From positions 62,001 to 126,000 of the forward strand of contig NZ_AQGQ01000001.1 in assembly GCF_000388115.1 (NCBI RefSeq): DNA of 64,000 nucleotides, given 5' to 3'. Below the pieces are notes generated by a model. That model was not told where the DNA came from. It saw only the letters and a program-made list of their open reading frames with translations, and ran no database searches. The DNA is from Aeromonas molluscorum 848. GTDB lineage: Bacteria; Pseudomonadota; Gammaproteobacteria; Enterobacterales; Aeromonadaceae. Below, in pieces: positions 1 to 64,000 of this stretch; the stretch's first letter is position 1, and every line of letters starts with the position of its first letter. The position numbers and the translations under genes are program-made.

Positions 1-501
1 GTTATCGGCAGCATCGCCGAGCAGACCAACCTGCTGGCCCTCAATGCCGCCATCGAAGCGGCGCGTGCCGGCGAGCAAGGGCGCGGCTTTGCCGTGGTGG
101 CAGACGAAGTTCGCTCGCTGGCGGCCCGAACCCAGCAGAGCACGGCGGAGATACAGGCCATGCTGGCCCGCTTGCAGCGCGGCAGTACTGGGGTGGTGGA
201 GGCCATGTCCATGACAAGGCAACGTTGCCAGAGCGCGGCCGAGAACACGACTCGGGTAAACGAGTCTCTGGATACGATGATGGGCGAGGTGGTGGAGATC
301 AATGGTCTAATCACTCATATCGCCACTGCCGCTGAGCAACAGAGTGCGGTCGCCGAGGAGATCAATCGCAACATGAGTGCCATCGCCGAAGTGATCCGTC
401 AGCTCAAGGGCAATGGTGAGGCCACCGTCGCCAGTTCGGGGGCCATGAAGCAGACCTATGACAGGTTGGGCCAGATCGTGGCGCATTTTCGCCTGGCGTA
501 G
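1..501 (+). CDS. methyl-accepting chemotaxis protein, C-terminal part
   Basis: The frame is open from the first base, so the start lies outside the window; 166 residues are visible. It opens inside the conserved hairpin tip of the MCP signalling domain ([20 protein letters not shown] at residues 6-25), which binds CheW and CheA in receptor arrays. The second arm of the long coiled coil follows, with the [13 protein letters not shown] stretch typical of methylation helix 2. The protein ends in AHFRLA, a common MCP terminus without a CheR-tethering pentapeptide. The sensor and membrane parts are not visible, so the ligand cannot be guessed. The next element downstream is a CsrB-type RNA on the opposite strand. 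Confidence 0.95.
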
Positions 502-597
502 CCAGCAGAGTGGGTTTAATTACGCAGAGATGAGCGGGGCGGCGAAAGTCGCCTCTTGCTACGGGGTTGGGTATCTGTGGCGAAAACCCATAAAGAT

Positions 598-863
598 GGG
601 GGCGACATGCGTCGCCCCCGATAGTCTTATCGTTCATATCCGTGAACGAAGTTGCTCCCTGCAATCCCTGACTATACCTCTTCCTTTAGGTTTCCCCTTC
701 CCAATCCTTTGGGGTGTCCTTTAGCCATCATGGCCTGACGAGTCATCCATTCCCGTCGCACTTTCTCCATCCTGGGAGGTGTCCTTTACCACATCCTGTG
801 GTGAGTCCATTTGCCCAACCCTGGCAGCCAATCTTCCTGATTGACTTCGACTGCGTCCGTGCA
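598..863 (-). ncRNA. csrB: CsrB-family CsrA-sequestering small RNA
   Basis: Read on the minus strand, this stretch carries about 16 GGA motifs in some 266 nt. Several lie in apical loops: CCAC-AGGAT-GTGG, CTCC-CAGGAT-GGAG, CCCAA-AGGA-TTGGG and GTTCA-CGGATA-TGAAC. This is the layout of CsrB RNAs, which titrate the translational regulator CsrA. The segment AAAGGACACCTCCCAGGATG closely matches a stretch I recall from E. coli CsrB, and GCAGGGAGCAAC near the 3' end matches as well. The RNA ends in a 9-bp GC hairpin (598-619) followed by ATCTTTAT. The 5' end is inferred from the promoter at 870-897. No protein frame here looks real. It is shorter than E. coli CsrB (about 369 nt). BarA/UvrY control would be expected, but I found no clear UvrY box. 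Confidence 0.88.
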
Positions 864-869
864 GGAGTA

Positions 870-897
870 ACTATAAGGATTTTCGACTGGCTAACAA
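870..897 (-). promoter_or_regulatory. sigma70 promoter for the CsrB RNA
   Basis: On the minus strand, TTGTTA (897-892) and TATAGT (875-870) are separated by 16 bp. A start about 7 nt downstream of the -10 element (near 863) gives an RNA that begins just before the first GGA motif. The upstream DNA to about 1000 is AT-rich. Confidence 0.55.
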
Positions 898-1418
898 CGC
901 GATCTTGAAAAACGTTTTACCCCCTTGCTTTTCTATTAAGTCAACTCTAGTTAATTGTTGTTTTAAATCAATTGCATATCGTTTTTTATTGCGGTTTATA
1001 AGATGTGTCAATCCGACTATGCCTGTCTGGTTTTTGGCTTATCGCTCACACCTTCAATGGCGAATATCTCACAAGAAGCTCAAACCAGTCTCAGTCGAAC
1101 TCATCCGAATGGATTAAGCCGCAGGCTCCGCGTCTGTTGGCACTGATCATGGCGGCGAGGGCCCCCGATGCAGCCCTGAATGTGGGGGAGAGGCTTGTCT
1201 CCCGGACACGAACTCAGCACTGTCAGGGCGGGGAGCTAGGCCAGCCCCAGACATTGCCTGCAAAAGTGGAGAAGCTGGCCAGCGCAGTCCCTTCTGTTAT
1301 CTGCCGCCATAGTGACAAGAGGAGAGGGGTTACAGACGGGAGGATGGTGACTGCCGGTCGGCAGGGCGAGCAAGCGTCAGTGAAGCGGGCATGGCTATAG
1401 GGAGATGGGGTAAAGAAG
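898..1418. other. intergenic, no gene recognised
   Basis: The CsrB promoter upstream region (AT-rich to about 1010) grades into GC-rich DNA with no frame that has a ribosome binding site or a recognisable protein. The longer open frames are on both strands, overlap each other, and have no family features. No repeat was seen. Confidence 0.5.
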
Positions 1419-1442
1419 CAAGGGAAGGCGGGCCTTCCCTTG
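1419..1442 (-). terminator. terminator of the small secreted protein gene
   Basis: An 11-bp perfect stem CAAGGGAAGGC/GCCTTCCCTTG with a two-base centre lies just after the stop of the 58-residue gene. On the minus strand it is followed by CTTCTTT. Confidence 0.7.
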
Positions 1443-1451
1443 CATTGCTGC

Positions 1452-1628
1452 TTAGTAGTGTTGCGTGCCGCCGCGCCAGATGCAGACGTATTCGGGTACC
1501 AGCATTTGCGGCATGTTGTCCACATGGCATACCACCATAGGTATGGCGGGGGCACCGTCTGCCTGAGCCAGGGTTGGCGTCATGGGCAGAACCAGTGCAG
1601 CAAGCAGAAGCAGGGGTTTGATGTTCAT
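1452..1628 (-). CDS. small secreted protein, 58 residues, unknown function
   Basis: This short gene starts with ATG preceded by AAGGAG at good spacing. It has a textbook Sec signal peptide: MNIK, then a Leu/Ala-rich core, then TLAQA with likely cleavage after residue 23. The mature part is about 35 residues with two cysteines (C34 and C49) that could form one disulfide in the periplasm, and it ends in GGTQHY. A hairpin terminator follows the stop directly and a CRP-type site lies about 60 bp upstream of the start, so this is a complete single-gene unit. I do not recognise the family. The signal peptide, ribosome binding site and terminator together make a chance frame unlikely. Confidence 0.75.
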   Translation of the reverse strand: MNIKPLLLLAALVLPMTPTLAQADGAPAIPMVVCHVDNMPQMLVPEYVCIWRGGTQHY

Positions 1629-1683
1629 GGAGCTCTCCTTGATGACATTTATGACGGAAGCGTTAACGTCATATGGATACCGT

Positions 1684-1699
1684 TGTGATCCGGATCACT
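1684..1699. promoter_or_regulatory. CRP-type binding site
   Basis: TGTGA-TCCGGA-TCACT matches the consensus TGTGA-N6-TCACA at 9 of 10 core positions. Its centre is about 63 bp upstream of the start codon of the small secreted protein gene. Control of that gene by cAMP-CRP is inferred. Confidence 0.6.
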
Positions 1700-1895
1700 T
1701 TTCTAGTTAAGTTGAGCAAACCCCCACTGCAAGGATTTTTCATAAATTCAACTAATGAAAAAAGTTTCAAAACAGTGAAAGACGACGTCACTGGAGTGAC
1801 AAGCCGCAAGATGCGTTTTTATTGCATAGCCAGCCGGACAGGCCCATGGATCTTGGGGCTGACAGCCCTTTCCCCACTATCCTGAGTCACTTGTC

Positions 1896-1909
1896 TTGAT
1901 CCAGAACAA
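1896..1909. promoter_or_regulatory. FNR-like site upstream of arc operon
   Basis: TTGAT-CCAG-AACAA matches the FNR/ANR consensus TTGAT-N4-ATCAA at 9 of 10 positions. Anaerobic activation of arginine deiminase operons by FNR family proteins is established in other bacteria. The distance to arcA (about 500 bp) is large, so the role is uncertain. Confidence 0.4.
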
Positions 1910-1983
1910 TAAAATATCTATGCATGAAATCATGGCGGTATGACTTTTTATCGCGATGATGTTCCCTCAAGACGATGTGAAAA

Positions 1984-1999
1984 ATGCAAACACTTGCAT
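1984..1999. promoter_or_regulatory. dyad operator candidate, ATGCAA-N4-TTGCAT
   Basis: A perfect 6-bp-arm inverted repeat with a 4-bp centre, similar in shape to an ARG box (TGAAT-N4-ATTCA) but differing at the inner positions. It could be an ArgR site for the arc operon or a site for another dimeric regulator. Confidence 0.3.
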
Positions 2000-2403
2000 A
2001 TAAAGCCATTTATTGATGACGCATTTATTTAAGTTATTGTATTTGATTGTAAAATGTATTTTTTGGTGCTTGTGGAATATGAGTTTACAGCACGAGCATG
2101 AGGCGGGGAAAAGGAATAAAGTCCTATAATAATGAATGGTTATGCTAAGTAGTCCGAAGCTTAATTGCTGGTTATGTCGATGGGATCAAACAAATGGGCT
2201 GCATTTTATTCAGTTGTGGTTGCATGTGATCTAAGTCTGGTTTTTCATGCTTTTACAGACCTAATCTCTAACTCGAAAGGCAGAGGCAGGATAGAATACA
2301 AGCCAAGTACCCTACAAAAAGAATATCCCGCCTTGGCCATGAGAAAGAATAGAAGGAGTCTATTCAATCACTCGCATGGACCCCAGAAAGACGGAATATA
2401 ACC

Positions 2404-3624
2404 ATGAGCAAATTTTATGTAGGTTCTGAAGTTGGCCAACTGCGTCGTGTCATGTTGCATCGCCCCAATCTCAGTCTCAAACGTCTGACACCTTCCAACT
2501 GTCAGGACCTGCTGTTCGATGATGTCCTCTCTGTCGAGCGGGCTGGTGAAGAGCATGACAAGTTCGCCCAAGTACTGCGCGATCAGAATGTCGAAGTCTT
2601 CCTGCTGACCAATCTGTTGGCCGAAACCCTGGATGTGCCGGAAGCCAAAGCCTGGCTGCTGCAACATCAGGTCTCCGATTATCGCCTCGGCTCAGCACTT
2701 GCCAATGATGTCCGCTGCTTCTTGTCGGATATGCCACATCGCGAACTGGCGCGGATCCTCTCCGGCGGTCTCACCTATTCCGAGATGCCGTTTAATGGCG
2801 TCAACATGGTAGTCGGCATGCACGCCCCGACCGATTTCATCATAGAGCCGCTGCCCAACCATCTCTTTACCCGTGACACCTCCTGCTGGGTCTACGGTGG
2901 CGTCTCCATCAACCCCATGGCCAAGGCTGCCCGTCGCCGGGAAACCAACCATGTGAAGGCCATTTACCGCTGGCATCCGCAGTTCGCCGGTCAGGATTTC
3001 ATCAAGTACTTCGGTGATGAGGATCATGACTATGACAACTCCACCATCGAAGGCGGTGACGTCCTGGTCATCGGTCGCGGCGCCGTGCTGATTGGCATGT
3101 CCGAGCGCACCACGCCACAAGGGGTCGAGCATCTGGCCCGCAGCCTGTTCAAGCACGGTCAGGCCAAGCAAGTCATCGCCATGCAACTGCCGAAACACCG
3201 TAGCTGCATGCACCTCGACACCGTCATGACCCACATGGACATAGACACCTTCTCCGTCTACCCGGAAGTCATTCGCAAAGATGTGAACTGCTGGAGTCTG
3301 ACCCCGGATGGCAATACCGGCATGAAGATCAAGGAGGAGGGTTATTTCGTGACGGCCATCGAGAAAGCATTGGGTGTGGATCAGCTCAAGCTCATCACCA
3401 CCGGTGGCGACAGCTTCGAGGCCGAGCGCGAGCAGTGGAACGATGCCAACAACGTACTGACCGTGCGCCCTGGTGTGGTCGTCGGCTACGAGCGCAATAC
3501 CTACACCAACGAAAAATACGACAAGGCCGGCATCACTGTGCTGTCCATCCCGGGCGAAGAGCTGGGACGTGGCCGCGGTGGCGCCCGCTGCATGAGCTGC
3601 CCGATGGAACGTGACGGCATCTAA
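2404..3624 (+). CDS. arcA: arginine deiminase
   Basis: Hydrolyses L-arginine to citrulline and ammonia, the first step of the arginine deiminase pathway in the cytoplasm. The length of 406 residues is normal. The catalytic set of the guanidino-modifying fold is visible: D158 in FTRDTS, E216 in IEGGD, H270 and D272 in MHLDTV, and the nucleophile C399 in RCMSCP near the C-terminus. The spacing matches the Pseudomonas enzyme. The ATG is preceded by a weak GACGGAA, so translation may depend on upstream context. It is the first gene of arcA-arcC-argF-arcD, which yields ATP from arginine under oxygen limitation and can protect against acid. Confidence 0.97.
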
Positions 3625-3633
3625 CCAGACGGC

Positions 3634-3659
3634 GTGGCGCCGGCAGAGGCTGGCGCCAC
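3634..3659 (+). other. intercistronic hairpin arcA-arcC
   Basis: An 8-bp GC-rich stem GTGGCGCC/GGCGCCAC with a 10-nt loop sits right after the arcA stop, with no T tract. It is more likely an mRNA stabiliser or processing point that keeps arcA abundant than a terminator. Confidence 0.5.
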
Positions 3660-3686
3660 ACAAATAAAGCATCGAGATTAACCACT

Positions 3687-4613
3687 ATGAAAAAACCAAC
3701 TGTCGTCGTCGCCCTGGGGGGGAATGCCCTGCTCCGTCGTGGTGAGCCCCTTGAAGCGGATATCCAGCGCAAGAATATTGCCACCGCCGCCAAGACCATC
3801 GCCCAGATAGCCCAGGAATACAATGTGGTGCTGGTGCATGGCAACGGCCCACAAGTGGGTCTGCTCGCCCTGCAAAACAGCGCCTATACCAAGGTCGCTC
3901 CCTATCCCCTGGATGTGCTGGGTGCAGAATCTCAGGGCATGATCGGCTACATGCTGATCCAGGAGTTGAAGAATCTGATGCCGAGCCGCAACGTCACCGC
4001 GCTGCTGACTCAGGTGCAGGTCGATGCCAAGGATCCGGCCTTTGCCAATCCGACCAAATATATCGGCCCCGTCTACTCCGAAGCCGAGGCCCGCGCCCTG
4101 GCCGCCGAGAAGCAGTGGAGCGTCAAGGCAGACGGCAAGTTCTTCCGCCGCGTGGTGCCCTCTCCGCTGCCCCAGCGCATCGTTGAAGGCGATGCCATCG
4201 AGACCCTGATCGCTCAGGGGCACCTCATCATCTGTACCGGTGGTGGTGGCATTCCCGTGACTTGGGATGGCGAGCGTCTGACCGGGGTGGAAGCCGTCAT
4301 CGACAAGGACATGTCTGCCGCCTATCTGGCCAAGCAGATCAAGGCCGATGCCCTGCTGATCCTCACCGATGCCGATGCCGTCTACCTGGATTGGGGCAAA
4401 CCGACCCAACATCCGCTGCGCACCACCAGTCCTGATGATCTGGCTGGTATCCCATTCGATGCAGGTTCCATGGGGCCAAAGATAGAAGCTTCCTGCGAAT
4501 TTGTAAGAGCGACCCAGGGTCGCGTCGGTATAGGTTGCCTGGAAGATGGTCTGGCCATCCTCAAGGGTGAGGCCGGTACCAGCATAGTGGCCAATCTGGC
4601 CATCCCAGCCTAG
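3687..4613 (+). CDS. arcC: carbamate kinase
   Basis: Transfers phosphate from carbamoyl phosphate to ADP, giving ATP, ammonia and CO2; this is the energy-yielding last step of the arginine deiminase pathway. The 308 residues are the usual length. The amino acid kinase fold shows in [11 protein letters not shown] at the N-terminus, GNGPQVG in the first third, and CTGGGGIP and LTDADAVY in the nucleotide and carbamate regions. It lies 62 bp after arcA and 50 bp before argF. In Pseudomonas arcC is last, whereas here it is second, so gene order differs while function is clear. Confidence 0.96.
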
Positions 4614-4663
4614 TCAACTTCACTGCCTACTATTGGTCTGAACAAAATAAGAGAGAACTCATC

Positions 4664-5668
4664 ATGGCTTTCAATCTGCGTAATCGTAACTTCCTGAAAC
4701 TGCTGGACTTCACCCCGCGCGAAATCCAATACATGATCGACTTGGCCATCGACCTGAAAAAAGCCAAATATGGTGGCTACGAGCGTAAGCATCTGGGCGG
4801 AAAGAATATCGCGCTGATCTTCGAGAAAACCTCCACCCGTACCCGTTGCGCCTTTGAAGTGGCAGCTTTCGACCAGGGCGCGCAAGTCTCCTACCTTGGG
4901 CCAAGTGGTTCCCAGATTGGTCACAAGGAGTCCATGAAGGACACCGCTCGCGTGCTGGGCCGCATGTATGACGGTATCGAATACCGTGGTTACGGCCAGG
5001 AGATCGTGGAAGAGCTGGGTGCCCATGCCGGTGTCCCTGTCTGGAACGGTCTGACCAATGAGTTCCACCCGACCCAGATCCTGGCCGACTTCATGACCAT
5101 GCTGGAACACGGCAAGGGCAAGCGTCTGGATCAAATCAAGTTCGCCTACCTGGGTGATGCTCGCAACAACATGGGCAACTCTCTGATGGTTGGCGCCGCC
5201 AAGATGGGCATGGATATCCGCCTGGTCGCTCCGAAAGCCTTCTGGCCGGAAGAGGATCTGGTCGCCAAGTGCCGCCTGATTGCCGAAGAGACCGGCGCCC
5301 GCATCACCATGACCGAAGATGTGAAAGAGGGCGTGCTGGGCACCGACTTCCTCTACACCGATGTCTGGGTCTCCATGGGTGAGGCGAAGGAAGCCTGGGA
5401 TCAACGGGTGAAACTGATGACGCCTTATCAGATCAACATGGATGTCATCAATGCCACCAAGAACCCGGATGTGAAGTTCATGCACTGCCTGCCGGCGTTC
5501 CACAACGATGAGACCACCATGGGCAAGGAAGTGGCTGACAAGTACGGAATGAAAGGTCTGGAAGTGACCGAGGACGTGTTCGAATCCGAGCACAGCATCG
5601 TGTTCGACGAGGCCGAAAACCGGATGCACACCATCAAGGCAGTGATGGTTGCTACGCTGGGCGACTAA
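4664..5668 (+). CDS. argF: ornithine carbamoyltransferase, catabolic context
   Basis: Interconverts citrulline plus phosphate and ornithine plus carbamoyl phosphate. Position in the arc operon suggests the catabolic direction (ArcB role). The 334 residues carry the carbamoyl phosphate motif STRTR at 57-61, HPTQ at 135-138, and the ornithine-side HCLP at 274-277. Sequence alone does not separate anabolic from catabolic forms, so it could be named arcB; no second copy is in the window. A strong terminator follows, so arcD may be transcribed partly by readthrough or from its own promoter in the 120-bp gap. Confidence 0.95.
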
Positions 5669-5683
5669 GGTCGCGGTAGTGGT

Positions 5684-5707
5684 ACCGGGGGGAAACCCCC
5701 GGTTTTT
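5684..5707 (+). terminator. terminator after argF
   Basis: Stem ACCGGGGG/CCCCCGGT with a GAAA tetraloop and a run of T. It splits arcACargF from arcD and may set a lower level for the transporter. Confidence 0.85.
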
Positions 5708-5788
5708 CAACCATGTGACAGCGGAATAATACCTCTAACCCCTACCCGCAGCCTGCATGGATACCACCCCACAGAAGGATGTTGGACC

Positions 5789-7192
5789 ATGACCAAATTC
5801 AAGTTCCCATCAGCCTACACCATACTGTTTGTGCTGATCGCCTTTGTTGCCGCCCTGAGCTGGATAGTGCCGGCCGGCAAATATGACATGACCATGAATG
5901 AAGCTCTCGGCAAGGAAGTGCCGGTAGCCGGTACCTACAAGCTGGTCGACGGCAATCCCCAGGGGATAGTCGACGTGCTGCTGGCACCTATCGATGGTCT
6001 CTACAATCACCAATCCTATGAAGCGGGCGCCATCGACGTTGCCCTCTTCATTCTGATCATCGGTGGCTTCCTTGGCATAGTCACCAAGACTGGCGCCATC
6101 GATGCCGGTATCGAGCGAGTAACCTACCGGCTGCGTGGCCGTGAGGAGTGGATGATCCCGATCCTGATGGCGCTGTTCGCCGCAGGGGGGACCATCTACG
6201 GCATGGCTGAAGAATCTCTGCCTTTCTACACCTTGCTGGTGCCCGTGATGATGGCGGCCCGCTTCGACCCTCTGGTGGCCGCAGCGACAGTATTGCTCGG
6301 TGCCGGTATCGGTACCCTGGGCTCCACCATCAACCCGTTCGCCACCGTGATTGCCGCCAACGCCGCCGGTATCTCCTTCACCGATGGTATCTGGCTGCGT
6401 GTCGCCATGCTGGTGGTGGGCTGGTTCATCTGCGTTGCCTACGTGATGCGTTACGCCAAGATGGTGCGCAACGATCCCAGCAAATCCGTGGTTGCCGACA
6501 AGTGGGAAGAGAACCGCGCTCACTTCCTTGGTAGCAAGGGTGACGAAATGCTGACCTTTACCCTGACCCGCAAAATAGTGCTGGGCATCTTTGCTGCCTC
6601 CTTCGGGGTGATGATCTACGGGGTGGCCGTGCTGGGCTGGTGGATGGCCGAGATCTCCGGCGTCTTCCTGGCTGCTGCCATCATAGTGGGCCTGATTGCC
6701 CGTATGAGTGAGGAAGAACTGACCTCCAACTTCATCGACGGTGCCCGCGACCTGCTCGGCGTGGCCCTCATCATAGGTATCGCTCGCGGTATAGTAGTGG
6801 TGATGGATAACGGCATGATCACCCACACCATACTGCACAGCGCCGAAGGGTTGGTGGCTGGGTTGTCCAACGTGGTGTTCATCAACGTCATGTTTGCCCT
6901 GGAAGTGGTGCTCTCCTTCCTGGTGCCATCGTCCTCTGGCCTGGCCGTGCTGACCATGCCGATCATGGCGCCCCTGGCGGACTTTGCCAACGTGGGCCGC
7001 GACCTGGTGGTTACCGCCTACCAATCCGCTTCCGGCATCGTCAACCTGGTGACGCCGACTTCCGCCGTGGTCATGGGTGGCCTGGCCATTGCCAAGGTGC
7101 CTTATGTACGCTGGCTGAAGTGGGTCGCCCCCCTGCTGGGCATATTGACAGTGCTGATCATGGCCTGTCTGAGCCTGGGAGCCGCTCTCTGA
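5789..7192 (+). CDS. arcD: YfcC-type transporter, probable arginine/ornithine exchanger
   Basis: An integral membrane carrier of 467 residues with about a dozen hydrophobic segments, of the YfcC/DcuC-like family (Pfam PF03606). Recognisable parts include the N-terminal FPSAYTILF segment, the conserved GTIYGMAEESLPFY stretch, and the late LVPSSSGLAVLTMPIMAPL loop, typical of the family. Genes of this family occur in arc clusters as the arginine importer/ornithine exporter, replacing the unrelated classical ArcD. The substrate is inferred from operon position only. ATG has GAAGGATGTTGGACC upstream. It closes the arc cluster and is followed by a long terminator. Confidence 0.82.
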   Translation: MTKFKFPSAYTILFVLIAFVAALSWIVPAGKYDMTMNEALGKEVPVAGTYKLVDGNPQGIVDVLLAPIDGLYNHQSYEAGAIDVALFILIIGGFLGIVTKTGAIDAGIERVTYRLRGREEWMIPILMALFAAGGTIYGMAEESLPFYTLLVPVMMAARFDPLVAAATVLLGAGIGTLGSTINPFATVIAANAAGISFTDGIWLRVAMLVVGWFICVAYVMRYAKMVRNDPSKSVVADKWEENRAHFLGSKGDEMLTFTLTRKIVLGIFAASFGVMIYGVAVLGWWMAEISGVFLAAAIIVGLIARMSEEELTSNFIDGARDLLGVALIIGIARGIVVVMDNGMITHTILHSAEGLVAGLSNVVFINVMFALEVVLSFLVPSSSGLAVLTMPIMAPLADFANVGRDLVVTAYQSASGIVNLVTPTSAVVMGGLAIAKVPYVRWLKWVAPLLGILTVLIMACLSLGAAL

Positions 7193-7213
7193 GCAAGATG
7201 ATCATTGATGTCG

Positions 7214-7245
7214 CAACAGGGAGCCCATGGGCTCCCTGTTGTTTT
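7214..7245 (+). terminator. terminator of arcD
   Basis: A 13-bp perfect stem CAACAGGGAGCCC/GGGCTCCCTGTTG followed by TTTT. Confidence 0.9.
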
Positions 7246-7303
7246 GGGCGCTGTGCAACCACGGGGATGTCGCATCAGCGGCTGGATCCCCGGCAATGGA
7301 ATA

Positions 7304-7343
7304 GATGAAGAAGAGGCGACCCTGAGGTCGCCTCTTCTTCATC
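7304..7343 (-). terminator. long hairpin, terminator of argR
   Basis: An 18-bp perfect stem with a 4-nt loop just downstream of the argR stop (left arm 7304-7321, right arm 7326-7343). The T tract is poor, so termination is inferred from stem length and position between convergent genes. Confidence 0.65.
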
Positions 7344-7359
7344 TTGGGCAAGAGAGGGG

Positions 7360-7851
7360 TCAGCGTGCCTGGGCCAGGGTACGCAGTACGGCTTCGTGGG
7401 CCTGACGGGTACGACTGATGTGGCGGGGCGCGACCAGCACCACATCGTTGCCCGCGACGGCGCCCATGATCTCGGGGTTCGCATGACGGTCCAGCAGGCG
7501 AGCCACCACGGTCGCGGCGCCCGGGGTGGTGTGAATGAGCACCAGCTGACGGTTATGGTCGACGGAACGGACCATGTCGTGCACAGAACGGCTGCAACCG
7601 GCCGGCTCTAGCTGATCCTCTACCAGGGTATAAATCTTCTTGCCGCTGGCGTTTTGGGCCTTGGCCACGCCGAGGCGACGCAGCAACCGGGAGATGGTGG
7701 ACTGACTGATGTCGGTGAAGCCCTGCTTGGCAAGCTCGTTGCGGATCTCTTCCTGGGTGCTGAAGCAGTGCTGGCCAATGATTCGGCGGCAGGCATCGAG
7801 CTGAGCCGTGTCGGTTTCCTGCTCCACCGGGTGGAAATGGGTCTTGACCAA
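7360..7851 (-). CDS. argR: arginine repressor
   Basis: A hexameric arginine-responsive DNA-binding protein that represses arginine biosynthesis and often controls arc operons. Of 163 residues, the N-terminal winged helix contains FTDISQSTISRLLRRLG and the C-terminal arginine-binding and oligomerisation domain contains VLIHTTPGAATVVARLLD and the GAVAGND turn. The start is a TTG with AAGGA 8 nt upstream; no ATG in frame is compatible with family alignment, and it is slightly longer than E. coli ArgR (156). It lies convergent to the arc operon and upstream of nothing on its own strand, so it is likely monocistronic. A -10-like TATAAT lies at 7977-7982; no clear ARG box was seen. Confidence 0.95.
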   Translation of the reverse strand: MVKTHFHPVEQETDTAQLDACRRIIGQHCFSTQEEIRNELAKQGFTDISQSTISRLLRRLGVAKAQNASGKKIYTLVEDQLEPAGCSRSVHDMVRSVDHNRQLVLIHTTPGAATVVARLLDRHANPEIMGAVAGNDVVLVAPRHISRTRQAHEAVLRTLAQAR

Positions 7852-8015
7852 GATGGATGTCCTTTGCCTTTGTCATCAGCGAAATCTCTGTCAGGGTGCA
7901 AAGACACTGGTGGGATCGACTGACAAAAAAGTATCGGCTAGTGGATCCATGGGGCTAACCATGGTTGAGATGGTAAATTATAGCTAATCGACAGCGGTGG
8001 GCTGTGACCCGTATC

Positions 8016-8038
8016 AAAAATGGGCCCCTTGGGGCCCA
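8016..8038 (-). terminator. terminator of pyrBI
   Basis: On the minus strand, stem TGGGCCCC/GGGGCCCA with a 2-nt centre is followed by TTTTT, 40 bp after the pyrI stop. Confidence 0.85.
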
Positions 8039-8078
8039 ATCACTGATCCATTTCAGCGCTCGTCAGGTGGCGGAGCTA

Positions 8079-8543
8079 TCAGTAACGCTCGCTGACAATA
8101 TCCTGGGTGAAGGACTTCTCGCAGTATTTGCACTTCATCCGTACCGCGCCCTTGACCTCGCGCACGCTGAAGTAGCTGTCCACGGGCTCGTTGTGGGAGA
8201 TGCAGTTGGAGTTGGGGCAGTGGAAGACCCCGGTGATGAACTCCGGCAGAGCCAGCTGATGTTTCTTCACCACATTGAAGTTTTCGATGATGTTGACCGT
8301 CGCATTGGGGGCGAACAGCGCCAGCTGGTTGGCCTGTTGCTCGGTCAGCCGGGTGTTCTCAATCTTGATGAGGTCCTTTTTGCCCAGGGCGCCGGATTTG
8401 AGGTTGAAGCCGACGGTGATCCGCTCCTGGGTCTCGATCAGTTGGAACAGCTTCAGGATCTTGATGCCCTGACCGGCAGGGACATGGTCTATGACGGAGC
8501 CGTGACGGATGGCTTCGACTTGCAGTTGATTCTTGTCAGGCAT
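8079..8543 (-). CDS. pyrI: aspartate carbamoyltransferase regulatory chain
   Basis: Binds ATP, CTP and UTP and transmits allosteric control to the PyrB trimers of the ATCase holoenzyme. The chosen start ([12 protein letters not shown]) has GAGGGG 7 nt upstream and aligns with E. coli PyrI; an upstream in-frame ATG is less likely. The 154-residue protein has an N-terminal nucleotide domain and a C-terminal zinc domain with C109, C114, C138 and C141 in the order CxxxxC...CxxC, all present. It follows pyrB by about 100 bp on the same transcript and is followed by a clear terminator. Confidence 0.97.
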
Positions 8544-8644
8544 GATATTCCCCTCAGACGAATTCATTCAGCACCAGTGTCTGGCGCACGATAGAGTGAC
8601 GGATTGCCGCTGGCCGTTGATTCTTCTCGGCCAAGGCGTGCTCC

Positions 8645-9565
8645 TTAAACGGTTTCGTTCAGTACCAGTGCCAGCAGTGCCTGGCGCGCATAGACCCCGT
8701 TCTCCGCCTGCTGGAAGTAGTAGGCATGGGGGGTCTGGTCGACGGCAACGTCTATTTCATCAACCCGGGGCAGGGGGTGCAGTATCTTCATGTCTGGCTT
8801 GGCACCGGTCAGGGTACTGAGGTCCAGCACGAACTTGGCGGCCATGTGCTTGTATTCGGTTTCGTCGAAACGCTCTTTCTGGACGCGGGTCATGTAGAGG
8901 ATGTCGAGCTCCGGCATCACCTCTTCCATGGTCTCGTGCACGCTGAACCTTATGCCTTTCTCTTCCAGCTCTTCACACAGGTAGTCCGGCATTGCCAGCG
9001 CCTCGGGGGAGATGAAGAAGAAGCGGCAGTTGAACAGGCTCAAGGCCTGGGCCAGGGAGTGAACGGTGCGGCCGTACTTCAGGTCGCCGACGAAGGCCAC
9101 GTTCAGGCCATCGAGTTTGCCTTGGGTCTCGCGGATGGAGAAGAGATCGAGCAAGGTCTGGGTCGGATGCTGGTTGGAGCCGTCACCGCCGTTGATGACA
9201 GGCACGCGGGAAAACTCGGAGGCGAGGCGGGCTGCCCCTTCCTTGGGATGGCGCATTACCACGGCATCCGAGTAGGAGCCGATGATCTTGATGGAGTCGG
9301 CCAGGGTCTCGCCCTTCTTGGCGCTGGTGTTGCCGCCATCGGCGAAACCGATGATGTTGCCGCCCAGACGCTGCACCGCCGTCTCGAATGACAGTCGGGT
9401 GCGGGTCGAGGCTTCGAAGAAGCAACTGGCGACCAGTTTGTTGTGCAACAGTTGGGTGTTGGGTTCGGCCTTCAACCGCTGAGCGGTCTCGACCACCAGT
9501 TCCATCTCGGCGCGGGTCAGATCCGAGATAGAGATGACGTGTTTGTTATAGAGAGGATTGGTCAT
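8645..9565 (-). CDS. pyrB: aspartate carbamoyltransferase catalytic chain
   Basis: Makes N-carbamoyl aspartate from carbamoyl phosphate and aspartate, the first committed step of pyrimidine synthesis. The start MTNPLYNKH aligns with E. coli MANPLYQKH and has AGGGA upstream. The 306-residue protein has the carbamoyl phosphate loop STRTR at 53-57, an HPTQTLLDL motif in the middle, and [10 protein letters not shown] near the C-terminus. It is first in pyrBI, behind a leader peptide and attenuator. Competition for carbamoyl phosphate with the adjacent arginine genes makes the pyr/arg neighbourhood sensible. Confidence 0.97.
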
Positions 9566-9586
9566 CGTCTGCGTTCCCTTTGGCAT

Positions 9587-9745
9587 CTATGAGGTTTTTC
9601 TGGCACAAAAAAAAGCCCCTGAAACAGGGGCTCTCTTTAAAAATAATTGGGGATCTGTGGGCCGGGAGACGAAAACAACGACTCGACGCTGGTGCATTCC
9701 ACCCGGCTGCGAGGCGATTCTCTGAGTGTGTGACTGCGTCAACAT
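9587..9745 (-). CDS. pyrL: pyrBI leader peptide
   Basis: A 52-residue frame lies between the pyr promoter and pyrB. The ATG (9745-9743) is 21 nt after the predicted transcription start and has an AAAGGTCGGG upstream. Its end, GAFFCARKTS, is encoded across the attenuator hairpin and resembles the GAFFCPGVRR end of E. coli PyrL. In the known mechanism, a ribosome translating the leader close behind RNA polymerase (low UTP, pausing at U-rich DNA) blocks the terminator hairpin and lets pyrBI be read. The frame extends upstream of the promoter, but that part cannot be transcribed from it. Confidence 0.8.
   Translation of the reverse strand: MLTQSHTQRIASQPGGMHQRRVVVFVSRPTDPQLFLKRAPVSGAFFCARKTS
9606..9632 (-). 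terminator. pyrBI attenuator
   Basis: On the minus strand, AGCCCCT-GTTTC-AGGGGCT is followed by eight T, within the last codons of the leader peptide and about 40 bp before pyrB. This is the UTP-sensitive transcription attenuator layout known from E. coli pyrBI. Confidence 0.88.
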
Positions 9746-9772
9746 ATCCCGACCTTTTTCAAAACCGGATAG

Positions 9773-9800
9773 ATTATAGAGTTGGATTTTCAATTGTCAA
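9773..9800 (-). promoter_or_regulatory. consensus sigma70 promoter of pyrBI
   Basis: TTGACA (9800-9795), 16-bp spacer, TATAAT (9778-9773) on the minus strand. The DNA just upstream (AAAAAATAAATTT) looks like an UP element. The predicted RNA start is near 9766. Such a strong promoter fits an operon controlled by attenuation, not by a repressor. Confidence 0.88.
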
Positions 9801-9838
9801 AAATTTATTTTTTAGGCATTTTTACGGTGGAAAAACGT

Positions 9839-10378
9839 TTAACTGTCGCGAATGGGGCGGCAAAGCCAGACCTGGTGTAGCGGTTGCAGTTGGGCACCCT
9901 CGAGGACCATGGCCCGCAAATAGGCCAACCGATGATGCCCCTCCAGCAGACAATAAGGGACAGGCATGGCTCGGCCGTCCGGATACAGGCTCTGCTCATC
10001 GGTCGCCAGCACTATGATGGGCTCGGGCCAGCTACCCTGGTGCAGCATGTAGTCACCTAGCCAGGAGCGGCGCACGTAGCTGTTGTGGCTGAGCAGCTCC
10101 TGCCAGCGTTCGATCGCCTCCATGTGGCGCGAACCGATCTGCAGCAGACGCTCCCTGGGCCAGCTCTGCAGCTCAAAGTGGTGACGGGCCAGATCGATAA
10201 AGCTCCAGTTGGACTCGAAACCGCGCCAATGGCGATACAACCACTGAGCCAGCACGTTTTCAGGAATGAAGGGAGCCAGAGGGCCGACCCGGGCCAGATA
10301 GTCGGGCAGGGCTTCTGTTTTGCACTCATCCCGGAAGTTGAGCGGTGCCAATTGCTGTAATAGTCGATAGTTGAGCAT
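9839..10378 (-). CDS. uncharacterised protein with ParB-like EGHHRL motif
   Basis: A 179-residue protein with a strong ribosome binding site (GGGAGGTAGCAA before ATG). It is soluble, Trp- and Leu-rich, with no signal peptide. The second half reads IIVLATDEQSLYPDG, then LLEGHHRLAYLRAM (about residues 143-156). The EGHHRL element resembles the GxHR loop of the ParB/sulfiredoxin-like fold, where it binds nucleotide or phosphate, but the full ParB motif set is not visible. No function can be assigned. It ends about 40 bp before the pyrBI -35 element, with no terminator hairpin between, so readthrough into the pyr leader is possible. Confidence 0.75.
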   Translation of the reverse strand: MLNYRLLQQLAPLNFRDECKTEALPDYLARVGPLAPFIPENVLAQWLYRHWRGFESNWSFIDLARHHFELQSWPRERLLQIGSRHMEAIERWQELLSHNSYVRRSWLGDYMLHQGSWPEPIIVLATDEQSLYPDGRAMPVPYCLLEGHHRLAYLRAMVLEGAQLQPLHQVWLCRPIRDS

Positions 10379-10536
10379 TTGCTACCTCCCTGATCACTCT
10401 CTTACCCTAATCCCAATTTTGCTGCTTTCCTAGCCAGACGGGGCTGTAAATACAGGCAGTTAACCAGCCAGGTGCGCTAAAATGAACACTCTTGTACAGC
10501 AATCGAGCAATCACGCCATAATCCTAAAAAAAAGCC

Positions 10537-10564
10537 TTTACCTTTGATCTCCGCTTTGTATAAT
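10537..10564 (+). promoter_or_regulatory. promoter of tRNA-Trp
   Basis: TTTACC (10537-10542), 16-bp spacer, TATAAT (10559-10564), 17 bp before the mature tRNA 5' end. Confidence 0.65.
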
Positions 10565-10580
10565 TCGTCTCGTTTGTTGC

Positions 10581-10657
10581 AGGGGCGTAGTTCCAATTGG
10601 TAGAACAGCGGTCTCCAAAACCGATGGTTGCGGGTTCGAGTCCTGCCGCCCCTGCCA
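10581..10657 (+). tRNA. trpT: tRNA-Trp (anticodon CCA)
   Basis: A complete cloverleaf: acceptor AGGGGCG/CGCCCCT, D stem GTTC/GAAC, anticodon loop CTCCAAA with CCA at 10615-10617, T arm GCGGG-TTCGAGT-CCTGC, discriminator G and encoded CCA end. The outer anticodon stem pair is G27 with A43, a mismatch, whereas E. coli tRNA-Trp has a C-G pair there. It is a single-gene unit with its own promoter and terminator. Confidence 0.96.
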
Positions 10658-10669
10658 TTTTCCGAAGAA

Positions 10670-10693
10670 ACCGACTCATGAGTCGGTTTTTTT
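10670..10693 (+). terminator. terminator of tRNA-Trp
   Basis: Stem ACCGACT/AGTCGGT with a CATG loop, followed by seven T. Confidence 0.92.
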
Positions 10694-10913
10694 ACGCCTG
10701 AAATATGGTTCTTGGCTGATTGATCCCGAGCCTCTCTCCCCGCCAGCCCATTGACCTGTCCTTGATCAGCACGCCTTCATCGTCCGTGCCCCAATACGAT
10801 TTCACCTCGCCGCATATTTCCACACCTCCCTGCCAATATCATAAAGTCCGTTTGAACCCCGTCATTGGATCGGTCGCCGCTTATTATGTAATTCATTAAT
10901 GGTGTCCTTTGTT

Positions 10914-10940
10914 TAATGCTTGCACCATCGCCGTCGATAT
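10914..10940 (+). promoter_or_regulatory. sigma28 (FliA)-like promoter of the chemoreceptor
   Basis: TAATGCTT - 11 bp - GTCGATAT matches the sigma28 consensus TAAAGTTT-N11-GCCGATAA at 12 of 16 positions and lies about 60 bp before the receptor start, as expected for a late flagellar/chemotaxis gene. The rest of the gap from the tRNA terminator (10694-10913) shows nothing recognisable. Confidence 0.5.
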
Positions 10941-11000
10941 AGTCCTTACAAAGCATGCCGTTTTATTCTTCACGACACGAATAGCGATTAAGGACATTCC

Positions 11001-12890
11001 ATGAAGCTTTCTCTGCGTGGCAAGTTGCTGGCGACCAGTTTGGGGGTCGTCGTGCTGACCGTCTGCCTGCTGGGCTCGACCGTCTACTTCAGCCTGAAAA
11101 GTCAGACACTGAGTGCCATTGATAGTGAGGCACGCAACTACGCCGGTGCCTACGCGGAAGGGATAGGCAACTGGATGCAGGACAGGCGGGAAAGCCTCAG
11201 TGCTCAGGTGGATGTGATAGCGAGCTATCCGGCGGCGGATCTGGTGTCTCATCTGCAGCAGACCTTGCGCTCCGGGGGCTTCGGGCTGGCTTACTATGGC
11301 TCGACCGAGGGGGTGATGACCCGCAACGACCCGGCCCTCAACAAGGGGGACTATGACCCCAGAGAGCGACCCTGGTATCAGGATGCGGTCAAGGCGGGCG
11401 GCCTCATCATCACTGAGCCCTATGTCAGCGTCACCATGCAGCAACTGGTGGTCACTCTGGCCGCGCCTGTGATGCAGCAAGGCAAGCTGGCCGGAGTGGT
11501 CGGTGCCAACCTGGCATTGGACAAGCTGATCAAGGATGTGCTGGCCATGCAGGTGCACGGAGATGGTTACGCCATGCTGCTGGACAAGAACGGCCTCATC
11601 GTCGCCCATCCCGACCAGGCGCTGACCCTGAAGCGGAGTCAGGATCTGGATGCCAATCTGGATGTCAGCCATCTGCAGCTCATGAGTCAGCAGGGGTCAC
11701 TGCAGGAGGTCGAGATAGACGGTCAGGCCAGCATGGTGCTGGTACGTGCCATTCCCCATACCGACTGGCTGCTGACCATGGTCATGAAACGGGATGTGCT
11801 GCTGGCGCCTCTCGACAGCCTGTTGTGGCAACTGGTGATGATAGGCGGCGGTCTCTTGCTGCTGTTCAGTCTGGTTTTGACCAGCACCTTCAAATACCTG
11901 TTCCAGGATCTGGGCCGGGTGGCAAGAGCCCTCAATGACATTGCCCATGGCGAGGGAGATCTCACCGTCCAGATCCAGACTCGCAGCCAGGACGAGGTTG
12001 GCCAGCTGGCCCGCAGCTTCAACCAGTTTGTGGCCCGGTTGCACGGTATCGTCAGCCGGCTGCGGGAGGTGGGTCAGCAACTGGCCGAACAGTCTCGCAG
12101 TCAGGCGGCCGGTGCCCAGGCCCGCAGCCAGCAGGTGCGTCAGCAGCAGGACGAGATCGTCATGGTTGCCACGGCCGTGACCGAAATGGCATCGGCCACC
12201 CAGGAGATAGCCGGTAATGCCGAGTTTGCCGCGACCACCCCGGGGGAGGCAGTCAAGCTGGCTGTTGCTGGCCAGTCCCAGGTGGGCCAGAGTCAGCGCA
12301 GTATCACTGGCTTGGCCGATGAGGTGGCCGATGCCAGTCAAATCATTCACGAGCTCGATGCCCATGCCCAGAAGATCAGCGGCATATTGGCGACCATCAG
12401 CGGCATCGCCGAGCAGACCAATCTGCTGGCCCTCAACGCCGCCATAGAGGCGGCCAGGGCGGGTGAGCAGGGCAGGGGGTTCGCCGTGGTCGCCGACGAG
12501 GTGAGGGTTCTGTCCAAGCGCACTCACGACTCCACCGATGAAATTCAACAGATGATAGAGACGTTGCAGCAGACCACCCGTCGTGCGGTGAGCGGTATGG
12601 AAGCCAGTCGCCAGCTGGCAGGTACCAGCGTTGAGGATGCGGAGTCTGCCAACCAGAGCCTGGGGCGGATCAATGAGGCCATAGGAACCATCAGCGACAT
12701 GGCAACCCAGATAGCGGCGGCGGCGGAAGAGCAGACCTCGGTCACCAGCGAGATCAGCCGTAATATCGAGAATATCCGCCACGTTTCTCAGGAGCTGGCC
12801 GAGCAGGCGGGCGAAGAGGCGGCCCAGGCCGCCGAGCTCAAGTCGCTGACCGAGCGGCTGGCCCAGGAGCTGGGACGCTTCAAGCTCTGA
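11001..12890 (+). CDS. methyl-accepting chemotaxis protein with dCache sensor
   Basis: A transmembrane chemoreceptor of 629 residues. TM1 is at about 9-30, a periplasmic double-Cache domain at about 35-268, TM2 at 274-296, HAMP at about 297-349, then a long cytoplasmic coiled coil with the signalling tip [20 protein letters not shown] at 471-490. The Cache domain has Y118, R123, W125 and Y126 (YDPRERPWY), the start of the amino acid-binding motif of dCache_1 receptors. The acidic residues expected later appear as S143 and N170, so the ligand may not be an ordinary amino acid. ATG has AAGGA upstream. No CheR-tethering pentapeptide. A terminator follows, so the gene is monocistronic. Confidence 0.95.
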
Positions 12891-12912
12891 GTGATGCGGT
12901 AAAAAGATGCAA

Positions 12913-12937
12913 AAAGGGCTGCCGATGGCAGCCCTTT
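12913..12937 (+). terminator. terminator of the chemoreceptor gene
   Basis: Stem AAAGGGCTGCC/GGCAGCCCTTT with a GAT loop, about 20 bp after the stop. Confidence 0.85.
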
Positions 12938-13532
12938 CCATGTCGGCAGGTGCTGGCCAGCAGGGGCTCGGGATCCGAAGTCTGGCGGCATGGCGGGTTA
13001 TGCAACCCAGAGCCTGTATCCGCGATGGGATCTTGCGATGGTCCCGACCGCAAGAATCAATTTGGCGCCAGATGGGATGAGGCGCAACATGGGGTTCCGG
13101 TATCGGTTCCTGTTGCATAATTGTTGTTTTTGGGCCCTTGGTGGCCAGCAGGGGTCGAGCCGCGGTTTTTGTTGGAACAAATTGCTCTAAGTTAGAGACA
13201 GGGCAAAACATTTTTTTTGACTGGTTGGATCACTTTTAATGGTCTTTTTTACTGTTATAAGTGGCTAATTTGGTTTGTTTTTTTTAATCGCTACTCGGGG
13301 TAGGATGAAATCTGTTCCTACCGTCGGAGTAAGGCGGTTGTAATAAAACTCCAAAATTTGATACTAATCACATTCGCACCTGAAAAGTGGGGGCCTGACC
13401 ATGACAGGAGGTTGCGGAAGAGCCTGCTGATTTTCATAACAAAGAGTCCTTGGCCTGCAATTTGGCCGCGCCTTGTTTCGCGAGAGATGAGACACTAGAA
13501 CGCGATTATTTATTAACCATCAGGGAATAGTC
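12938..13532 (+). other. long region upstream of pntA with structured leader
   Basis: About 600 bp without a convincing gene. The first half is GC-rich; from 13160 it is T-rich. A two-part hairpin lies at 13292-13331 (TACTC/GAGTA plus GGTAGG/CCTACC, 12-nt loop), followed by the CRP-like site listed separately. The last 150 bp could form further weak stems. It probably holds the pntAB promoter and a long leader; no known riboswitch class was recognised. Confidence 0.5.
13357..13372. promoter_or_regulatory. CRP-like site upstream of pntAB
   Basis: TTTGA-TACTAA-TCACA fits TGTGA-N6-TCACA at 9 of 10 core positions, 160 bp before the pntA start. A role is inferred only. Confidence 0.35.
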
Positions 13533-15056
13533 ATGCAGATTGGAATACCGAGAGAGAGTCTCGCCGGTGAGACCCGGGTCGCAGCGACCCCGGCCACCGT
13601 TGAGCAGCTGAAAAAGCTCGGCTTCGAAGTTGCGGTCGAGACTGGCGCAGGTCAGCTGGCCAGCTTCGATGATGCCGCCTTCGAGGCTGCCGGTGCCAGC
13701 GTGGTGCCGAGCGTCTGGCAAGCCGACCTTATCTTCAAGGTCAATGCGCCGACCGATGCCGAGATCGCCGAAATTAAAGATGGCGCCACCCTGGTGAGCT
13801 TCATCTGGCCAGCCCAAAACCCCGAGCTGGTCAAGAAGCTGTCCGAGCGCAACATCAATGTGATGGCGATGGACATGGTGCCGCGGATCTCCCGTGCCCA
13901 GTCCCTTGACGCCCTCTCTTCCATGGCGAATATCGGCGGTTATCGCGCCGTGGTCGAAGCCGCGCACCAGTTTGGTCGCTTCTTCACCGGCCAGATCACC
14001 GCCGCCGGCAAGGTTCCACCCGCCAAGGTATTGGTGATCGGTGCCGGTGTGGCCGGTTTGGCTGCCATCGGTACAGCCGGCTCCCTGGGCGCCATAGTGC
14101 GCGCCTTTGATACCCGTCTGGAAGTGGCCGAACAGATCGAATCCATGGGTGGGGAGTTCCTCAAGCTGGACTTCGGCGGTGAAGATGGTGCCTCAAGCGA
14201 CGGTTACGCCAAGGTGATGTCCGATGAGTTCATCAAGGCCGAGATGGAGCTGTTTGCCCAGCAGGCCAAGGAAGTGGACATCATCATCACCACAGCCCTG
14301 ATCCCGGGTCGTCCGGCTCCGAAGCTGATCACCAAGGAGATGGTTGACAGCATGAAGCCGGGCTCCGTCATTGTGGACTTGGCTGCGGCAACCGGTGGCA
14401 ACTGTGAATACACCAAGCCGACCGAGCTGTTCGTGACCCCCAACGGCGTCAAGGTAATAGGTTACACCGACCTGCCCGGCCGCCTGCCTGCCCAATCCTC
14501 CCAGCTCTACGGTACCAACCTGGTCAACCTGATGAAGCTGATGTGCAAGGAGAAGGACGGCCAGGTTGCCATCGACTTCGAAGACGTGGTTCAGCGCAAC
14601 ATGACAGTGATCCAGGCCGGTGAAGTGACCTTCCCGCCGCCCGCCATCGCCGTCTCTGCCACGCCGCAAAAACCGGCCGCCGCTCCGCTCAAGAAAGCTG
14701 AAGCCAAAAAGCCATCCAACAAGAAGTTCGTGTTTGGTGCTCTTGGCATCGCCGCCTTCGGTTGGGTAGCATCCGTGGCACCCGCCGCCTTCTTGTCCCA
14801 CTTTACCGTATTCATCCTGGCCTGTGTGGTCGGTTACTACGTGGTGTGGAACGTATCTCACTCCTTGCACACGCCGCTGATGTCGGTCACCAATGCCATC
14901 TCCGGCATTATCGTGGTCGGCGCCTTGCTGCAGATTGGTCAGGGTTCGACACTCGTCACCGCGCTCTCGTTTGTCGCCGTGCTGATTGCCAGTATCAACA
15001 TCTTCGGTGGCTTCACCGTGACTCAGCGCATGCTGAAGATGTTCCGTAAGGATTAA
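13533..15056 (+). CDS. pntA: NAD(P) transhydrogenase subunit alpha
   Basis: With PntB, transfers hydride from NADH to NADP+ using the proton gradient, in the inner membrane. The 507 residues comprise the soluble NAD-binding domain I (about 1-380) with the dinucleotide fold [20 protein letters not shown], an Ala/Lys/Pro-rich linker ([16 protein letters not shown]), and about four membrane helices at the C-terminus. CAGGGAATAGTC precedes the ATG. pntB begins 11 bp downstream, so the two are co-translated. It supplies NADPH for biosynthesis, complementing the Entner-Doudoroff genes further on in the window. Confidence 0.97.
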
Positions 15057-15067
15057 GGGGGTTTAAC

Positions 15068-16552
15068 GTGTCTCAAGGACTGGTAACAGCATCCTATATC
15101 GTTGCCGCCGTGCTCTTCATCCTCAGTCTCGCCGGACTGTCGAAGCAAGAAACGGCCAAGCATGGCAACCTGTTCGGTATCGCGGGGATGGCCATTGCCC
15201 TCGTCGCCACCGTACTCAACCCGGAAACCAGTGGTGTGCACTGGATCATCCTGGCCATGGTCATCGGCGGCGCCATCGGCGTGCGTCTGGCACTCAAGGT
15301 CGAGATGACCGAGATGCCCGAGCTGGTGGCCGTGCTGCACAGCTTCGTCGGTATGGCGGCGGTATTGGTGGGCTTCAACAGTTTCATCGATCTGCATCCA
15401 TCCGCTCCGGCAGCCGTTGTGGTCTCTGTCGGCTCCAACCTGGATGCGACCCTGGCCGCGGCCCGGGCGGCGTTCGAGCAGGCGGCCAGTGCCGCTCAGG
15501 CTGAGCACCTCACCGGCGCCATGCTGAATATCCACCTGGTGGAAGTCTTCCTCGGTATCTTCATCGGTGCCGTGACCTTCACCGGTTCCATAGTGGCGTT
15601 CGGCAAACTGCGTGGCCTCATCTCCTCCAAGCCGCTGATGCTGCCACACCGCCACAAGCTGAACCTGCTGGCCGTGCTGGTTTCGCTGGCGCTGATGGTG
15701 CACTTCGTCAACGCCGGTGGTTCCACTATGGCGGTGGTGCTGATGACTCTGATCGCCTTCGCGTTCGGCTGGCATCTGGTGGCCTCCATCGGTGGCGCCG
15801 ACATGCCGGTCGTGGTCTCCATGCTCAACTCCTACTCCGGTTGGGCGGCGGCGGCGGCGGGCTTCATGCTCTCCAACGACCTGCTGATCGTGGTGGGTGC
15901 CCTGGTGGGCTCCTCCGGTGCCATCCTCTCTTACATCATGTGCAAGGCGATGAACCGCTCCTTCATCTCAGTGATCGCCGGTGGCTTCGGCTCCGACGGC
16001 GTGGCATCCACAGCTGACCAGGAGATGGGCGAATACCGTGAGACCAACGCCGAGGACGTGGCTGACATGCTGAAAAATGCCAGCTCCGTCATCATCACCC
16101 CGGGCTACGGCATGGCGGTGGCACAGGCGCAGTATCCGGTGGCCGAGATCACTCAGAAGCTGCGGGATCGTGGCGTCAAAGTGCGCTTCGGTATCCACCC
16201 GGTTGCCGGTCGTCTGCCAGGCCACATGAACGTGCTGCTGGCGGAAGCCAAGGTCCCCTATGATATCGTGCTGGAAATGGACGAGATCAATGACGACTTC
16301 AACGACACCGATGTGGTGCTGGTGATTGGTGCCAACGACACCGTCAACCCGGCCGCCATGGAAGATCCGGGCAGCCCCATCGCCGGTATGCCGGTACTGG
16401 AAGTGTGGAAAGCGCAGAACGTCATCGGCTTCAAGCGCTCCATGAACACGGGCTATGCCGGTGTCCAGAATCCGCTGTTCTTCAAGGACAATACCCAGAT
16501 GCTGTTTGGCGATGCCAAGGCCAGCGTCGAGGCTATCCTCAAGGCACTCTGA
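15068..16552 (+). CDS. pntB: NAD(P) transhydrogenase subunit beta
   Basis: Provides most membrane helices of the proton channel and the NADP(H)-binding domain III. The start is GTG, 11 bp after pntA, aligning with the E. coli N-terminus (MSGGLVTAAYIV). The C-terminal domain has the motifs [40 protein letters not shown] and [12 protein letters not shown]. At 494 residues it is about 32 longer than E. coli PntB (462). The extra length is an Ala-rich insert near residues 118-160 (containing [20 protein letters not shown]) in a loop between membrane helices, before [15 protein letters not shown]. Confidence 0.96.
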
Positions 16553-16575
16553 TCCTCAACGTCATAGCAGTATTC

Positions 16576-16597
16576 AAGGGGGGCCAAGGCCCCCTTT
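16576..16597 (+). terminator. terminator of pntAB
   Basis: Stem AAGGGGGCC/GGCCCCCTT type, followed by TTTC, 25 bp after the pntB stop. Confidence 0.7.
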
Positions 16598-16924
16598 CTG
16601 TGCCTGCTGTCTGGCTTTCTTGCGATGTCGGATCCTGCTCCGCCTTGGTTTAATCGGCTTGTGGGTTGGCAGATTCGCGGCGGTGCGGCCATGATGGCCT
16701 TGTCAACGTGGGTTGCGAGGCTTGATAGCCACTCGGCCCTCACGCCTGTTTTTGCAACGCTAACCCGCCACTATTCCCCGGGCTTGGCTGTGGCAATCGT
16801 TCAAAAGTCGGGCATAATGCCTGCCATCACGTCGGGGTTTATCAACTAAATTTTAGTTTCCCCGCAATAATTAGTATTCACAGAAATAGAAGAGGCGCCG
16901 CGCCAGACCATGGAGCATTTGCAG
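16598..16924. other. intergenic, no gene recognised
   Basis: A 327-bp gap before the cysteine desulfidase-like gene. A 74-codon frame (16625-16849) has no ribosome binding site and no family features. CATAAT at 16814-16819 could be a -10 element. Nothing else stands out. Confidence 0.4.
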
Positions 16925-18208
16925 ATGAAGCCACAATGGATCGAGTTTATTGCCCTGCTCAAGCGTGAGGTCGTGCCGGCCCTGGGTTGTACCGAACCCA
17001 TGTCGGTGGCCTTGGCTGCCGCCAACTGCCGCCGCCTGCTGGGCCAGCCGCCGCAGCGGCTGAGCGTCTGGGTCAGTGGTAATCTGTTCAAGAACGGCAT
17101 GGGGGTCGGTGTGCCCGGCACCGGCATGATAGGCCTGCCTGTGGCTGCGGCTGTGGGGATCACGGGGGGCAACCCCGATGGGGGGCTGGAAGTGCTCAAG
17201 GCCCTCACCCCGGCGCAGGTGGAGCAAGCCAAGGCGCTGCTGCCCCTCATCAAGGTCGATGTGAAGGATGTGCCTGATGTGCTCTACGCCGAGGTGCTGG
17301 CGGAGGCTGATGGTCACAGTGCCCGGGTAGTGATCTGCACGGATCACACGCGCATCGTGCTGATGGAGAAGGATGGCGAGGTTCTGATGGAGCAAGCCAG
17401 TGCCCCCGGGGTGCAGATCCAGCCAGCCAAATCGACCAGACCCGCCCTGACCCTGAAGGCGATAGTCGAGTTCTCTCTCGACGTGCCATTGGCCGATATC
17501 ACCTTCATTGGCGAGGCGGCCAGCATGAACCAGGCCCTGGCTGACGAAGGGTTGCAGGGTTATGGCCTGAGTATCGGCAAGATGCTAACCGATCAGGTGG
17601 AGCGCAAGTTACTCTCCGACGATCTGATGACGCTGGCCATGCGACTCTCCTCTGCTGCATCGGATGCGCGCATGGACGGCGCCATGCTGCCCGCCATGTC
17701 CAATTCGGGCTCGGGCAACCAGGGCATCGCCGCCACCATGCCGGTAGTCGCCGCCGCCCGCTTCCTCGCATCGAGCGAGGAGCAGCTGATCCGGGCGCTG
17801 GTGATGAGCCACCTGGTGGCCATCTACATCAAGACGTATCAGAACAAGCTCTCTGCCCTGTGTGCTGCCAGCACGGCTGCCATGGGGGCGGGTGCCGCCA
17901 TCACCTGGTTGCTGGGGGGCAAGTTCGAACAGATAAGCCACTGTATCAATAACATGATTGGCGATGTTTCCGGCATCATCTGCGACGGCGCGGGCAGTGC
18001 CTGCTCCATGAAGGTGTCGACCTCTACCTCAGCGGCGGTCAAATCCTCCCTGATGGCGATCAACAACCTGCGAGTGCCCCAGAGTGAGGGTATCGTCTCG
18101 GATGACGTGGATCAGACCATTGCCAACCTGGGCCAGCTCTCCAAGAAGGGTATGCTGGATACCGATATAGAGATCATCAACATCATGCGGGCCAAGCAGC
18201 GCAACTGA
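16925..18208 (+). CDS. L-cysteine desulfidase-like protein (UPF0597/CyuA family)
   Basis: Belongs to the UPF0597 family, related to the serine dehydratase alpha domain; E. coli member CyuA (YhaM) degrades L-cysteine to pyruvate, sulfide and ammonia. Visible family features are ALGCTEP near the N-terminus (C22) and ICDGAGSACSMKVSTS in the last third, whose cysteines would hold a 4Fe-4S cluster, plus SNSGSGNQGI in the middle. I chose the ATG at 16925 because GGAG lies 9 nt upstream and it fits the family start; an ATG at 16910 would add five residues. The specific substrate (cysteine or another amino acid) is not settled by sequence. It appears monocistronic. Confidence 0.85.
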   Translation: MKPQWIEFIALLKREVVPALGCTEPMSVALAAANCRRLLGQPPQRLSVWVSGNLFKNGMGVGVPGTGMIGLPVAAAVGITGGNPDGGLEVLKALTPAQVEQAKALLPLIKVDVKDVPDVLYAEVLAEADGHSARVVICTDHTRIVLMEKDGEVLMEQASAPGVQIQPAKSTRPALTLKAIVEFSLDVPLADITFIGEAASMNQALADEGLQGYGLSIGKMLTDQVERKLLSDDLMTLAMRLSSAASDARMDGAMLPAMSNSGSGNQGIAATMPVVAAARFLASSEEQLIRALVMSHLVAIYIKTYQNKLSALCAASTAAMGAGAAITWLLGGKFEQISHCINNMIGDVSGIICDGAGSACSMKVSTSTSAAVKSSLMAINNLRVPQSEGIVSDDVDQTIANLGQLSKKGMLDTDIEIINIMRAKQRN

Positions 18209-18290
18209 CCCTGTTGTGAGCCGAGCATCAGCTGTTTGCCTGATCGGCTTTTGCAGGGCCACGTTGGGTCGCCCGAGACCCGACGGGCGA

Positions 18291-18322
18291 AAAAAAACCG
18301 ATGGCCTGGGCCATCGGTTTTT
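18291..18322. terminator. bidirectional terminator between convergent genes
   Basis: Stem ACCGATGGCC/GGCCATCGGT flanked by A and T runs on each side, serving the desulfidase-like gene and bamD. Confidence 0.9.
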
Positions 18323-18338
18323 GTTGGAAGAGTGACTA

Positions 18339-19118
18339 TCAGCTCTTGGCGTGCCGGTTTTCCGGGTAGTTCTTGCCGAGCACCTCACGGGCGTGCTGGG
18401 CCAGGGTTGGCATCTTGAGGGTGTCGTAGGACTCGATCATGATCTCCAGCGCCTCTTCGGTCTCCGGCGTATCCGGGTAGGTCTCAACTACCTGCTTGGC
18501 GCGGTTGGCGGCCGCAACCAGCGCATCGCGTTTCACATAATACTTGGCCACGCTCAGGTCGTAGCGAGCGAGGCGGTTTTTCAGACCTATCATGCGCGCC
18601 CGGGCATCGGCAGCGTAGCTGCTGTTCGGGTAGTTCTGCAGCAGTGTCTTGAAATCCTGGAACGCTTGACGGGCGTAGGAGGGGTCTTTGTCATCCCGGG
18701 CTATGCCGAGCTGATCCTGGAAGAAATTGTAATCGCCCGCCATGTTGGTTAGGCCACGCATATAGAAAACGTAATCTATATTTTTGTGCGCCGGATTGAG
18801 GCGGATAAAGCGGTCGATATTGGCGGTCGCCTGGGCGGTATCATCCTGCTTGTAATAGGCATAGATGAGGTCGAGTTGCACTTGATTAGAGTAAGCGCCA
18901 AAGGGGTAACGAGAGTCTAATGCTTCCAATAACTCGATAGCATTCACATAGTTACCGGCATCCAGCTTGAGGCGTGCTTTCTGGTACAGGGTCTCCGGCG
19001 GTTCGTCGGGTACCTTGGGTTTGGTGCTGGAACAGCCAGTGATCAGGGTAGCGACCAAGGCGAGTGACATCAGCAGGTGAGACTTCTTTCCCATCAACAA
19101 CATCCGGTCCATTTCCAC
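18339..19118 (-). CDS. bamD: outer membrane assembly lipoprotein BamD
   Basis: An essential lipoprotein of the BAM complex, which inserts beta-barrel proteins into the outer membrane. The lipobox LITGC sits at residues 25-29 of the longest frame, with the signal core LLMSLALVATLITG. The body has TPR-like repeats: ETLYQKARLKLDAGNY, YPFGAYSNQVQLDLIYAYYK and IDRFIRLNPAHKNIDYVFYMRGLTNM match E. coli BamD closely. Three ATGs near the start (19118, 19103, 19094) are possible; the last gives a compact MGKK signal peptide, and no ribosome binding site decides between them. It is divergent from rluD, an arrangement also known in E. coli. Confidence 0.95.
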   Translation of the reverse strand: MEMDRMLLMGKKSHLLMSLALVATLITGCSSTKPKVPDEPPETLYQKARLKLDAGNYVNAIELLEALDSRYPFGAYSNQVQLDLIYAYYKQDDTAQATANIDRFIRLNPAHKNIDYVFYMRGLTNMAGDYNFFQDQLGIARDDKDPSYARQAFQDFKTLLQNYPNSSYAADARARMIGLKNRLARYDLSVAKYYVKRDALVAAANRAKQVVETYPDTPETEEALEIMIESYDTLKMPTLAQHAREVLGKNYPENRHAKS

Positions 19119-19210
19119 GAAATTGGCAAAGTATCCGTTATGCTTGGCTAAAAGAAAAGCTAGAATAGCCGGATTATTTCGAATTGAAACCCCCGCTCAA
19201 GAGACCATAC

Positions 19211-20191
19211 ATGAGCCAGCATATTGAATTGACAGGCGAATTCCAGGATCACCAATTCGGGCAGCGACTCGATCAGGCTCTGGCAGAAATATTTCCCGAC
19301 TACTCCCGTACCCGGATCAAGGAGTGGATCCTGCAAGACCGAGTGACCCTGGATGGTCAGGTTGCCAACACCCCGCGTGAGAAAGTCATCTCGGGGCAGC
19401 AGGTCCATGTCACGGTCGAACTGGCAGACGACACCCGCTGGGATGCCCAGAATATAGCGCTCAACATCGTGTTCGAAGATGAGCATATTCTGGTGATCGA
19501 CAAGCCGGCAGGTCTGGTAGTTCATCCGGGGGCTGGCACGCCGGACGGCACAGTGCTCAACGCCCTGCTGCACCTCTATCCCGACATAGCCGAAGTGCCC
19601 CGCGCCGGCATTGTTCACCGTCTGGACAAGGACACCACTGGCCTCATGGTCATTGCCAAGACGATCCCGGCGCAGACTCATCTGGTGGAGGCGCTGCAGG
19701 CCCGCCAGATCACCCGTGAATATGAAGCGGTGGCCATAGGGCACATGACCGCGGGCGGTACCGTGGATGCGCCCATAGGTCGTCATCCGACCCAGCGTAC
19801 CCACATGGCAGTCATTCCCAATGGCCGTGAGTCCGTGACCCACTACCGGGTGCATGAGAAGTTTCGTGGCCACACCCGCCTGCGACTGCGACTGGAAACC
19901 GGTCGTACTCACCAGATCCGGGTACACATGGCGCACATCAAGCACCCTCTGGTTGGCGATCCCGCCTATGGTGGCCGCATGCGTCTGCTGCGTAACGGTA
20001 CGCCTGAGCTGACTGCTGCGCTGCGCGGCTTCCACCGTCAGGCCTTGCATGCCACCATGCTGCAACTGGCTCACCCCATCACGGGCGAGGTCATGCAGTG
20101 GCACTCCTCCACTCCTCAGGACATGGTGGAGCTGATGGAGGCTATGCGTGCCGATACCTTGGCCAACCCAGATGATCTGATCTGGGGCTAA
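19211..20191 (+). CDS. rluD: 23S rRNA pseudouridine synthase
   Basis: Forms pseudouridines 1911, 1915 and 1917 of 23S rRNA (helix 69), important for ribosome assembly. The 326 residues consist of an N-terminal S4-like domain (GQRLDQALAEIFPDYSRTRI) and a catalytic domain with the nucleophile D139 in HRLDKDTTG, the same position as in E. coli. The start MSQHIELTG was chosen over an upstream TTG by alignment with E. coli MAQRVQLTA; AAGAG lies upstream. It is followed by pgeF, the order found in E. coli. Confidence 0.96.
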   Translation: MSQHIELTGEFQDHQFGQRLDQALAEIFPDYSRTRIKEWILQDRVTLDGQVANTPREKVISGQQVHVTVELADDTRWDAQNIALNIVFEDEHILVIDKPAGLVVHPGAGTPDGTVLNALLHLYPDIAEVPRAGIVHRLDKDTTGLMVIAKTIPAQTHLVEALQARQITREYEAVAIGHMTAGGTVDAPIGRHPTQRTHMAVIPNGRESVTHYRVHEKFRGHTRLRLRLETGRTHQIRVHMAHIKHPLVGDPAYGGRMRLLRNGTPELTAALRGFHRQALHATMLQLAHPITGEVMQWHSSTPQDMVELMEAMRADTLANPDDLIWG

Positions 20192-20243
20192 GCGTCGGCG
20201 GCCCAGCCGGTTGATACGGGCTGGGCCAGGGGAGTGTTAAGGG

Positions 20244-20272
20244 CGGGGTATCCAGTGGGTGCCCCGTTTTTT
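20244..20272 (+). terminator. terminator of rluD
   Basis: CGGGG...CCCCG stem with partial inner pairing, followed by six T. A second GC stem (GGCCCAGCC/GGCTGGGCC, around 20199-20228) precedes it. Confidence 0.65.
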
Positions 20273-20306
20273 ATGGCATTTTTGCATGATTCATAAGGAG
20301 TCAGTT

Positions 20307-21059
20307 ATGGAGACGATAATACCGAACTGGCCTGCCCCGCCGAGGGTCCGGGCCTTTTCCACCACCCGGGATGGCGGGGTCAGCCAAGGGGTTTTTGCCG
20401 GTCTCAATCTGGGGAGTCATGTCGGGGATGAGACTCTGCTGGTCGATGCAAACCGTGCTCGCTTGCAGCAGGAAATGGGTATTCCGGGTCGGCTCAACTG
20501 GCTCAATCAGGTGCATGGCACCGCCGTCCATCAGGTCAGCAATCAATACGATATTGTGCCGGATGCCGACGCCGCCTGCGCCCATGACGCCGGGTTGGCC
20601 TGTATCGTCATGACGGCGGACTGTCTGCCTGTGCTGCTGTGCGACAGGGCCGGTACTGTGGTGGCGGCCGCTCATGCTGGCTGGCGTGGCTTATTAGGCA
20701 ATGAGCAGGGGGGCGTACTGGAGGCCAGCATCAAAGGGATGAACTGCGATCCGGCCGAGATACTCGCCTGGCTGGGCCCGGCCATAGGGCCCAGTGCCTT
20801 TGAGGTGGGGAGCGAGGTGCGGGATGCCTTCATGGCGCAGCAGGCCCAGGCGGTTGTCGCGTTCATGCCATCCGCCAACGACGGGAAATGGCTGGCTGAT
20901 ATCTACCAGCTGGCCCGGCTACGCTTGGCCCGCGCCGGTGTGAAGGCCGTCTATGGGGGTGAGCACTGCACCTTCAGTGACAGTGAACGGTTTTACTCCT
21001 ATCGCCGTGATGGCCAAACCGGCCGCATGGCCTCGCTGATCTGGCTGGGTGACGCTTAG
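20307..21059 (+). CDS. pgeF: purine nucleoside phosphorylase / peptidoglycan editing factor PgeF
   Basis: A YfiH/laccase-domain protein of 250 residues. Family members act as multi-specific purine nucleoside phosphorylases, and E. coli PgeF was linked to correct L-Ala incorporation into peptidoglycan. The metal-ligand motifs are present: LNQVHGTAV, MTADCLPVLLCD and AAAHAGWRGL. The C-terminus CTFSDSERFYSYRRDGQTG...ASLIWL is typical. The start at 20307 has AAGGAG at good spacing. Directly after the stop lies a second, diverged copy of the last 70 bp of this gene (see pseudogene entry). Confidence 0.94.
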   Translation: METIIPNWPAPPRVRAFSTTRDGGVSQGVFAGLNLGSHVGDETLLVDANRARLQQEMGIPGRLNWLNQVHGTAVHQVSNQYDIVPDADAACAHDAGLACIVMTADCLPVLLCDRAGTVVAAAHAGWRGLLGNEQGGVLEASIKGMNCDPAEILAWLGPAIGPSAFEVGSEVRDAFMAQQAQAVVAFMPSANDGKWLADIYQLARLRLARAGVKAVYGGEHCTFSDSERFYSYRRDGQTGRMASLIWLGDA

Positions 21060-21061
21060 GG

Positions 21062-21146
21062 CGCCCACCGCCATCAGTGAGCGCGTTTACTCCTGGCGCC
21101 GCGAGGGTCAAACCGGCTCCATGGCATCGCTGATCTGGCTGGCGTC
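21062..21146 (+). pseudogene. relic second copy of the pgeF 3' end
   Basis: Starting three bases after the pgeF stop, this stretch encodes SERVYSWRREGQTGSMASLIWL in another frame. The functional gene ends with SERFYSYRRDGQTGRMASLIWL. By eye about 56 of 69 nucleotides agree and the changes are mostly silent or conservative, so the relic derives from a working homologue, not from a recent duplication. It has no start or upstream part. A likely origin is recombinational replacement of most of an older pgeF by a diverged allele, leaving the old tail behind. Confidence 0.8.
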
Positions 21147-21224
21147 GTGTTCAGGCCCGCTCCCTGCCGAGGGGGCGGGTCTGCCTTGGCACCCGGGGTG
21201 GGGAAAAAATAAACAACCTCTCCC

Positions 21225-21252
21225 CTTGAAATCGTGGCCGCAGACCTCATCT
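21225..21252 (+). promoter_or_regulatory. sigma32 heat-shock promoter of clpB
   Basis: CTTGAAA (21225-21231), 13-bp spacer, CCTCATCT (21245-21252) matches the sigma32 consensus CTTGAAA-N13/14-CCCCATNT at all but one position. It lies about 60 bp before the clpB start. Confidence 0.8.
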
Positions 21253-21314
21253 TCCTTATCAGAAAGTTCTGTTGTTGCCGCCATGGCGGCGTCTGTTTCA
21301 AAGGGAGGAGTGCA

Positions 21315-23888
<2,574 letters not shown>

Positions 23889-23911
23889 GGTCAGTGGTCT
23901 CATCCGTTGTC

Positions 23912-23939
23912 AAAACGCCAGCCCTCGGGCTGGCGTTTT
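23912..23939 (+). terminator. terminator of clpB
   Basis: Stem AAAACGCCAGCCC/GGGCTGGCGTTTT with a 2-nt centre, 24 bp after the stop. Confidence 0.9.
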
Positions 23940-24076
23940 CATGTCTGCGCGGCGCAAAGAGACACAGACCGACTGACTGCCTCTTGCCATGGGAGAGTGC
24001 GACCTTAGATGTCATTAATAACGATATTGTTATTTTCAGGAAGGATCCTGTACCGATAAAGAGACCACTCTCGCTC

Positions 24077-24757
24077 ATGTTGCTGTGCAGCAGTCTGTTG
24101 CCCCTGGCGGCCCTGGCGGCCCTGGCGGAGCAAGCCACTCAAGATGTTCCTCGGATTTGTGCTACCTGCCACGGCCTGAACGGTGTACCCAAGGAGCCGA
24201 ACATTCCCAATCTGTGGGGGCAGTCAGAGGCTTACCTGACCGAGCAGTTGCAGGCATTTCGCAGCGGAAAGCGGGTCAGTGACTTCATGAATCCCATCAT
24301 TTATCAACTCAGCGACGAGCAGATAAAACGTGCCGCCAGCCACTTCGCCAACCAGTCTGCTGCCAAGGAAACGCCCGATTTCAAGCGAGGCCAGGCCCTC
24401 TATGGTGCACGTTGCGCCGATTGCCACGGCGCCGATGGGGAGGGCAAGAAGGTGGCGGAGCGCTACGTCTTCCCGCCACTGTGGGGGAGAGACAGTTACA
24501 ACTGGGGAGCTGGCATGCACGGTGTCGACAAGGCCGCCGCCTTCATCAAGAGCAACATGCCGCTCTCTCGGGGTGGCAGTCTGAGCGACCAGCAGGCCTG
24601 GAATGTGTCCCTCTATATCAATAGCCAGGCGCGGCCCCAGGATCCCAGATTCAAGGGCGACCTCGAGCAGACCACCAAGGCGTTTCATGGCAAGTACTCC
24701 CAGTACGGGTTGCCGTCGCCCATCGATGGTCACTTGCTGGGCAGCAAGGCGTATTGA
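24077..24757 (+). CDS. periplasmic dihaem cytochrome c
   Basis: A two-domain class I cytochrome c (c4-like) with haem sites CATCH and CADCH, each followed by distal Met candidates; it would carry electrons in the periplasm. The N-terminus MLLCSSLLPLAALAALAE is a hydrophobic signal core, but from this ATG it has no basic n-region and no good ribosome binding site. Just upstream in frame are the codons for VPIKRPLSL, preceded by AGGAAGG; a start there (GTA or ATA as written) would give a normal signal peptide, but neither codon is a standard start. The true start is therefore unsure (24047-24077). It lies between clpB and ntrC, with no operon partner visible. Confidence 0.8.
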   Translation: MLLCSSLLPLAALAALAEQATQDVPRICATCHGLNGVPKEPNIPNLWGQSEAYLTEQLQAFRSGKRVSDFMNPIIYQLSDEQIKRAASHFANQSAAKETPDFKRGQALYGARCADCHGADGEGKKVAERYVFPPLWGRDSYNWGAGMHGVDKAAAFIKSNMPLSRGGSLSDQQAWNVSLYINSQARPQDPRFKGDLEQTTKAFHGKYSQYGLPSPIDGHLLGSKAY

Positions 24758-24857
24758 ACCTTCAGGCGGGATGAGGGTTATGTTTTATCGCTGAGGGTCA
24801 TCCACCCTGTCAGTGAGTCACCAAGGCCGACGTCAGCCTGACCCGCGTCAACATCTA

Positions 24858-24891
24858 GCGCCGTCTTTCGAATGGCATAGAAAGACGGCGC
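24858..24891. other. 12-bp inverted repeat between convergent genes
   Basis: GCGCCGTCTTTC/GAAAGACGGCGC with a 10-nt loop, no T tract on either strand. Probably a factor-assisted terminator or mRNA end for the cytochrome gene. Confidence 0.5.
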
Positions 24892-24999
24892 ATTCATGTG
24901 TGCCGTTGTTCAGCCCGGATGGGAGCCGTTGCGCGCTGGCATGGTTGTGGTTGGGATCTGGATGGGGTAGACAAGGGGGATGAGACTGGTAAATGGCGG

Positions 25000-25021
25000 G
25001 GCCCCCTTGTGGCTGGGGGCC
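25000..25021 (-). terminator. probable terminator of ntrBC
   Basis: GGCCCCC/GGGGGCC stem with an 8-nt loop just after the ntrC stop on the minus strand; the T tract is weak. Confidence 0.45.
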
Positions 25022-25030
25022 GGCCGATAC

Positions 25031-26449
25031 TCAGGAAAAATCGAGCTCCTTGAGTTTGCGAGTGAGGGTATTGCGGCCCCAGCCGAGCAGGCGCGCCGCC
25101 TCTTGCTTGTGGCCATGGGTATGCTCCAGCGCCGTCTCCAGCATGATCCGTTCGAACTGCGGCATGGCGTCGGCCAGTATGTCTATCTCACCCAGAGCCA
25201 GCTTGGCGGCGACCCAGTCGCGCAGCTGTTGCTGCCAGCCACCGGCGAGTGCGGGTTGACCCGGTTCGGCGACGCTGGTGATCGGCGTCAGCAGCTCGGT
25301 GGGCAGATCGGCGACCAATACCTCCTGTCCCGAGGCCATGACGGTCAGCCAGCGACAGACGTTTTCCAGCTGACGCACGTTGCCGGGCCAGGGCAGTCGG
25401 CTGATGAACACTTGAGTATCCGGGTGCAGGCTCTTGGCCTCCACGTTGAGCTCCTTGGCGGCTCGCAGCAGGAAGTGGTGAGCCAGCTGGGGGATGTCTT
25501 CACGGCGCTCCTTGAGGGCCGGGATATGGATGCGGATGACGTTGAGGCGGTGGAACAGATCCTCCCGAAATTCGCCATCGGCGACCCGTTTCTCCAGGTT
25601 CTGGTGGGTGGCGGCTATGATGCGCACGTCCACCTGTACCGGCTGATGGCCGCCAACCCGATAGAACTGACCATCGGCCAGTACCCGCAGCAGCCGGGTC
25701 TGCACATCCAGTGGCATGTCACCTATTTCATCGAGAAACAGGGTGCCGCCATCCGCTTGTTCGAAGCGGCCATGGCGTATGTTGTTGGCCCCGGTGAAGG
25801 CTCCTTTCTCATGGCCAAATAGCTCTGATTCGATCAGATCTTTCGGGATGGCTGCCATGTTGAGGGCAATGAAATTCTTGTGGGAACGCGGGCTGTGACG
25901 ATGCAGGGCATGGGCGACCAGCTCCTTGCCGGTGCCGCTCTGGCCGTTGATCAACACCGAGATGCTGGACCGTGACAGCCGGCCGATGGCGCGAAACACC
26001 TCCTGCATGGCGGGGGCTTCACCGATGATCTCCGGGCTGCTGGCGGCATCCTGCGGCCGAGTCTTGCGCTTGGTGCGCTGCTCCTTGAGGTGGTTCTCTG
26101 CGCGGCGCACCAGGGTGACCGCCTCTTCAATATCGAACGGCTTGGGCAGGTATTCGAAGGCGCCACGCTGATAGGCGTTGACTGCACTGTCGAGATCCGA
26201 ATGGGCGGTCATGATAATGATGGGCAAGTCCGCCTGACGACGATGGATCTGTTCCAGCAGGCTGAGGCCATCGATGCCGGGCATGCGGATGTCGGACAGG
26301 ATCACATCGGGAGATCGTGCTTCCAGGGAGTGCAGCAGGGCCTCGCCATCGGCGAAACTCTCGCACTCGAAACCCTCGTTGCCCAGGGTGCGCTCCAGCA
26401 CCCAGCGGATCGAACTGTCGTCATCGACGATCCATACTTTTGCGGTCAT
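25031..26449 (-). CDS. glnG: nitrogen regulation response regulator NtrC
   Basis: An activator of sigma54 promoters under nitrogen limitation, phosphorylated by NtrB. The 472 residues hold a receiver domain (1-120) with D9, D10, D11 and phosphorylation site D53 in LSDIRMPG, a AAA+ domain with the sigma54-contacting GAFTGA loop ([12 protein letters not shown]), and a C-terminal Fis-type helix-turn-helix ([20 protein letters not shown]). It follows ntrB by 9 bp on the same strand. Its predicted DNA sites lie before glnA and before ntrB in this window. Confidence 0.97.
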
Positions 26450-26458
26450 GAAGTTCCC

Positions 26459-27514
26459 TTATTTGCGAAGCGGTAGATAAACGGTGAACTCGGTATGCCC
26501 TGGCCAACTGATGCAGTCGATGCGGCCCTTGTGCTGATCGATCAGGTTCTGGGCGATGGAGAGTCCGAGCCCCGTGCCGCCCTCCTTGCCGGTAATCATG
26601 GGGTAGAAGAGAGTGTCACGGATGGCATCCGGGATGCCGGGGCCGTTGTCGATGATCTTGATCTCGGCGGCGAGCCGGTAACGCTGGCCGTGGATAGTGA
26701 TCTGGAACACGGTGCGGGTACGCAGGCTGATGAGGCCCGTCTGGCTGACCAGTGCTTCGGCGGCGTTGCGCACTATGTTGAGGAAGGCCTGTTGCAGCTG
26801 ATCAGGTTCCATCTCGAATTCAGGAATGCTGGGGTCATAGTCCCGTTCTATGCGGATCCCGCCGGGCAGCTCCAACTCCACCAGACGACGTACCTGTTCC
26901 AGTACCGAGTGGACGTTGTGAACCTGATGGCGGCCGGGACGCTGGGGGCCGAGCAGGCGATCGACCAGCAAGCGCAACCTGTCAGCCTGCTCGATGATGA
27001 TGCCGGTATATTCGCGCAAGGCAGGGTCTGGCAGCTCCTTTTGCAGCAATTGGGCGGCCCCCCGCAGTCCCCCGAGCGGATTTTTGATCTCGTGGGCCAA
27101 ACCGCGCACCAACTCCCTGGCCGCCTGTTGTTGGGCATGCTGCTGCAACTCCTGACTGATCTTCTTCTGCTGATCGATCTTGCGCAGCTCAACCACTATC
27201 AAGCGCTGCTCATGGTCGGCCAGGGGGCTGGCACTGAGTTCGACCAGGCGGGGCTCTCCTTCCACGACGAGCGTCACTTCACTGTCGGTGAAGCCTTGCC
27301 CCGAGATGAGGCATTGGCGAAAGCGTTGCAAGTCGAGGGAGATGTGCTCCAGCAGATGGGGCAGTTCCAGCCCGATCAGCCGGCGTTGACTGAGGGAGAG
27401 CAACTGCTCAGCCGCAGGATTGACGTGCTGAATGCAGAGGCGCTCGTCCATCAGAATGACGGCGGTCAGCAGGTTGTCGAGTAATGTCTTGGCTTGATCC
27501 GAGCGGACTGGCAC
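26459..27514 (-). CDS. glnL: nitrogen regulation sensor kinase NtrB
   Basis: A cytoplasmic histidine kinase/phosphatase that acts on NtrC and is controlled by PII. The 351 residues contain a PAS domain (about 10-110), the phosphoacceptor H141 in GLAHEIKNPLGGLRGA, and a HATPase domain with the N box QAFLNIVRNAAEAL, IIDNGPGIP and GGTGLGLSIAQNLI. The start is a GTG with AGGGAG 7 nt upstream. An NtrC site overlaps its upstream region, suggesting autoregulation, while readthrough from glnA through the DUF4124 gene is also possible. Confidence 0.97.
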   Translation of the reverse strand: MPVRSDQAKTLLDNLLTAVILMDERLCIQHVNPAAEQLLSLSQRRLIGLELPHLLEHISLDLQRFRQCLISGQGFTDSEVTLVVEGEPRLVELSASPLADHEQRLIVVELRKIDQQKKISQELQQHAQQQAARELVRGLAHEIKNPLGGLRGAAQLLQKELPDPALREYTGIIIEQADRLRLLVDRLLGPQRPGRHQVHNVHSVLEQVRRLVELELPGGIRIERDYDPSIPEFEMEPDQLQQAFLNIVRNAAEALVSQTGLISLRTRTVFQITIHGQRYRLAAEIKIIDNGPGIPDAIRDTLFYPMITGKEGGTGLGLSIAQNLIDQHKGRIDCISWPGHTEFTVYLPLRK

Positions 27515-27550
27515 AGGTTTCTCCCTAAAACGGTGCTACATACCGGCAAT

Positions 27551-27565
27551 GCACCAATATAGTGC
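27551..27565. promoter_or_regulatory. NtrC binding site upstream of ntrB
   Basis: GCACCA-ATA-TAGTGC fits the NtrC dyad GCACYA-N3-TRGTGC fully. It is 37 bp upstream of the ntrB start codon, where binding could repress the local ntrBC promoter, as at E. coli glnLp. Confidence 0.75.
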
Positions 27566-27594
27566 ATTCAGTCTACCCGCATAGGTGCAGAGGA

Positions 27595-28155
27595 TCACCC
27601 TTTATGAGGCGCAGGGCCCGGGTTGGCTGCCTGATTGGCTCTGGTTCTGTGCAGATAGAAAGTCACAACATCTGATTTAGCAAGGATCGTACCGTCTTTT
27701 GCCAGTAGCTCGAGCTGCACCCTATGGGTGCCCCGATCCAGATTTTCTAGGCGGATCATCAGCGTGTTGTGAGCCCGGCCCTGCTCCTTGCCATCGAGCA
27801 ACAGGCGTAAGTCGTATTGGGTCGGCGGGGCGGGGGTGACCTGGGCTTCGAACACTATGTTGCCGGTGTTGTCGCGCAGGGTGCTGTCTGGTTCGGGGGA
27901 GAGCAGGGAGATGGTTAGTTCGGCCTGCTTGATATCGGCGCCAATGAGGTGGTTGTAATTATCGACCTGTACCGAGTGGGTGGTTGTGCCAACCAGAGGC
28001 GCGACTCGCAGATCGATCTCCTGGGTTTGCTGGCCGGCGGGAGGGGCACTGGTGTAGTGAGTGATCCCCCGATTGTCGATCCAGGAGTAGATCTTGGCAC
28101 CCTGGGCGCTCAGGCAGACCAGCAGCAAGAACCCGGCATAGCGGCTCATTCTCAT
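27595..28155 (-). CDS. DUF4124 domain envelope protein
   Basis: A 186-residue protein with a signal peptide (MRMSRYAGFLLLVCLSAQGA) and then the DUF4124 signature KIYSWIDNRGITHYTSAPP. The C-terminal half (VFEAQVTPAPPTQYDLRLLLDGKE...HRVQLELLAKDG) looks like a beta-sandwich of the kind that binds or presents ligands. The start at 28155 has AAGGAG upstream; a longer frame upstream lacks one. Its position between glnA and ntrB, co-directional with both, suggests co-expression with nitrogen genes, but the function of DUF4124 proteins is not known to me. Confidence 0.85.
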   Translation of the reverse strand: MRMSRYAGFLLLVCLSAQGAKIYSWIDNRGITHYTSAPPAGQQTQEIDLRVAPLVGTTTHSVQVDNYNHLIGADIKQAELTISLLSPEPDSTLRDNTGNIVFEAQVTPAPPTQYDLRLLLDGKEQGRAHNTLMIRLENLDRGTHRVQLELLAKDGTILAKSDVVTFYLHRTRANQAANPGPAPHKG

Positions 28156-28196
28156 CCATCTCTCCTTGGTGGGACCCCGCTTAAAGCCTATCAGAG

Positions 28197-28222
28197 AAAA
28201 AACCCGCCATGAGGCGGGTTTT
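28197..28222 (-). terminator. terminator of glnA
   Basis: On the minus strand, AAAACCCGCC-TCAT-GGCGGGTTTTTT, 28 bp after the glnA stop. It would limit flow into the DUF4124-ntrBC genes. Confidence 0.9.
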
Positions 28223-28249
28223 GTATGCATTGGGTTCTGACTGTATCTG

Positions 28250-29659
28250 TTAGACAGAGTAGTACAGTTCGAACTCCAGCGGGTGCGGGGTCATGCGTAC
28301 GCGGTCCACTTCATGCTGCTTCAGCTCCAGGTAGGAGTTGATGAAGTCGTCGCTGAACACGCCGCCGCGGGTCAGGAACTCGCGGTCCGCGTCTAGACCA
28401 GCCAGGGCTTCGTCCAGAGAGCCGGCAACGGTCGGCACTTCTGCTGCTTCTTCCGGCGGCAGATCATACAAGTTCTTGTCCATGGCATCGCCCGGGTGGA
28501 TCTTGTTGATGATACCGTCCAGACCGGCCATCAGCTGAGCTGCGAAGGCCAGGTAAGGGTTGGCGGCCGGATCCGGGAAGCGCACTTCGATACGGCGGGC
28601 TTTCGGGCTCGGTACGACTGGGATACGGATGGAAGCGGAACGGTTGCGGGCAGAGTAAGCCAGCATGACCGGCGCTTCGTAGCCTGGTACCAGACGCTTG
28701 TAGGAGTTGGTGGTCGGGTTGGCGAAGGCGTTGATGGCCTTGGCGTGCTTGATGATGCCGCCGATGTAGTGCAGGGCCATCTCGGACAAGCCGCCATACA
28801 AGTCGCCAGCGAACAGGTTGACGCCATCTTTGGCCAGGGACTGGTGGCAGTGCATGCCGGAGCCGTTGTCACCGAACATGGGTTTTGGCATGAAGGTAAC
28901 AGTCTTGTTGTAGGCGTGGGCCACGTTGTGGATCACGTACTTCAGCACCTGGACTTCATCAGCCTTCAGGGTGAGGGTATTGAAGCGAGTGGCGATCTCG
29001 TTCTGACCGGCGGTAGCCACCTCGTGGTGGTGCGCTTCGACGACCTGGCCCATCTCTTCCAGCACCAGACACATGGCGGCGCGGATGTCCTGGGAGGAGT
29101 CAACCGGTGCAACCGGGAAGTAACCACCCTTGACGAAGGGACGGTGCCCCTTGTTGCCGTGCTCGTAGGCGGTGCCTGAGTTCCAGGCGGCTTCTTCGGA
29201 TTCGATCTTGACGAAGCTGTGGCCCATGGTGTTCGAGAAGGTGATGTTGTCGAACATGAAGAATTCGGGTTCCGGTCCAAACAGGACGGTATCGGCAATG
29301 CCGCTGGACTTCAGGAAGTCTTCGGCACGCTTGGCGATGGAGCGCGGGTCGCGATCGTAGCCTTGCATGGTGGCCGGTTCCAGGATGTCACAGACGATGT
29401 TCAGAGTGGTCTCTTCGGTGAACGGATCCAGCTTGGCGGAGGCCGCATCCGGCATCAGCACCATGTCAGACTCGTTAATGCCTTTCCAGCCGCCGATGGA
29501 GGAACCATCGAACATTTTGCCGTCTTCGAAGAACTCTTCGTTGACCTGGTGGGAAGGAATGGAAACGTGCTGCTCTTTACCCTTGGTGTCGGTAAAGCGC
29601 AGGTCGACAAACTTGACTTCATGTTCCTGGATCAAGGCCATTACGTTCTGAGCTGACAT
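28250..29659 (-). CDS. glnA: glutamine synthetase, type I
   Basis: Forms glutamine from glutamate and ammonia with ATP as a dodecamer; it is the main ammonia-assimilating enzyme. The 469 residues are the class I beta length. The adenylylation site Y398 is present (LYDLPPEE), so activity should be controlled by GlnE. Other features: [16 protein letters not shown], the metal-site region EPEFFMFD, and [22 protein letters not shown] precedes the ATG. It has a sigma54 promoter with two NtrC sites upstream, and a terminator after it. Confidence 0.98.
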
Positions 29660-29715
29660 GCTAAGTAACCTCCGGTGTTAAAACTCTTTGGGTGAATTCG
29701 TCATCGATTTCACAT

Positions 29716-29733
29716 AAGCGAGTATCGTGCCAA
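29716..29733 (-). promoter_or_regulatory. sigma54 promoter of glnA
   Basis: On the minus strand, TTGGCACGATACTCGCTT has the required GG-N10-GC spacing and a near-consensus -24 half (TTGGCACG). The predicted start is near 29706. Confidence 0.85.
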
Positions 29734-29806
29734 GTTTGTGACAGCATGATTTCAGGGCAGTTGCCGCATCTTGGCGTCCCAAAATCTGCTGGTTCTGCGC
29801 CATATT

Positions 29807-29821
29807 GCACCAACTTGGTGC
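29807..29821. promoter_or_regulatory. NtrC site 1 of glnA
   Basis: GCACCA-ACT-TGGTGC, a perfect NtrC dyad, centred about 108 bp upstream of the predicted sigma54 start. Confidence 0.88.
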
Positions 29822-29840
29822 TATTGGGGATCGTTTTGGT

Positions 29841-29855
29841 GCGCCAAACAAGTGC
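29841..29855. promoter_or_regulatory. NtrC site 2 of glnA
   Basis: GCGCCA-AAC-AAGTGC, 10 of 12 dyad positions, centred about 142 bp upstream of the start. The pair reproduces the spacing of the E. coli glnA enhancer. Confidence 0.7.
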
Positions 29856-29944
29856 AAGAGGGCAGGATCCCCATCTAAACAGGCTTGGTGGCTCGGGTCT
29901 ATGATCCAGATCCATTGCCGTGCGTGAATCTACTGCGATTCTGC

Positions 29945-29973
29945 TAGGCAGATCACAAAGGCGAGAGTACAAT
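29945..29973 (+). promoter_or_regulatory. probable promoter of typA
   Basis: TAGGCA (29945-29950), 17-bp spacer, TACAAT (29968-29973), about 30 bp before the typA start. Confidence 0.4.
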
Positions 29974-30007
29974 TAGCGCCCAATTTTACCCGGTGATTGA
30001 GGCGAGA

Positions 30008-31819
30008 ATGTTAGAGAATTTACGCAATATTGCGATTATTGCGCACGTAGACCACGGCAAAACTACCCTGGTTGATAAGCTGCTGCAGCAGTCTGGAACC
30101 CTCGACCGTACCACTGATGGTCAAGAGCGTCTGATGGATTCCAACGATCTGGAAAAAGAACGTGGTATTACCATTCTCGCCAAGAACACTGCAATCCGTT
30201 GGAAAGACTACCGCATCAACATCGTTGATACTCCGGGTCACGCCGACTTCGGTGGTGAAGTAGAGCGTGTCATGTCCATGGTTGACTCCGTGTTGCTGCT
30301 GGTGGATGCCGTTGACGGCCCTATGCCGCAAACCCGTTTCGTCACCCAAAAAGCATTCGCCCAGGGTCTAAAGCCGATCGTCGTCATCAACAAGATTGAC
30401 CGTCCGGGTGCTCGTCCTGACTGGGTAATGGATCAGGTCTTCGATCTGTTCGACAACCTGGGTGCCACCGATGAGCAGCTGGACTTCAAAGTTGTCTACG
30501 CCTCTGCACTGAACGGTTGGGCCACCATGGACCAAAACGTTGAGTCCGACAACATGGAACCCCTGTTCCAGGCCATCGTTGACAACGTAGAGCAGCCGAA
30601 GGGTGACCCTGCCGGTGCCTTCCAGATGCAGATCTCCCAGCTGGACTACAACTCCTACGTGGGTGTCATCGGTATCGGCCGTATCAGCCGTGGTCGCGTC
30701 AAAACCAACCAGCAAGTCACCGTCGTTGGTGCCAACGGCAAGACCCGTACCGGCAAAGTCGGTCAGGTACTTGGCTACCTGGGTCTGTCCCGTACCGAAG
30801 TTGTTGACGCGCAAGCGGGCGACATCATTGCCATCACCGGTCTGGGCGAGCTGAAAATCTCCGACACCATCTGTGACAACAATGCTGTTGAAGCCCTGCC
30901 GGCACTCTCCGTCGACGAGCCGACCGTGAACATGACCTTCCAGGTCAACACCTCACCGTTCGCCGGTAAAGAAGGCAAGTTCGTGACCTCCCGCAACATC
31001 ATGGAGCGTCTGAACCAGGAGCTGGTCCACAACGTGGCCCTGCGCGTGGAAGAGACCGAAGATCCGGACAAGTTCCGCGTTTCCGGCCGTGGTGAACTGC
31101 ACCTTTCCATCCTGATCGAAAACATGCGTCGCGAAGGCTACGAGCTGGCGGTATCCCGTCCGGAAGTTATCCTGCGCACCGTGGATGGCGTGTTGCACGA
31201 GCCGTTTGAAACTGTGACTGTCGACGTGGAAGAAGCCCACCAGGGTTCTGTCATGGAGCAGCTCGGCCTGCGTAAAGGCGAGATGACCAACATGACTCCG
31301 GATGGCAAGGGTCGTGTCCGTCTTGACTTCATGATCCCGAGCCGTGGCCTGATCGGTTTCCAGACCGAGTTCCTGACCATGACTTCCGGTACCGGTCTGC
31401 TGTACCACACCTTCGACCATTACGGTCCGCACAAGGGTGGCAGCATCGGCGAGCGTCAGAATGGCGTGCTGATCTCCAACGCAACCGGCAAGGCCCTGAC
31501 CTTCGCCCTGTTTGGTCTGCAAGACCGCGGTCGTCTGTTTATCGGTCACGCTACCGAAGTGTACGAAGGCCAGGTGATCGGTATTCACTCCCGTTCCAAC
31601 GATCTGACAGTGAACTGCCTGAAGGGCAAGCAGCTGACCAACATGCGTGCCTCCGGTACCGATGAAGCTCAAGTGCTGACTCCGCCGATCCGCATGACCC
31701 TGGAACAGGCCCTCGAATTCATCGACAACGATGAATTGGTCGAGATCACTCCCAAGGCAATACGTGTTCGTAAGAAACTGTTGACCGAGATGGATCGCAA
31801 GCGCTCCGGTCGCGCCTGA
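30008..31819 (+). CDS. typA: ribosome-associated GTPase BipA/TypA
   Basis: A translational GTPase that binds ribosomes and supports 50S assembly, cold growth and virulence traits. The 603 residues have the EF-G-like order: G domain with [21 protein letters not shown] and [12 protein letters not shown], a domain II beta-barrel, domains III and V, and the unique C-terminal domain ending in KRSGRA. The start MLENLRN with GAGGCGAGA upstream aligns with E. coli MIEKLRN. It is divergent from glnA, as in E. coli. Confidence 0.98.
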
Positions 31820-31865
31820 TCTCTCTCCCATCAGGCCGATAACTTGGCTTGATGGTGGATGAATA

Positions 31866-31898
31866 AAAATCCGAACACCCTGGTGTTCGGATTTTTTT
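31866..31898 (+). terminator. terminator of typA
   Basis: Stem AAAATCCGAACACC/GGTGTTCGGATTTT followed by more T. Confidence 0.92.
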
Positions 31899-32081
31899 AT
31901 GGGCGAATGCCGGGGATGGCTTCAGAAGACGGCTGGTGATGTTGAGGTGGCGGCCATCCTGCAAGCAACCACAAGGGGCGGCGCAGTGAGGCAGGAAACA
32001 GGACTCATTTTGCTGGGATCGGGCAATCTGGCGATGAGTCTGACACAATAGGGGGCAGAATCTGTCTCGTAGGAAGTTAAT

Positions 32082-32954
32082 ATGCAGCATCACTTTCGTC
32101 GGCAGCTGGCGCACGCTTCTGCGTTCTTGCGCCACGATGGCCGTCATTTCGCCCACTTCGTCTGGGGCCGTTTTCAACAAGACAGGCTGACGGTCACCGC
32201 AGGCTATCTTGCTTATGTCACTCTGCTCTCCCTGGTGCCCATGATAGCCGTGGTGTTCGGCATGATGTCTGCGTTTCCGGTGTTTGAAGGGCTCAAGCAG
32301 GCGATGGAGCAGTTCGTCTACGCCAACTTCGTGCCGACGGCGGGGGATGCCCTCAAGCAGTACATAGATGGCTTCGTAGCCAATGCCACCAACACCACCG
32401 CCGTGGGGATAGGGGCGTTGGTGGTGGTGGCCCTGATGTTGATCTCGGCCATCGACAAGAACCTCAACTACATCTGGCGATCCACCCGAGGCAGGCCACT
32501 CGGCCAGGCATTCGCCATGTACTGGATGATACTGACCCTGGGCCCTGTGCTCATCGGGGCCAGCATTGCCGTCTCCTCCTACATCATTTCGCTGCGTATC
32601 TTCCAGGGAGAGGCGCTGTTCGGGGTCGGTTACTGGCTGCTGCGGGGTCTGCCCTTCCTCTTCTCCGTCATTGGTTTTTTGCTTATTTATACTGTGGTAC
32701 CCAACTGCAAGGTTCGGCTCTCCCACGCGTTGGTCGGCGCCATGGTGGCCGCCGTGTTATTCGAGCTGGCCAAGCGTGGCTTCGCGCTCTACATCACCAA
32801 CTTCCCCTCCTATCAGGCCATCTATGGTGCCCTGGCCACTATTCCCATTCTCTTTGTCTGGGTCTATCTGAGCTGGCTGGTTGTTCTGCTCGGCGCCGAG
32901 ACCACTGCCTGTCTCGGGGAGTATGAGAAGCCGGTGATTGAGGAGCTGGGCTGA
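32082..32954 (+). CDS. yihY: YihY/BrkB family membrane protein
   Basis: An inner membrane protein of the UPF0761 (YihY/BrkB) family, 290 residues with about six hydrophobic segments; family signatures are [22 protein letters not shown] and [20 protein letters not shown]. It was once called RNase BN in E. coli, which is now assigned to another gene, so no enzymatic role is claimed. AGGAAG precedes the ATG. It begins the yihY-dtd-yiiD group known from E. coli. Confidence 0.92.
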
Positions 32955-33035
32955 GCCAGCCTGTTGTTGGTAACATGGATGACCGCCCCGAGGCGGTCGT
33001 TTCATTTCAACCTGTACCAGGCAAAGGAGTCGCGG

Positions 33036-33473
33036 GTGATTGCATTGATTCAAAGGGTTAGCGAGGCCAGCGTTACCGTTGAGGGTGAGGTCGTTGGCGC
33101 CATAGATCAGGGCTTTCTGGTATTGCTCGGGGTCGAGCAAGGTGATGATGAGGACAAGGCCGACAAGCTGCTGCACAAGGTGAGCGGCTATCGCATCTTC
33201 GGTGACGAGCAGGGCAAGATGAATCTCAATGTTGCTCAGGTGGGTGGCAGCCTGCTGGTCGTATCCCAGTTCACCCTGGCGGCGGACACCGGCAAGGGGA
33301 TGAGGCCCAGCTTCTCGGGTGGCGCCAGGTCAGACGAGGCCAAGAGGCTCTATGAATACTTTATCGACCAAGCCAGAGTCGCAGGTCTAAGGACCGAGAC
33401 CGGACGGTTCGCCGCGGACATGAAGGTGGCACTGCTCAACGACGGCCCCGTCACCTTCTGGCTGCAGGTGTAG
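33036..33473 (+). CDS. dtd: D-aminoacyl-tRNA deacylase
   Basis: Removes D-amino acids (and mischarged glycine) from tRNA in the cytoplasm. It starts with GTG ([13 protein letters not shown]) after AAAGGAG and gives 145 residues, the E. coli length. Conserved motifs are SQFTLAADT and [11 protein letters not shown] at the C-terminus, containing the cis Gly-Pro that enforces chirality. A longer upstream frame has no homologous sequence. It is 81 bp after yihY. Confidence 0.95.
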
Positions 33474-33483
33474 GCTCGGGTGC

Positions 33484-34137
33484 TCAAGCCTTGCGGGCAT
33501 GGACTATCTGGTTGATGCAACCCGGCACCCCTCTCAACGCTGTCTGGCCTATCCAGCGTTCGACCAACAGTAATACCTGATCCAGCTCTCGCCCGGTTCT
33601 GGGCAGCAGATTGATGATGAGTTCACCGCGCAGTCGACTCGCCAGGGCTTGATAGAAGTGGGGAGTGAAAAGAAGGGGCGGGTTGCCGTCCTGACTGAAC
33701 AGATCCACCAGGACCAGATCGTAGTCAGCGCCCTGTTCGAGCAGGAAAGCGAGGGCATCGGCCTGATGCAGGCACTGGCGCTCCGCACTTCCCGTCGTCA
33801 TGAAGAAGTCGCGATAGAGGCTTATCACCTCGGCGTCGAGATCCACGCTGTCGAGTTGTGCCTCTGGCCAGCGAGCCAGCAGGTGGCGGCCGATATCGCC
33901 GCCACCAAGGCCCAGTTCAAGTATGCGCTCGGCTTTCGTCGGCAGCAGGTCGGCGATGGCTTGCTGGTGGGGGAGACAGAGCCGTTGCGGGGCGGCACGC
34001 ACCATGGCGGATTGCACCACGCCATCTATCTCCAGCCAGCGATGATCGCTATTTTGCTGGACGCAAATGCGGCGGCTCGGACTGACTCCCAGATGCAATA
34101 ACTGTTCGGCCTGATACGTCTGTAGATTGAAGTCCAT
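33484..34137 (-). CDS. spermidine synthase-like methyltransferase-fold protein
   Basis: A 217-residue Rossmann protein of the spermine/spermidine synthase-like superfamily. It has ILELGLGGGDIGRHLL for the S-adenosyl site, LDSVDLDAEVISLYRDFF for the acidic loop, and YDLVLVDLFSQDG at the following strand. The start is not firm: ATG at 34137 has no ribosome binding site, and the open frame continues to 34212, where it would overlap the divergent yiiD. It lies antisense between dtd and yiiD, a place that is empty in E. coli. Substrate unknown. Confidence 0.75.
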   Translation of the reverse strand: MDFNLQTYQAEQLLHLGVSPSRRICVQQNSDHRWLEIDGVVQSAMVRAAPQRLCLPHQQAIADLLPTKAERILELGLGGGDIGRHLLARWPEAQLDSVDLDAEVISLYRDFFMTTGSAERQCLHQADALAFLLEQGADYDLVLVDLFSQDGNPPLLFTPHFYQALASRLRGELIINLLPRTGRELDQVLLLVERWIGQTALRGVPGCINQIVHARKA

Positions 34138-34188
34138 GAAATTGCACGGCAAGATGGCTTTCGACCAGTGTAACTCAAGGATGTAGCT

Positions 34189-35091
34189 ATGTACCGGGTG
34201 GTAACCCCTCAAACAGAGTCAGAGCTGGATGTTTACTACAAGCTGCGCTGGGAACTGCTGCGCAAGCCTTTCAACTTCCCCCCTGGTTCCGAGCGAGACG
34301 AATATGACTCAGTCGCCATCCATCGCATGATGCTGGCCCCCGATGGTACGCCCATCGCCGTGGGCCGCTTGTTCGTTGGTGGAGACGAGGCCCAGATCCG
34401 CTTCATGGCCATGCTGCCCGAGTACCGTGGTCAGGGATTGGGGATGCGTATGGTCGCGGATCTGGAACAACTTGCCTGTGAAGAGAAGGTCAAACGGCTG
34501 GTGATGAATGCCCGCCAGGAGGCGGTAGAGTTTTATCGCAGATGTGGTTTTCTTGAGGTGGGTGAGGGCCCGGTCTCTTTCGGTCGTATTCCTCACCGCC
34601 AAATGATCAAATCCCTGAGCCCGCTGCAGACCATAGAATACAGACCCCAATGGTGCCAGGACCTCACCACCCGCTGGGCGCGTGGTATACCCATCAGCGA
34701 AAAGATGGGTGTGCACATCACCCACTATGATGGCCAGACCTTCCATCTCAAGGCCAATCTGGCCGCCAATCTCAATGTCCATGACACCATGTTCGCCGGC
34801 AGTATCTACAGCCAGTGCGTGCTGGCGGGCTGGGGCCTGATCTGGTTGCAGCTGAAGGAAGAGGGGCTGGTCGGCGATACCGTGCTGGCGGAAGGTGATA
34901 TCAAGTATTACCGCCCCGTCACCAAGGAGCCGGAGGCCAGAGTTGCCCGTGAGGGGATGCCCGCCGTGCTGCAACCGCTGCGGGAGGGGAAATCAGCCAA
35001 GTTCAGCCTCAAGATCAAACTGTTCAGCGGCAGCCAGCTCGCCGCCGAGTTTCTCGGCCGCTATGTGGTGCAGCCGTCCAAGCGCAGTTAG
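34189..35091 (+). CDS. yiiD: GNAT-hotdog fusion protein YiiD/MadA
   Basis: A 300-residue two-domain protein. Residues 1-145 form a GNAT acetyltransferase domain with the CoA loop MLPEYRGQGLGMRMV and FYRRCGFLEVGEG. Residues 150-300 form a YiiD_C hotdog domain with NLNVHDTMFAGSIYSQCVLAGWG. The E. coli protein was reported to be a malonyl-ACP decarboxylase (MadA) feeding fatty acid initiation, with the activity in the hotdog part; that assignment is carried over by homology. It is divergent from the methyltransferase-fold gene and ends with a terminator. Confidence 0.88.
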   Translation: MYRVVTPQTESELDVYYKLRWELLRKPFNFPPGSERDEYDSVAIHRMMLAPDGTPIAVGRLFVGGDEAQIRFMAMLPEYRGQGLGMRMVADLEQLACEEKVKRLVMNARQEAVEFYRRCGFLEVGEGPVSFGRIPHRQMIKSLSPLQTIEYRPQWCQDLTTRWARGIPISEKMGVHITHYDGQTFHLKANLAANLNVHDTMFAGSIYSQCVLAGWGLIWLQLKEEGLVGDTVLAEGDIKYYRPVTKEPEARVAREGMPAVLQPLREGKSAKFSLKIKLFSGSQLAAEFLGRYVVQPSKRS

Positions 35092-35116
35092 CGCGCCACC
35101 ATCGTTGCAGCCGTCA

Positions 35117-35140
35117 AAAGGCCTCCCAAGGGAGGCCTTT
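35117..35140. terminator. terminator between yiiD and the AsmA gene
   Basis: AAAGGCCTCCC/GGGAGGCCTTT with a 2-nt centre; likely works for both convergent genes. Confidence 0.85.
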
Positions 35141-35177
35141 GTATTGATGGGCATGGTAGAAGAGTCGGCATCAAAGA

Positions 35178-37241
35178 TCAGTCACTTGAGCCCGCCGCGG
35201 CCGGTTTGCCGGGGGAGGGCGCCGGGGGGCGATGGATTGGCGTGTCGCGGCCCTGAGCGGGGTAGCTGACCCCAGCCTGCCAGTCGCAGCTTGCCTTGCC
35301 TGCGCTGAACTGCCAGGCGAGCTCGGGGGCCGCGAGCGGTCCGCGCCATTGGCCGATGAGCTCGGCGCACCCCTCTCGATTGAGGACGCCTACGTCGAGT
35401 TGCCATCGCTCGCTACCCAGATCCAGACCGCCGCTCAAGGCGAGCAAGTGGGTAATGGTAGAGGCGCCGCCTCGGGTCAGTTGCAGTTTGCCACCTTGAA
35501 TGTTAGCGGCCAGCACCCCCTGGTAGAAGGGAGTATCCCCCCCCTGCATGGCCTGCCAAAGCGCGTCCTGGCTCAGGCCCGGGGGAGCGGCTTGAGCGAG
35601 CCACTCATCGAGCAGGGGATCCAGTTTCACCTTGTCCCAGAAGGGATCCCTGGCATCCAGACTCAGGGTGCCGTTCAGGCTGGTGCGCCAGTCTGGCAAG
35701 CTGACTTGCAGGTTCAAGTCGAGATCTGCCTTGCCAGCAAACGAGAGCGGGCTGTGGAGCAACTTGCCCCACTGTTCCAGATCCAGCTGCACTGCCTTGA
35801 GGGTGAGGCTGGAGGTGGGTTGCGCCTGAGTACTCCACTGGCCACTGACCGTCAGGCTGCCCTCATCGGGCAGCTGGCTGCTGAGCTTGCTCAGCTGCCA
35901 GAGCCCGGGAGTCGCGCTGAGGGCCAACTGACCGTTGCGGGCCGAGAGGCCGTCCCAGGCCAGTTCTATCCAGTCGCTGTTGAGCAGCCCCTGTTCGTTC
36001 AGGGCCAGGGGGTGTCGGCCATCCAGGGCCAGCTGCTCCAGGTTCAGGTTCCAGCCGCTCAGGGAGAGTGGCAGGGCATCATCGAAGGAGAGCACCCTCA
36101 GCCTGTCGAAATGAAGCTGGCTTATCTCGAGCCGGGTCGGCCGCGCAGTCTGCCAGGCTTGCCACCACCCCTGTGGCAGGCTGATGTCCATGCCGGTCAG
36201 GGTCAGCTGGCGCAGACGCAGCTGCTGGCGTTCGGGATCCAGGCTGAACATGGTGTCGAAGCTGCCGTCATAACCTTCCCCCTTGAGGGTGGCGTTGATC
36301 TGCTGGCCGGAGAAGCTCAGCTGCCCCTCGATATTCTCCAGTTGGAACAAACCACGCCCCGCATCCCCCAGACTACCGAGCAGTTGGCCGCTGGGCGAGG
36401 TGCCTGCCTGCCACTCGAACTGGCTCAGTTCGCCATTGAAGTCATTGAGGGAAAATTCGTCGGTCAGGGAGTTGAGACTGACATGCTGGAAGTCACCGCG
36501 ATCCAGGCTGACCCGGCGCAGGGGCCAGGGTTGGTCGCCAAGATCGGCCAGCTCGATGCGCAATCCCCTGGCCTTGAGATCCTGCAGGCGCAGACTGCGG
36601 GCGGGCCAGTCCAGCACCACGGCAGCCTCGGCGACACCATCAAACAGCTGAGTTACCAGTCGATCCGTGGTCACTACCTGGCCCTGCAGCTTGCCAGCCA
36701 GTGCCAGGCGGGTCAGGGTCAGCTTGGGCGTCTCCAGACGGTTGATGTTGAGTGAGAGATCCGCCAGCACCGGTTGGCCCGGGCTGAGCAGCTGCCAGTT
36801 GCTCAGGGTGGCGCTGGCCCCTTGCAGCTTGAGTTCATCGCTGATGAGGTTGAGGCCGTCTATCTTGCTGTCTTGCACAATGAGGGAGCGCAGCGGCAGG
36901 CTTGGCAGCTGGTTAGGCAGTGGCCAGCGAATGCTGGGCTTGATCAGGTCCAGATGGGCAAGGCGCACATCCCGGCTGAGCCAGTCTATGCTGTCGACCT
37001 CGATATAGACCTTGTCAAACTTGACTGCCTCGCCATAGCTAACTTGCTCCGCCAGCAGGGTGTAGGGATGAAGCGGGTTGAATACCAGCTTGCCGATGGC
37101 AACGGGTTCACCGGTCTGGCGGCTGAGCCAGTTGGCGATGGGATCCTTGGCGCGCTGGGCATCGAACAGCCCCAACCCCATCCAGACGAACAGCAACAGG
37201 AAAGCGAGAAAGTAGAGCAGGGCGCGTAACCAGGCATTCAT
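35178..37241 (-). CDS. AsmA family protein (YicH-like)
   Basis: A 687-residue protein with one N-terminal membrane anchor (about residues 6-27, LLYFLAFLLLFVWMGLGLF) and a long periplasmic part rich in beta strands with repeated LxLxxLxL patterns, as in AsmA-like proteins that bridge inner and outer membrane for phospholipid transport. Family-like openings are FNPLHPYTLLAEQVSY and VDSIDWLSRDVRLAHLDL. Location beside recG parallels E. coli yicH. The exact paralogue is uncertain. ATG lies after GGAGGCTGTGACTC. Confidence 0.8.
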   Translation of the reverse strand: MNAWLRALLYFLAFLLLFVWMGLGLFDAQRAKDPIANWLSRQTGEPVAIGKLVFNPLHPYTLLAEQVSYGEAVKFDKVYIEVDSIDWLSRDVRLAHLDLIKPSIRWPLPNQLPSLPLRSLIVQDSKIDGLNLISDELKLQGASATLSNWQLLSPGQPVLADLSLNINRLETPKLTLTRLALAGKLQGQVVTTDRLVTQLFDGVAEAAVVLDWPARSLRLQDLKARGLRIELADLGDQPWPLRRVSLDRGDFQHVSLNSLTDEFSLNDFNGELSQFEWQAGTSPSGQLLGSLGDAGRGLFQLENIEGQLSFSGQQINATLKGEGYDGSFDTMFSLDPERQQLRLRQLTLTGMDISLPQGWWQAWQTARPTRLEISQLHFDRLRVLSFDDALPLSLSGWNLNLEQLALDGRHPLALNEQGLLNSDWIELAWDGLSARNGQLALSATPGLWQLSKLSSQLPDEGSLTVSGQWSTQAQPTSSLTLKAVQLDLEQWGKLLHSPLSFAGKADLDLNLQVSLPDWRTSLNGTLSLDARDPFWDKVKLDPLLDEWLAQAAPPGLSQDALWQAMQGGDTPFYQGVLAANIQGGKLQLTRGGASTITHLLALSGGLDLGSERWQLDVGVLNREGCAELIGQWRGPLAAPELAWQFSAGKASCDWQAGVSYPAQGRDTPIHRPPAPSPGKPAAAGSSD

Positions 37242-37310
37242 GAGTCACAGCCTCCTTGGCATCAGATTAAGTGGCAGCAGAGGGAGCCCCTGGTGTGGGG
37301 CTCTCCGGGT

Positions 37311-39380
37311 TCAGGCATTGGAGTAGTGATCCCGCAGGCCTAGCCAGCGGCGGATCAGGGGTTCGACATGGCCCGGATGCTGATCCATCAGATAGCGAGC
37401 CAGCTTCTGCACCTGGGGAATGAGCGATTGGTCGCGCACCAGATCGGCTATCTTGAGATCCGCCAGTCCGGTCTGGCGAGTACCTAGCAGCTCCCCGGGG
37501 CCGCGCAGTTCGAGGTCCCGCTGGGCGATGAGGAAGCCGTCATTGGTCTCCCGCAATACCCCGAGCCGGCTCTGGGCCGTCTTGGAGAGAGGGGCGTGAT
37601 AGAGCAGCACGCAGTGGGAGGCGACCGATCCTCGGCCAACCCGGCCCCGCAGTTGATGAAGCTGGGCCAGCCCGAGTCGCTCCGGGTTCTCGATGATCAT
37701 CAGGCTGGCATTGGGTACATCCACCCCCACCTCGATGACAGTGGTGGCGACCAGCAGTTGCAATATGCCCGCCTTGAACTCCTCCATGACCCGCTGTTTT
37801 TCGACGGGACGCATCCGGCCGTGTACCAGACCGATGTGCAGGCCGGGCAGCAGTGTCTGCAACTCGGTGGCTGTATCCTCGGCGGCCTGGCATTCGAGGA
37901 CCTCGGACTCCTCGATCAGGGTGCAGACCCAGTAGGCCTGCTTGCCCTCCTCGCAGGCGAGCTTGACCCGATCAATCACGTCGCCACGGCGGCTGTCCGG
38001 CAGGGCGACCGTGGTGATCGGGGTACGACCCGGCGGCAGCTCGTCGATGATGGAGGTATCGAGGTCGGCATAGGCGGTCATGGCCAGGGTGCGGGGTATC
38101 GGGGTGGCGGTCATGATCAGCTGGTGGGGATGCACTCCCTCCCGCTCCCCTTTTTCGCGCAGGGCGAGGCGCTGGTGCACCCCGAATCTGTGCTGTTCAT
38201 CTATGATGACCAGCCCGAGGCGCTCGAATACCACCTGCTGCTGGAAGATGGCGTGGGTGCCGACAATCATGCGCACACTGCCATCGGCAATGGCGGCGAG
38301 CTGAGCCTCCCTTGCCTTGCCCTTCTGCTTGCCGGCCAGCCAGCCGACCTGGATACCCAGAGGGGCCAGCCAGTGATTGAAGTTGATGGCGTGTTGCTCG
38401 GCCAGCAGCTCGGTTGGCGCCATCAAGCCTACCTGGCAACCGCTGCCGATGGCCTGTAGCGCCGCCAAGGCCGCAACCAGCGTCTTGCCCGAGCCCACGT
38501 CCCCTTGCACCAGCCGCATCATGGGATGGCTTTGCTGCAGATCGTGGCTTATCTCGGCCACTACCCGGCTCTGGGCACCGGTGGGGCTAAAGGGCAGGGC
38601 ATCGAGCAGCTGCTTGACCAGCTCGGGGGCTGGCGCCAGGGCGTGGGCCCGCTGGGTCTGGGCCTGGGCGCGTACTTTCAATATCGACAGGTTGTGGGCC
38701 AGCAGCTCTTCGAGTACCAGACGGCGCTGAGCCGGATGCTGACCACTGTCGAGCTGATCCAGGGCGACCGAGGGGGGTGGCCTGTGCAGCAGTTGCAGGG
38801 CGGCAGCCAGATCCGTCTGCTGCGGGTAGAGACCGGCGGGTAGCAGCTCTTCTACCCCGTGTTGCGCCAGCAATAGCAAAGCCTGATCGGTGAGATTGCG
38901 CAGGGTGAGTTGACGCAGCCCCTCGGTGGCGGGATAGACGGGGGTGAGCGCCTCTTCGGTCTGACCGGCCTGTTCCTCGCCGAGCAGCTTGTATTCGGGG
39001 TGGGTCATCTCCAGACCGAACTTGCCCGGGCGGGTCTCGCCGAAGCAACGGATGAGGCGGCCCTGGGCCAGGCTGTTCTTCTGGGCTGCGGTGAAATTGA
39101 AGAAGCGCAGGGTGAGGGAGCCGGTGCTGTCGCTGATGCGACACACCAGCATGCGGCGACGGCCCATCACCAGCTGGGTATCCTGGATCTCACCCTCGAC
39201 CGCGCCATGCAGGCCGGGCATGAGATCGCCGATAGGCCACACCTGAGTGCGATCCTCGTAGCGGTGGGGCAGGTGGAACAGCAGATCCTGCACGGTGGCA
39301 AGTCCGAGCCGTTCGAACTTCTCCTGCATCTTGCTGCCGACACCCTTCAGGCTATCGAGAGGAATTTTATCCAATTTCAT
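37311..39380 (-). CDS. recG: ATP-dependent DNA helicase RecG
   Basis: Remodels stalled replication forks and Holliday junctions. The 689 residues contain the wedge/OB domain at the N-terminus (LLFHLPHRYEDRT, RFFNFTAAQKNSL) and two RecA-like domains with Walker A GDVGSGKT, IIDEQHRFGVHQR, MTATPIPRTL and the TRG-like C-terminal motif GPGELLGTRQTG. ATG at 39380 (MKLDKIPLDSL) fits family alignment; the ribosome binding site is weak. It follows pssA with a terminator between and precedes the AsmA gene. Confidence 0.97.
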   Translation of the reverse strand: MKLDKIPLDSLKGVGSKMQEKFERLGLATVQDLLFHLPHRYEDRTQVWPIGDLMPGLHGAVEGEIQDTQLVMGRRRMLVCRISDSTGSLTLRFFNFTAAQKNSLAQGRLIRCFGETRPGKFGLEMTHPEYKLLGEEQAGQTEEALTPVYPATEGLRQLTLRNLTDQALLLLAQHGVEELLPAGLYPQQTDLAAALQLLHRPPPSVALDQLDSGQHPAQRRLVLEELLAHNLSILKVRAQAQTQRAHALAPAPELVKQLLDALPFSPTGAQSRVVAEISHDLQQSHPMMRLVQGDVGSGKTLVAALAALQAIGSGCQVGLMAPTELLAEQHAINFNHWLAPLGIQVGWLAGKQKGKAREAQLAAIADGSVRMIVGTHAIFQQQVVFERLGLVIIDEQHRFGVHQRLALREKGEREGVHPHQLIMTATPIPRTLAMTAYADLDTSIIDELPPGRTPITTVALPDSRRGDVIDRVKLACEEGKQAYWVCTLIEESEVLECQAAEDTATELQTLLPGLHIGLVHGRMRPVEKQRVMEEFKAGILQLLVATTVIEVGVDVPNASLMIIENPERLGLAQLHQLRGRVGRGSVASHCVLLYHAPLSKTAQSRLGVLRETNDGFLIAQRDLELRGPGELLGTRQTGLADLKIADLVRDQSLIPQVQKLARYLMDQHPGHVEPLIRRWLGLRDHYSNA

Positions 39381-39482
39381 CAATTAGATGCCCGCGAATA
39401 CTGTAAATATGTCCAGATGATAGGGGCTATTGAGGTTTCGGTGCAAGCCGCGTTGCAGCGACAAGTGGCCAGCCGCCATGAC

Positions 39483-39510
39483 AAAGGCCTACCGAAAACG
39501 GCAGGCCTTT
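39483..39510 (-). terminator. terminator of pssA
   Basis: AAAGGCCT...AGGCCTTT with an inner CCG/CGG pairing and AAAA loop, between pssA and recG. Confidence 0.75.
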
Positions 39511-39537
39511 GGTGTTGGGCGCAGGATGGGCAGGGGA

Positions 39538-40905
39538 TCAGATAATGCGTTTCAACAACAGGTGTGCCTTGACCCTGTGGATCCGGGCCAGCAGCTTGCG
39601 CACCTGTTCCGGGTAGTCCTTGGGCTCTTCCACCTGGCTGAAGTTGCCGATGCGGCTGGTATTGGCCAGGATGTTGGCCTTCTCGGCGGCAAACTGCTCG
39701 GCCAGCTGATGATCCCTGTCCTGGATCAGCAAGCCATTCTCAAGATCCAGTGCCCAGGCGCGGGGATTGAGGTTGTTGCCGGTGAGCAGGGCCCACTCCT
39801 CGTCGACGAAGATGCCCTTGAGGTGATAGGAGTTGCGCTCGTGGCGCCACAGCATGAGGTTGAGCCGCCCCGCATCGATGTGATGTTGATTGCGCTCGGC
39901 GAACTTGCGCAAATTGGTCTCATACAGATAGGGCAGACCGCCTATGGTGCTGAACTTCTCGCCCGGGGGGATGAAGAAGTCGTTGGCCGTCTTGTCACCC
40001 ACCACGAAGGTCACCTTGCAACCCCGGTTGAGCAGGGACTCGATGTCCTTGTTCAGCTCCTTGGGCGGGTTGAAATAGGGGGTGCAGATAAAGATCTCCC
40101 GCTCGGTGGCGCGCACCAGATTGCGAATGGTGCGGTTGAGCAGGTTGTTGCGCTTGCCCAGACCCGTCAGCGGGGTGATGGCGATCTGCTGGGCATCGGC
40201 CTTGCTGGTATTGAAACGGTACTGGCTCTGGCGCAGGCTCATCTTGAAGCGGCGGATGGGGCCCTTGAGCTGCTTGGCTGTCGGGATCTTTGTCCTGTCG
40301 AGGCGCTGTACGGCAGGATTGGCGACGAACTGGTCATCCACGTAGTTGACCATGGCGCGGCACAGTTCGGTGCTCTCTATCTGGTGATAGCGGTCGAAGC
40401 GGTAACGCTCCTGCTGATGCAGATAGATGTCGTTCAGGCTGGCACCGGAATAGAGCAGGGTGTCGTCGAAGATGAAGCCCTTGAGATGCAGTACCCCCAG
40501 CAGCTCGCGCCCCTTGACCGGTACGCCGTAGGTCTCGATCTGGTGCGGATGCTGGGCAGCCATCTCCTGATACATCAGATGGTTGCCCCCCTGTTTGCCT
40601 TTGCCGATCAGGCCGCGCTGGGCACGGTGAAAGTCGACGAACAGCTTGATGTCGAGGGCGGGATTGCGCTGCTTGGCAGCGTAGAGGGCAGCCATGATTT
40701 CGCGGCCAGCCTCGTCATCTTGCAGATAGAGGGCGACCAGATAGATGCGTTGGCGGGCGTGCTGGATGAGCGAAAGGATCCGGCTCTTGAAATCCCGGGC
40801 ACTGTAAAGTGTCTGGAACTGTTGTGCGGCGACGGCAATCTGGGGCAAGTTCGCCAGCAGGTGTCGATAATGGGCCGATGAATGCATAGAGAAACCTGAT
40901 ATCAC
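39538..40905 (-). CDS. pssA: CDP-diacylglycerol-serine O-phosphatidyltransferase
   Basis: Makes phosphatidylserine, the precursor of phosphatidylethanolamine, as a peripheral protein on ribosomes and membrane. It is of the phospholipase D superfamily type (E. coli PssA), 455 residues, with two HKD-like motifs, HLKGFIFDD and HLKGIFVDEEW, each followed by a GASLNDIYLH or GNNLNPRAW stretch. The GTG start (ISGFSMHSS) aligns best with E. coli MLSKFKRNK; an ATG at 40887 would remove six residues. It appears monocistronic, with terminators on both sides. Confidence 0.95.
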   Translation of the reverse strand: MISGFSMHSSAHYRHLLANLPQIAVAAQQFQTLYSARDFKSRILSLIQHARQRIYLVALYLQDDEAGREIMAALYAAKQRNPALDIKLFVDFHRAQRGLIGKGKQGGNHLMYQEMAAQHPHQIETYGVPVKGRELLGVLHLKGFIFDDTLLYSGASLNDIYLHQQERYRFDRYHQIESTELCRAMVNYVDDQFVANPAVQRLDRTKIPTAKQLKGPIRRFKMSLRQSQYRFNTSKADAQQIAITPLTGLGKRNNLLNRTIRNLVRATEREIFICTPYFNPPKELNKDIESLLNRGCKVTFVVGDKTANDFFIPPGEKFSTIGGLPYLYETNLRKFAERNQHHIDAGRLNLMLWRHERNSYHLKGIFVDEEWALLTGNNLNPRAWALDLENGLLIQDRDHQLAEQFAAEKANILANTSRIGNFSQVEEPKDYPEQVRKLLARIHRVKAHLLLKRII

Positions 40906-40992
40906 TGAGTTAAGCGTTCCACTCGGGGCGACGAATAGGCGATTCTAGCAATCTCACCCCTTCAGCCAAAGCAACAATCATCAGAAAGGTGA

Positions 40993-41018
40993 AAAAGGCC
41001 TCAAGATGGAGGCCTTTT
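40993..41018. terminator. terminator of gntU
   Basis: AAAAGGCCTC/GAGGCCTTTT with a 6-nt loop, 17 bp after the gntU stop; A and T runs on both sides. Confidence 0.85.
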
Positions 41019-41034
41019 ATTGACATGCTTGTGC

Positions 41035-42375
41035 TTAAAGCAGGCTGAAAATGATCATGGCAACCACGCCGCCCGTGGTGCCGATGATGGTCTCCATCAA
41101 GGTCCATGTCTGCAAGGTCTGCTTCTCGGTGAGCCCCAGATAACGGTTCGCCAACCAGAATCCGGAGTCGTTGACGTGGGACAACACGATGGAGCCGCCA
41201 CCGATGGCGATGGTGATGGCGGCGAGCTGGGCACCGTTGAGCCCCAGGGGCTCCAGCATGGGCAGTACCAGGCCGCAGGCAGTCAGCATGGCGACGGTGG
41301 CTGAGCCCTGGATGACCCGCACTGCGGCGGCCAGTATGAAGGCCAGCGCGACGATGGGCAGACCCGATCCGGCCAGCATGTTGCCCAAGGCGGCCCCCAC
41401 GCCGGAATCCACCAGCACCTGCTTGAAGACACCGCCAGCCCCGGTCACCAAGATGATGATACCGGCGGGCTGAAGGGCGCTTGAGCAGACGTTCATCACT
41501 TCGTCTCGGCTCATGCCGCGGCGCATTCCCAACAGATAGAAGGCGGCCAGGCAGGCGACCATGATGGCGGTGAAGGGGTGGCCGATGAACTCCAGCCAGT
41601 CATGGAGGCTGGAGCCTGCCTCGACGAAGCGGCTGACGATGGTCTTGAGGCCGATCAGCAGCAGCGGCAGGCCGATGAGACCCATCGCGAGGCCGAAGGA
41701 GGGCAGCTTGTCGCCGTGATCATGAATGCTGCTTTGGGCATCCAGCGGCAAGGGCACATCGACCAGCTTGCTGATGAAGCTGCCGAACAGGGGGCCGGCC
41801 AGGATCAGTGCAGGCACGGCGGCGATCAGCCCGAACAGTATCATGTAGCCAAAATCGGCCCCCAGCTGCGATGCCACCAGAATGGGGCCAGGTGCTGGAA
41901 TGAGGAACGCCTGACAGGTGGCGATGCCGGCCAGCAGGGCGATACCAATTTTCACCACGCTGCCGCCGCCATGGCGGACGATGGCAAAGGCCACCCCGAT
42001 CAGCAGCACCACGGCCACATCGAAGAACAGCGGCAGGGCACAGACGAAACCAGTCAGGGCGATGGCCCAGTTGGCCCTGTCCACCCCGAACTTGTTGAGC
42101 AGGGTATGGGCGATGCGATCCAGGGCACCGGTGACTTCCATCACCTTGCCAAACATGGCGCCAAGCGCAACCACCACGGCGACGAAGCCCAGGGTACCGC
42201 CCATGCCTTTTTGTATGGTGGCGGCGATGTCGGCCGGGTTCATACCAGCGGCGAGGCCAGCCACCATGGAGACCAAGATCAGTGAGACAACCGCGTGCAG
42301 GCGGGCCTTCATCACCAGGAAGAGCAGCAGCAGGATGGATCCCGCGGCCGTCATGATCAGGGAGAGGTCAGACAT
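41035..42375 (-). CDS. gntU: gluconate permease
   Basis: An inner membrane proton symporter for gluconate of the GntP family, 446 residues with about 12-14 membrane segments, the same length as E. coli GntU and similar to it throughout (EKGMGGTLGF-like KGMGGTLGFVAVVVALGAMFGK, ICSSALQPAGIIILV-like region, GGVFKQVLVDSGVG, RVIQGSATVAMLTA). It is divergent from gntK-edd-eda, and two GntR boxes lie in the 245-bp gap, so both directions should respond to gluconate. GAACGCAT precedes the ATG. Confidence 0.9.
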   Translation of the reverse strand: MSDLSLIMTAAGSILLLLFLVMKARLHAVVSLILVSMVAGLAAGMNPADIAATIQKGMGGTLGFVAVVVALGAMFGKVMEVTGALDRIAHTLLNKFGVDRANWAIALTGFVCALPLFFDVAVVLLIGVAFAIVRHGGGSVVKIGIALLAGIATCQAFLIPAPGPILVASQLGADFGYMILFGLIAAVPALILAGPLFGSFISKLVDVPLPLDAQSSIHDHGDKLPSFGLAMGLIGLPLLLIGLKTIVSRFVEAGSSLHDWLEFIGHPFTAIMVACLAAFYLLGMRRGMSRDEVMNVCSSALQPAGIIILVTGAGGVFKQVLVDSGVGAALGNMLAGSGLPIVALAFILAAAVRVIQGSATVAMLTACGLVLPMLEPLGLNGAQLAAITIAIGGGSIVLSHVNDSGFWLANRYLGLTEKQTLQTWTLMETIIGTTGGVVAMIIFSLL

Positions 42376-42535
42376 TCTTATGCGTTCCTTATACCAAGTT
42401 CAGTATCGACACCTTGCCGATCCATCGGCAGGCTATATGTGGTTGATTTATTTATGTATATAGCCAGGACTTAACTGCAGAAGTCCGGGTGTCTCTGGGT
42501 ATGCTCAGTCTGTGGCAGACTTCACAATTCTCGTT

Positions 42536-42561
42536 GTTACCGGTAACATGTTACCGGTAAC
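42536..42561. promoter_or_regulatory. two adjacent GntR operators
   Basis: GTTACCGGTAAC (42536-42547) and GTTACCGGTAAC (42550-42561) are perfect repeats of the GntR box core, centres 14 bp apart, 60 bp before gntK. In E. coli GntR represses such sites without gluconate. Confidence 0.9.
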
Positions 42562-42620
42562 GTGGTAAGTTAGAACCCATCGACAGCACGTTTTTTGAAA
42601 AATGGGATAGAGGTCAAACA

Positions 42621-43130
42621 ATGGCGGGTAAGAGCATTATCGTGATGGGCGTGTCCGGAAGCGGCAAGTCTACCGTGGGGGCCCAGGTGGCCGAAGCCTT
42701 GGGAGCCAAGTTCATCGATGGCGATGACTTGCACCCCAGAGCCAACATCCAGAAGATGGCCGGTGGCAACCCGCTCAACGATGAGGATCGTGCCCCCTGG
42801 CTGGAGCGGATCCGCGATGCGGCTTACAGCCTGGAGCAGAAGAACGAAGTGGGCATCATCGTCTGCTCCGCCCTCAAGCGCTGCTACCGTGATCAGATCC
42901 GCGAGGGCAATCAGGCGGTCAAGTTCCTGTTCCTCGACGGTGGTTACGATCTCATCCTGACCCGGATGAAGGCCCGCCATGGCCACTTCATGCGGGAGTC
43001 CATGTTACAAAGCCAATTCGATACCCTGGAGCGCCCGGACGGGGAAGTCGGAGTTCATCGTATCGACATAGACGGCAGCCTGGATCAGGTGATCGCACGC
43101 GCCGTTCACGCCCTGGAGGAAACAGCATGA
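42621..43130 (+). CDS. gntK: gluconokinase
   Basis: Phosphorylates gluconate to 6-phosphogluconate. The 169 residues carry the P-loop GVSGSGKST (10-18), DGDDLHPRANI for the gluconate side, and HFMRESMLQSQFDTLE near the C-terminus. AGAGGTC precedes the ATG. Its stop overlaps the edd start in ATGA, showing translational coupling. Control by the tandem GntR boxes upstream is expected. Confidence 0.96.
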   Translation: MAGKSIIVMGVSGSGKSTVGAQVAEALGAKFIDGDDLHPRANIQKMAGGNPLNDEDRAPWLERIRDAAYSLEQKNEVGIIVCSALKRCYRDQIREGNQAVKFLFLDGGYDLILTRMKARHGHFMRESMLQSQFDTLERPDGEVGVHRIDIDGSLDQVIARAVHALEETA

Positions 43131-44923
43131 CCCATAAGGTAATCACCCAGGTCACGGCCCGGATCGAGGCGCGCAGCGCCAGCCGTCGTGAGCGCTTCCT
43201 GGCCCGCATCGCCCGTCAGGCCGAGCAAGGCAAGACCCGCGCCGCCCTGGCCTGCGGCAACCTGGCCCACGCCGTGGCCGCCTGCAGTACGGATGAGAAG
43301 GGGCGCATCCTCGACATGACTCGCGCCAATGTCGGCATCGTCACGGCCTACAACGACATGTTGAGCGCCCACCAACCCTATAAAGATTATCCGGACGAGA
43401 TCAAGGCAACCCTGGCGGCCCTTGGCCACAGCGCCCAGGTCGCCGGCGGCGTGCCCGCCATGTGCGACGGCGTGACCCAGGGGCAGCCGGGGATGGACAT
43501 GTCGCTCTTCTCCCGGGATCTCATCGCCCAGGCCACCGCCCTGTCGCTGTCCCACAATACCTTCGATGCGACCCTGCTGCTCGGCATCTGCGACAAGATA
43601 GCCCCGGGTCAGATCATGGGTGCCCTCTCCCACGCTCACTTGCCCACCGCCTTCGTGCCCGCCGGCCCCATGGCGAGCGGCATCAGCAACGATGACAAGG
43701 TCAAGGTGCGCCAGCAGTATGCCGCAGGCGAAGTGGGCCGTGAGGCGCTGCTGGAGATGGAGTGCGGCGCCTACCATGCGCCTGGTACTTGCACCTTCTA
43801 CGGCACGGCCAATACCAACCAGCTGGTGTTCGAGGCCATGGGACTGATGTTGCCGGGCTCCGCCTTCGTCCATCCCCATAGCGAGTTGCGCCGCGCCCTC
43901 ACCGCAGAGGCGGCTCGCCGCATCAGCGCCCTGATCCCGGGTTCGCCCGTCTACCGTCCGTTGAGCGAAGTGCTGGATGCCCGCACCCTGGTCAATGGTC
44001 TGGTCGCTCTGCTCGCCTCCGGAGGCAGCTCCAACCACAGCATTCATATGGTGGCTCTGGCCCGCGCCGCGGGTCTGGTGCTGACCTGGGATGATTTGAG
44101 CGATCTCTCCGATGTGGTGCCGCTGCTGGTTCGCATGTATCCCAATGGCCCGGCCGACGTGAACGCCTTCCAGCAGGCGGGTGCCGTGCCCGGCTTGATG
44201 CGCCGTCTGGCCGAGCTGGATCTGCTCAACATGGACGCCACCCCCACCTTCGGTACCCTGCAGGATCACCTCACCGCGCCACAGTTGAACGACGGCAAGT
44301 TGACCTGGCATCCGGTGGGCGAGAGCACTGACCCCAGCGTGCTGTCACCGACCGGCCAGGTGTTCCAGGCCAGTGGCGGCACCAAGGTGCTCGACGGAAA
44401 TCTGGGGCGCGCCGTCATCAAGGTCTCCGCCGTGGCGCCCGAGTACCGTGTGGTCGAGGCACCGGCCCGGATCTTCTCTTCCCAATATGCCGTGGCCGCC
44501 GCCTATCAGGCGGGTGAGCTCAATGAGGATGCCATCATAGTAGTGCGTCACAATGGGCCTGCCGCCAACGGCATGCCCGAGTTGCACATGTTGATGCCTG
44601 TGCTCGGCAACTTGCAGAAGGCGGGATACAAGGTGGCGTTGGTCACGGATGGTCGCCTCTCCGGCGCCTCCGGCAAGATACCGGCCGCCATCCACGTCAC
44701 GCCGGAGGCGCTGCATGGCGGCGCCATCGGCCTGTTGCAGGACGGCGATATGCTGCGTCTGGATGCAGAGACTGGCCGCCTTGACTGCCTGACCGAATTG
44801 ACTGGCCGGACCCAGGCCGAGATTGATCTCACCCTTGAACAAGAGGGGTGGGGCCGTGAACTGTTCAGCGTGATGCGCCGCACCGTATCGAGCGCCGAGT
44901 GCGGCGCCACCATTTTCGAGTAA
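43127..44923 (+). CDS. edd: 6-phosphogluconate dehydratase
   Basis: Converts 6-phosphogluconate to 2-keto-3-deoxy-6-phosphogluconate, first enzyme of the Entner-Doudoroff path. The 598-residue IlvD/Edd family protein has cluster-ligand cysteines in MCDGVTQGQPGM, ICDKIAPGQIMG and TCTFYGTANTNQ. Later motifs are VTDGRLSGASGKIPAAIHVTPEA and LASGGSSNHSIH. It overlaps gntK by 4 bp and is followed by eda after 25 bp. Confidence 0.97.
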   Translation: MTHKVITQVTARIEARSASRRERFLARIARQAEQGKTRAALACGNLAHAVAACSTDEKGRILDMTRANVGIVTAYNDMLSAHQPYKDYPDEIKATLAALGHSAQVAGGVPAMCDGVTQGQPGMDMSLFSRDLIAQATALSLSHNTFDATLLLGICDKIAPGQIMGALSHAHLPTAFVPAGPMASGISNDDKVKVRQQYAAGEVGREALLEMECGAYHAPGTCTFYGTANTNQLVFEAMGLMLPGSAFVHPHSELRRALTAEAARRISALIPGSPVYRPLSEVLDARTLVNGLVALLASGGSSNHSIHMVALARAAGLVLTWDDLSDLSDVVPLLVRMYPNGPADVNAFQQAGAVPGLMRRLAELDLLNMDATPTFGTLQDHLTAPQLNDGKLTWHPVGESTDPSVLSPTGQVFQASGGTKVLDGNLGRAVIKVSAVAPEYRVVEAPARIFSSQYAVAAAYQAGELNEDAIIVVRHNGPAANGMPELHMLMPVLGNLQKAGYKVALVTDGRLSGASGKIPAAIHVTPEALHGGAIGLLQDGDMLRLDAETGRLDCLTELTGRTQAEIDLTLEQEGWGRELFSVMRRTVSSAECGATIFE

Positions 44924-44948
44924 TGACGAGCCGAATAAGGAAAAGACG

Positions 44949-45590
44949 ATGAAAAATTGGAAATTGACCCCGGCCGAGGTGTTTGCCGCCTCTCCGCTGG
45001 TGCCTGTCATGGTCATTAACGAACTGGATCAGACTCTGCCCATGGCCAAGGCGCTGCTGGCAGGTGGTATCTCCGTGTTCGAGATCACCCTGCGTACCCC
45101 GGTGGCGCTGGAAGCCATCGCCCTGATAGCCAGGGAGATGCCGGAAGCCATGGTGGGGGCAGGGACAGTGCTCAATCCGGCGCAATTCGATGCCGCCGTG
45201 GCTGCCGGGGCCCGCTTCGTCATCTCCCCGGGCATGACACCGGCATTGCTGGCTCATGCAGCCAGCGGCACGGTGCCGCTGATCCCGGGGGTGGCCACCG
45301 CCTCCGAGGTGATGCAAGCACTGGAAGCGGGTTATGACCATCTCAAATTCTTCCCGGCCGAAGCCAACGGCGGCACCAAGGCACTCGCCGCCATCGCCGC
45401 GCCCCTGCCGCAGATCCGCTTCTGCCCCACAGGTGGCATTGGCCCGAACAACGTGGACGACTATCTGGCGCTCAAATGCGTCGCGACTGTCGGCGGCTCC
45501 TGGATGCTGCCAGCGGCAGCGGTCAAGAGTGGCAACTGGGAAGAGGTGACCCGGCTCTCCCTTGAGGCGGTCGCCTTGGTGACACGCTAA
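44949..45590 (+). CDS. eda: KDPG aldolase
   Basis: Cleaves 2-keto-3-deoxy-6-phosphogluconate to pyruvate and glyceraldehyde 3-phosphate. The TIM barrel of 213 residues has the catalytic E45 and R49 in VFEITLR and the Schiff-base K133 in [10 protein letters not shown], same positions as E. coli. The phosphate site is [11 protein letters not shown] ribosome binding site AAGGAAAAGACG precedes ATG. It ends the gntK-edd-eda operon, which is followed by a strong terminator. Confidence 0.97.
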
Positions 45591-45637
45591 GCCGCAGTTG
45601 TTCAAGAGCCAATGTTCCCGGGTCCATGACGGCACCC

Positions 45638-45671
45638 ACAAGCGAGGCCACCTTAGGGTGGCCTCGCTTGT
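45638..45671. terminator. terminator of gntK-edd-eda, shared with gntR
   Basis: ACAAGCGAGGCCACC/GGTGGCCTCGCTTGT with a short centre; 15-bp stem between convergent genes. Confidence 0.85.
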
Positions 45672-45730
45672 TCTGGCTGTCGACGGCCACGCTTGGCCGG
45701 CACCTGCTGCGGGTGAGGAGGCGAAGGGGG

Positions 45731-46738
45731 TCAGCCCAGGCTTTCACCTTGATAGAGGGAGAAGCCGAGATCGATCCGGGTCTGGGGCACGGGGTTGCCA
45801 GCGAGCCTTGCCATCAGCAAGGTGGCGGCCTCGCGTCCTATGGCTTCACGGGGAGTAATGATACTGGCTAGGCTGGGGCTCATGGCGCGGCCAATGTCCA
45901 GGGCATTGCTGCCGGCGATGGCGAGCCGTTCCGGCACCGCTATGCCCAGCGCCTGGCAGCGCAACAGGGCCCCGACCGCGAGATCGTCGTTGGTGCAGTA
46001 AAGGCCATCGAGATCCGGGTACTCGGCCAGGACCTGATCCAGCAGCTCGCCCCCCAGGGTGAAGCTGGAGGCGCGCTCGGTCAGCAGGTGGCGACCGGGC
46101 AGATTAGCCTCCGCCATGGCCTGGTAATAACCCTCCATCCGCAGCCGGGTACGCACATCGAGCCGGGCTCCCAGGTAGATGGGGCGGCGGCGCCCTCGAC
46201 TCAGCATCTCTGTTACCATGGCCCGGGCTGCGGCTCTGTGATCCATGCCGACCACCAGATCGATGGGCTGCTCCGGCAGATCCATGGTTTCCACCACGGG
46301 GATACCGGCGGTGGCTATCATCTTGCGGGTCCGGGTGGTGTGCAGGCTGTCCGACAGGATGAGGGCGTCCACATGGTAGGAGAGCAGGGAGGCCACCTGC
46401 TCCTCTTCCCGCTCAGGGCTGTAACCGTAGTGGGCCAGCAGCGTCTGATAGCCTGCGGGCCGGGTCACCGACTCTATGCCACGCACCAGGGCTGAGAACA
46501 CCTGGTTGGAGAGGGAGGGTATCAGTATGCCGATGGCACGGCTGGTGGCGTTGGAGAGAATGTCCGGGGCCCGGTTGGGGATGTAGCCGAGCCGCTCGAC
46601 GGCGGCGGCGATCCGCTCCCGGGTGGCGTCGGCCACGGCCTGGGGATCGCGCAGGTAGCGGCTCACCGTCATCTTGGTCACTCCGGTCAGATCGGCAATG
46701 TCCTGCAGGGTGGGGCGGCGTTTACGGCTGTCGTTCAT
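45731..46738 (-). CDS. gntR: gluconate repressor, LacI family
   Basis: Represses gluconate genes in the absence of inducer. The start MNDSRKRRPTLQDIAD was chosen over an upstream frame by family alignment; GGGAT lies 6 nt before it. The N-terminal LacI helix-turn-helix (TLQDIADLTGVTKMTVSRYL) is followed by the hinge and a periplasmic-binding-protein-like core with IGILIPSLSNQVFSALV and GLYCTNDDLAVGAL. 335 residues is normal. A GntR box 18 bp upstream of its start indicates autoregulation. It is convergent to eda and divergent from the qnr-like gene. Confidence 0.93.
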   Translation of the reverse strand: MNDSRKRRPTLQDIADLTGVTKMTVSRYLRDPQAVADATRERIAAAVERLGYIPNRAPDILSNATSRAIGILIPSLSNQVFSALVRGIESVTRPAGYQTLLAHYGYSPEREEEQVASLLSYHVDALILSDSLHTTRTRKMIATAGIPVVETMDLPEQPIDLVVGMDHRAAARAMVTEMLSRGRRRPIYLGARLDVRTRLRMEGYYQAMAEANLPGRHLLTERASSFTLGGELLDQVLAEYPDLDGLYCTNDDLAVGALLRCQALGIAVPERLAIAGSNALDIGRAMSPSLASIITPREAIGREAATLLMARLAGNPVPQTRIDLGFSLYQGESLG

Positions 46739-46755
46739 GATGGGATCCCGGGATA

Positions 46756-46771
46756 ATGTTACCTGTAACAT
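46756..46771. promoter_or_regulatory. GntR box between gntR and qnr-like gene
   Basis: ATGTTACCTGTAACAT, a full-length GntR dyad with one centre change from the boxes before gntK. It lies 18 bp from gntR and 55 bp from the divergent qnr-like gene, so it could affect both. Confidence 0.85.
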
Positions 46772-46825
46772 TATCGTTTTTGCGCAAAAAAGTCAGCATA
46801 TGACGCCGGTGAGAAGGAGAGAATC

Positions 46826-47476
46826 ATGGTGAAGGGCAAGACCTTCCAGGGGCACAGGTTCGAGGCCGATGAGGTAGAGGGGGAACAATTCGAGCACTGT
46901 GTCTTCCTGGGGTGCAACTTTTCCTGGCTGGATCTGCGGGAGTGCCGCTTCGTGGAGTGTCGCTTCTACGACAGGGAGACGGAGCAGCACTGCCAGCTGC
47001 AGGGTTGCGATCTGCGGGAGGCCAGTTTTCTGCGTTGCGATCTGACCTTGGCGGATCTCAGCCGTAGCCAGTGCCTGGGATTGGCGATGCGCGACTGCCA
47101 AGCGGTGGGCATCAATCTGGCCCAGGCCAGCTTCGCCAACCAGATCACCCCCAAGAGTTACTTTTGCGAGGCTTATCTGACCGGCAACAACTTCAGCTTT
47201 GCCAATCTGGAGTCCTGTCTACTGGAGCGCTGTGAGCTAAGCAACAATCGCTGGCAGAACGCGAACCTGAGCGGCGCCTCCCTGGTGGGGTCGGATCTGA
47301 GCCATGGGGAGTTTGGCCAATTTGACTGGCAGAGCGTCAGGCTCACCGACTGCGACCTGCGTGGCTGCGACCTGCCCGGCCTGGATCTGCGCCGGGTTGA
47401 TCTCAAGGGAGCCCAGATCAGTGAGTACCAGCAGCAGGGCCTGCTGGAGACCCTCGGCATTCAAGTGTTCCCCTGA
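46826..47476 (+). CDS. Qnr family pentapeptide repeat protein
   Basis: A right-handed quadrilateral beta-helix protein of 216 residues, the Qnr length (about 218). Pentapeptide repeats of the A(D/N)LXX type run along most of it. The second half aligns closely with QnrA: YFCEAYLTGNN, LERCELSNNRWQNANLSGAS, LVGSDLSHGEF, CDLPGLDLRRVDLKGAQI and the end LLETLGIQVFP. Qnr proteins bind gyrase and topoisomerase IV and lower quinolone susceptibility; chromosomal copies in aquatic bacteria are thought to be sources of plasmid qnr genes. Activity here is inferred. ATG follows GAAGGAGAGAATC. Not part of a mobile element in this window. No LexA box was seen upstream. Confidence 0.88.
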   Translation: MVKGKTFQGHRFEADEVEGEQFEHCVFLGCNFSWLDLRECRFVECRFYDRETEQHCQLQGCDLREASFLRCDLTLADLSRSQCLGLAMRDCQAVGINLAQASFANQITPKSYFCEAYLTGNNFSFANLESCLLERCELSNNRWQNANLSGASLVGSDLSHGEFGQFDWQSVRLTDCDLRGCDLPGLDLRRVDLKGAQISEYQQQGLLETLGIQVFP

Positions 47477-47534
47477 GTCTCGCCATTCAGTCATTTTTCA
47501 ACATTTCGCCCAGGCCTGCCTGGTGAGTGACCGA

Positions 47535-47568
47535 CAACAAAGAGCCCGCAGTCGCGGGCTCTTTGTTG
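47535..47568. terminator. bidirectional terminator between qnr-like gene and envC
   Basis: 15-bp perfect stem CAACAAAGAGCCCGC/GCGGGCTCTTTGTTG with an AGTC loop. Confidence 0.9.
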
Positions 47569-47585
47569 GTACGGATGCATCGATC

Positions 47586-48980
47586 TCAGCGACGAGCCAG
47601 CCACTTGCTAGGGTTGATCGCCTCGCCCTGGTAGCGGATCTCGAAGTAGAGGCCAGGTCTGTCCTGACCCCCGCTGTCGCCGACCAGGGCGACGGGTTCC
47701 CCCTGCTCCACTTTCTGGCCAGTCTGGCGTAGCAGCGACTGATTATGACCATATAGGCTCATGTAGCCCTTGCCGTGATCTATCACCAGCAGCATGCCGA
47801 AGCCGTCCAGCCAGTCCGCGTAGACCACCTGACCCGGTGCGACCGCCTTGACCTGGGTGCCTTCATTGGCCCCGATCAGGGTGCCTTTCCACTTGAGTTG
47901 AGCGGTGCGCTGGGAGCCGTAGGAGATGAGGATCGGGCCCTGTACCGGCCAGCGTAGATTGCCGCCGGTGCTGAGGCCGCCGTAGGCGCCAGTGCTTGCC
48001 TTGGCGCTGCTGCGTGCGGCGGCTTGCTGCTGTGCCACCTTGCTTTGTTGTGCGGCGACTTGCTGCTGCTGTGCGGCGAGCCGTTGCTGTTCGCCGACTT
48101 GCCGTTGTTGGGCCGCGCTCCGCTGTTGTTCTGCAATTCTTTTCTGTTCGGCGGCCAGGCGTTGCGCCTCCAGACGACGCTGGCGCTCCTGCTCGGCCTT
48201 GAGCTTGGCGAGACGTTCCCGCTCGGCCCGTTCCCGACGCTCTTGCTCTTCCCGCTTGCGTCTGAGTTCTTCGAGCTTGGCTTTGAGGGCATGTTCAGCC
48301 TTGACCAGTTTGTCGAGCTTCAGCTCATCGTTCTGAACCGATTGCTGTAGCTGGTTGCGCACCTTGGCGCGACTCTGCTGGCTGGCGAGCAGGGTCTGGT
48401 GATGCTCTTGTTGCTCGCCGAGCAGGCTTTGCAGTGCCTGTTCGGTCTGCTGGGTGGCTTGCTGGTTCTTGGCGAGCTTGGTACGGGTGGCGCGCAGGGC
48501 ATCTATGGCCTCGATGCGGGCCTTGTTGAGGTAGTCGTAATAGTCGAGGGAGCGGCTGATCTTGGCCGGATCCTGCTGATTGAGCAGCAGCTTGAGATAG
48601 TCGTGATTACCGGCCTGGAAAGCGCTCTCGGCCTGTTTGGCCAGCAGTTGCTTCTGATGCTTGGCCTCTTGCTCCAACTGACTCTTGTTCTGTTGCAGTT
48701 TGACCAGTTTGCGCTGATTCTGCTGCAGTTGCCGCTTGGTTTCGTTGAGCTTGGCGGCCGCTGCGGAAATGGATTGCTCATCTTGCTTCAACTGGTTGTT
48801 GAGCTTGGCGAGTTCGCCCTTGCTGAGCTTGATGGTCTTGCGCTGATCCTTTATCTGGGACTGCATCTGACCGAGTTCGTTGGCCGCCGACACTGGGGCC
48901 GGGCCAAACGCAAAAAACAGCGCGCCTGCCAACAGGCAGACGCGACTGGTTTTGAGTGAAAAATATCCGCATCCCCGCAT
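47586..48980 (-). CDS. envC: murein hydrolase activator EnvC
   Basis: A periplasmic FtsEX partner that activates amidases AmiA/AmiB at division. The 464 residues consist of a signal peptide (LLAGALFFAFGPAPVSA), a long coiled coil rich in Gln, Lys and Arg (about 35-320, with QQ repeats that look low complexity), and a C-terminal LytM/M23 domain with GTQVKAVAPGQVVYADWLDGFGM and MSLYGHNQSLL. The start MRGCGYFSL has no clear ribosome binding site and lies 9 bp after the gpmM stop, so translation is likely coupled to gpmM. The order gpmM-envC is also found in E. coli. Confidence 0.94.
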   Translation of the reverse strand: MRGCGYFSLKTSRVCLLAGALFFAFGPAPVSAANELGQMQSQIKDQRKTIKLSKGELAKLNNQLKQDEQSISAAAAKLNETKRQLQQNQRKLVKLQQNKSQLEQEAKHQKQLLAKQAESAFQAGNHDYLKLLLNQQDPAKISRSLDYYDYLNKARIEAIDALRATRTKLAKNQQATQQTEQALQSLLGEQQEHHQTLLASQQSRAKVRNQLQQSVQNDELKLDKLVKAEHALKAKLEELRRKREEQERRERAERERLAKLKAEQERQRRLEAQRLAAEQKRIAEQQRSAAQQRQVGEQQRLAAQQQQVAAQQSKVAQQQAAARSSAKASTGAYGGLSTGGNLRWPVQGPILISYGSQRTAQLKWKGTLIGANEGTQVKAVAPGQVVYADWLDGFGMLLVIDHGKGYMSLYGHNQSLLRQTGQKVEQGEPVALVGDSGGQDRPGLYFEIRYQGEAINPSKWLARR

Positions 48981-48989
48981 GGGGCAGGA

Positions 48990-50519
48990 TTATTTCAGAA
49001 TCATCAGGGGCTTGCCAGTCATTTCCGGCGGCACAGGCAGACCCATGAGGGTGAGCATGGTCGGGGCCAGATCGGACAATTTACCGTCTTGTGCCACTTC
49101 TGCCTTGCGGCCGAAATAGATGAGTGGAACCGGCAGGTTGGTGTGGGCGGTATGAGCCTGACCCGTCTCTTCGTCCAGCATTTTCTCGGCGTTGCCGTGG
49201 TCGGCGGTAATGAGGCATTCGCCGCCGACTTCAGCCAGGGCCTCGGTGACGCGGCCGATGCAGTGGTCAACGGCTTCACAGGCTTTGACTGCGGCATCGA
49301 ACACGCCGGTGTGGCCGACCATGTCGCCATTGGGGTAGTTGCAGATGATGACATCGTACTTGCCGCTCTTGATGGCGCCGACCAGCTTGTCGGTCAGCTC
49401 TTCCGAGCTCATCTCCGGCTGCAGGTCATAGGTGGCCACTTTCGGGCTGGCGACGATCTCGCGATCCTCACCGGGGAAGCAAGCCTCTTCGCCACCGTTG
49501 AAGAAGAAGGTGACGTGGGCGTACTTCTCGGTTTCGGAGATGCGCAGCTGAGTCTTGCCCTGCTTGGCCAGCCATTCACCCAGGGTGTTGACCAGGGCGG
49601 TGGGCGGATAGGCGCAGACGGCTTTGATGTCGGCCGCGTATTCGGTCAGCATCACGAAGTTCAGGGCAGGGGTCGCTTCGCGGGCAAAGCCGGTGAAATC
49701 GCTATCGACGAAGGCGCGGGTGATTTCGCGGGCACGGTCAGCACGGAAGTTCATGAAGATCAGTGCATCGCCGTCTTGCATGGGAGCGGCTGCGCCAATG
49801 CGGGTGGCCTTGACGAACTCGTCGTTCTCGTCGCGGGCATAGGCGGCGGCCAGGGCGTCGCTGGCGTTGTCGGCGGTGAATTCGCCCTTGCCCTGTGTCA
49901 TCAGGTCATAGGCTTGCTGCACGCGATCCCAACGGTTGTCGCGGTCCATGGCGAAGTAACGGCCGATCATGGAGGCGAAGCGGCCTTTGCCCAAGCGGGC
50001 AAAGAGGGCGTCGAACTGCTCGATGGAGGATTGGGCGGAACGCGGCGGTACGTCGCGGCCATCCAGGAAGGCGTGGAAGTAGATCTGCTCGGCGCCACGC
50101 TTGGCAGCCATTTCGATCATGCCCATGATGTGCTCTTCATGGCTATGTACGCCACCCGGAGACATCAGGCCCATGATGTGCACGGCTTTGCCGTTGCTGA
50201 CGGCGCTGTCGACGGCCTTGCCCAGTTCAACATTGTTGAAGAAGGTGCCTTCGCTAATATCCTTGGAGATGCGGGTCAGCTCCTGATAGACGATGCGACC
50301 GGCACCAATGTTGACGTGGCCCACTTCGGAGTTGCCCATCTGGCCATCGGGCAGGCCCACATCCAGGCCGGAACCGGAAATCAGGGTGCTGGTATAGTCA
50401 TGGGCCAGGCGGTCCAGATTCGGGGTCTTGGCGGCGGCAACGGCATTGTGCTCTTGCTTGGTGCTGTAGCCCCAACCGTCCATGATGACCAAAACCAGGG
50501 GTTTCTTCGCTGTTGACAT
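48990..50519 (-). CDS. gpmM: 2,3-bisphosphoglycerate-independent phosphoglycerate mutase
   Basis: Interconverts 3- and 2-phosphoglycerate in glycolysis with two manganese ions; of the alkaline phosphatase superfamily. The 509 residues open with [12 protein letters not shown] (metal-binding Asp) and contain the nucleophile serine in [17 protein letters not shown], and [11 protein letters not shown] near the end for the second metal set. GAGGACATAGCTTT precedes ATG. It forms a unit with envC. Confidence 0.97.
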
Positions 50520-50864
50520 AAAGCTATGTCCTCTCGGATAGGAATGAACTGGGGAATCGAAACTAGCGTAATATTACTACATCTGCCGAAATAGTCACCT
50601 GATCCCCAAGCGTCTCTCCCTCTTGGTTTTTCACTGTTACCGGGCCGTTTCGGCATGTTGTCAGCTTGTCTATCGAGGGTTATCTCGTTGCCGAAGATGG
50701 CCACCATGCCCCCATCATTGTCCGGATTCTGCTCCCTCGAGGGAGAGGTGGCCTGGCGCGGCGTCTTGATGGGAGCCCGCTCTCGCTTTGCCGCCAAGAT
50801 GGCTGATCTTCACAGGGGGCCCATGTATACTCGGCCACTTGTCTCGGTCTTTGGATAGTAAAAG
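50520..50864. other. intergenic control region gpmM / rhodanese
   Basis: 345 bp between divergent genes. TATACT at 50826-50831 could be the -10 of the rhodanese-secB-gpsA unit, and AT-rich DNA at 50560-50580 could hold the gpmM promoter. No gene or repeat was recognised. Confidence 0.4.
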
Positions 50865-51296
50865 ATGCAAGAGTATTTGGATTTTGCGACCCGCAACCCG
50901 CTGTTGTCGGCGGCGTGGTTGGGTCTGGCAGGCACCCTGATCTACACCACAGTGCGCGCTAGCCTCTCTCCGGTAAAAACGGTGAATAACCACGGTGCAA
51001 CACTGCTTATCAACCGTGAGAATGCCATCGTGGTTGATACCCGCAGCCAGGACGAATATGCCAAGGGCCATCTGGCCGGTGCTCAACACCTGCCCGCCAG
51101 CCAGATCCAGGCCAATAATCTGGGCGCGGTTGAAAAGCATAAAGATGCCCCCATCATAGTGGTGTGCGAGTCGGGGATGACCGCTGGTGGCGCGGCCCGC
51201 CAGCTGAGCAAGGCCGGCTTCAAGCAGGTATATGTGCTCAGCGGTGGCATGGCCCAATGGCGTGCAGACAATCTGCCGGTGACCAAAAAACGCTGA
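50865..51296 (+). CDS. yibN: membrane-anchored rhodanese domain protein (YibN-like)
   Basis: A 143-residue protein with an N-terminal membrane helix (about 11-31) and a cytosolic rhodanese domain: VVDTRSQDEYAKGHLAGAQHLP and the catalytic C101 in VVCESGMTAGGAA, the six-residue active loop of a sulfurtransferase. Its partner is unknown; YibN has been linked to the Sec translocon area in E. coli through neighbouring genes. It starts a yibN-secB-gpsA unit; grxC, present between yibN and secB in E. coli, is missing here. Confidence 0.9.
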   Translation: MQEYLDFATRNPLLSAAWLGLAGTLIYTTVRASLSPVKTVNNHGATLLINRENAIVVDTRSQDEYAKGHLAGAQHLPASQIQANNLGAVEKHKDAPIIVVCESGMTAGGAARQLSKAGFKQVYVLSGGMAQWRADNLPVTKKR

Positions 51297-51339
51297 TTAA
51301 GGGCGTGCGCCCAACATTTTTATCAAAGGAATCAAAAGA

Positions 51340-51810
51340 ATGGCTGACGAAATCAACAACCAGGAAGTACAACCTGAATTCCACATCCAGCGTGTCTACA
51401 CCAAGGATGTCTCTTTCGAAGCGCCGAACACGCCGCACATCTTCCAGAAAGAGTGGCAACCGGACGTCAAGCTGGACATGGACACCAAGACCAGTGTCCT
51501 GGCTGACGGTGTTTACGAGGTTGTACTGACCCTGACCGTCACCTGCAAACTGGAAACCGAGACCGCCTTCCTGTGTGAAGTGCAGCAAGCCGGTATCTTC
51601 AGCATCGGCAACCTGCCTGAGCCACAGCTGGCACACTGCCTGGCCGCATTCTGCCCGAACATTCTGTTCCCTTATGCCCGCGAAGCCGTGGCCAACCTGG
51701 TCAGCAAGGGTTCCTTCCCGCAGCTGAACCTGGCTCCGGTCAACTTCGATGCCCTGTTTGCCCAGCATATGGCACAGGCTCAGGCGCAACAGGCAACAGC
51801 GGAAGCCTGA
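51340..51810 (+). CDS. secB: protein-export chaperone SecB
   Basis: A tetrameric cytosolic chaperone that keeps preproteins unfolded and delivers them to SecA. The 156-residue sequence shows [22 protein letters not shown] at the N-terminus and [31 protein letters not shown] at the C-terminus, both hallmarks. AAGGAATCAAAAGA precedes ATG. gpsA starts 3 bp after its stop. Confidence 0.97.
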
Positions 51811-51813
51811 TCA

Positions 51814-52818
51814 ATGGCCGACCCGATCGCGATTTCGGTGTTGGGGGCGGGGTCCTATGGCTCCGCCCTTGCCATTTCTCTGGCCCGTAACGGTCATCCG
51901 ACTCTGCTATGGGGCCATAATCCGGCTCATGTCGCCGTGCTGGAAGCCGATCGTTGCAACAAGGCCTTCCTGCCGGATGTGCCTTTCCCAGATATGCTGC
52001 AACTGAGTGCCAATCTGGAGCAGGCTGTGCAGGCCGCCCCCGTGTTGCTGCTGGTGGTGCCGAGCCATGTATTTGGCCAGGTGCTGACCGAGCTCAAACC
52101 CTTCCTGCGCCCCGATACCCGTATCGCCTGGGCCACCAAGGGGCTGGAGCCGGACAGCGGCCGCCTGTTGCAGGATGTGGCGCGGGAAGTGCTGGGAGAT
52201 GCCATGCCGTTGGCGGTGATCTCGGGCCCTACCTTCGCCAAGGAGCTGGCCGCCGGGCTGCCGACAGCCATCTCGGTCGCCTCGACCCATGACGATTTTG
52301 CCGACGATCTCTCCCATCTGCTCCACTGTGGCCGTTCATTCCGGGTCTATACCAATCCGGACTTCATCGGTCTGCAACTGGGGGGGGCGGTCAAGAACGT
52401 CATCGCCATCGGTGCCGGTCTCTCGGACGGGCTTGGCTTTGGCGCCAACGCCAGAACCGCGCTCATCACTCGGGGTCTGGTCGAGATGCAGCGTCTGGGC
52501 GCTGCCCTGGGTGCCGATGCCAAGACCTTCATGGGGATGGCGGGGCTCGGCGATCTGGTGCTGACCTGTACCGACAACCAGTCCCGCAATCGCCGCTTCG
52601 GTTTGGCGCTCGGGGCCGGTAAAGAGGTGGATACCGCCATGGCCGAGATAGGTCAGGTCGTGGAAGGCTATCGCAACACAAAGGAAGTGCATCTGCTGGC
52701 GGCCCGTTATGGGGTCGAGATGCCCATCTGCGAGCAGATCTTCCAGGTGCTCTATCAGGGTCGGAATCCGAAAGAGGCTGCCATCGCCTTGCTCAGCCGT
52801 GACAAGCGCGACGAGTGA
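51814..52818 (+). CDS. gpsA: glycerol-3-phosphate dehydrogenase [NAD(P)+]
   Basis: Makes sn-glycerol 3-phosphate from dihydroxyacetone phosphate for phospholipid synthesis. The 334 residues have the dinucleotide motif [11 protein letters not shown] (10-20), [11 protein letters not shown] and [21 protein letters not shown] with the catalytic Lys. Only 3 bp separate it from secB, so they are translationally coupled; E. coli has the same pair. Confidence 0.97.
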
Positions 52819-52848
52819 TCTCTGGCTGAATCCTGATCATCCGGTAGT

Positions 52849-52880
52849 AAAAAGCCCCGCCAATTTGGCGGGGCTTTTTT
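52849..52880. terminator. terminator of yibN-secB-gpsA
   Basis: AAAAAGCCCCGCC/GGCGGGGCTTTTTT; A and T runs on each side make it bidirectional, serving nfuA too. Confidence 0.9.
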
Positions 52881-52955
52881 CATCGTGGGCGCAGAGGGGG
52901 TTGTGCGCTTCACTTAATCACGGGCATGAACACAGGAGCATTCATGCCGTCGTTA

Positions 52956-53534
52956 TCAATAGTAGGAGTGGTCGCCACGGCTGTGCTCGGTCGCATCTTT
53001 GACGCCGTTGAGCTCGCCCGGGAATTTCTCCAGCAACTGCTTCTCGATCCCCTCTTTCAGGGTGTAGTCGACCATGGAGCAGCCGTTGCAACCGCCGCCG
53101 AACTGCAAGATGGCCAGCTTGTCTTCGGTCAGTTCGACCAGGGTTACCTTGCCGCCGTGACCAGCCAGCATGGGATTGACCTCGGAGGTCAGCACATACT
53201 CGATGCGATCGATCAGGGGCGCATCATCGGCCACCTTGCGCATCTTGGCATTCGGCGCCTTGAGGGTGAGCTGGGAGCCCATCTGATCGGTGACGAAGTC
53301 GATGGTGGCATCAAGCAGGTAAGGGGCGCTCAGCGGATCGACCAGGCAGTCAAAGCCGCTGAAGGGGAGGTGTTGATCTTCCGGGTCCACCGCATCCGGT
53401 GGGCAGTAAGAGACGCCGCACTCGGCGTTCTGGGTTCCCGGATTGACCACAAACACCCGGATATTGGTGCCATCAGGCTGATTTTCCAGCAGCTTGCGGA
53501 AATGCGCCTGGGCGGTGTCGGAAATGCTGATCAT
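52956..53534 (-). CDS. nfuA: Fe-S biogenesis protein NfuA
   Basis: Carries a 4Fe-4S cluster to target enzymes, notably under stress or iron shortage. The 192 residues include an A-type-like degenerate N domain ([12 protein letters not shown]) and a C-terminal Nfu domain with C149-x-x-C152 in GGGCNGCSM, same numbering as E. coli. The start MISISDTAQ with GAGGATAGTG was chosen; the upstream frame is unrelated. Order nfuA-comF-bioH agrees with E. coli. Confidence 0.96.
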
Positions 53535-53712
53535 CACTATCCTCATAAACCTGAGTGTACGACTAGGGTATTCATGATAACGCGGTTGCCGTCCCTTGGG
53601 TAGCGAGTGTTCAAGCCCCGGACACACAGAGATGGCACGCAGGATCTACACCTCAAGGCGACCTATGGCATTGTGATGTTGCTGCTGTTCCAGTTGGCTC
53701 ACCGGGTCATGG

Positions 53713-54429
53713 CTACTTGAAATGGGGCAGGGTACGGCACAAGGCCCACACCTCGACTCTCTCAATCCCGCTCTGATGCAGCAGCCGGCTCAGCTGGCCC
53801 GCGGTCGCCCCCGTGGTGACCACGTCATCGAGCAGGGCGACATGCCGATAGGGATGGGGGTTGATGTGAAAGGCCCCTTTGAGATTGCGGCGGCGCTGGC
53901 CGGCACTGAGTTGAGTCTGCTGAGGGGTTGCCCGAATACGGTGAATGACCTGGGGGTCGAGGGGGATGCCGGTCAAACGGCTCAGACAGAGACCCAGCTG
54001 CTCTGCCTGATTGAAACCACGGCGCCACTGGCGCCACCAATGCAATGGCACAGGGATGATTGCCTCGGGGGGCTCCTCCAGAGTCAGATGATCCGCCAGC
54101 AGCCTGGCGAGCAGGGGGGGCAGCAGCAAGTCGCCACCATATTTCAGACGAGGGATAAGCCAGGGGTAGGGCGGCAGATAGTCCCCTATCACTTGCAGCC
54201 TCTCCCAGGGGGGTGGTCTGCGCTGGCAACGGCCACAGATAGGCCAGATACCTTCGAGAGGGGCGGCGCAGAGTTGGCAGCGATGCACGTGCTGGCGGAG
54301 GCTGACTCGACAGCAGTGGCAGAGCAGGGGGGCATGGTCACAGGGTTGCCGACAGAGCAGGCAGAGCCCGAGCCAGTCGGCCGGGGTGCCGAGGATCGGA
54401 CTTGCTTTGGCGAGCAGGCGCTTTAACAT
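53713..54429 (-). CDS. ComF family phosphoribosyltransferase-like protein
   Basis: A 238-residue protein like E. coli GntX and Haemophilus ComF, the latter needed for DNA uptake. The N-terminus has cysteine pairs (CLLCRQPC, CHCC, CQLC, CGRC) that would bind zinc, then PPPWERL, and the C-terminal PRTase motif VALLDDVVTTGATAGQL. In Aeromonas, which can be naturally competent, a transformation role is possible but not shown. Divergent from bioH with about 30 bp between starts. Confidence 0.9.
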   Translation of the reverse strand: MLKRLLAKASPILGTPADWLGLCLLCRQPCDHAPLLCHCCRVSLRQHVHRCQLCAAPLEGIWPICGRCQRRPPPWERLQVIGDYLPPYPWLIPRLKYGGDLLLPPLLARLLADHLTLEEPPEAIIPVPLHWWRQWRRGFNQAEQLGLCLSRLTGIPLDPQVIHRIRATPQQTQLSAGQRRRNLKGAFHINPHPYRHVALLDDVVTTGATAGQLSRLLHQSGIERVEVWALCRTLPHFK

Positions 54430-54461
54430 GCGACCCCAATGAATTGATGTGAGGGAGTCTG

Positions 54462-55247
54462 ATGAGCATAGTGGTGGAGCGCCTCGGCCAGGGGCCAGAT
54501 CTGGTGTTGTTGCATGGTTGGGGCATGAATGGTGCCGTCTGGCATGGGATCGCGCCGCTGCTCAGCCCGCATTTTCGGTTGCATCTAATTGATTTGCCAG
54601 GCTTTGGTGCCAGTTCGCTGGCCGAGGGGGTAGACTACGACCTCAACTGGCTGGCTCGGCAGGTTGTCGCGGTATTACCGCCGCGTGCCCACCTGCTCGG
54701 TTGGTCGCTCGGTGGCCTGGTGGCGAGCCGCATTGCTCTCGATGAGCCGGATCGTGTTGCCTCCCTTATCACCGTTGCCAGCTCCCCTTGCTTTATGGCG
54801 CGAGAGGCGTGGCCCGGTATAGCCCCCAAGGTGCTGGAGGGGTTCATGGCGGCGCTTGGCGGCGATTTTCGCCAGACGGTGGAGCGCTTCCTCGCCATTC
54901 AGGCCATGGGTAGCGAACATGCCCGGGACGACATCCGCCAGTTGAAGCAGTGGTTGGCTGAACGGCCTGCGCCGCAGCTGGCCGCCCTCACTGCGGGGCT
55001 GACTATGCTGGCCGAGGTGGATTTGCGCGAGGAGCTGGCGCAGCTGGCACTGCCCTGGTTACGAGTCTATGGTCGCCTCGACTCCCTGGTGCCCAGGGCT
55101 GGCATTCCTCTGCTCGATGAACGTTATCCTCGCAGCGAGAGCCAGGTACTGAGCAAGGCATCCCATGCTCCCTTTATTTCCCACCCGGGCCCCTTCGTCA
55201 CCGGCATCAGGGAGTGGCTCGCCATGGCGGGTGGCCGTGCTGATTAA
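54462..55247 (+). CDS. bioH: pimeloyl-ACP methyl ester carboxylesterase
   Basis: Removes the methyl group from pimeloyl-ACP methyl ester in biotin synthesis. An alpha/beta hydrolase of 261 residues with catalytic S82 in GWSLGG, D in YGRLDSLVP, and H235 in KASHAPFISHP, positions equal to E. coli for Ser and His. GGGAGTCTG precedes ATG. It is apart from the bio operon, as in E. coli. Its stop codon overlaps the predicted promoter of the next gene. Confidence 0.95.
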   Translation: MSIVVERLGQGPDLVLLHGWGMNGAVWHGIAPLLSPHFRLHLIDLPGFGASSLAEGVDYDLNWLARQVVAVLPPRAHLLGWSLGGLVASRIALDEPDRVASLITVASSPCFMAREAWPGIAPKVLEGFMAALGGDFRQTVERFLAIQAMGSEHARDDIRQLKQWLAERPAPQLAALTAGLTMLAEVDLREELAQLALPWLRVYGRLDSLVPRAGIPLLDERYPRSESQVLSKASHAPFISHPGPFVTGIREWLAMAGGRAD

Positions 55248-55271
55248 AAATCGAGCGTCATGCTTTGATAA
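55245..55271 (+). promoter_or_regulatory. sigma28-like promoter of the mini rod-like gene
   Basis: TAAAAATC - 11 bp - TTTGATAA keeps the core TAAA-N15-nnnGATAA of sigma28 promoters (10 of 16 consensus positions). It starts at the bioH stop and lies about 48 bp before the next start codon. Confidence 0.45.
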
Positions 55272-55318
55272 TCCTGCGGGGCGGTGGATACTTAAGCCAC
55301 TGTCAGGGAGATAGCACT

Positions 55319-55564
55319 ATGCAAATTGATTCCGCCTTTACGACTGGCCTGCAGGGATATCAGCGGGCCGAGCAGAGGGTTGGCCAGGCAAGCGAGGCCA
55401 TTGCCAGCGTCAATGGCGCGTCCCGTGAGTCAGGCGCGGCTCCGGTCGAAATCACCGACGAGCTGATCAATCTCAAGCTGGGTGAACTGGAGGCCGGCGC
55501 CTCGGCCAAGGTGATCCAGACGGCCAGCGACATGCTCGGCAGCCTGATCGACATTCGGGTCTAA
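55319..55564 (+). CDS. miniature flagellar rod/hook-like protein, 81 residues
   Basis: A short protein that seems to consist only of the two ends of axial flagellar proteins. The N-terminal IDSAFTTGLQGYQRAEQRVG...AIASVNG resembles the rod N-terminal helix of FlgB/C/G. The C-terminal ITDELINLKLGELEAGASAK then VIQTASDMLGSLIDI resembles the Flg_bbr_C helix (VEEMVNL...AYEANAKVIQTADEML). The whole middle domain is absent. AGGGAG lies 8 nt before ATG. A sigma28-like promoter lies upstream. Function is unknown; it might be an accessory of the axial structure or an unrelated coiled coil. No flagellar genes are nearby. Confidence 0.72.
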   Translation: MQIDSAFTTGLQGYQRAEQRVGQASEAIASVNGASRESGAAPVEITDELINLKLGELEAGASAKVIQTASDMLGSLIDIRV

Positions 55565-55570
55565 GAGGCC

Positions 55571-55599
55571 TGCTCGGCCACCCTCGGGGTGGCCGAGCA
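55571..55599 (+). other. 13-bp hairpin between two short genes
   Basis: TGCTCGGCCACCC/GGGTGGCCGAGCA with a 3-nt loop, no T run. The right arm covers GGGGTGG and ends 2 nt before the ATG at 55602, so it could hide the ribosome binding site of the next gene or mark the mRNA end of the previous one. Confidence 0.7.
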
Positions 55600-55601
55600 C
55601 T

Positions 55602-56150
55602 ATGATGAGCCTCAACGTCACACTTCCCCCCAGTCTTCCCAATGCGCTGCAACCTCAGACGGAAGCGGCGCGCAGCGATAATCGCCGCGCCGAGCTGATC
55701 CCTCAAGCTCCCCAGGGGGCCGCCTCCGGGGGCAGCCAGAAATCGGCCAGCCAGCAGGATCATGAGAGGCAGGCTCACAGTCAGGGACCCATTCGAGAGT
55801 CTGTGGTGCGCGAGGGTATGGGTACCTTGTCCCCGGCACCGCATCCTGGACCACTGCGGGCCGATGAGGGTGGCCATCAGGCCGGTCAGGGGGGCAACCA
55901 GCAGGAGGCGCATCGGGAGCGTCATCAAGATGCTGGGCAGGCAGGGGATAAGAGGGGATCCAATACAGGGGCCTCAGCGTTTGATATAGGTGGAACTGGC
56001 TTGCAGCCCCGGGCTGTCCAGCATGCTTATCCCGGGATGCAAGGCGGGGTATTGAATGCCTATATGGAGCTGCGCAGCCAGGCCATAGCCCTGCGTTATC
56101 GCAGTGCCAGCAGACCCGCATCGCCCCAGCAATTTGATCTGAAAATCTGA
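55602..56150 (+). CDS. disordered Gln/Gly/Ser-rich protein, unknown function
   Basis: A 182-residue frame with N-terminal VTLPPSLPNALQPQTEAARSDNRRAELIPQA. About 100 low-complexity residues rich in Gln, Gly, Ser, His and Arg follow, and then an ordered end (NAYMELRSQAIALRYRSASR...FDLKI). No signal peptide or membrane segment. Such proteins are probably unstructured until bound. Ribosome binding site poor; a hairpin covers the area before ATG. Its place after the mini rod-like gene suggests a functional link. The frame is supported by a terminator 85 bp after the stop and absence of a competing good frame, but codon use was not measured. Confidence 0.6.
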   Translation: MMSLNVTLPPSLPNALQPQTEAARSDNRRAELIPQAPQGAASGGSQKSASQQDHERQAHSQGPIRESVVREGMGTLSPAPHPGPLRADEGGHQAGQGGNQQEAHRERHQDAGQAGDKRGSNTGASAFDIGGTGLQPRAVQHAYPGMQGGVLNAYMELRSQAIALRYRSASRPASPQQFDLKI

Positions 56151-56233
56151 ACCCGCTGCCCCCTGATGGTTCTGTCAGCACCCAGGACTCGGCACTTCTG
56201 CATGGGATAGATGGCAGATGATGAGATCGGAAA

Positions 56234-56263
56234 AACAAAAAGCCCCTCGCGGGGCTTTTTGTT
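56234..56263. terminator. bidirectional terminator before tex
   Basis: AACAAAAAGCCCC/GGGGCTTTTTGTT with TCGC loop between convergent genes. Confidence 0.9.
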
Positions 56264-56287
56264 GCTGGGTGACATTCACCTGAGACG

Positions 56288-58615
<2,328 letters not shown>

Positions 58616-58709
58616 CTGTGCTCTGGGTCTCCATGGTCACTGGCTGGCGGCTCGCGAGCCTACCCCGCGCGGGGTTAGAATAGAACCCAAGTGGCGAGGA
58701 CATGTAAAG

Positions 58710-59216
58710 ATGAAAAAAAGCGATTATATCACCCGCGAAGGGTGGCTCGAACTGGATCGGGAATTCAAGACCCTGTGGAAGGAGGAGCGCCCCAGGGTGA
58801 CGCAGGCGGTGTCGGAGGCCGCGGCGCTCGGTGACAGATCCGAGAATGCCGAATACATCTATGGCAAGAAGCGGCTGCGTGAGATTGATCGGCGGCTGCG
58901 TTTTCTCGGCAAGCGGCTCGACGCGCTCACCATAGTGGATCCCAGCCCTCAGCAGGAGGGGCGAGTCTTCTTCGGCGCCTGGGTTGAGCTGGAAGATGAA
59001 GCCGGTCAGCGGGTGCGCTACCGATTGGTGGGACCTGATGAATTTAACCTGTCTGAAGGCAAGCTCAGCGTGGATTCCCCTCTGGCGCGGGCCCTGCTCA
59101 AGAAGCAGGTCGATGACGAGGTGGAGGTGAGCACGCCATCTGGATTGCAGTTCTGGTATATCAACGAGATCCGTTACAGCCCCTTCGAGGCGCGGGGGAG
59201 GACCCCCAAGCAATAA
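58710..59216 (+). CDS. greB: transcription elongation factor GreB
   Basis: Rescues backtracked RNA polymerase by stimulating RNA cleavage through its coiled-coil finger. The start MKKSDYITREGW was chosen; GAGGA lies upstream. The 168-residue protein shows the coiled coil with LGDRSENAEYIYGKKRLREIDRR, whose tip acids coordinate the active-site metal, and the FKBP-like C domain (VFFGAWVELED, ARALLKKQVDDEVEV). About ten extra residues at the C-terminus compared with E. coli. Confidence 0.95.
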   Translation: MKKSDYITREGWLELDREFKTLWKEERPRVTQAVSEAAALGDRSENAEYIYGKKRLREIDRRLRFLGKRLDALTIVDPSPQQEGRVFFGAWVELEDEAGQRVRYRLVGPDEFNLSEGKLSVDSPLARALLKKQVDDEVEVSTPSGLQFWYINEIRYSPFEARGRTPKQ

Positions 59217-59234
59217 CCGGTAACACTTTTCGTC

Positions 59235-59263
59235 TTGGCCGGGGCAGGGCAAGCGCCTAGGAT
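59235..59263 (+). promoter_or_regulatory. promoter of ompR-envZ
   Basis: TTGGCC (59235-59240), 17-bp spacer, TAGGAT (59258-59263), 28 bp before the ompR start. Confidence 0.5.
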
Positions 59264-59290
59264 GACCCTTCATGGGTAAGGAGAGGCAAA

Positions 59291-60010
59291 ATGAGTCAGC
59301 AATACAAGGTGCTGGTGGTCGATGACGATCTCAAGCTGAGGGCCCTGCTGGAGCGGTATCTGAGCGAGCAGGGCTTCGGGGTGCGCGGCGTCGCCAATGG
59401 CGAACAGGCCGATCGCCTGCTGGCGCGGGAGAACTTCAGCCTGATGGTGCTCGACCTCATGTTGCCCGGCGAGGATGGACTCTCCATCTGTCGCCGCCTG
59501 CGTGAAGCGGGTAACCAGATCCCGGTATTGATGCTCACCGCCAAGGGGGACGAGGTCGATCGCATCGTCGGTCTGGAGATGGGCGCTGATGACTACCTGC
59601 CCAAACCATTCAATCCGCGGGAACTGCTGGCCCGGATCCGCGCCGTGCTGCGCCGCCATCAGGTGGAGCTGCCGGGGGCGCCTTCCGCCACCGAGAAGGT
59701 GGTGAGCTTTGGCGCCTATCGCCTCGATCTCGCCACCCGGGAGCTGACCCGGGACCATGAGCCCCTCTCTCTGACCAGCGGCGAGTTCGCCGTGCTCAAG
59801 GTATTGGTGAGCCATCCCCGTGAACCTCTCTCCCGCGACAAGTTGATGAACCTGGCCCGCGGCCGGGAGTACACGGCGACCGAGCGCAGCATCGATGTGC
59901 AGGTGTCGCGCCTGCGTCGCTTGCTGGAGCAGGATCCGGCCCAGCCCAGATACCTGCAGACCGTCTGGGGCCTGGGTTATGTGTTCGTGCCGGACGGGGA
60001 GAGCCGATGA
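59291..60010 (+). CDS. ompR: osmoregulation response regulator OmpR
   Basis: A DNA-binding regulator of porin and other genes in response to osmolarity and acid. The 239 residues have a receiver (D11, D12, phosphoacceptor D55 in [13 protein letters not shown]105 region [10 protein letters not shown]) and a winged-helix domain ([32 protein letters not shown]). AAGGAGAGGCAAA precedes ATG. Its stop overlaps the envZ start in ATGA. Confidence 0.98.
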
Positions 60011-61314
60011 GACGCGCGACCAGCATGTTCTCCCGCACCCTCTGGTTTCTGGCCTCGGTGCTGGTGGTCTATCAGCTGGTCTCGTACGTTGCCTTCTACA
60101 ACTATCTGCTGGAGCCCACGGTCAAGCAGATCAGCCACCTGCTGGCCAATCAGGTCAAACTCATCTTCCCCGCCCAACGGGATGGCATGCTGCCCGACGA
60201 GGCGGAGGCCCTGGTTTACTTGGCCACAGGCATCGATATCTACAGTCAGGGCGAGGCGGAACAGCACGGCCTCAAGACGGCAAAACGCTACCAATACCTG
60301 GAAGAGGGGATCAGCGAAGAGCTGGGCGGGGCGGCCAAGGTGCGGGTGGAGATCCAGGATCACTACATCATCTGGATCCAGCCACCCCAGGCCAGCACCA
60401 TCTGGCTGCGGGTGCCGCTTACCGAGATCGATGATGACGATATCCAGCCCTTGATGTTTTACCTGAGTGTGCTGCTGGTGGTGACCCTGTTTGCCGCCTG
60501 GCGCTTTGCCCGTCAACTGATGCGCCCCCTCGAGGAGCTGGAGGCGGGGGCCATTGCCGTCGCTCGGGGTCAGTTTCCCGACGCCCTGAACGAGCAGGGG
60601 TCACGGGAGCTGAGGCGATTGACCCGCAGCTTCAACCACATGTCCCACTCCATCAAGGAGCTGATCGAAGAGCGTAACCTGATGATGGCCGGCGTCTCCC
60701 ACGACTTGCGCACGCCGCTCACCCGCATCCGCCTCGCCACCGAGATGATGTCGTCCCGGGAGGAGGGGCTCAAGGAGAGCATCAACGCCGACATTGATGA
60801 AACCAACGCCATTATCGATCAGTTTATCGACTACATACGGCCAGCTGGCAGTGTGGAGACCAGGCCCATCGACCTGACCCAGCTGATCCACGATGTACTG
60901 CTGCTACAAGGGGAGCAGGACCTGGAGCTGGAGCTGGCCTTGCCGCCCGAGGCCGTACTGGTGGAGTGCCACCCCCTCGGCCTGCGGCGGGTGCTCAACA
61001 ACCTGTGCGGCAACGCCCAGCGCTATGGCGCCCGCCGGGTGCAGGCGGAGTTGAGGGACGATGGTCACTGGGTCCGGCTGCGGATCTCGGATGATGGCCC
61101 CGGCATACCGGAGGCAGATTATCAGCGGGTACTCAGACCCTTCACCCAGGGCAATCAGGCGCGCACCGGCGGAGGCAGCGGCCTGGGGCTCGCCATCGTC
61201 GCCAAGATAGTGGCTCAGCACCATGGCACCCTGCGGCTCGGCGTCTCGGATTGGAACGGCCTGCTGGTCGAGATCCGCTTGCCCAAACAGCAGCCACTGG
61301 AGTGGGTCGACTAA
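60007..61314 (+). CDS. envZ: osmosensor histidine kinase EnvZ
   Basis: An inner membrane kinase/phosphatase of OmpR. The 435 residues: TM1 about 12-33, periplasmic loop about 34-146, TM2 about 147-166, HAMP, DHp domain with H232 in [13 protein letters not shown], and the ATPase domain with [21 protein letters not shown] and [11 protein letters not shown]. Overlap of 4 bp with ompR ensures coupled synthesis. A terminator follows. Confidence 0.97.
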
Positions 61315-61333
61315 ATGGAGTCCTTCCAAATAT

Positions 61334-61358
61334 ACAAGGGGGCCAATGGCCCCCTTGT
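61334..61358. terminator. terminator of ompR-envZ
   Basis: ACAAGGGGGCC/GGCCCCCTTGT with AAT loop, 20 bp after the stop; convergent genes on both sides. Confidence 0.8.
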
Positions 61359-61375
61359 GTTATCCGGTCTCTTGC

Positions 61376-62290
61376 TCAGGCATCTGGCGTTATCTGGTTA
61401 CGGTAGCGTTTGCCGTATTTGAGCTGCTGCACCAGCAAGGCGATGACGATAAGAGCCAAGCCTATGGGAGTGGCCGGGTGTATCTCCTCGCCGAGGAGCA
61501 GGTTGAGCAGGATCAGCGAGGCGAAGGGAGAGATGAAGATAAGGTTGCTGAGTGGCGCCGTATCCGTGGCACTGCGCATGGCCATCAACCAGAGCACGAA
61601 GCCAAAACCCATCTCGAACAGCCCGACATAGATGGCGCCAGCCCACCCTTGCCAGGCCGTCATCTGAAAATCGGCCAGCCACCAGGTGGCCACCAGAATG
61701 AGCGGCAGGCTGAGCAGAAAGCCGAGCAGCAGGCTGACGATGGGATCCCCCTGATTACGGGTGTTGAGGATCCAGTAGCTCGCCCAGATCAGCGTAGAGA
61801 GCAATGCCAGCCCCACGCCAAGCGGACTGTCGAACTGCAGGCCGAGCACATCCCCCTTGGTGGCGATCACCAGGGCACCGAAGTAGCCGAGTAGTATGGC
61901 CACCCCATCCCGGCGGCGCAGTTTCTGGCCGAGGAAGGGCACGGCCAGCAGACTCAAGCTGATGGCCCAGGTGTAGTTGATCGTCTGCGCCTGTTGCGCC
62001 GGCAGTAGGTCATAGGCTTTGAACAGCAGCAGGTAATAGAGAAAAGGGTTGAGGGTGCCCAGGGCCAGATAGTAACGCGGACGCTCCTTCAGGTACTGGC
62101 GCAGCAGCGGCAACTTGCCCTGTTTGATCACCAGGGAACCCAGGGCCAGGGTCGAGGTGAGGGCGGCGACCAGCAGCAGTTGTACTGGCTCGAAATAGCG
62201 CAGTGACAGCTTGAAGGCGGTGGCAACCGTAGACCAGAGCGCCACGGCGCACAGGCCGTATTGATAGGCTCTCTTCTGATTTTTCAACAT
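61376..62290 (-). CDS. EamA/DMT family permease
   Basis: A drug/metabolite transporter family protein of 304 residues with ten hydrophobic segments in two EamA repeats. Recognisable parts are the N-terminal LWSTVATAFKLSL (first helix of repeat one), the INYTWAISLSLLAVPFLGQ end of repeat one, and the LSNLIFISPFASLILLNLLLGEEI stretch of repeat two. Substrates of DMT permeases include amino acids and metabolites; this one is not predictable. It starts about 170 bp before the rpsJ promoter on the other strand. Not linked to the neighbouring genes. Confidence 0.9.
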   Translation of the reverse strand: MLKNQKRAYQYGLCAVALWSTVATAFKLSLRYFEPVQLLLVAALTSTLALGSLVIKQGKLPLLRQYLKERPRYYLALGTLNPFLYYLLLFKAYDLLPAQQAQTINYTWAISLSLLAVPFLGQKLRRRDGVAILLGYFGALVIATKGDVLGLQFDSPLGVGLALLSTLIWASYWILNTRNQGDPIVSLLLGFLLSLPLILVATWWLADFQMTAWQGWAGAIYVGLFEMGFGFVLWLMAMRSATDTAPLSNLIFISPFASLILLNLLLGEEIHPATPIGLALIVIALLVQQLKYGKRYRNQITPDA

Positions 62291-62456
62291 ACTGCAGATC
62301 CTTGCATGACCAGCTGAAGGGGCAATTGGCCCCGCAGTCTAGCAGGCTGAGCCTGGCACTGTCGTTGACTGGATGGGGCGGGTGGCAGTCCGGCGGTCCG
62401 GGCCCCTGAGCGGAACAGAGTCGAGTAAAAATCGTGCACTATCTGCACGGCGCAGC

Positions 62457-62484
62457 TTGCGCCAATTGAAAATATCCGTATAAT
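62457..62484 (+). promoter_or_regulatory. promoter of the S10 operon
   Basis: TTGCGC (62457-62462), 16-bp spacer, TATAAT (62479-62484). The predicted start near 62491 gives a leader of about 177 nt. Upstream, 62291-62456 shows nothing else. Confidence 0.75.
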
Positions 62485-62490
62485 TCCCCC

Positions 62491-62979
<489 letters not shown>

Positions 62980-63000
62980 TTACGGAAAGGATTGATAACA

Positions 63001-63633
63001 ATGACAATCGGTCTTGTAGGTCGCAAAGTGGGTATGACTCGCATCTTCACTGAAGATGGCGTTTCTATCCCGGTGACTGTTATCGAAGTTGAAGCTAACC
63101 GTGTAACTCAGGTCAAATCTGTAGAAACCGATGGCTACAACGCTATTCAGGTTACCACTGGCGCCAAAAAAGCCAGCCGTGTAACTAAGCCGGAAGCGGG
63201 CCACTTCGCCAAAGCTGGTGTCGAAGCCGGTCGTGGTCTGTGGGAATTCCGTCTGAACAACGGTGAAGTATTCACTGTTGGCGGCGAGTTGAAAGTAGAT
63301 CTTTTCGCTGACGTTAAGCTGGTAGATGTTACCGGCACATCCAAGGGTAAAGGTTTTGCCGGTACTGTTAAGCGCTGGAACTTCCGCACCCAGGATATGA
63401 CCCACGGTAACTCCTTGTCTCACCGCGCTCCGGGTTCTATCGGTCAGAACCAATCCCCGGGTAAGGTATTCAAGGGCAAAAAGATGGCTGGTCACATGGG
63501 AGCTGAGCGTGTAACGACTCAGAACCTGGAACTGGTTCGTGTTGACGCTGAACGCAACCTGCTGCTCATCAAAGGTGCAGTACCGGGTGCTACCAACGGC
63601 AACGTGATCGTCAAACCTGCCGTTAAAGCGTAA
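63001..63633 (+). CDS. rplC: 50S ribosomal protein L3
   Basis: A large-subunit protein next to the peptidyl transferase centre. 210 residues from [20 protein letters not shown], with the extended loop [20 protein letters not shown]. It contains Q149/Q150 region [12 protein letters not shown] where E. coli L3 is methylated by PrmB. AAAGGA lies upstream. Codon use looks strongly biased, as for highly expressed genes. Confidence 0.98.
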
Positions 63634-63650
63634 CGTCTGAGGAGATAGTA

Positions 63651-64000
63651 ATGGAATTGGTAATGAAAGACGCCAAGAGCGCTCTTGAAGTTTCCGAGAC
63701 TACCTTCGGGCGCGAATTCAACGAAGCTCTGGTTCACCAGGTCGTCGTTGCATATGCCGCAGGTGCCCGTCAGGGTACTCGTGCGCAGCTGACTCGCTCT
63801 GAAGTGTCTGGTGGCGGCAAAAAGCCGTGGCGTCAGAAGGGTACTGGTCGTGCCCGTGCTGGCTCCATCCGTTCGCCTATTTGGCGTTCCGGTGGTGTGA
63901 CTTTTGCTGCTAAGCCGCAAGATCACAGCCAAAAAGTAAACAAGAAGATGTACCGCGGCGCTATCCGTAGCATCCTGTCCGAACTGGTACGTCAAGAGCG
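63651..64000 (+). CDS. rplD: 50S ribosomal protein L4, partial
   Basis: The window ends inside this gene; 116 residues are visible from [20 protein letters not shown]. The segment [20 protein letters not shown] is the long loop that lines the exit tunnel. GAGGAGATAGTA precedes ATG, 17 bp after rplC. L4 is the autogenous regulator of this operon in E. coli. The C-terminal part lies outside the window. Confidence 0.97.

Follow-up and report, generated by a model that had tools for sequence, protein, structure and literature searches.

In Escherichia coli, the regulator UvrY binds an 18-nucleotide repeat far upstream of csrB (TGTGAGAGATCTCTTACA, centered at positions -183/-182), and the passages on UvrY binding in the same paper also give the UvrY-bound csrC repeats of E. 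coli (TGTGAGACATTGCCGATA) and Salmonella (TGTGAGACATTGACCATT) and state that optimal UvrY binding at csrB requires IHF (PMC4682653). CsrB and CsrC have been reported in Aeromonas as well. In passages of a review, both RNAs of A. veronii are described as elevated >50-fold in the leech crop relative to rich medium at stationary phase (PMC5061737), the ncRNA passages of an A. salmonicida genome paper include CsrB and CsrC (PMC8780938), and a study on A. dhakensis, in the part bearing on this point, finds UvrY to matter for virulence and raises a csrB/csrC/CsrA step as no more than a possibility (PMC7250320). The RNA described here is thus of an already known kind, and a CsrB-type gene in the gap discussed below is nothing unusual for an Aeromonas genome; what goes slightly beyond routine is the near-fixed geometry of its switch and, at the csrC position, a third sibling that escapes recognition by Rfam at its cutoffs in the loci scanned.

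The locus is part of a 64,000-nucleotide stretch of the Aeromonas molluscorum 848 genome, the whole of which is referred to as the window. The initial annotation had placed a CsrB-type RNA on the minus strand of a 950-bp gap after a receptor gene. The gap does have that size, since the frame of a chemoreceptor, which carries an MCP signalling domain, stops at position 501 and the next plausible gene spans 1452 to 1628. A search with the Rfam CsrB/RsmB covariance model (RF00018), the test that had been named for this RNA, returned a full-length match (model positions 1 to 356) on the predicted strand, at 588 to 884, scoring 91.8 bits against a gathering cutoff of 71. The same match was recovered in a repeat scan of positions 480 to 1460, in which, at E values up to 1 and among the matches listed, CsrB was found along with nothing but three overlapping, lower-scoring clan matches; in the whole window, one other Rfam match, a tRNA, exceeded its cutoff. 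Taking the covariance match, conservation, covariation, GGA-loop enrichment, upstream box and partner genes jointly, we conclude with high confidence that the minus strand from ~863 to ~590 encodes a CsrB/RsmB-family sRNA of ~270 nucleotides, which would be switched by UvrY and capture CsrA. The 5' end of this predicted transcript (gene coordinates 590 to 863) was deduced from the -10 box, and its 3' end is placed at ~590. Its own genome contains two clear CsrB genes, of which this is one, and probably three genes for CsrA sponges in all. As for the suggestion that the gap is unannotated, this applies to protein-based annotation, which skips the CsrB gene, but not in general, as annotation that includes an Rfam search would detect the gene.

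On one side, the RNA gene is flanked by the chemoreceptor gene and on the other by a 58-amino-acid frame (1452 to 1628, minus strand) and arcA. The 58-amino-acid frame has a signal-peptide-like start and is 51 to 97% identical among relatives; in 32 of 37 Aeromonas genomes (including the one studied here), it is located upstream of the CsrB gene; no match to it was found in Pfam or NCBIfam.

The abundance of GGA motifs on the minus strand between 598 and 870, originally put at about 16, came to 17 by our count, versus a mean of 11.6 in dinucleotide shuffles, 10 out of 1,000 of which reached 17. When windows of 273 nucleotides were slid over both strands in steps of 50, only 3 out of 2,550 held at least 14 GGAs, and all three overlapped the CsrB gene. 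Where at least four GGA-in-loop hairpins had been claimed, we found eight that do not overlap, compared to 1.55 on average and never more than 5 in shuffles (0/300 reached 8), and the plus strand of the same region yielded a single one. In addition, the folding energy of the RNA is 3.3 standard deviations below that of dinucleotide shuffles.

Conservation was assessed in 37 Aeromonas genomes, all of which contain an RF00018 match above the cutoff and all of which contain the window-type locus. The best-scoring relative, G024, is 90% identical over 433 nucleotides, and the pattern AAAGGACACCTCCCAGGATGGAGAA was found on five named contigs, all of them from Aeromonas. In the 37-row alignment, the mean column identity of the RNA is 95%, 16 of the 17 GGAs never vary and the other is kept in 31 rows. 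A structure of nine local hairpins pairs in 99.7% of the 1,785 alignment cells, a figure that drops to 29 to 45% when, as a control, the pairing partners are slid. Changes on both sides were seen in 6 out of 51 pairs (shuffled mean, 1.6; 0/500 shuffles reached 6), with the proviso that such shuffle counts are not probabilities when sequences are related. RNAalifold returned most of the same hairpins, set in a larger fold; the global fold partly differs from the string of local hairpins.

Starting from the 5' end, the hairpins (all on the minus strand) comprise, first, an 8-bp stem with an AGGAA loop (826 to 846), for which two pairs changed on both sides among 35 distinct sequences and 99.3% of cells are paired. 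This is followed by ACCAC-AGGAT-GTGGT (788 to 802), in which two pairs changed on both sides and every cell (100%) is paired, and by CTCC-CAGGAT-GGAG (765 to 778), which falls within a block common to E. coli CsrB and, because it never varies, is neutral with respect to covariation. Further downstream, a hairpin exposing TGGAT in a 9-nucleotide loop (737 to 757) has one pair changed on both sides and 100% of cells paired, and a hairpin at 723 to 735 carries an ATGAT loop, without GGA. Finally, CCCAA-AGGA-TTGGG (700 to 713), ACCT-AAAGGAAG-AGGT (676 to 691) and CGTTCA-CGGATA-TGAACG (631 to 648) featured in both the covariation and the GGA-loop analyses.

Could the gap simply be a purine-rich stretch that arose by chance, or hold a small protein gene instead? 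Short frames are indeed present on both strands, as in any sequence of like composition, and one antisense frame is free of stops in 1 of the 37 homologues. However, all three sense frames contain stops in 37/37 homologues, so that no protein gene is read from the RNA strand, and the covariance match, the covariation and the enrichment of GGA loops likewise argue for an RNA. We therefore consider the absence of an RNA gene so improbable as to be negligible.

The predicted promoter is TTGTTA-16-TATAGT. Its -10 element, TATAGT (870 to 875, minus strand), belongs to a block, TCCTTATAGTTA, that is exactly preserved in 34 of the 37 genomes, and of its -35 element, TTGTTA (892 to 897, minus strand), TTGT is found in most alignment rows, among the matches listed. 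A promoter scan by itself performs at chance level here (one found, 0.8 expected). At the other end, the GC hairpin that had been proposed was located at 598 to 619 (minus strand), with a 9-bp stem resembling that of an intrinsic terminator; the T-tract that follows is interrupted in this genome (ATCTTTATGG) and longer in most relatives, among the matches listed. Just upstream of the -35 element, the alignment revealed a conserved element, AAAACGTTTTTCA (906 to 918, minus strand), with columns that are mostly ≥90% identical over 34 rows; it is present in nearly all of these rows and absent from L075.

Alignment of the upstream DNA uncovered one further conserved sequence, ~200 bp upstream: a UvrY/GacA-box-like sequence, TGTGAGATATTCGCCATT (1056 to 1073, minus strand), the center of which lies ~201 nucleotides upstream of the predicted start. 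The corresponding pattern, TGTRAGANATYNNCCAT, has a single match in the window, versus 0.02 expected. Its spacing was measured in 34 of the 37 genomes (all but those of L073, L074 and L076), and in 33 of these the first base of the box is separated by 194 bp from the beginning of the -10 block (TCCTTATAGT), the other having 195 bp, a near-fixed arrangement although the intervening DNA varies. Between box and promoter, the window contains an IHF-like site, AATCAATTGCATA (966 to 978, plus strand), with one mismatch to the IHF consensus; sites with at most one mismatch were found in this interval in 22/34 genomes, compared to 9.4/34 from shuffles.

Across the 37 genomes, TGTRAGANATYNNCCAT has 87 matches, with 35 genomes having at least one, and the reversed pattern has none. 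All matches but one (86/87) are upstream of one of three csr-type loci, namely, the window-type gene (exact box in 25/37), a longer CsrB-type gene (34/35) and a third type (27/36), both of which are described below. For the window-type gene, an exact box is missing in 12 genomes, of which 11 show a relaxed form and one, G006, is outside the measured set. Since the pattern was drawn from these very loci, their recovery is partly circular; the near absence of other matches is not explained by the origin of the pattern. The sole match away from the three csr-type genes is located at G020:C55:161556-161572.

The strict consensus of the GacA palindrome is TGTAAG-N6-CTTACA. We rejected this strict form as the switch of the window-type gene, as the best upstream site has two to five mismatches in the 34 genomes and the sites with two mismatches overlap the promoter itself. 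Of the UvrY repeats given in the binding-site passages of PMC4682653, it is the csrC form that the window box appears to resemble most. This matters for an alternative in which the RNA is a true CsrA sponge that is controlled mainly by a factor other than UvrY, for example via the AAAACGTTTTTCA element at 906 to 918. That element is among the best-conserved upstream blocks, the strict palindrome is absent, and, according to passages of PMC6262261, csrB1 of Vibrio tasmaniensis is independent of VarS/VarA. Against this, the box keeps its distance from the -10 block and resembles the less symmetric, csrC-type UvrY sites found in the passages cited above (PMC4682653). Weighing both, we regard control mainly by another factor as unlikely and retain UvrY as the probable switch.

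Family membership, covarying GGA-loop hairpins, a conserved promoter and a box at conserved spacing are accompanied, in the same genome, by the presence of the partner genes. CsrA gives one match (PF02599; 89.6 bits), and a UvrY-family regulator scores 422.9 bits against a cutoff of 280, with 38 other matches to the same model staying below it. A BarA-type sCache_4 sensor domain and a CsrD-type GAPES4 domain are present as well, and we take these to represent BarA and CsrD, respectively. By analogy with the family, a BarA-type sensor would drive phosphorylation of UvrY (GacA/SirA type), which, once phosphorylated, would bind the box at 1056 to 1073, and DNA bending by IHF would probably help it to activate the promoter ~200 bp downstream. 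The locus would then be transcribed from the minus strand, and approximately eight GGA-loop hairpins would capture CsrA dimers, relieving CsrA control of its mRNA targets, until the RNA is turned over by CsrD/RNase E. CsrA sequestration by the window RNA would likewise be inherited from the family, and so would its influence on motility, biofilm and carbon storage.

The second CsrB gene of this genome (contig G000:C25; L004, ~4567 to 5045) is longer and scores 122.1 bits. The listed Rfam match covers only the 3' 291 nucleotides, and an extra RF00018 piece of 57.7 bits lies directly upstream; with a start predicted by eye from the sequence and the promoter position, this suggests a single RNA of ~480 nucleotides with an internal repeat, in which we count 39 GGAs and 16 hairpins that carry GGA in the loop. 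A partial match at 30629 to 30763 on C25 was discarded as a separate gene: being contiguous with the long copy, and given box-to-end distances of 601 to 717 nucleotides, it is read as the 5' half of the long RNA. Distances of this size, obtained for the 34 out of 35 long-type loci in which the box is exact, suggest that so long a copy is usual in the genus. The long type is found in 35 of the 37 genomes, with no match in G018 or in G030, which is 80% complete. In G009, G027 and G029 (L074, L075 and L076), the window-type and the long-type gene form a tandem pair on a single contig, and each has a box of its own; they are not adjacent in the other genomes that have both.

With a longer copy at hand, the window gene might be a decaying or silent one, kept by chance while the longer copy does the work. 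Its smaller size and lower score (91.8 versus 122.1 bits), the hairpin at 723 to 735 with no GGA in its loop and the broken T-tract could all be taken that way. A decaying copy would, however, hardly be expected to persist in 37/37 genomes at 95% mean column identity with 16/17 GGAs invariant, nor to maintain both its promoter and the spacing of its box, and we consider this very unlikely.

A third family came to light through weak RF00018 matches (22 to 27 bits) at another place in seven genomes. By DNA search, it was found in 36 of the 37 genomes, with only 33 matches exceeding 270 bases: the RNA is diverged in G009 and G027 (short matches), just the flank is matched in G006, and G029 has no match. 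In the A. molluscorum genome, it is located at ~2674 to 3002 on the minus strand of G000:C10 (L133); the other loci are L103 to L130, L132 and L134 to L137. The RNA has a promoter-like start (TTGAGC/T) and GGA hairpins, and its terminator hairpin comes with a T-run. It lies between the genes for YihA/YsxC and a two-domain cytochrome c and those for YihI, a DUF2489 protein and HemN; the relative orientation matches that of E. coli K-12 yihA - csrC - yihI - hemN. Its box in A. molluscorum has one mismatch to the pattern (TGTGCGAGATCCACCAT, identified by eye).

For covariation, 36 third-locus stretches were collected, of which 26 passed the start anchor and 25 were aligned after removal by hand of the diverged L137. 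The 10 stretches failing the anchor were eight ordinary copies (L119, L122, L123, L124, L127, L130, L132 and L134), the diverged L138 and L139, which is flank only. In the 25 rows, 13 out of 38 pairs changed on both sides, compared to a shuffled mean of 7.1 (0/500 shuffles reached 13), and 90.8% of cells pair, compared to 25 to 56% in slid controls. Two of the eight helices pair in just 71 to 77% of cells, and pair types are no more numerous than in shuffles, 205/500 of which reach the same number. GGA-loop hairpins number six in A. molluscorum (1.8 in shuffles, 2/300 of which reach six) and five (3/300), nine (0/300) and four (14/300) in three other genomes; the plain GGA count of the A. molluscorum copy is ordinary (80/300).

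No Rfam family reached its cutoff in the four third-RNA loci scanned. RF00018 scored 26.9, 24.4 and 16.2 bits in three of them, and the A. molluscorum locus gave no RF00018 match up to an E value of 1. Matches to BASRCI337, P26, HOTTIP_3 and ryfA at the third locus were dismissed, being far under their cutoffs. Nor could sequence kinship with E. coli CsrC be upheld, as the best blastn E value was 0.17 and the matches were short and repeat-like; the link to CsrC is supported by position and box only. We consider it likely that Aeromonas has three CsrA sponges under one UvrY-type box, the third being a diverged GGA-hairpin RNA at the csrC position. With the third RNA below every Rfam cutoff in the scanned loci, annotation based on Rfam would report just two. 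If our reading is correct, the csrC locus predates the enterobacteria, and its position and box were kept while its sequence drifted beyond recognition.

In 11 genomes (G001, G003, G006, G011, G013, G014, G016, G017, G028, G033 and G034), it is hemN, and not the chemoreceptor gene, that the window-type gene follows; in all of these except G006, which has lost the third RNA, the two RNA genes are ~3 kb apart. Separately, two other Aeromonadaceae (L101 in G061 and L102 in G119) have an extra, weak, CsrB-like GGA-rich RNA of 26 to 31 bits; in an all-against-all blastn search (E value of 1e-3), each matched its counterpart and not the third Aeromonas RNA.

Among the matches listed in our literature search, which covered titles and the openings of abstracts and left subscription papers mostly outside, a third Aeromonas copy at the csrC position was undescribed. 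One printed statement does mention a third copy under the name Aeromonas; since the species list and tree of that paper name Aliivibrio salmonicida, we read it as a slip. The name CsrB or CsrC, as used for A. veronii (PMC5061737) and A. salmonicida (PMC8780938), may already mean the third RNA, because the passages concerned give no loci. The present analysis pins down where a global regulator lies and on which strand, together with its promoter and its likely switch, and the loci given here make the csrB/csrC/CsrA step raised for A. dhakensis directly testable. Removing only the two copies visible to Rfam could leave a working third sponge, and the outcome could then be misread as redundancy or as direct action of UvrY.

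Among known systems, E. coli CsrB shares with the window RNA the full-length covariance match, the GGA hairpins, the terminator and a block of 36 nucleotides with 88.9% identity (E = 1e-8), in keeping with the initial annotation, which had noted segments close to that RNA. Furthermore, TGTGAGAGATCTCTTACA starts 191 nucleotides before the annotated E. coli RNA, and the window box is likewise ~200 nucleotides upstream. The two differ in size (~270 nucleotides and 17 GGAs in the window, versus 369 nucleotides and 22 GGAs), in the lower symmetry of the window box and in their neighbors, which are yqcC and syd in E. coli and the chemoreceptor gene, the 58-amino-acid frame and arcA in the window. 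The second copy in A. molluscorum is 74.8% identical over 210 nucleotides of the 3' part and has the same box type, but differs in its length of ~480 nucleotides, its 39 GGAs and 16 GGA-loop hairpins and its internal repeat. E. coli CsrC is, similarly, a CsrA sponge under UvrY, with repeats that, as printed in the passages of PMC4682653, the window box resembles; it sits between yihA and yihI, whereas the window RNA, for which the match listed by name is CsrB, is at another locus and the yihI-adjacent place is occupied by the separate third RNA. In Vibrio, the copies form synteny groups of their own, according to passages of PMC6262261, and are compared with those of Aeromonas by description only. 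They are alike in that V. cholerae CsrB, CsrC and CsrD are described, in the relevant passages of PMC6550530, as three sibling sponges under one response regulator.
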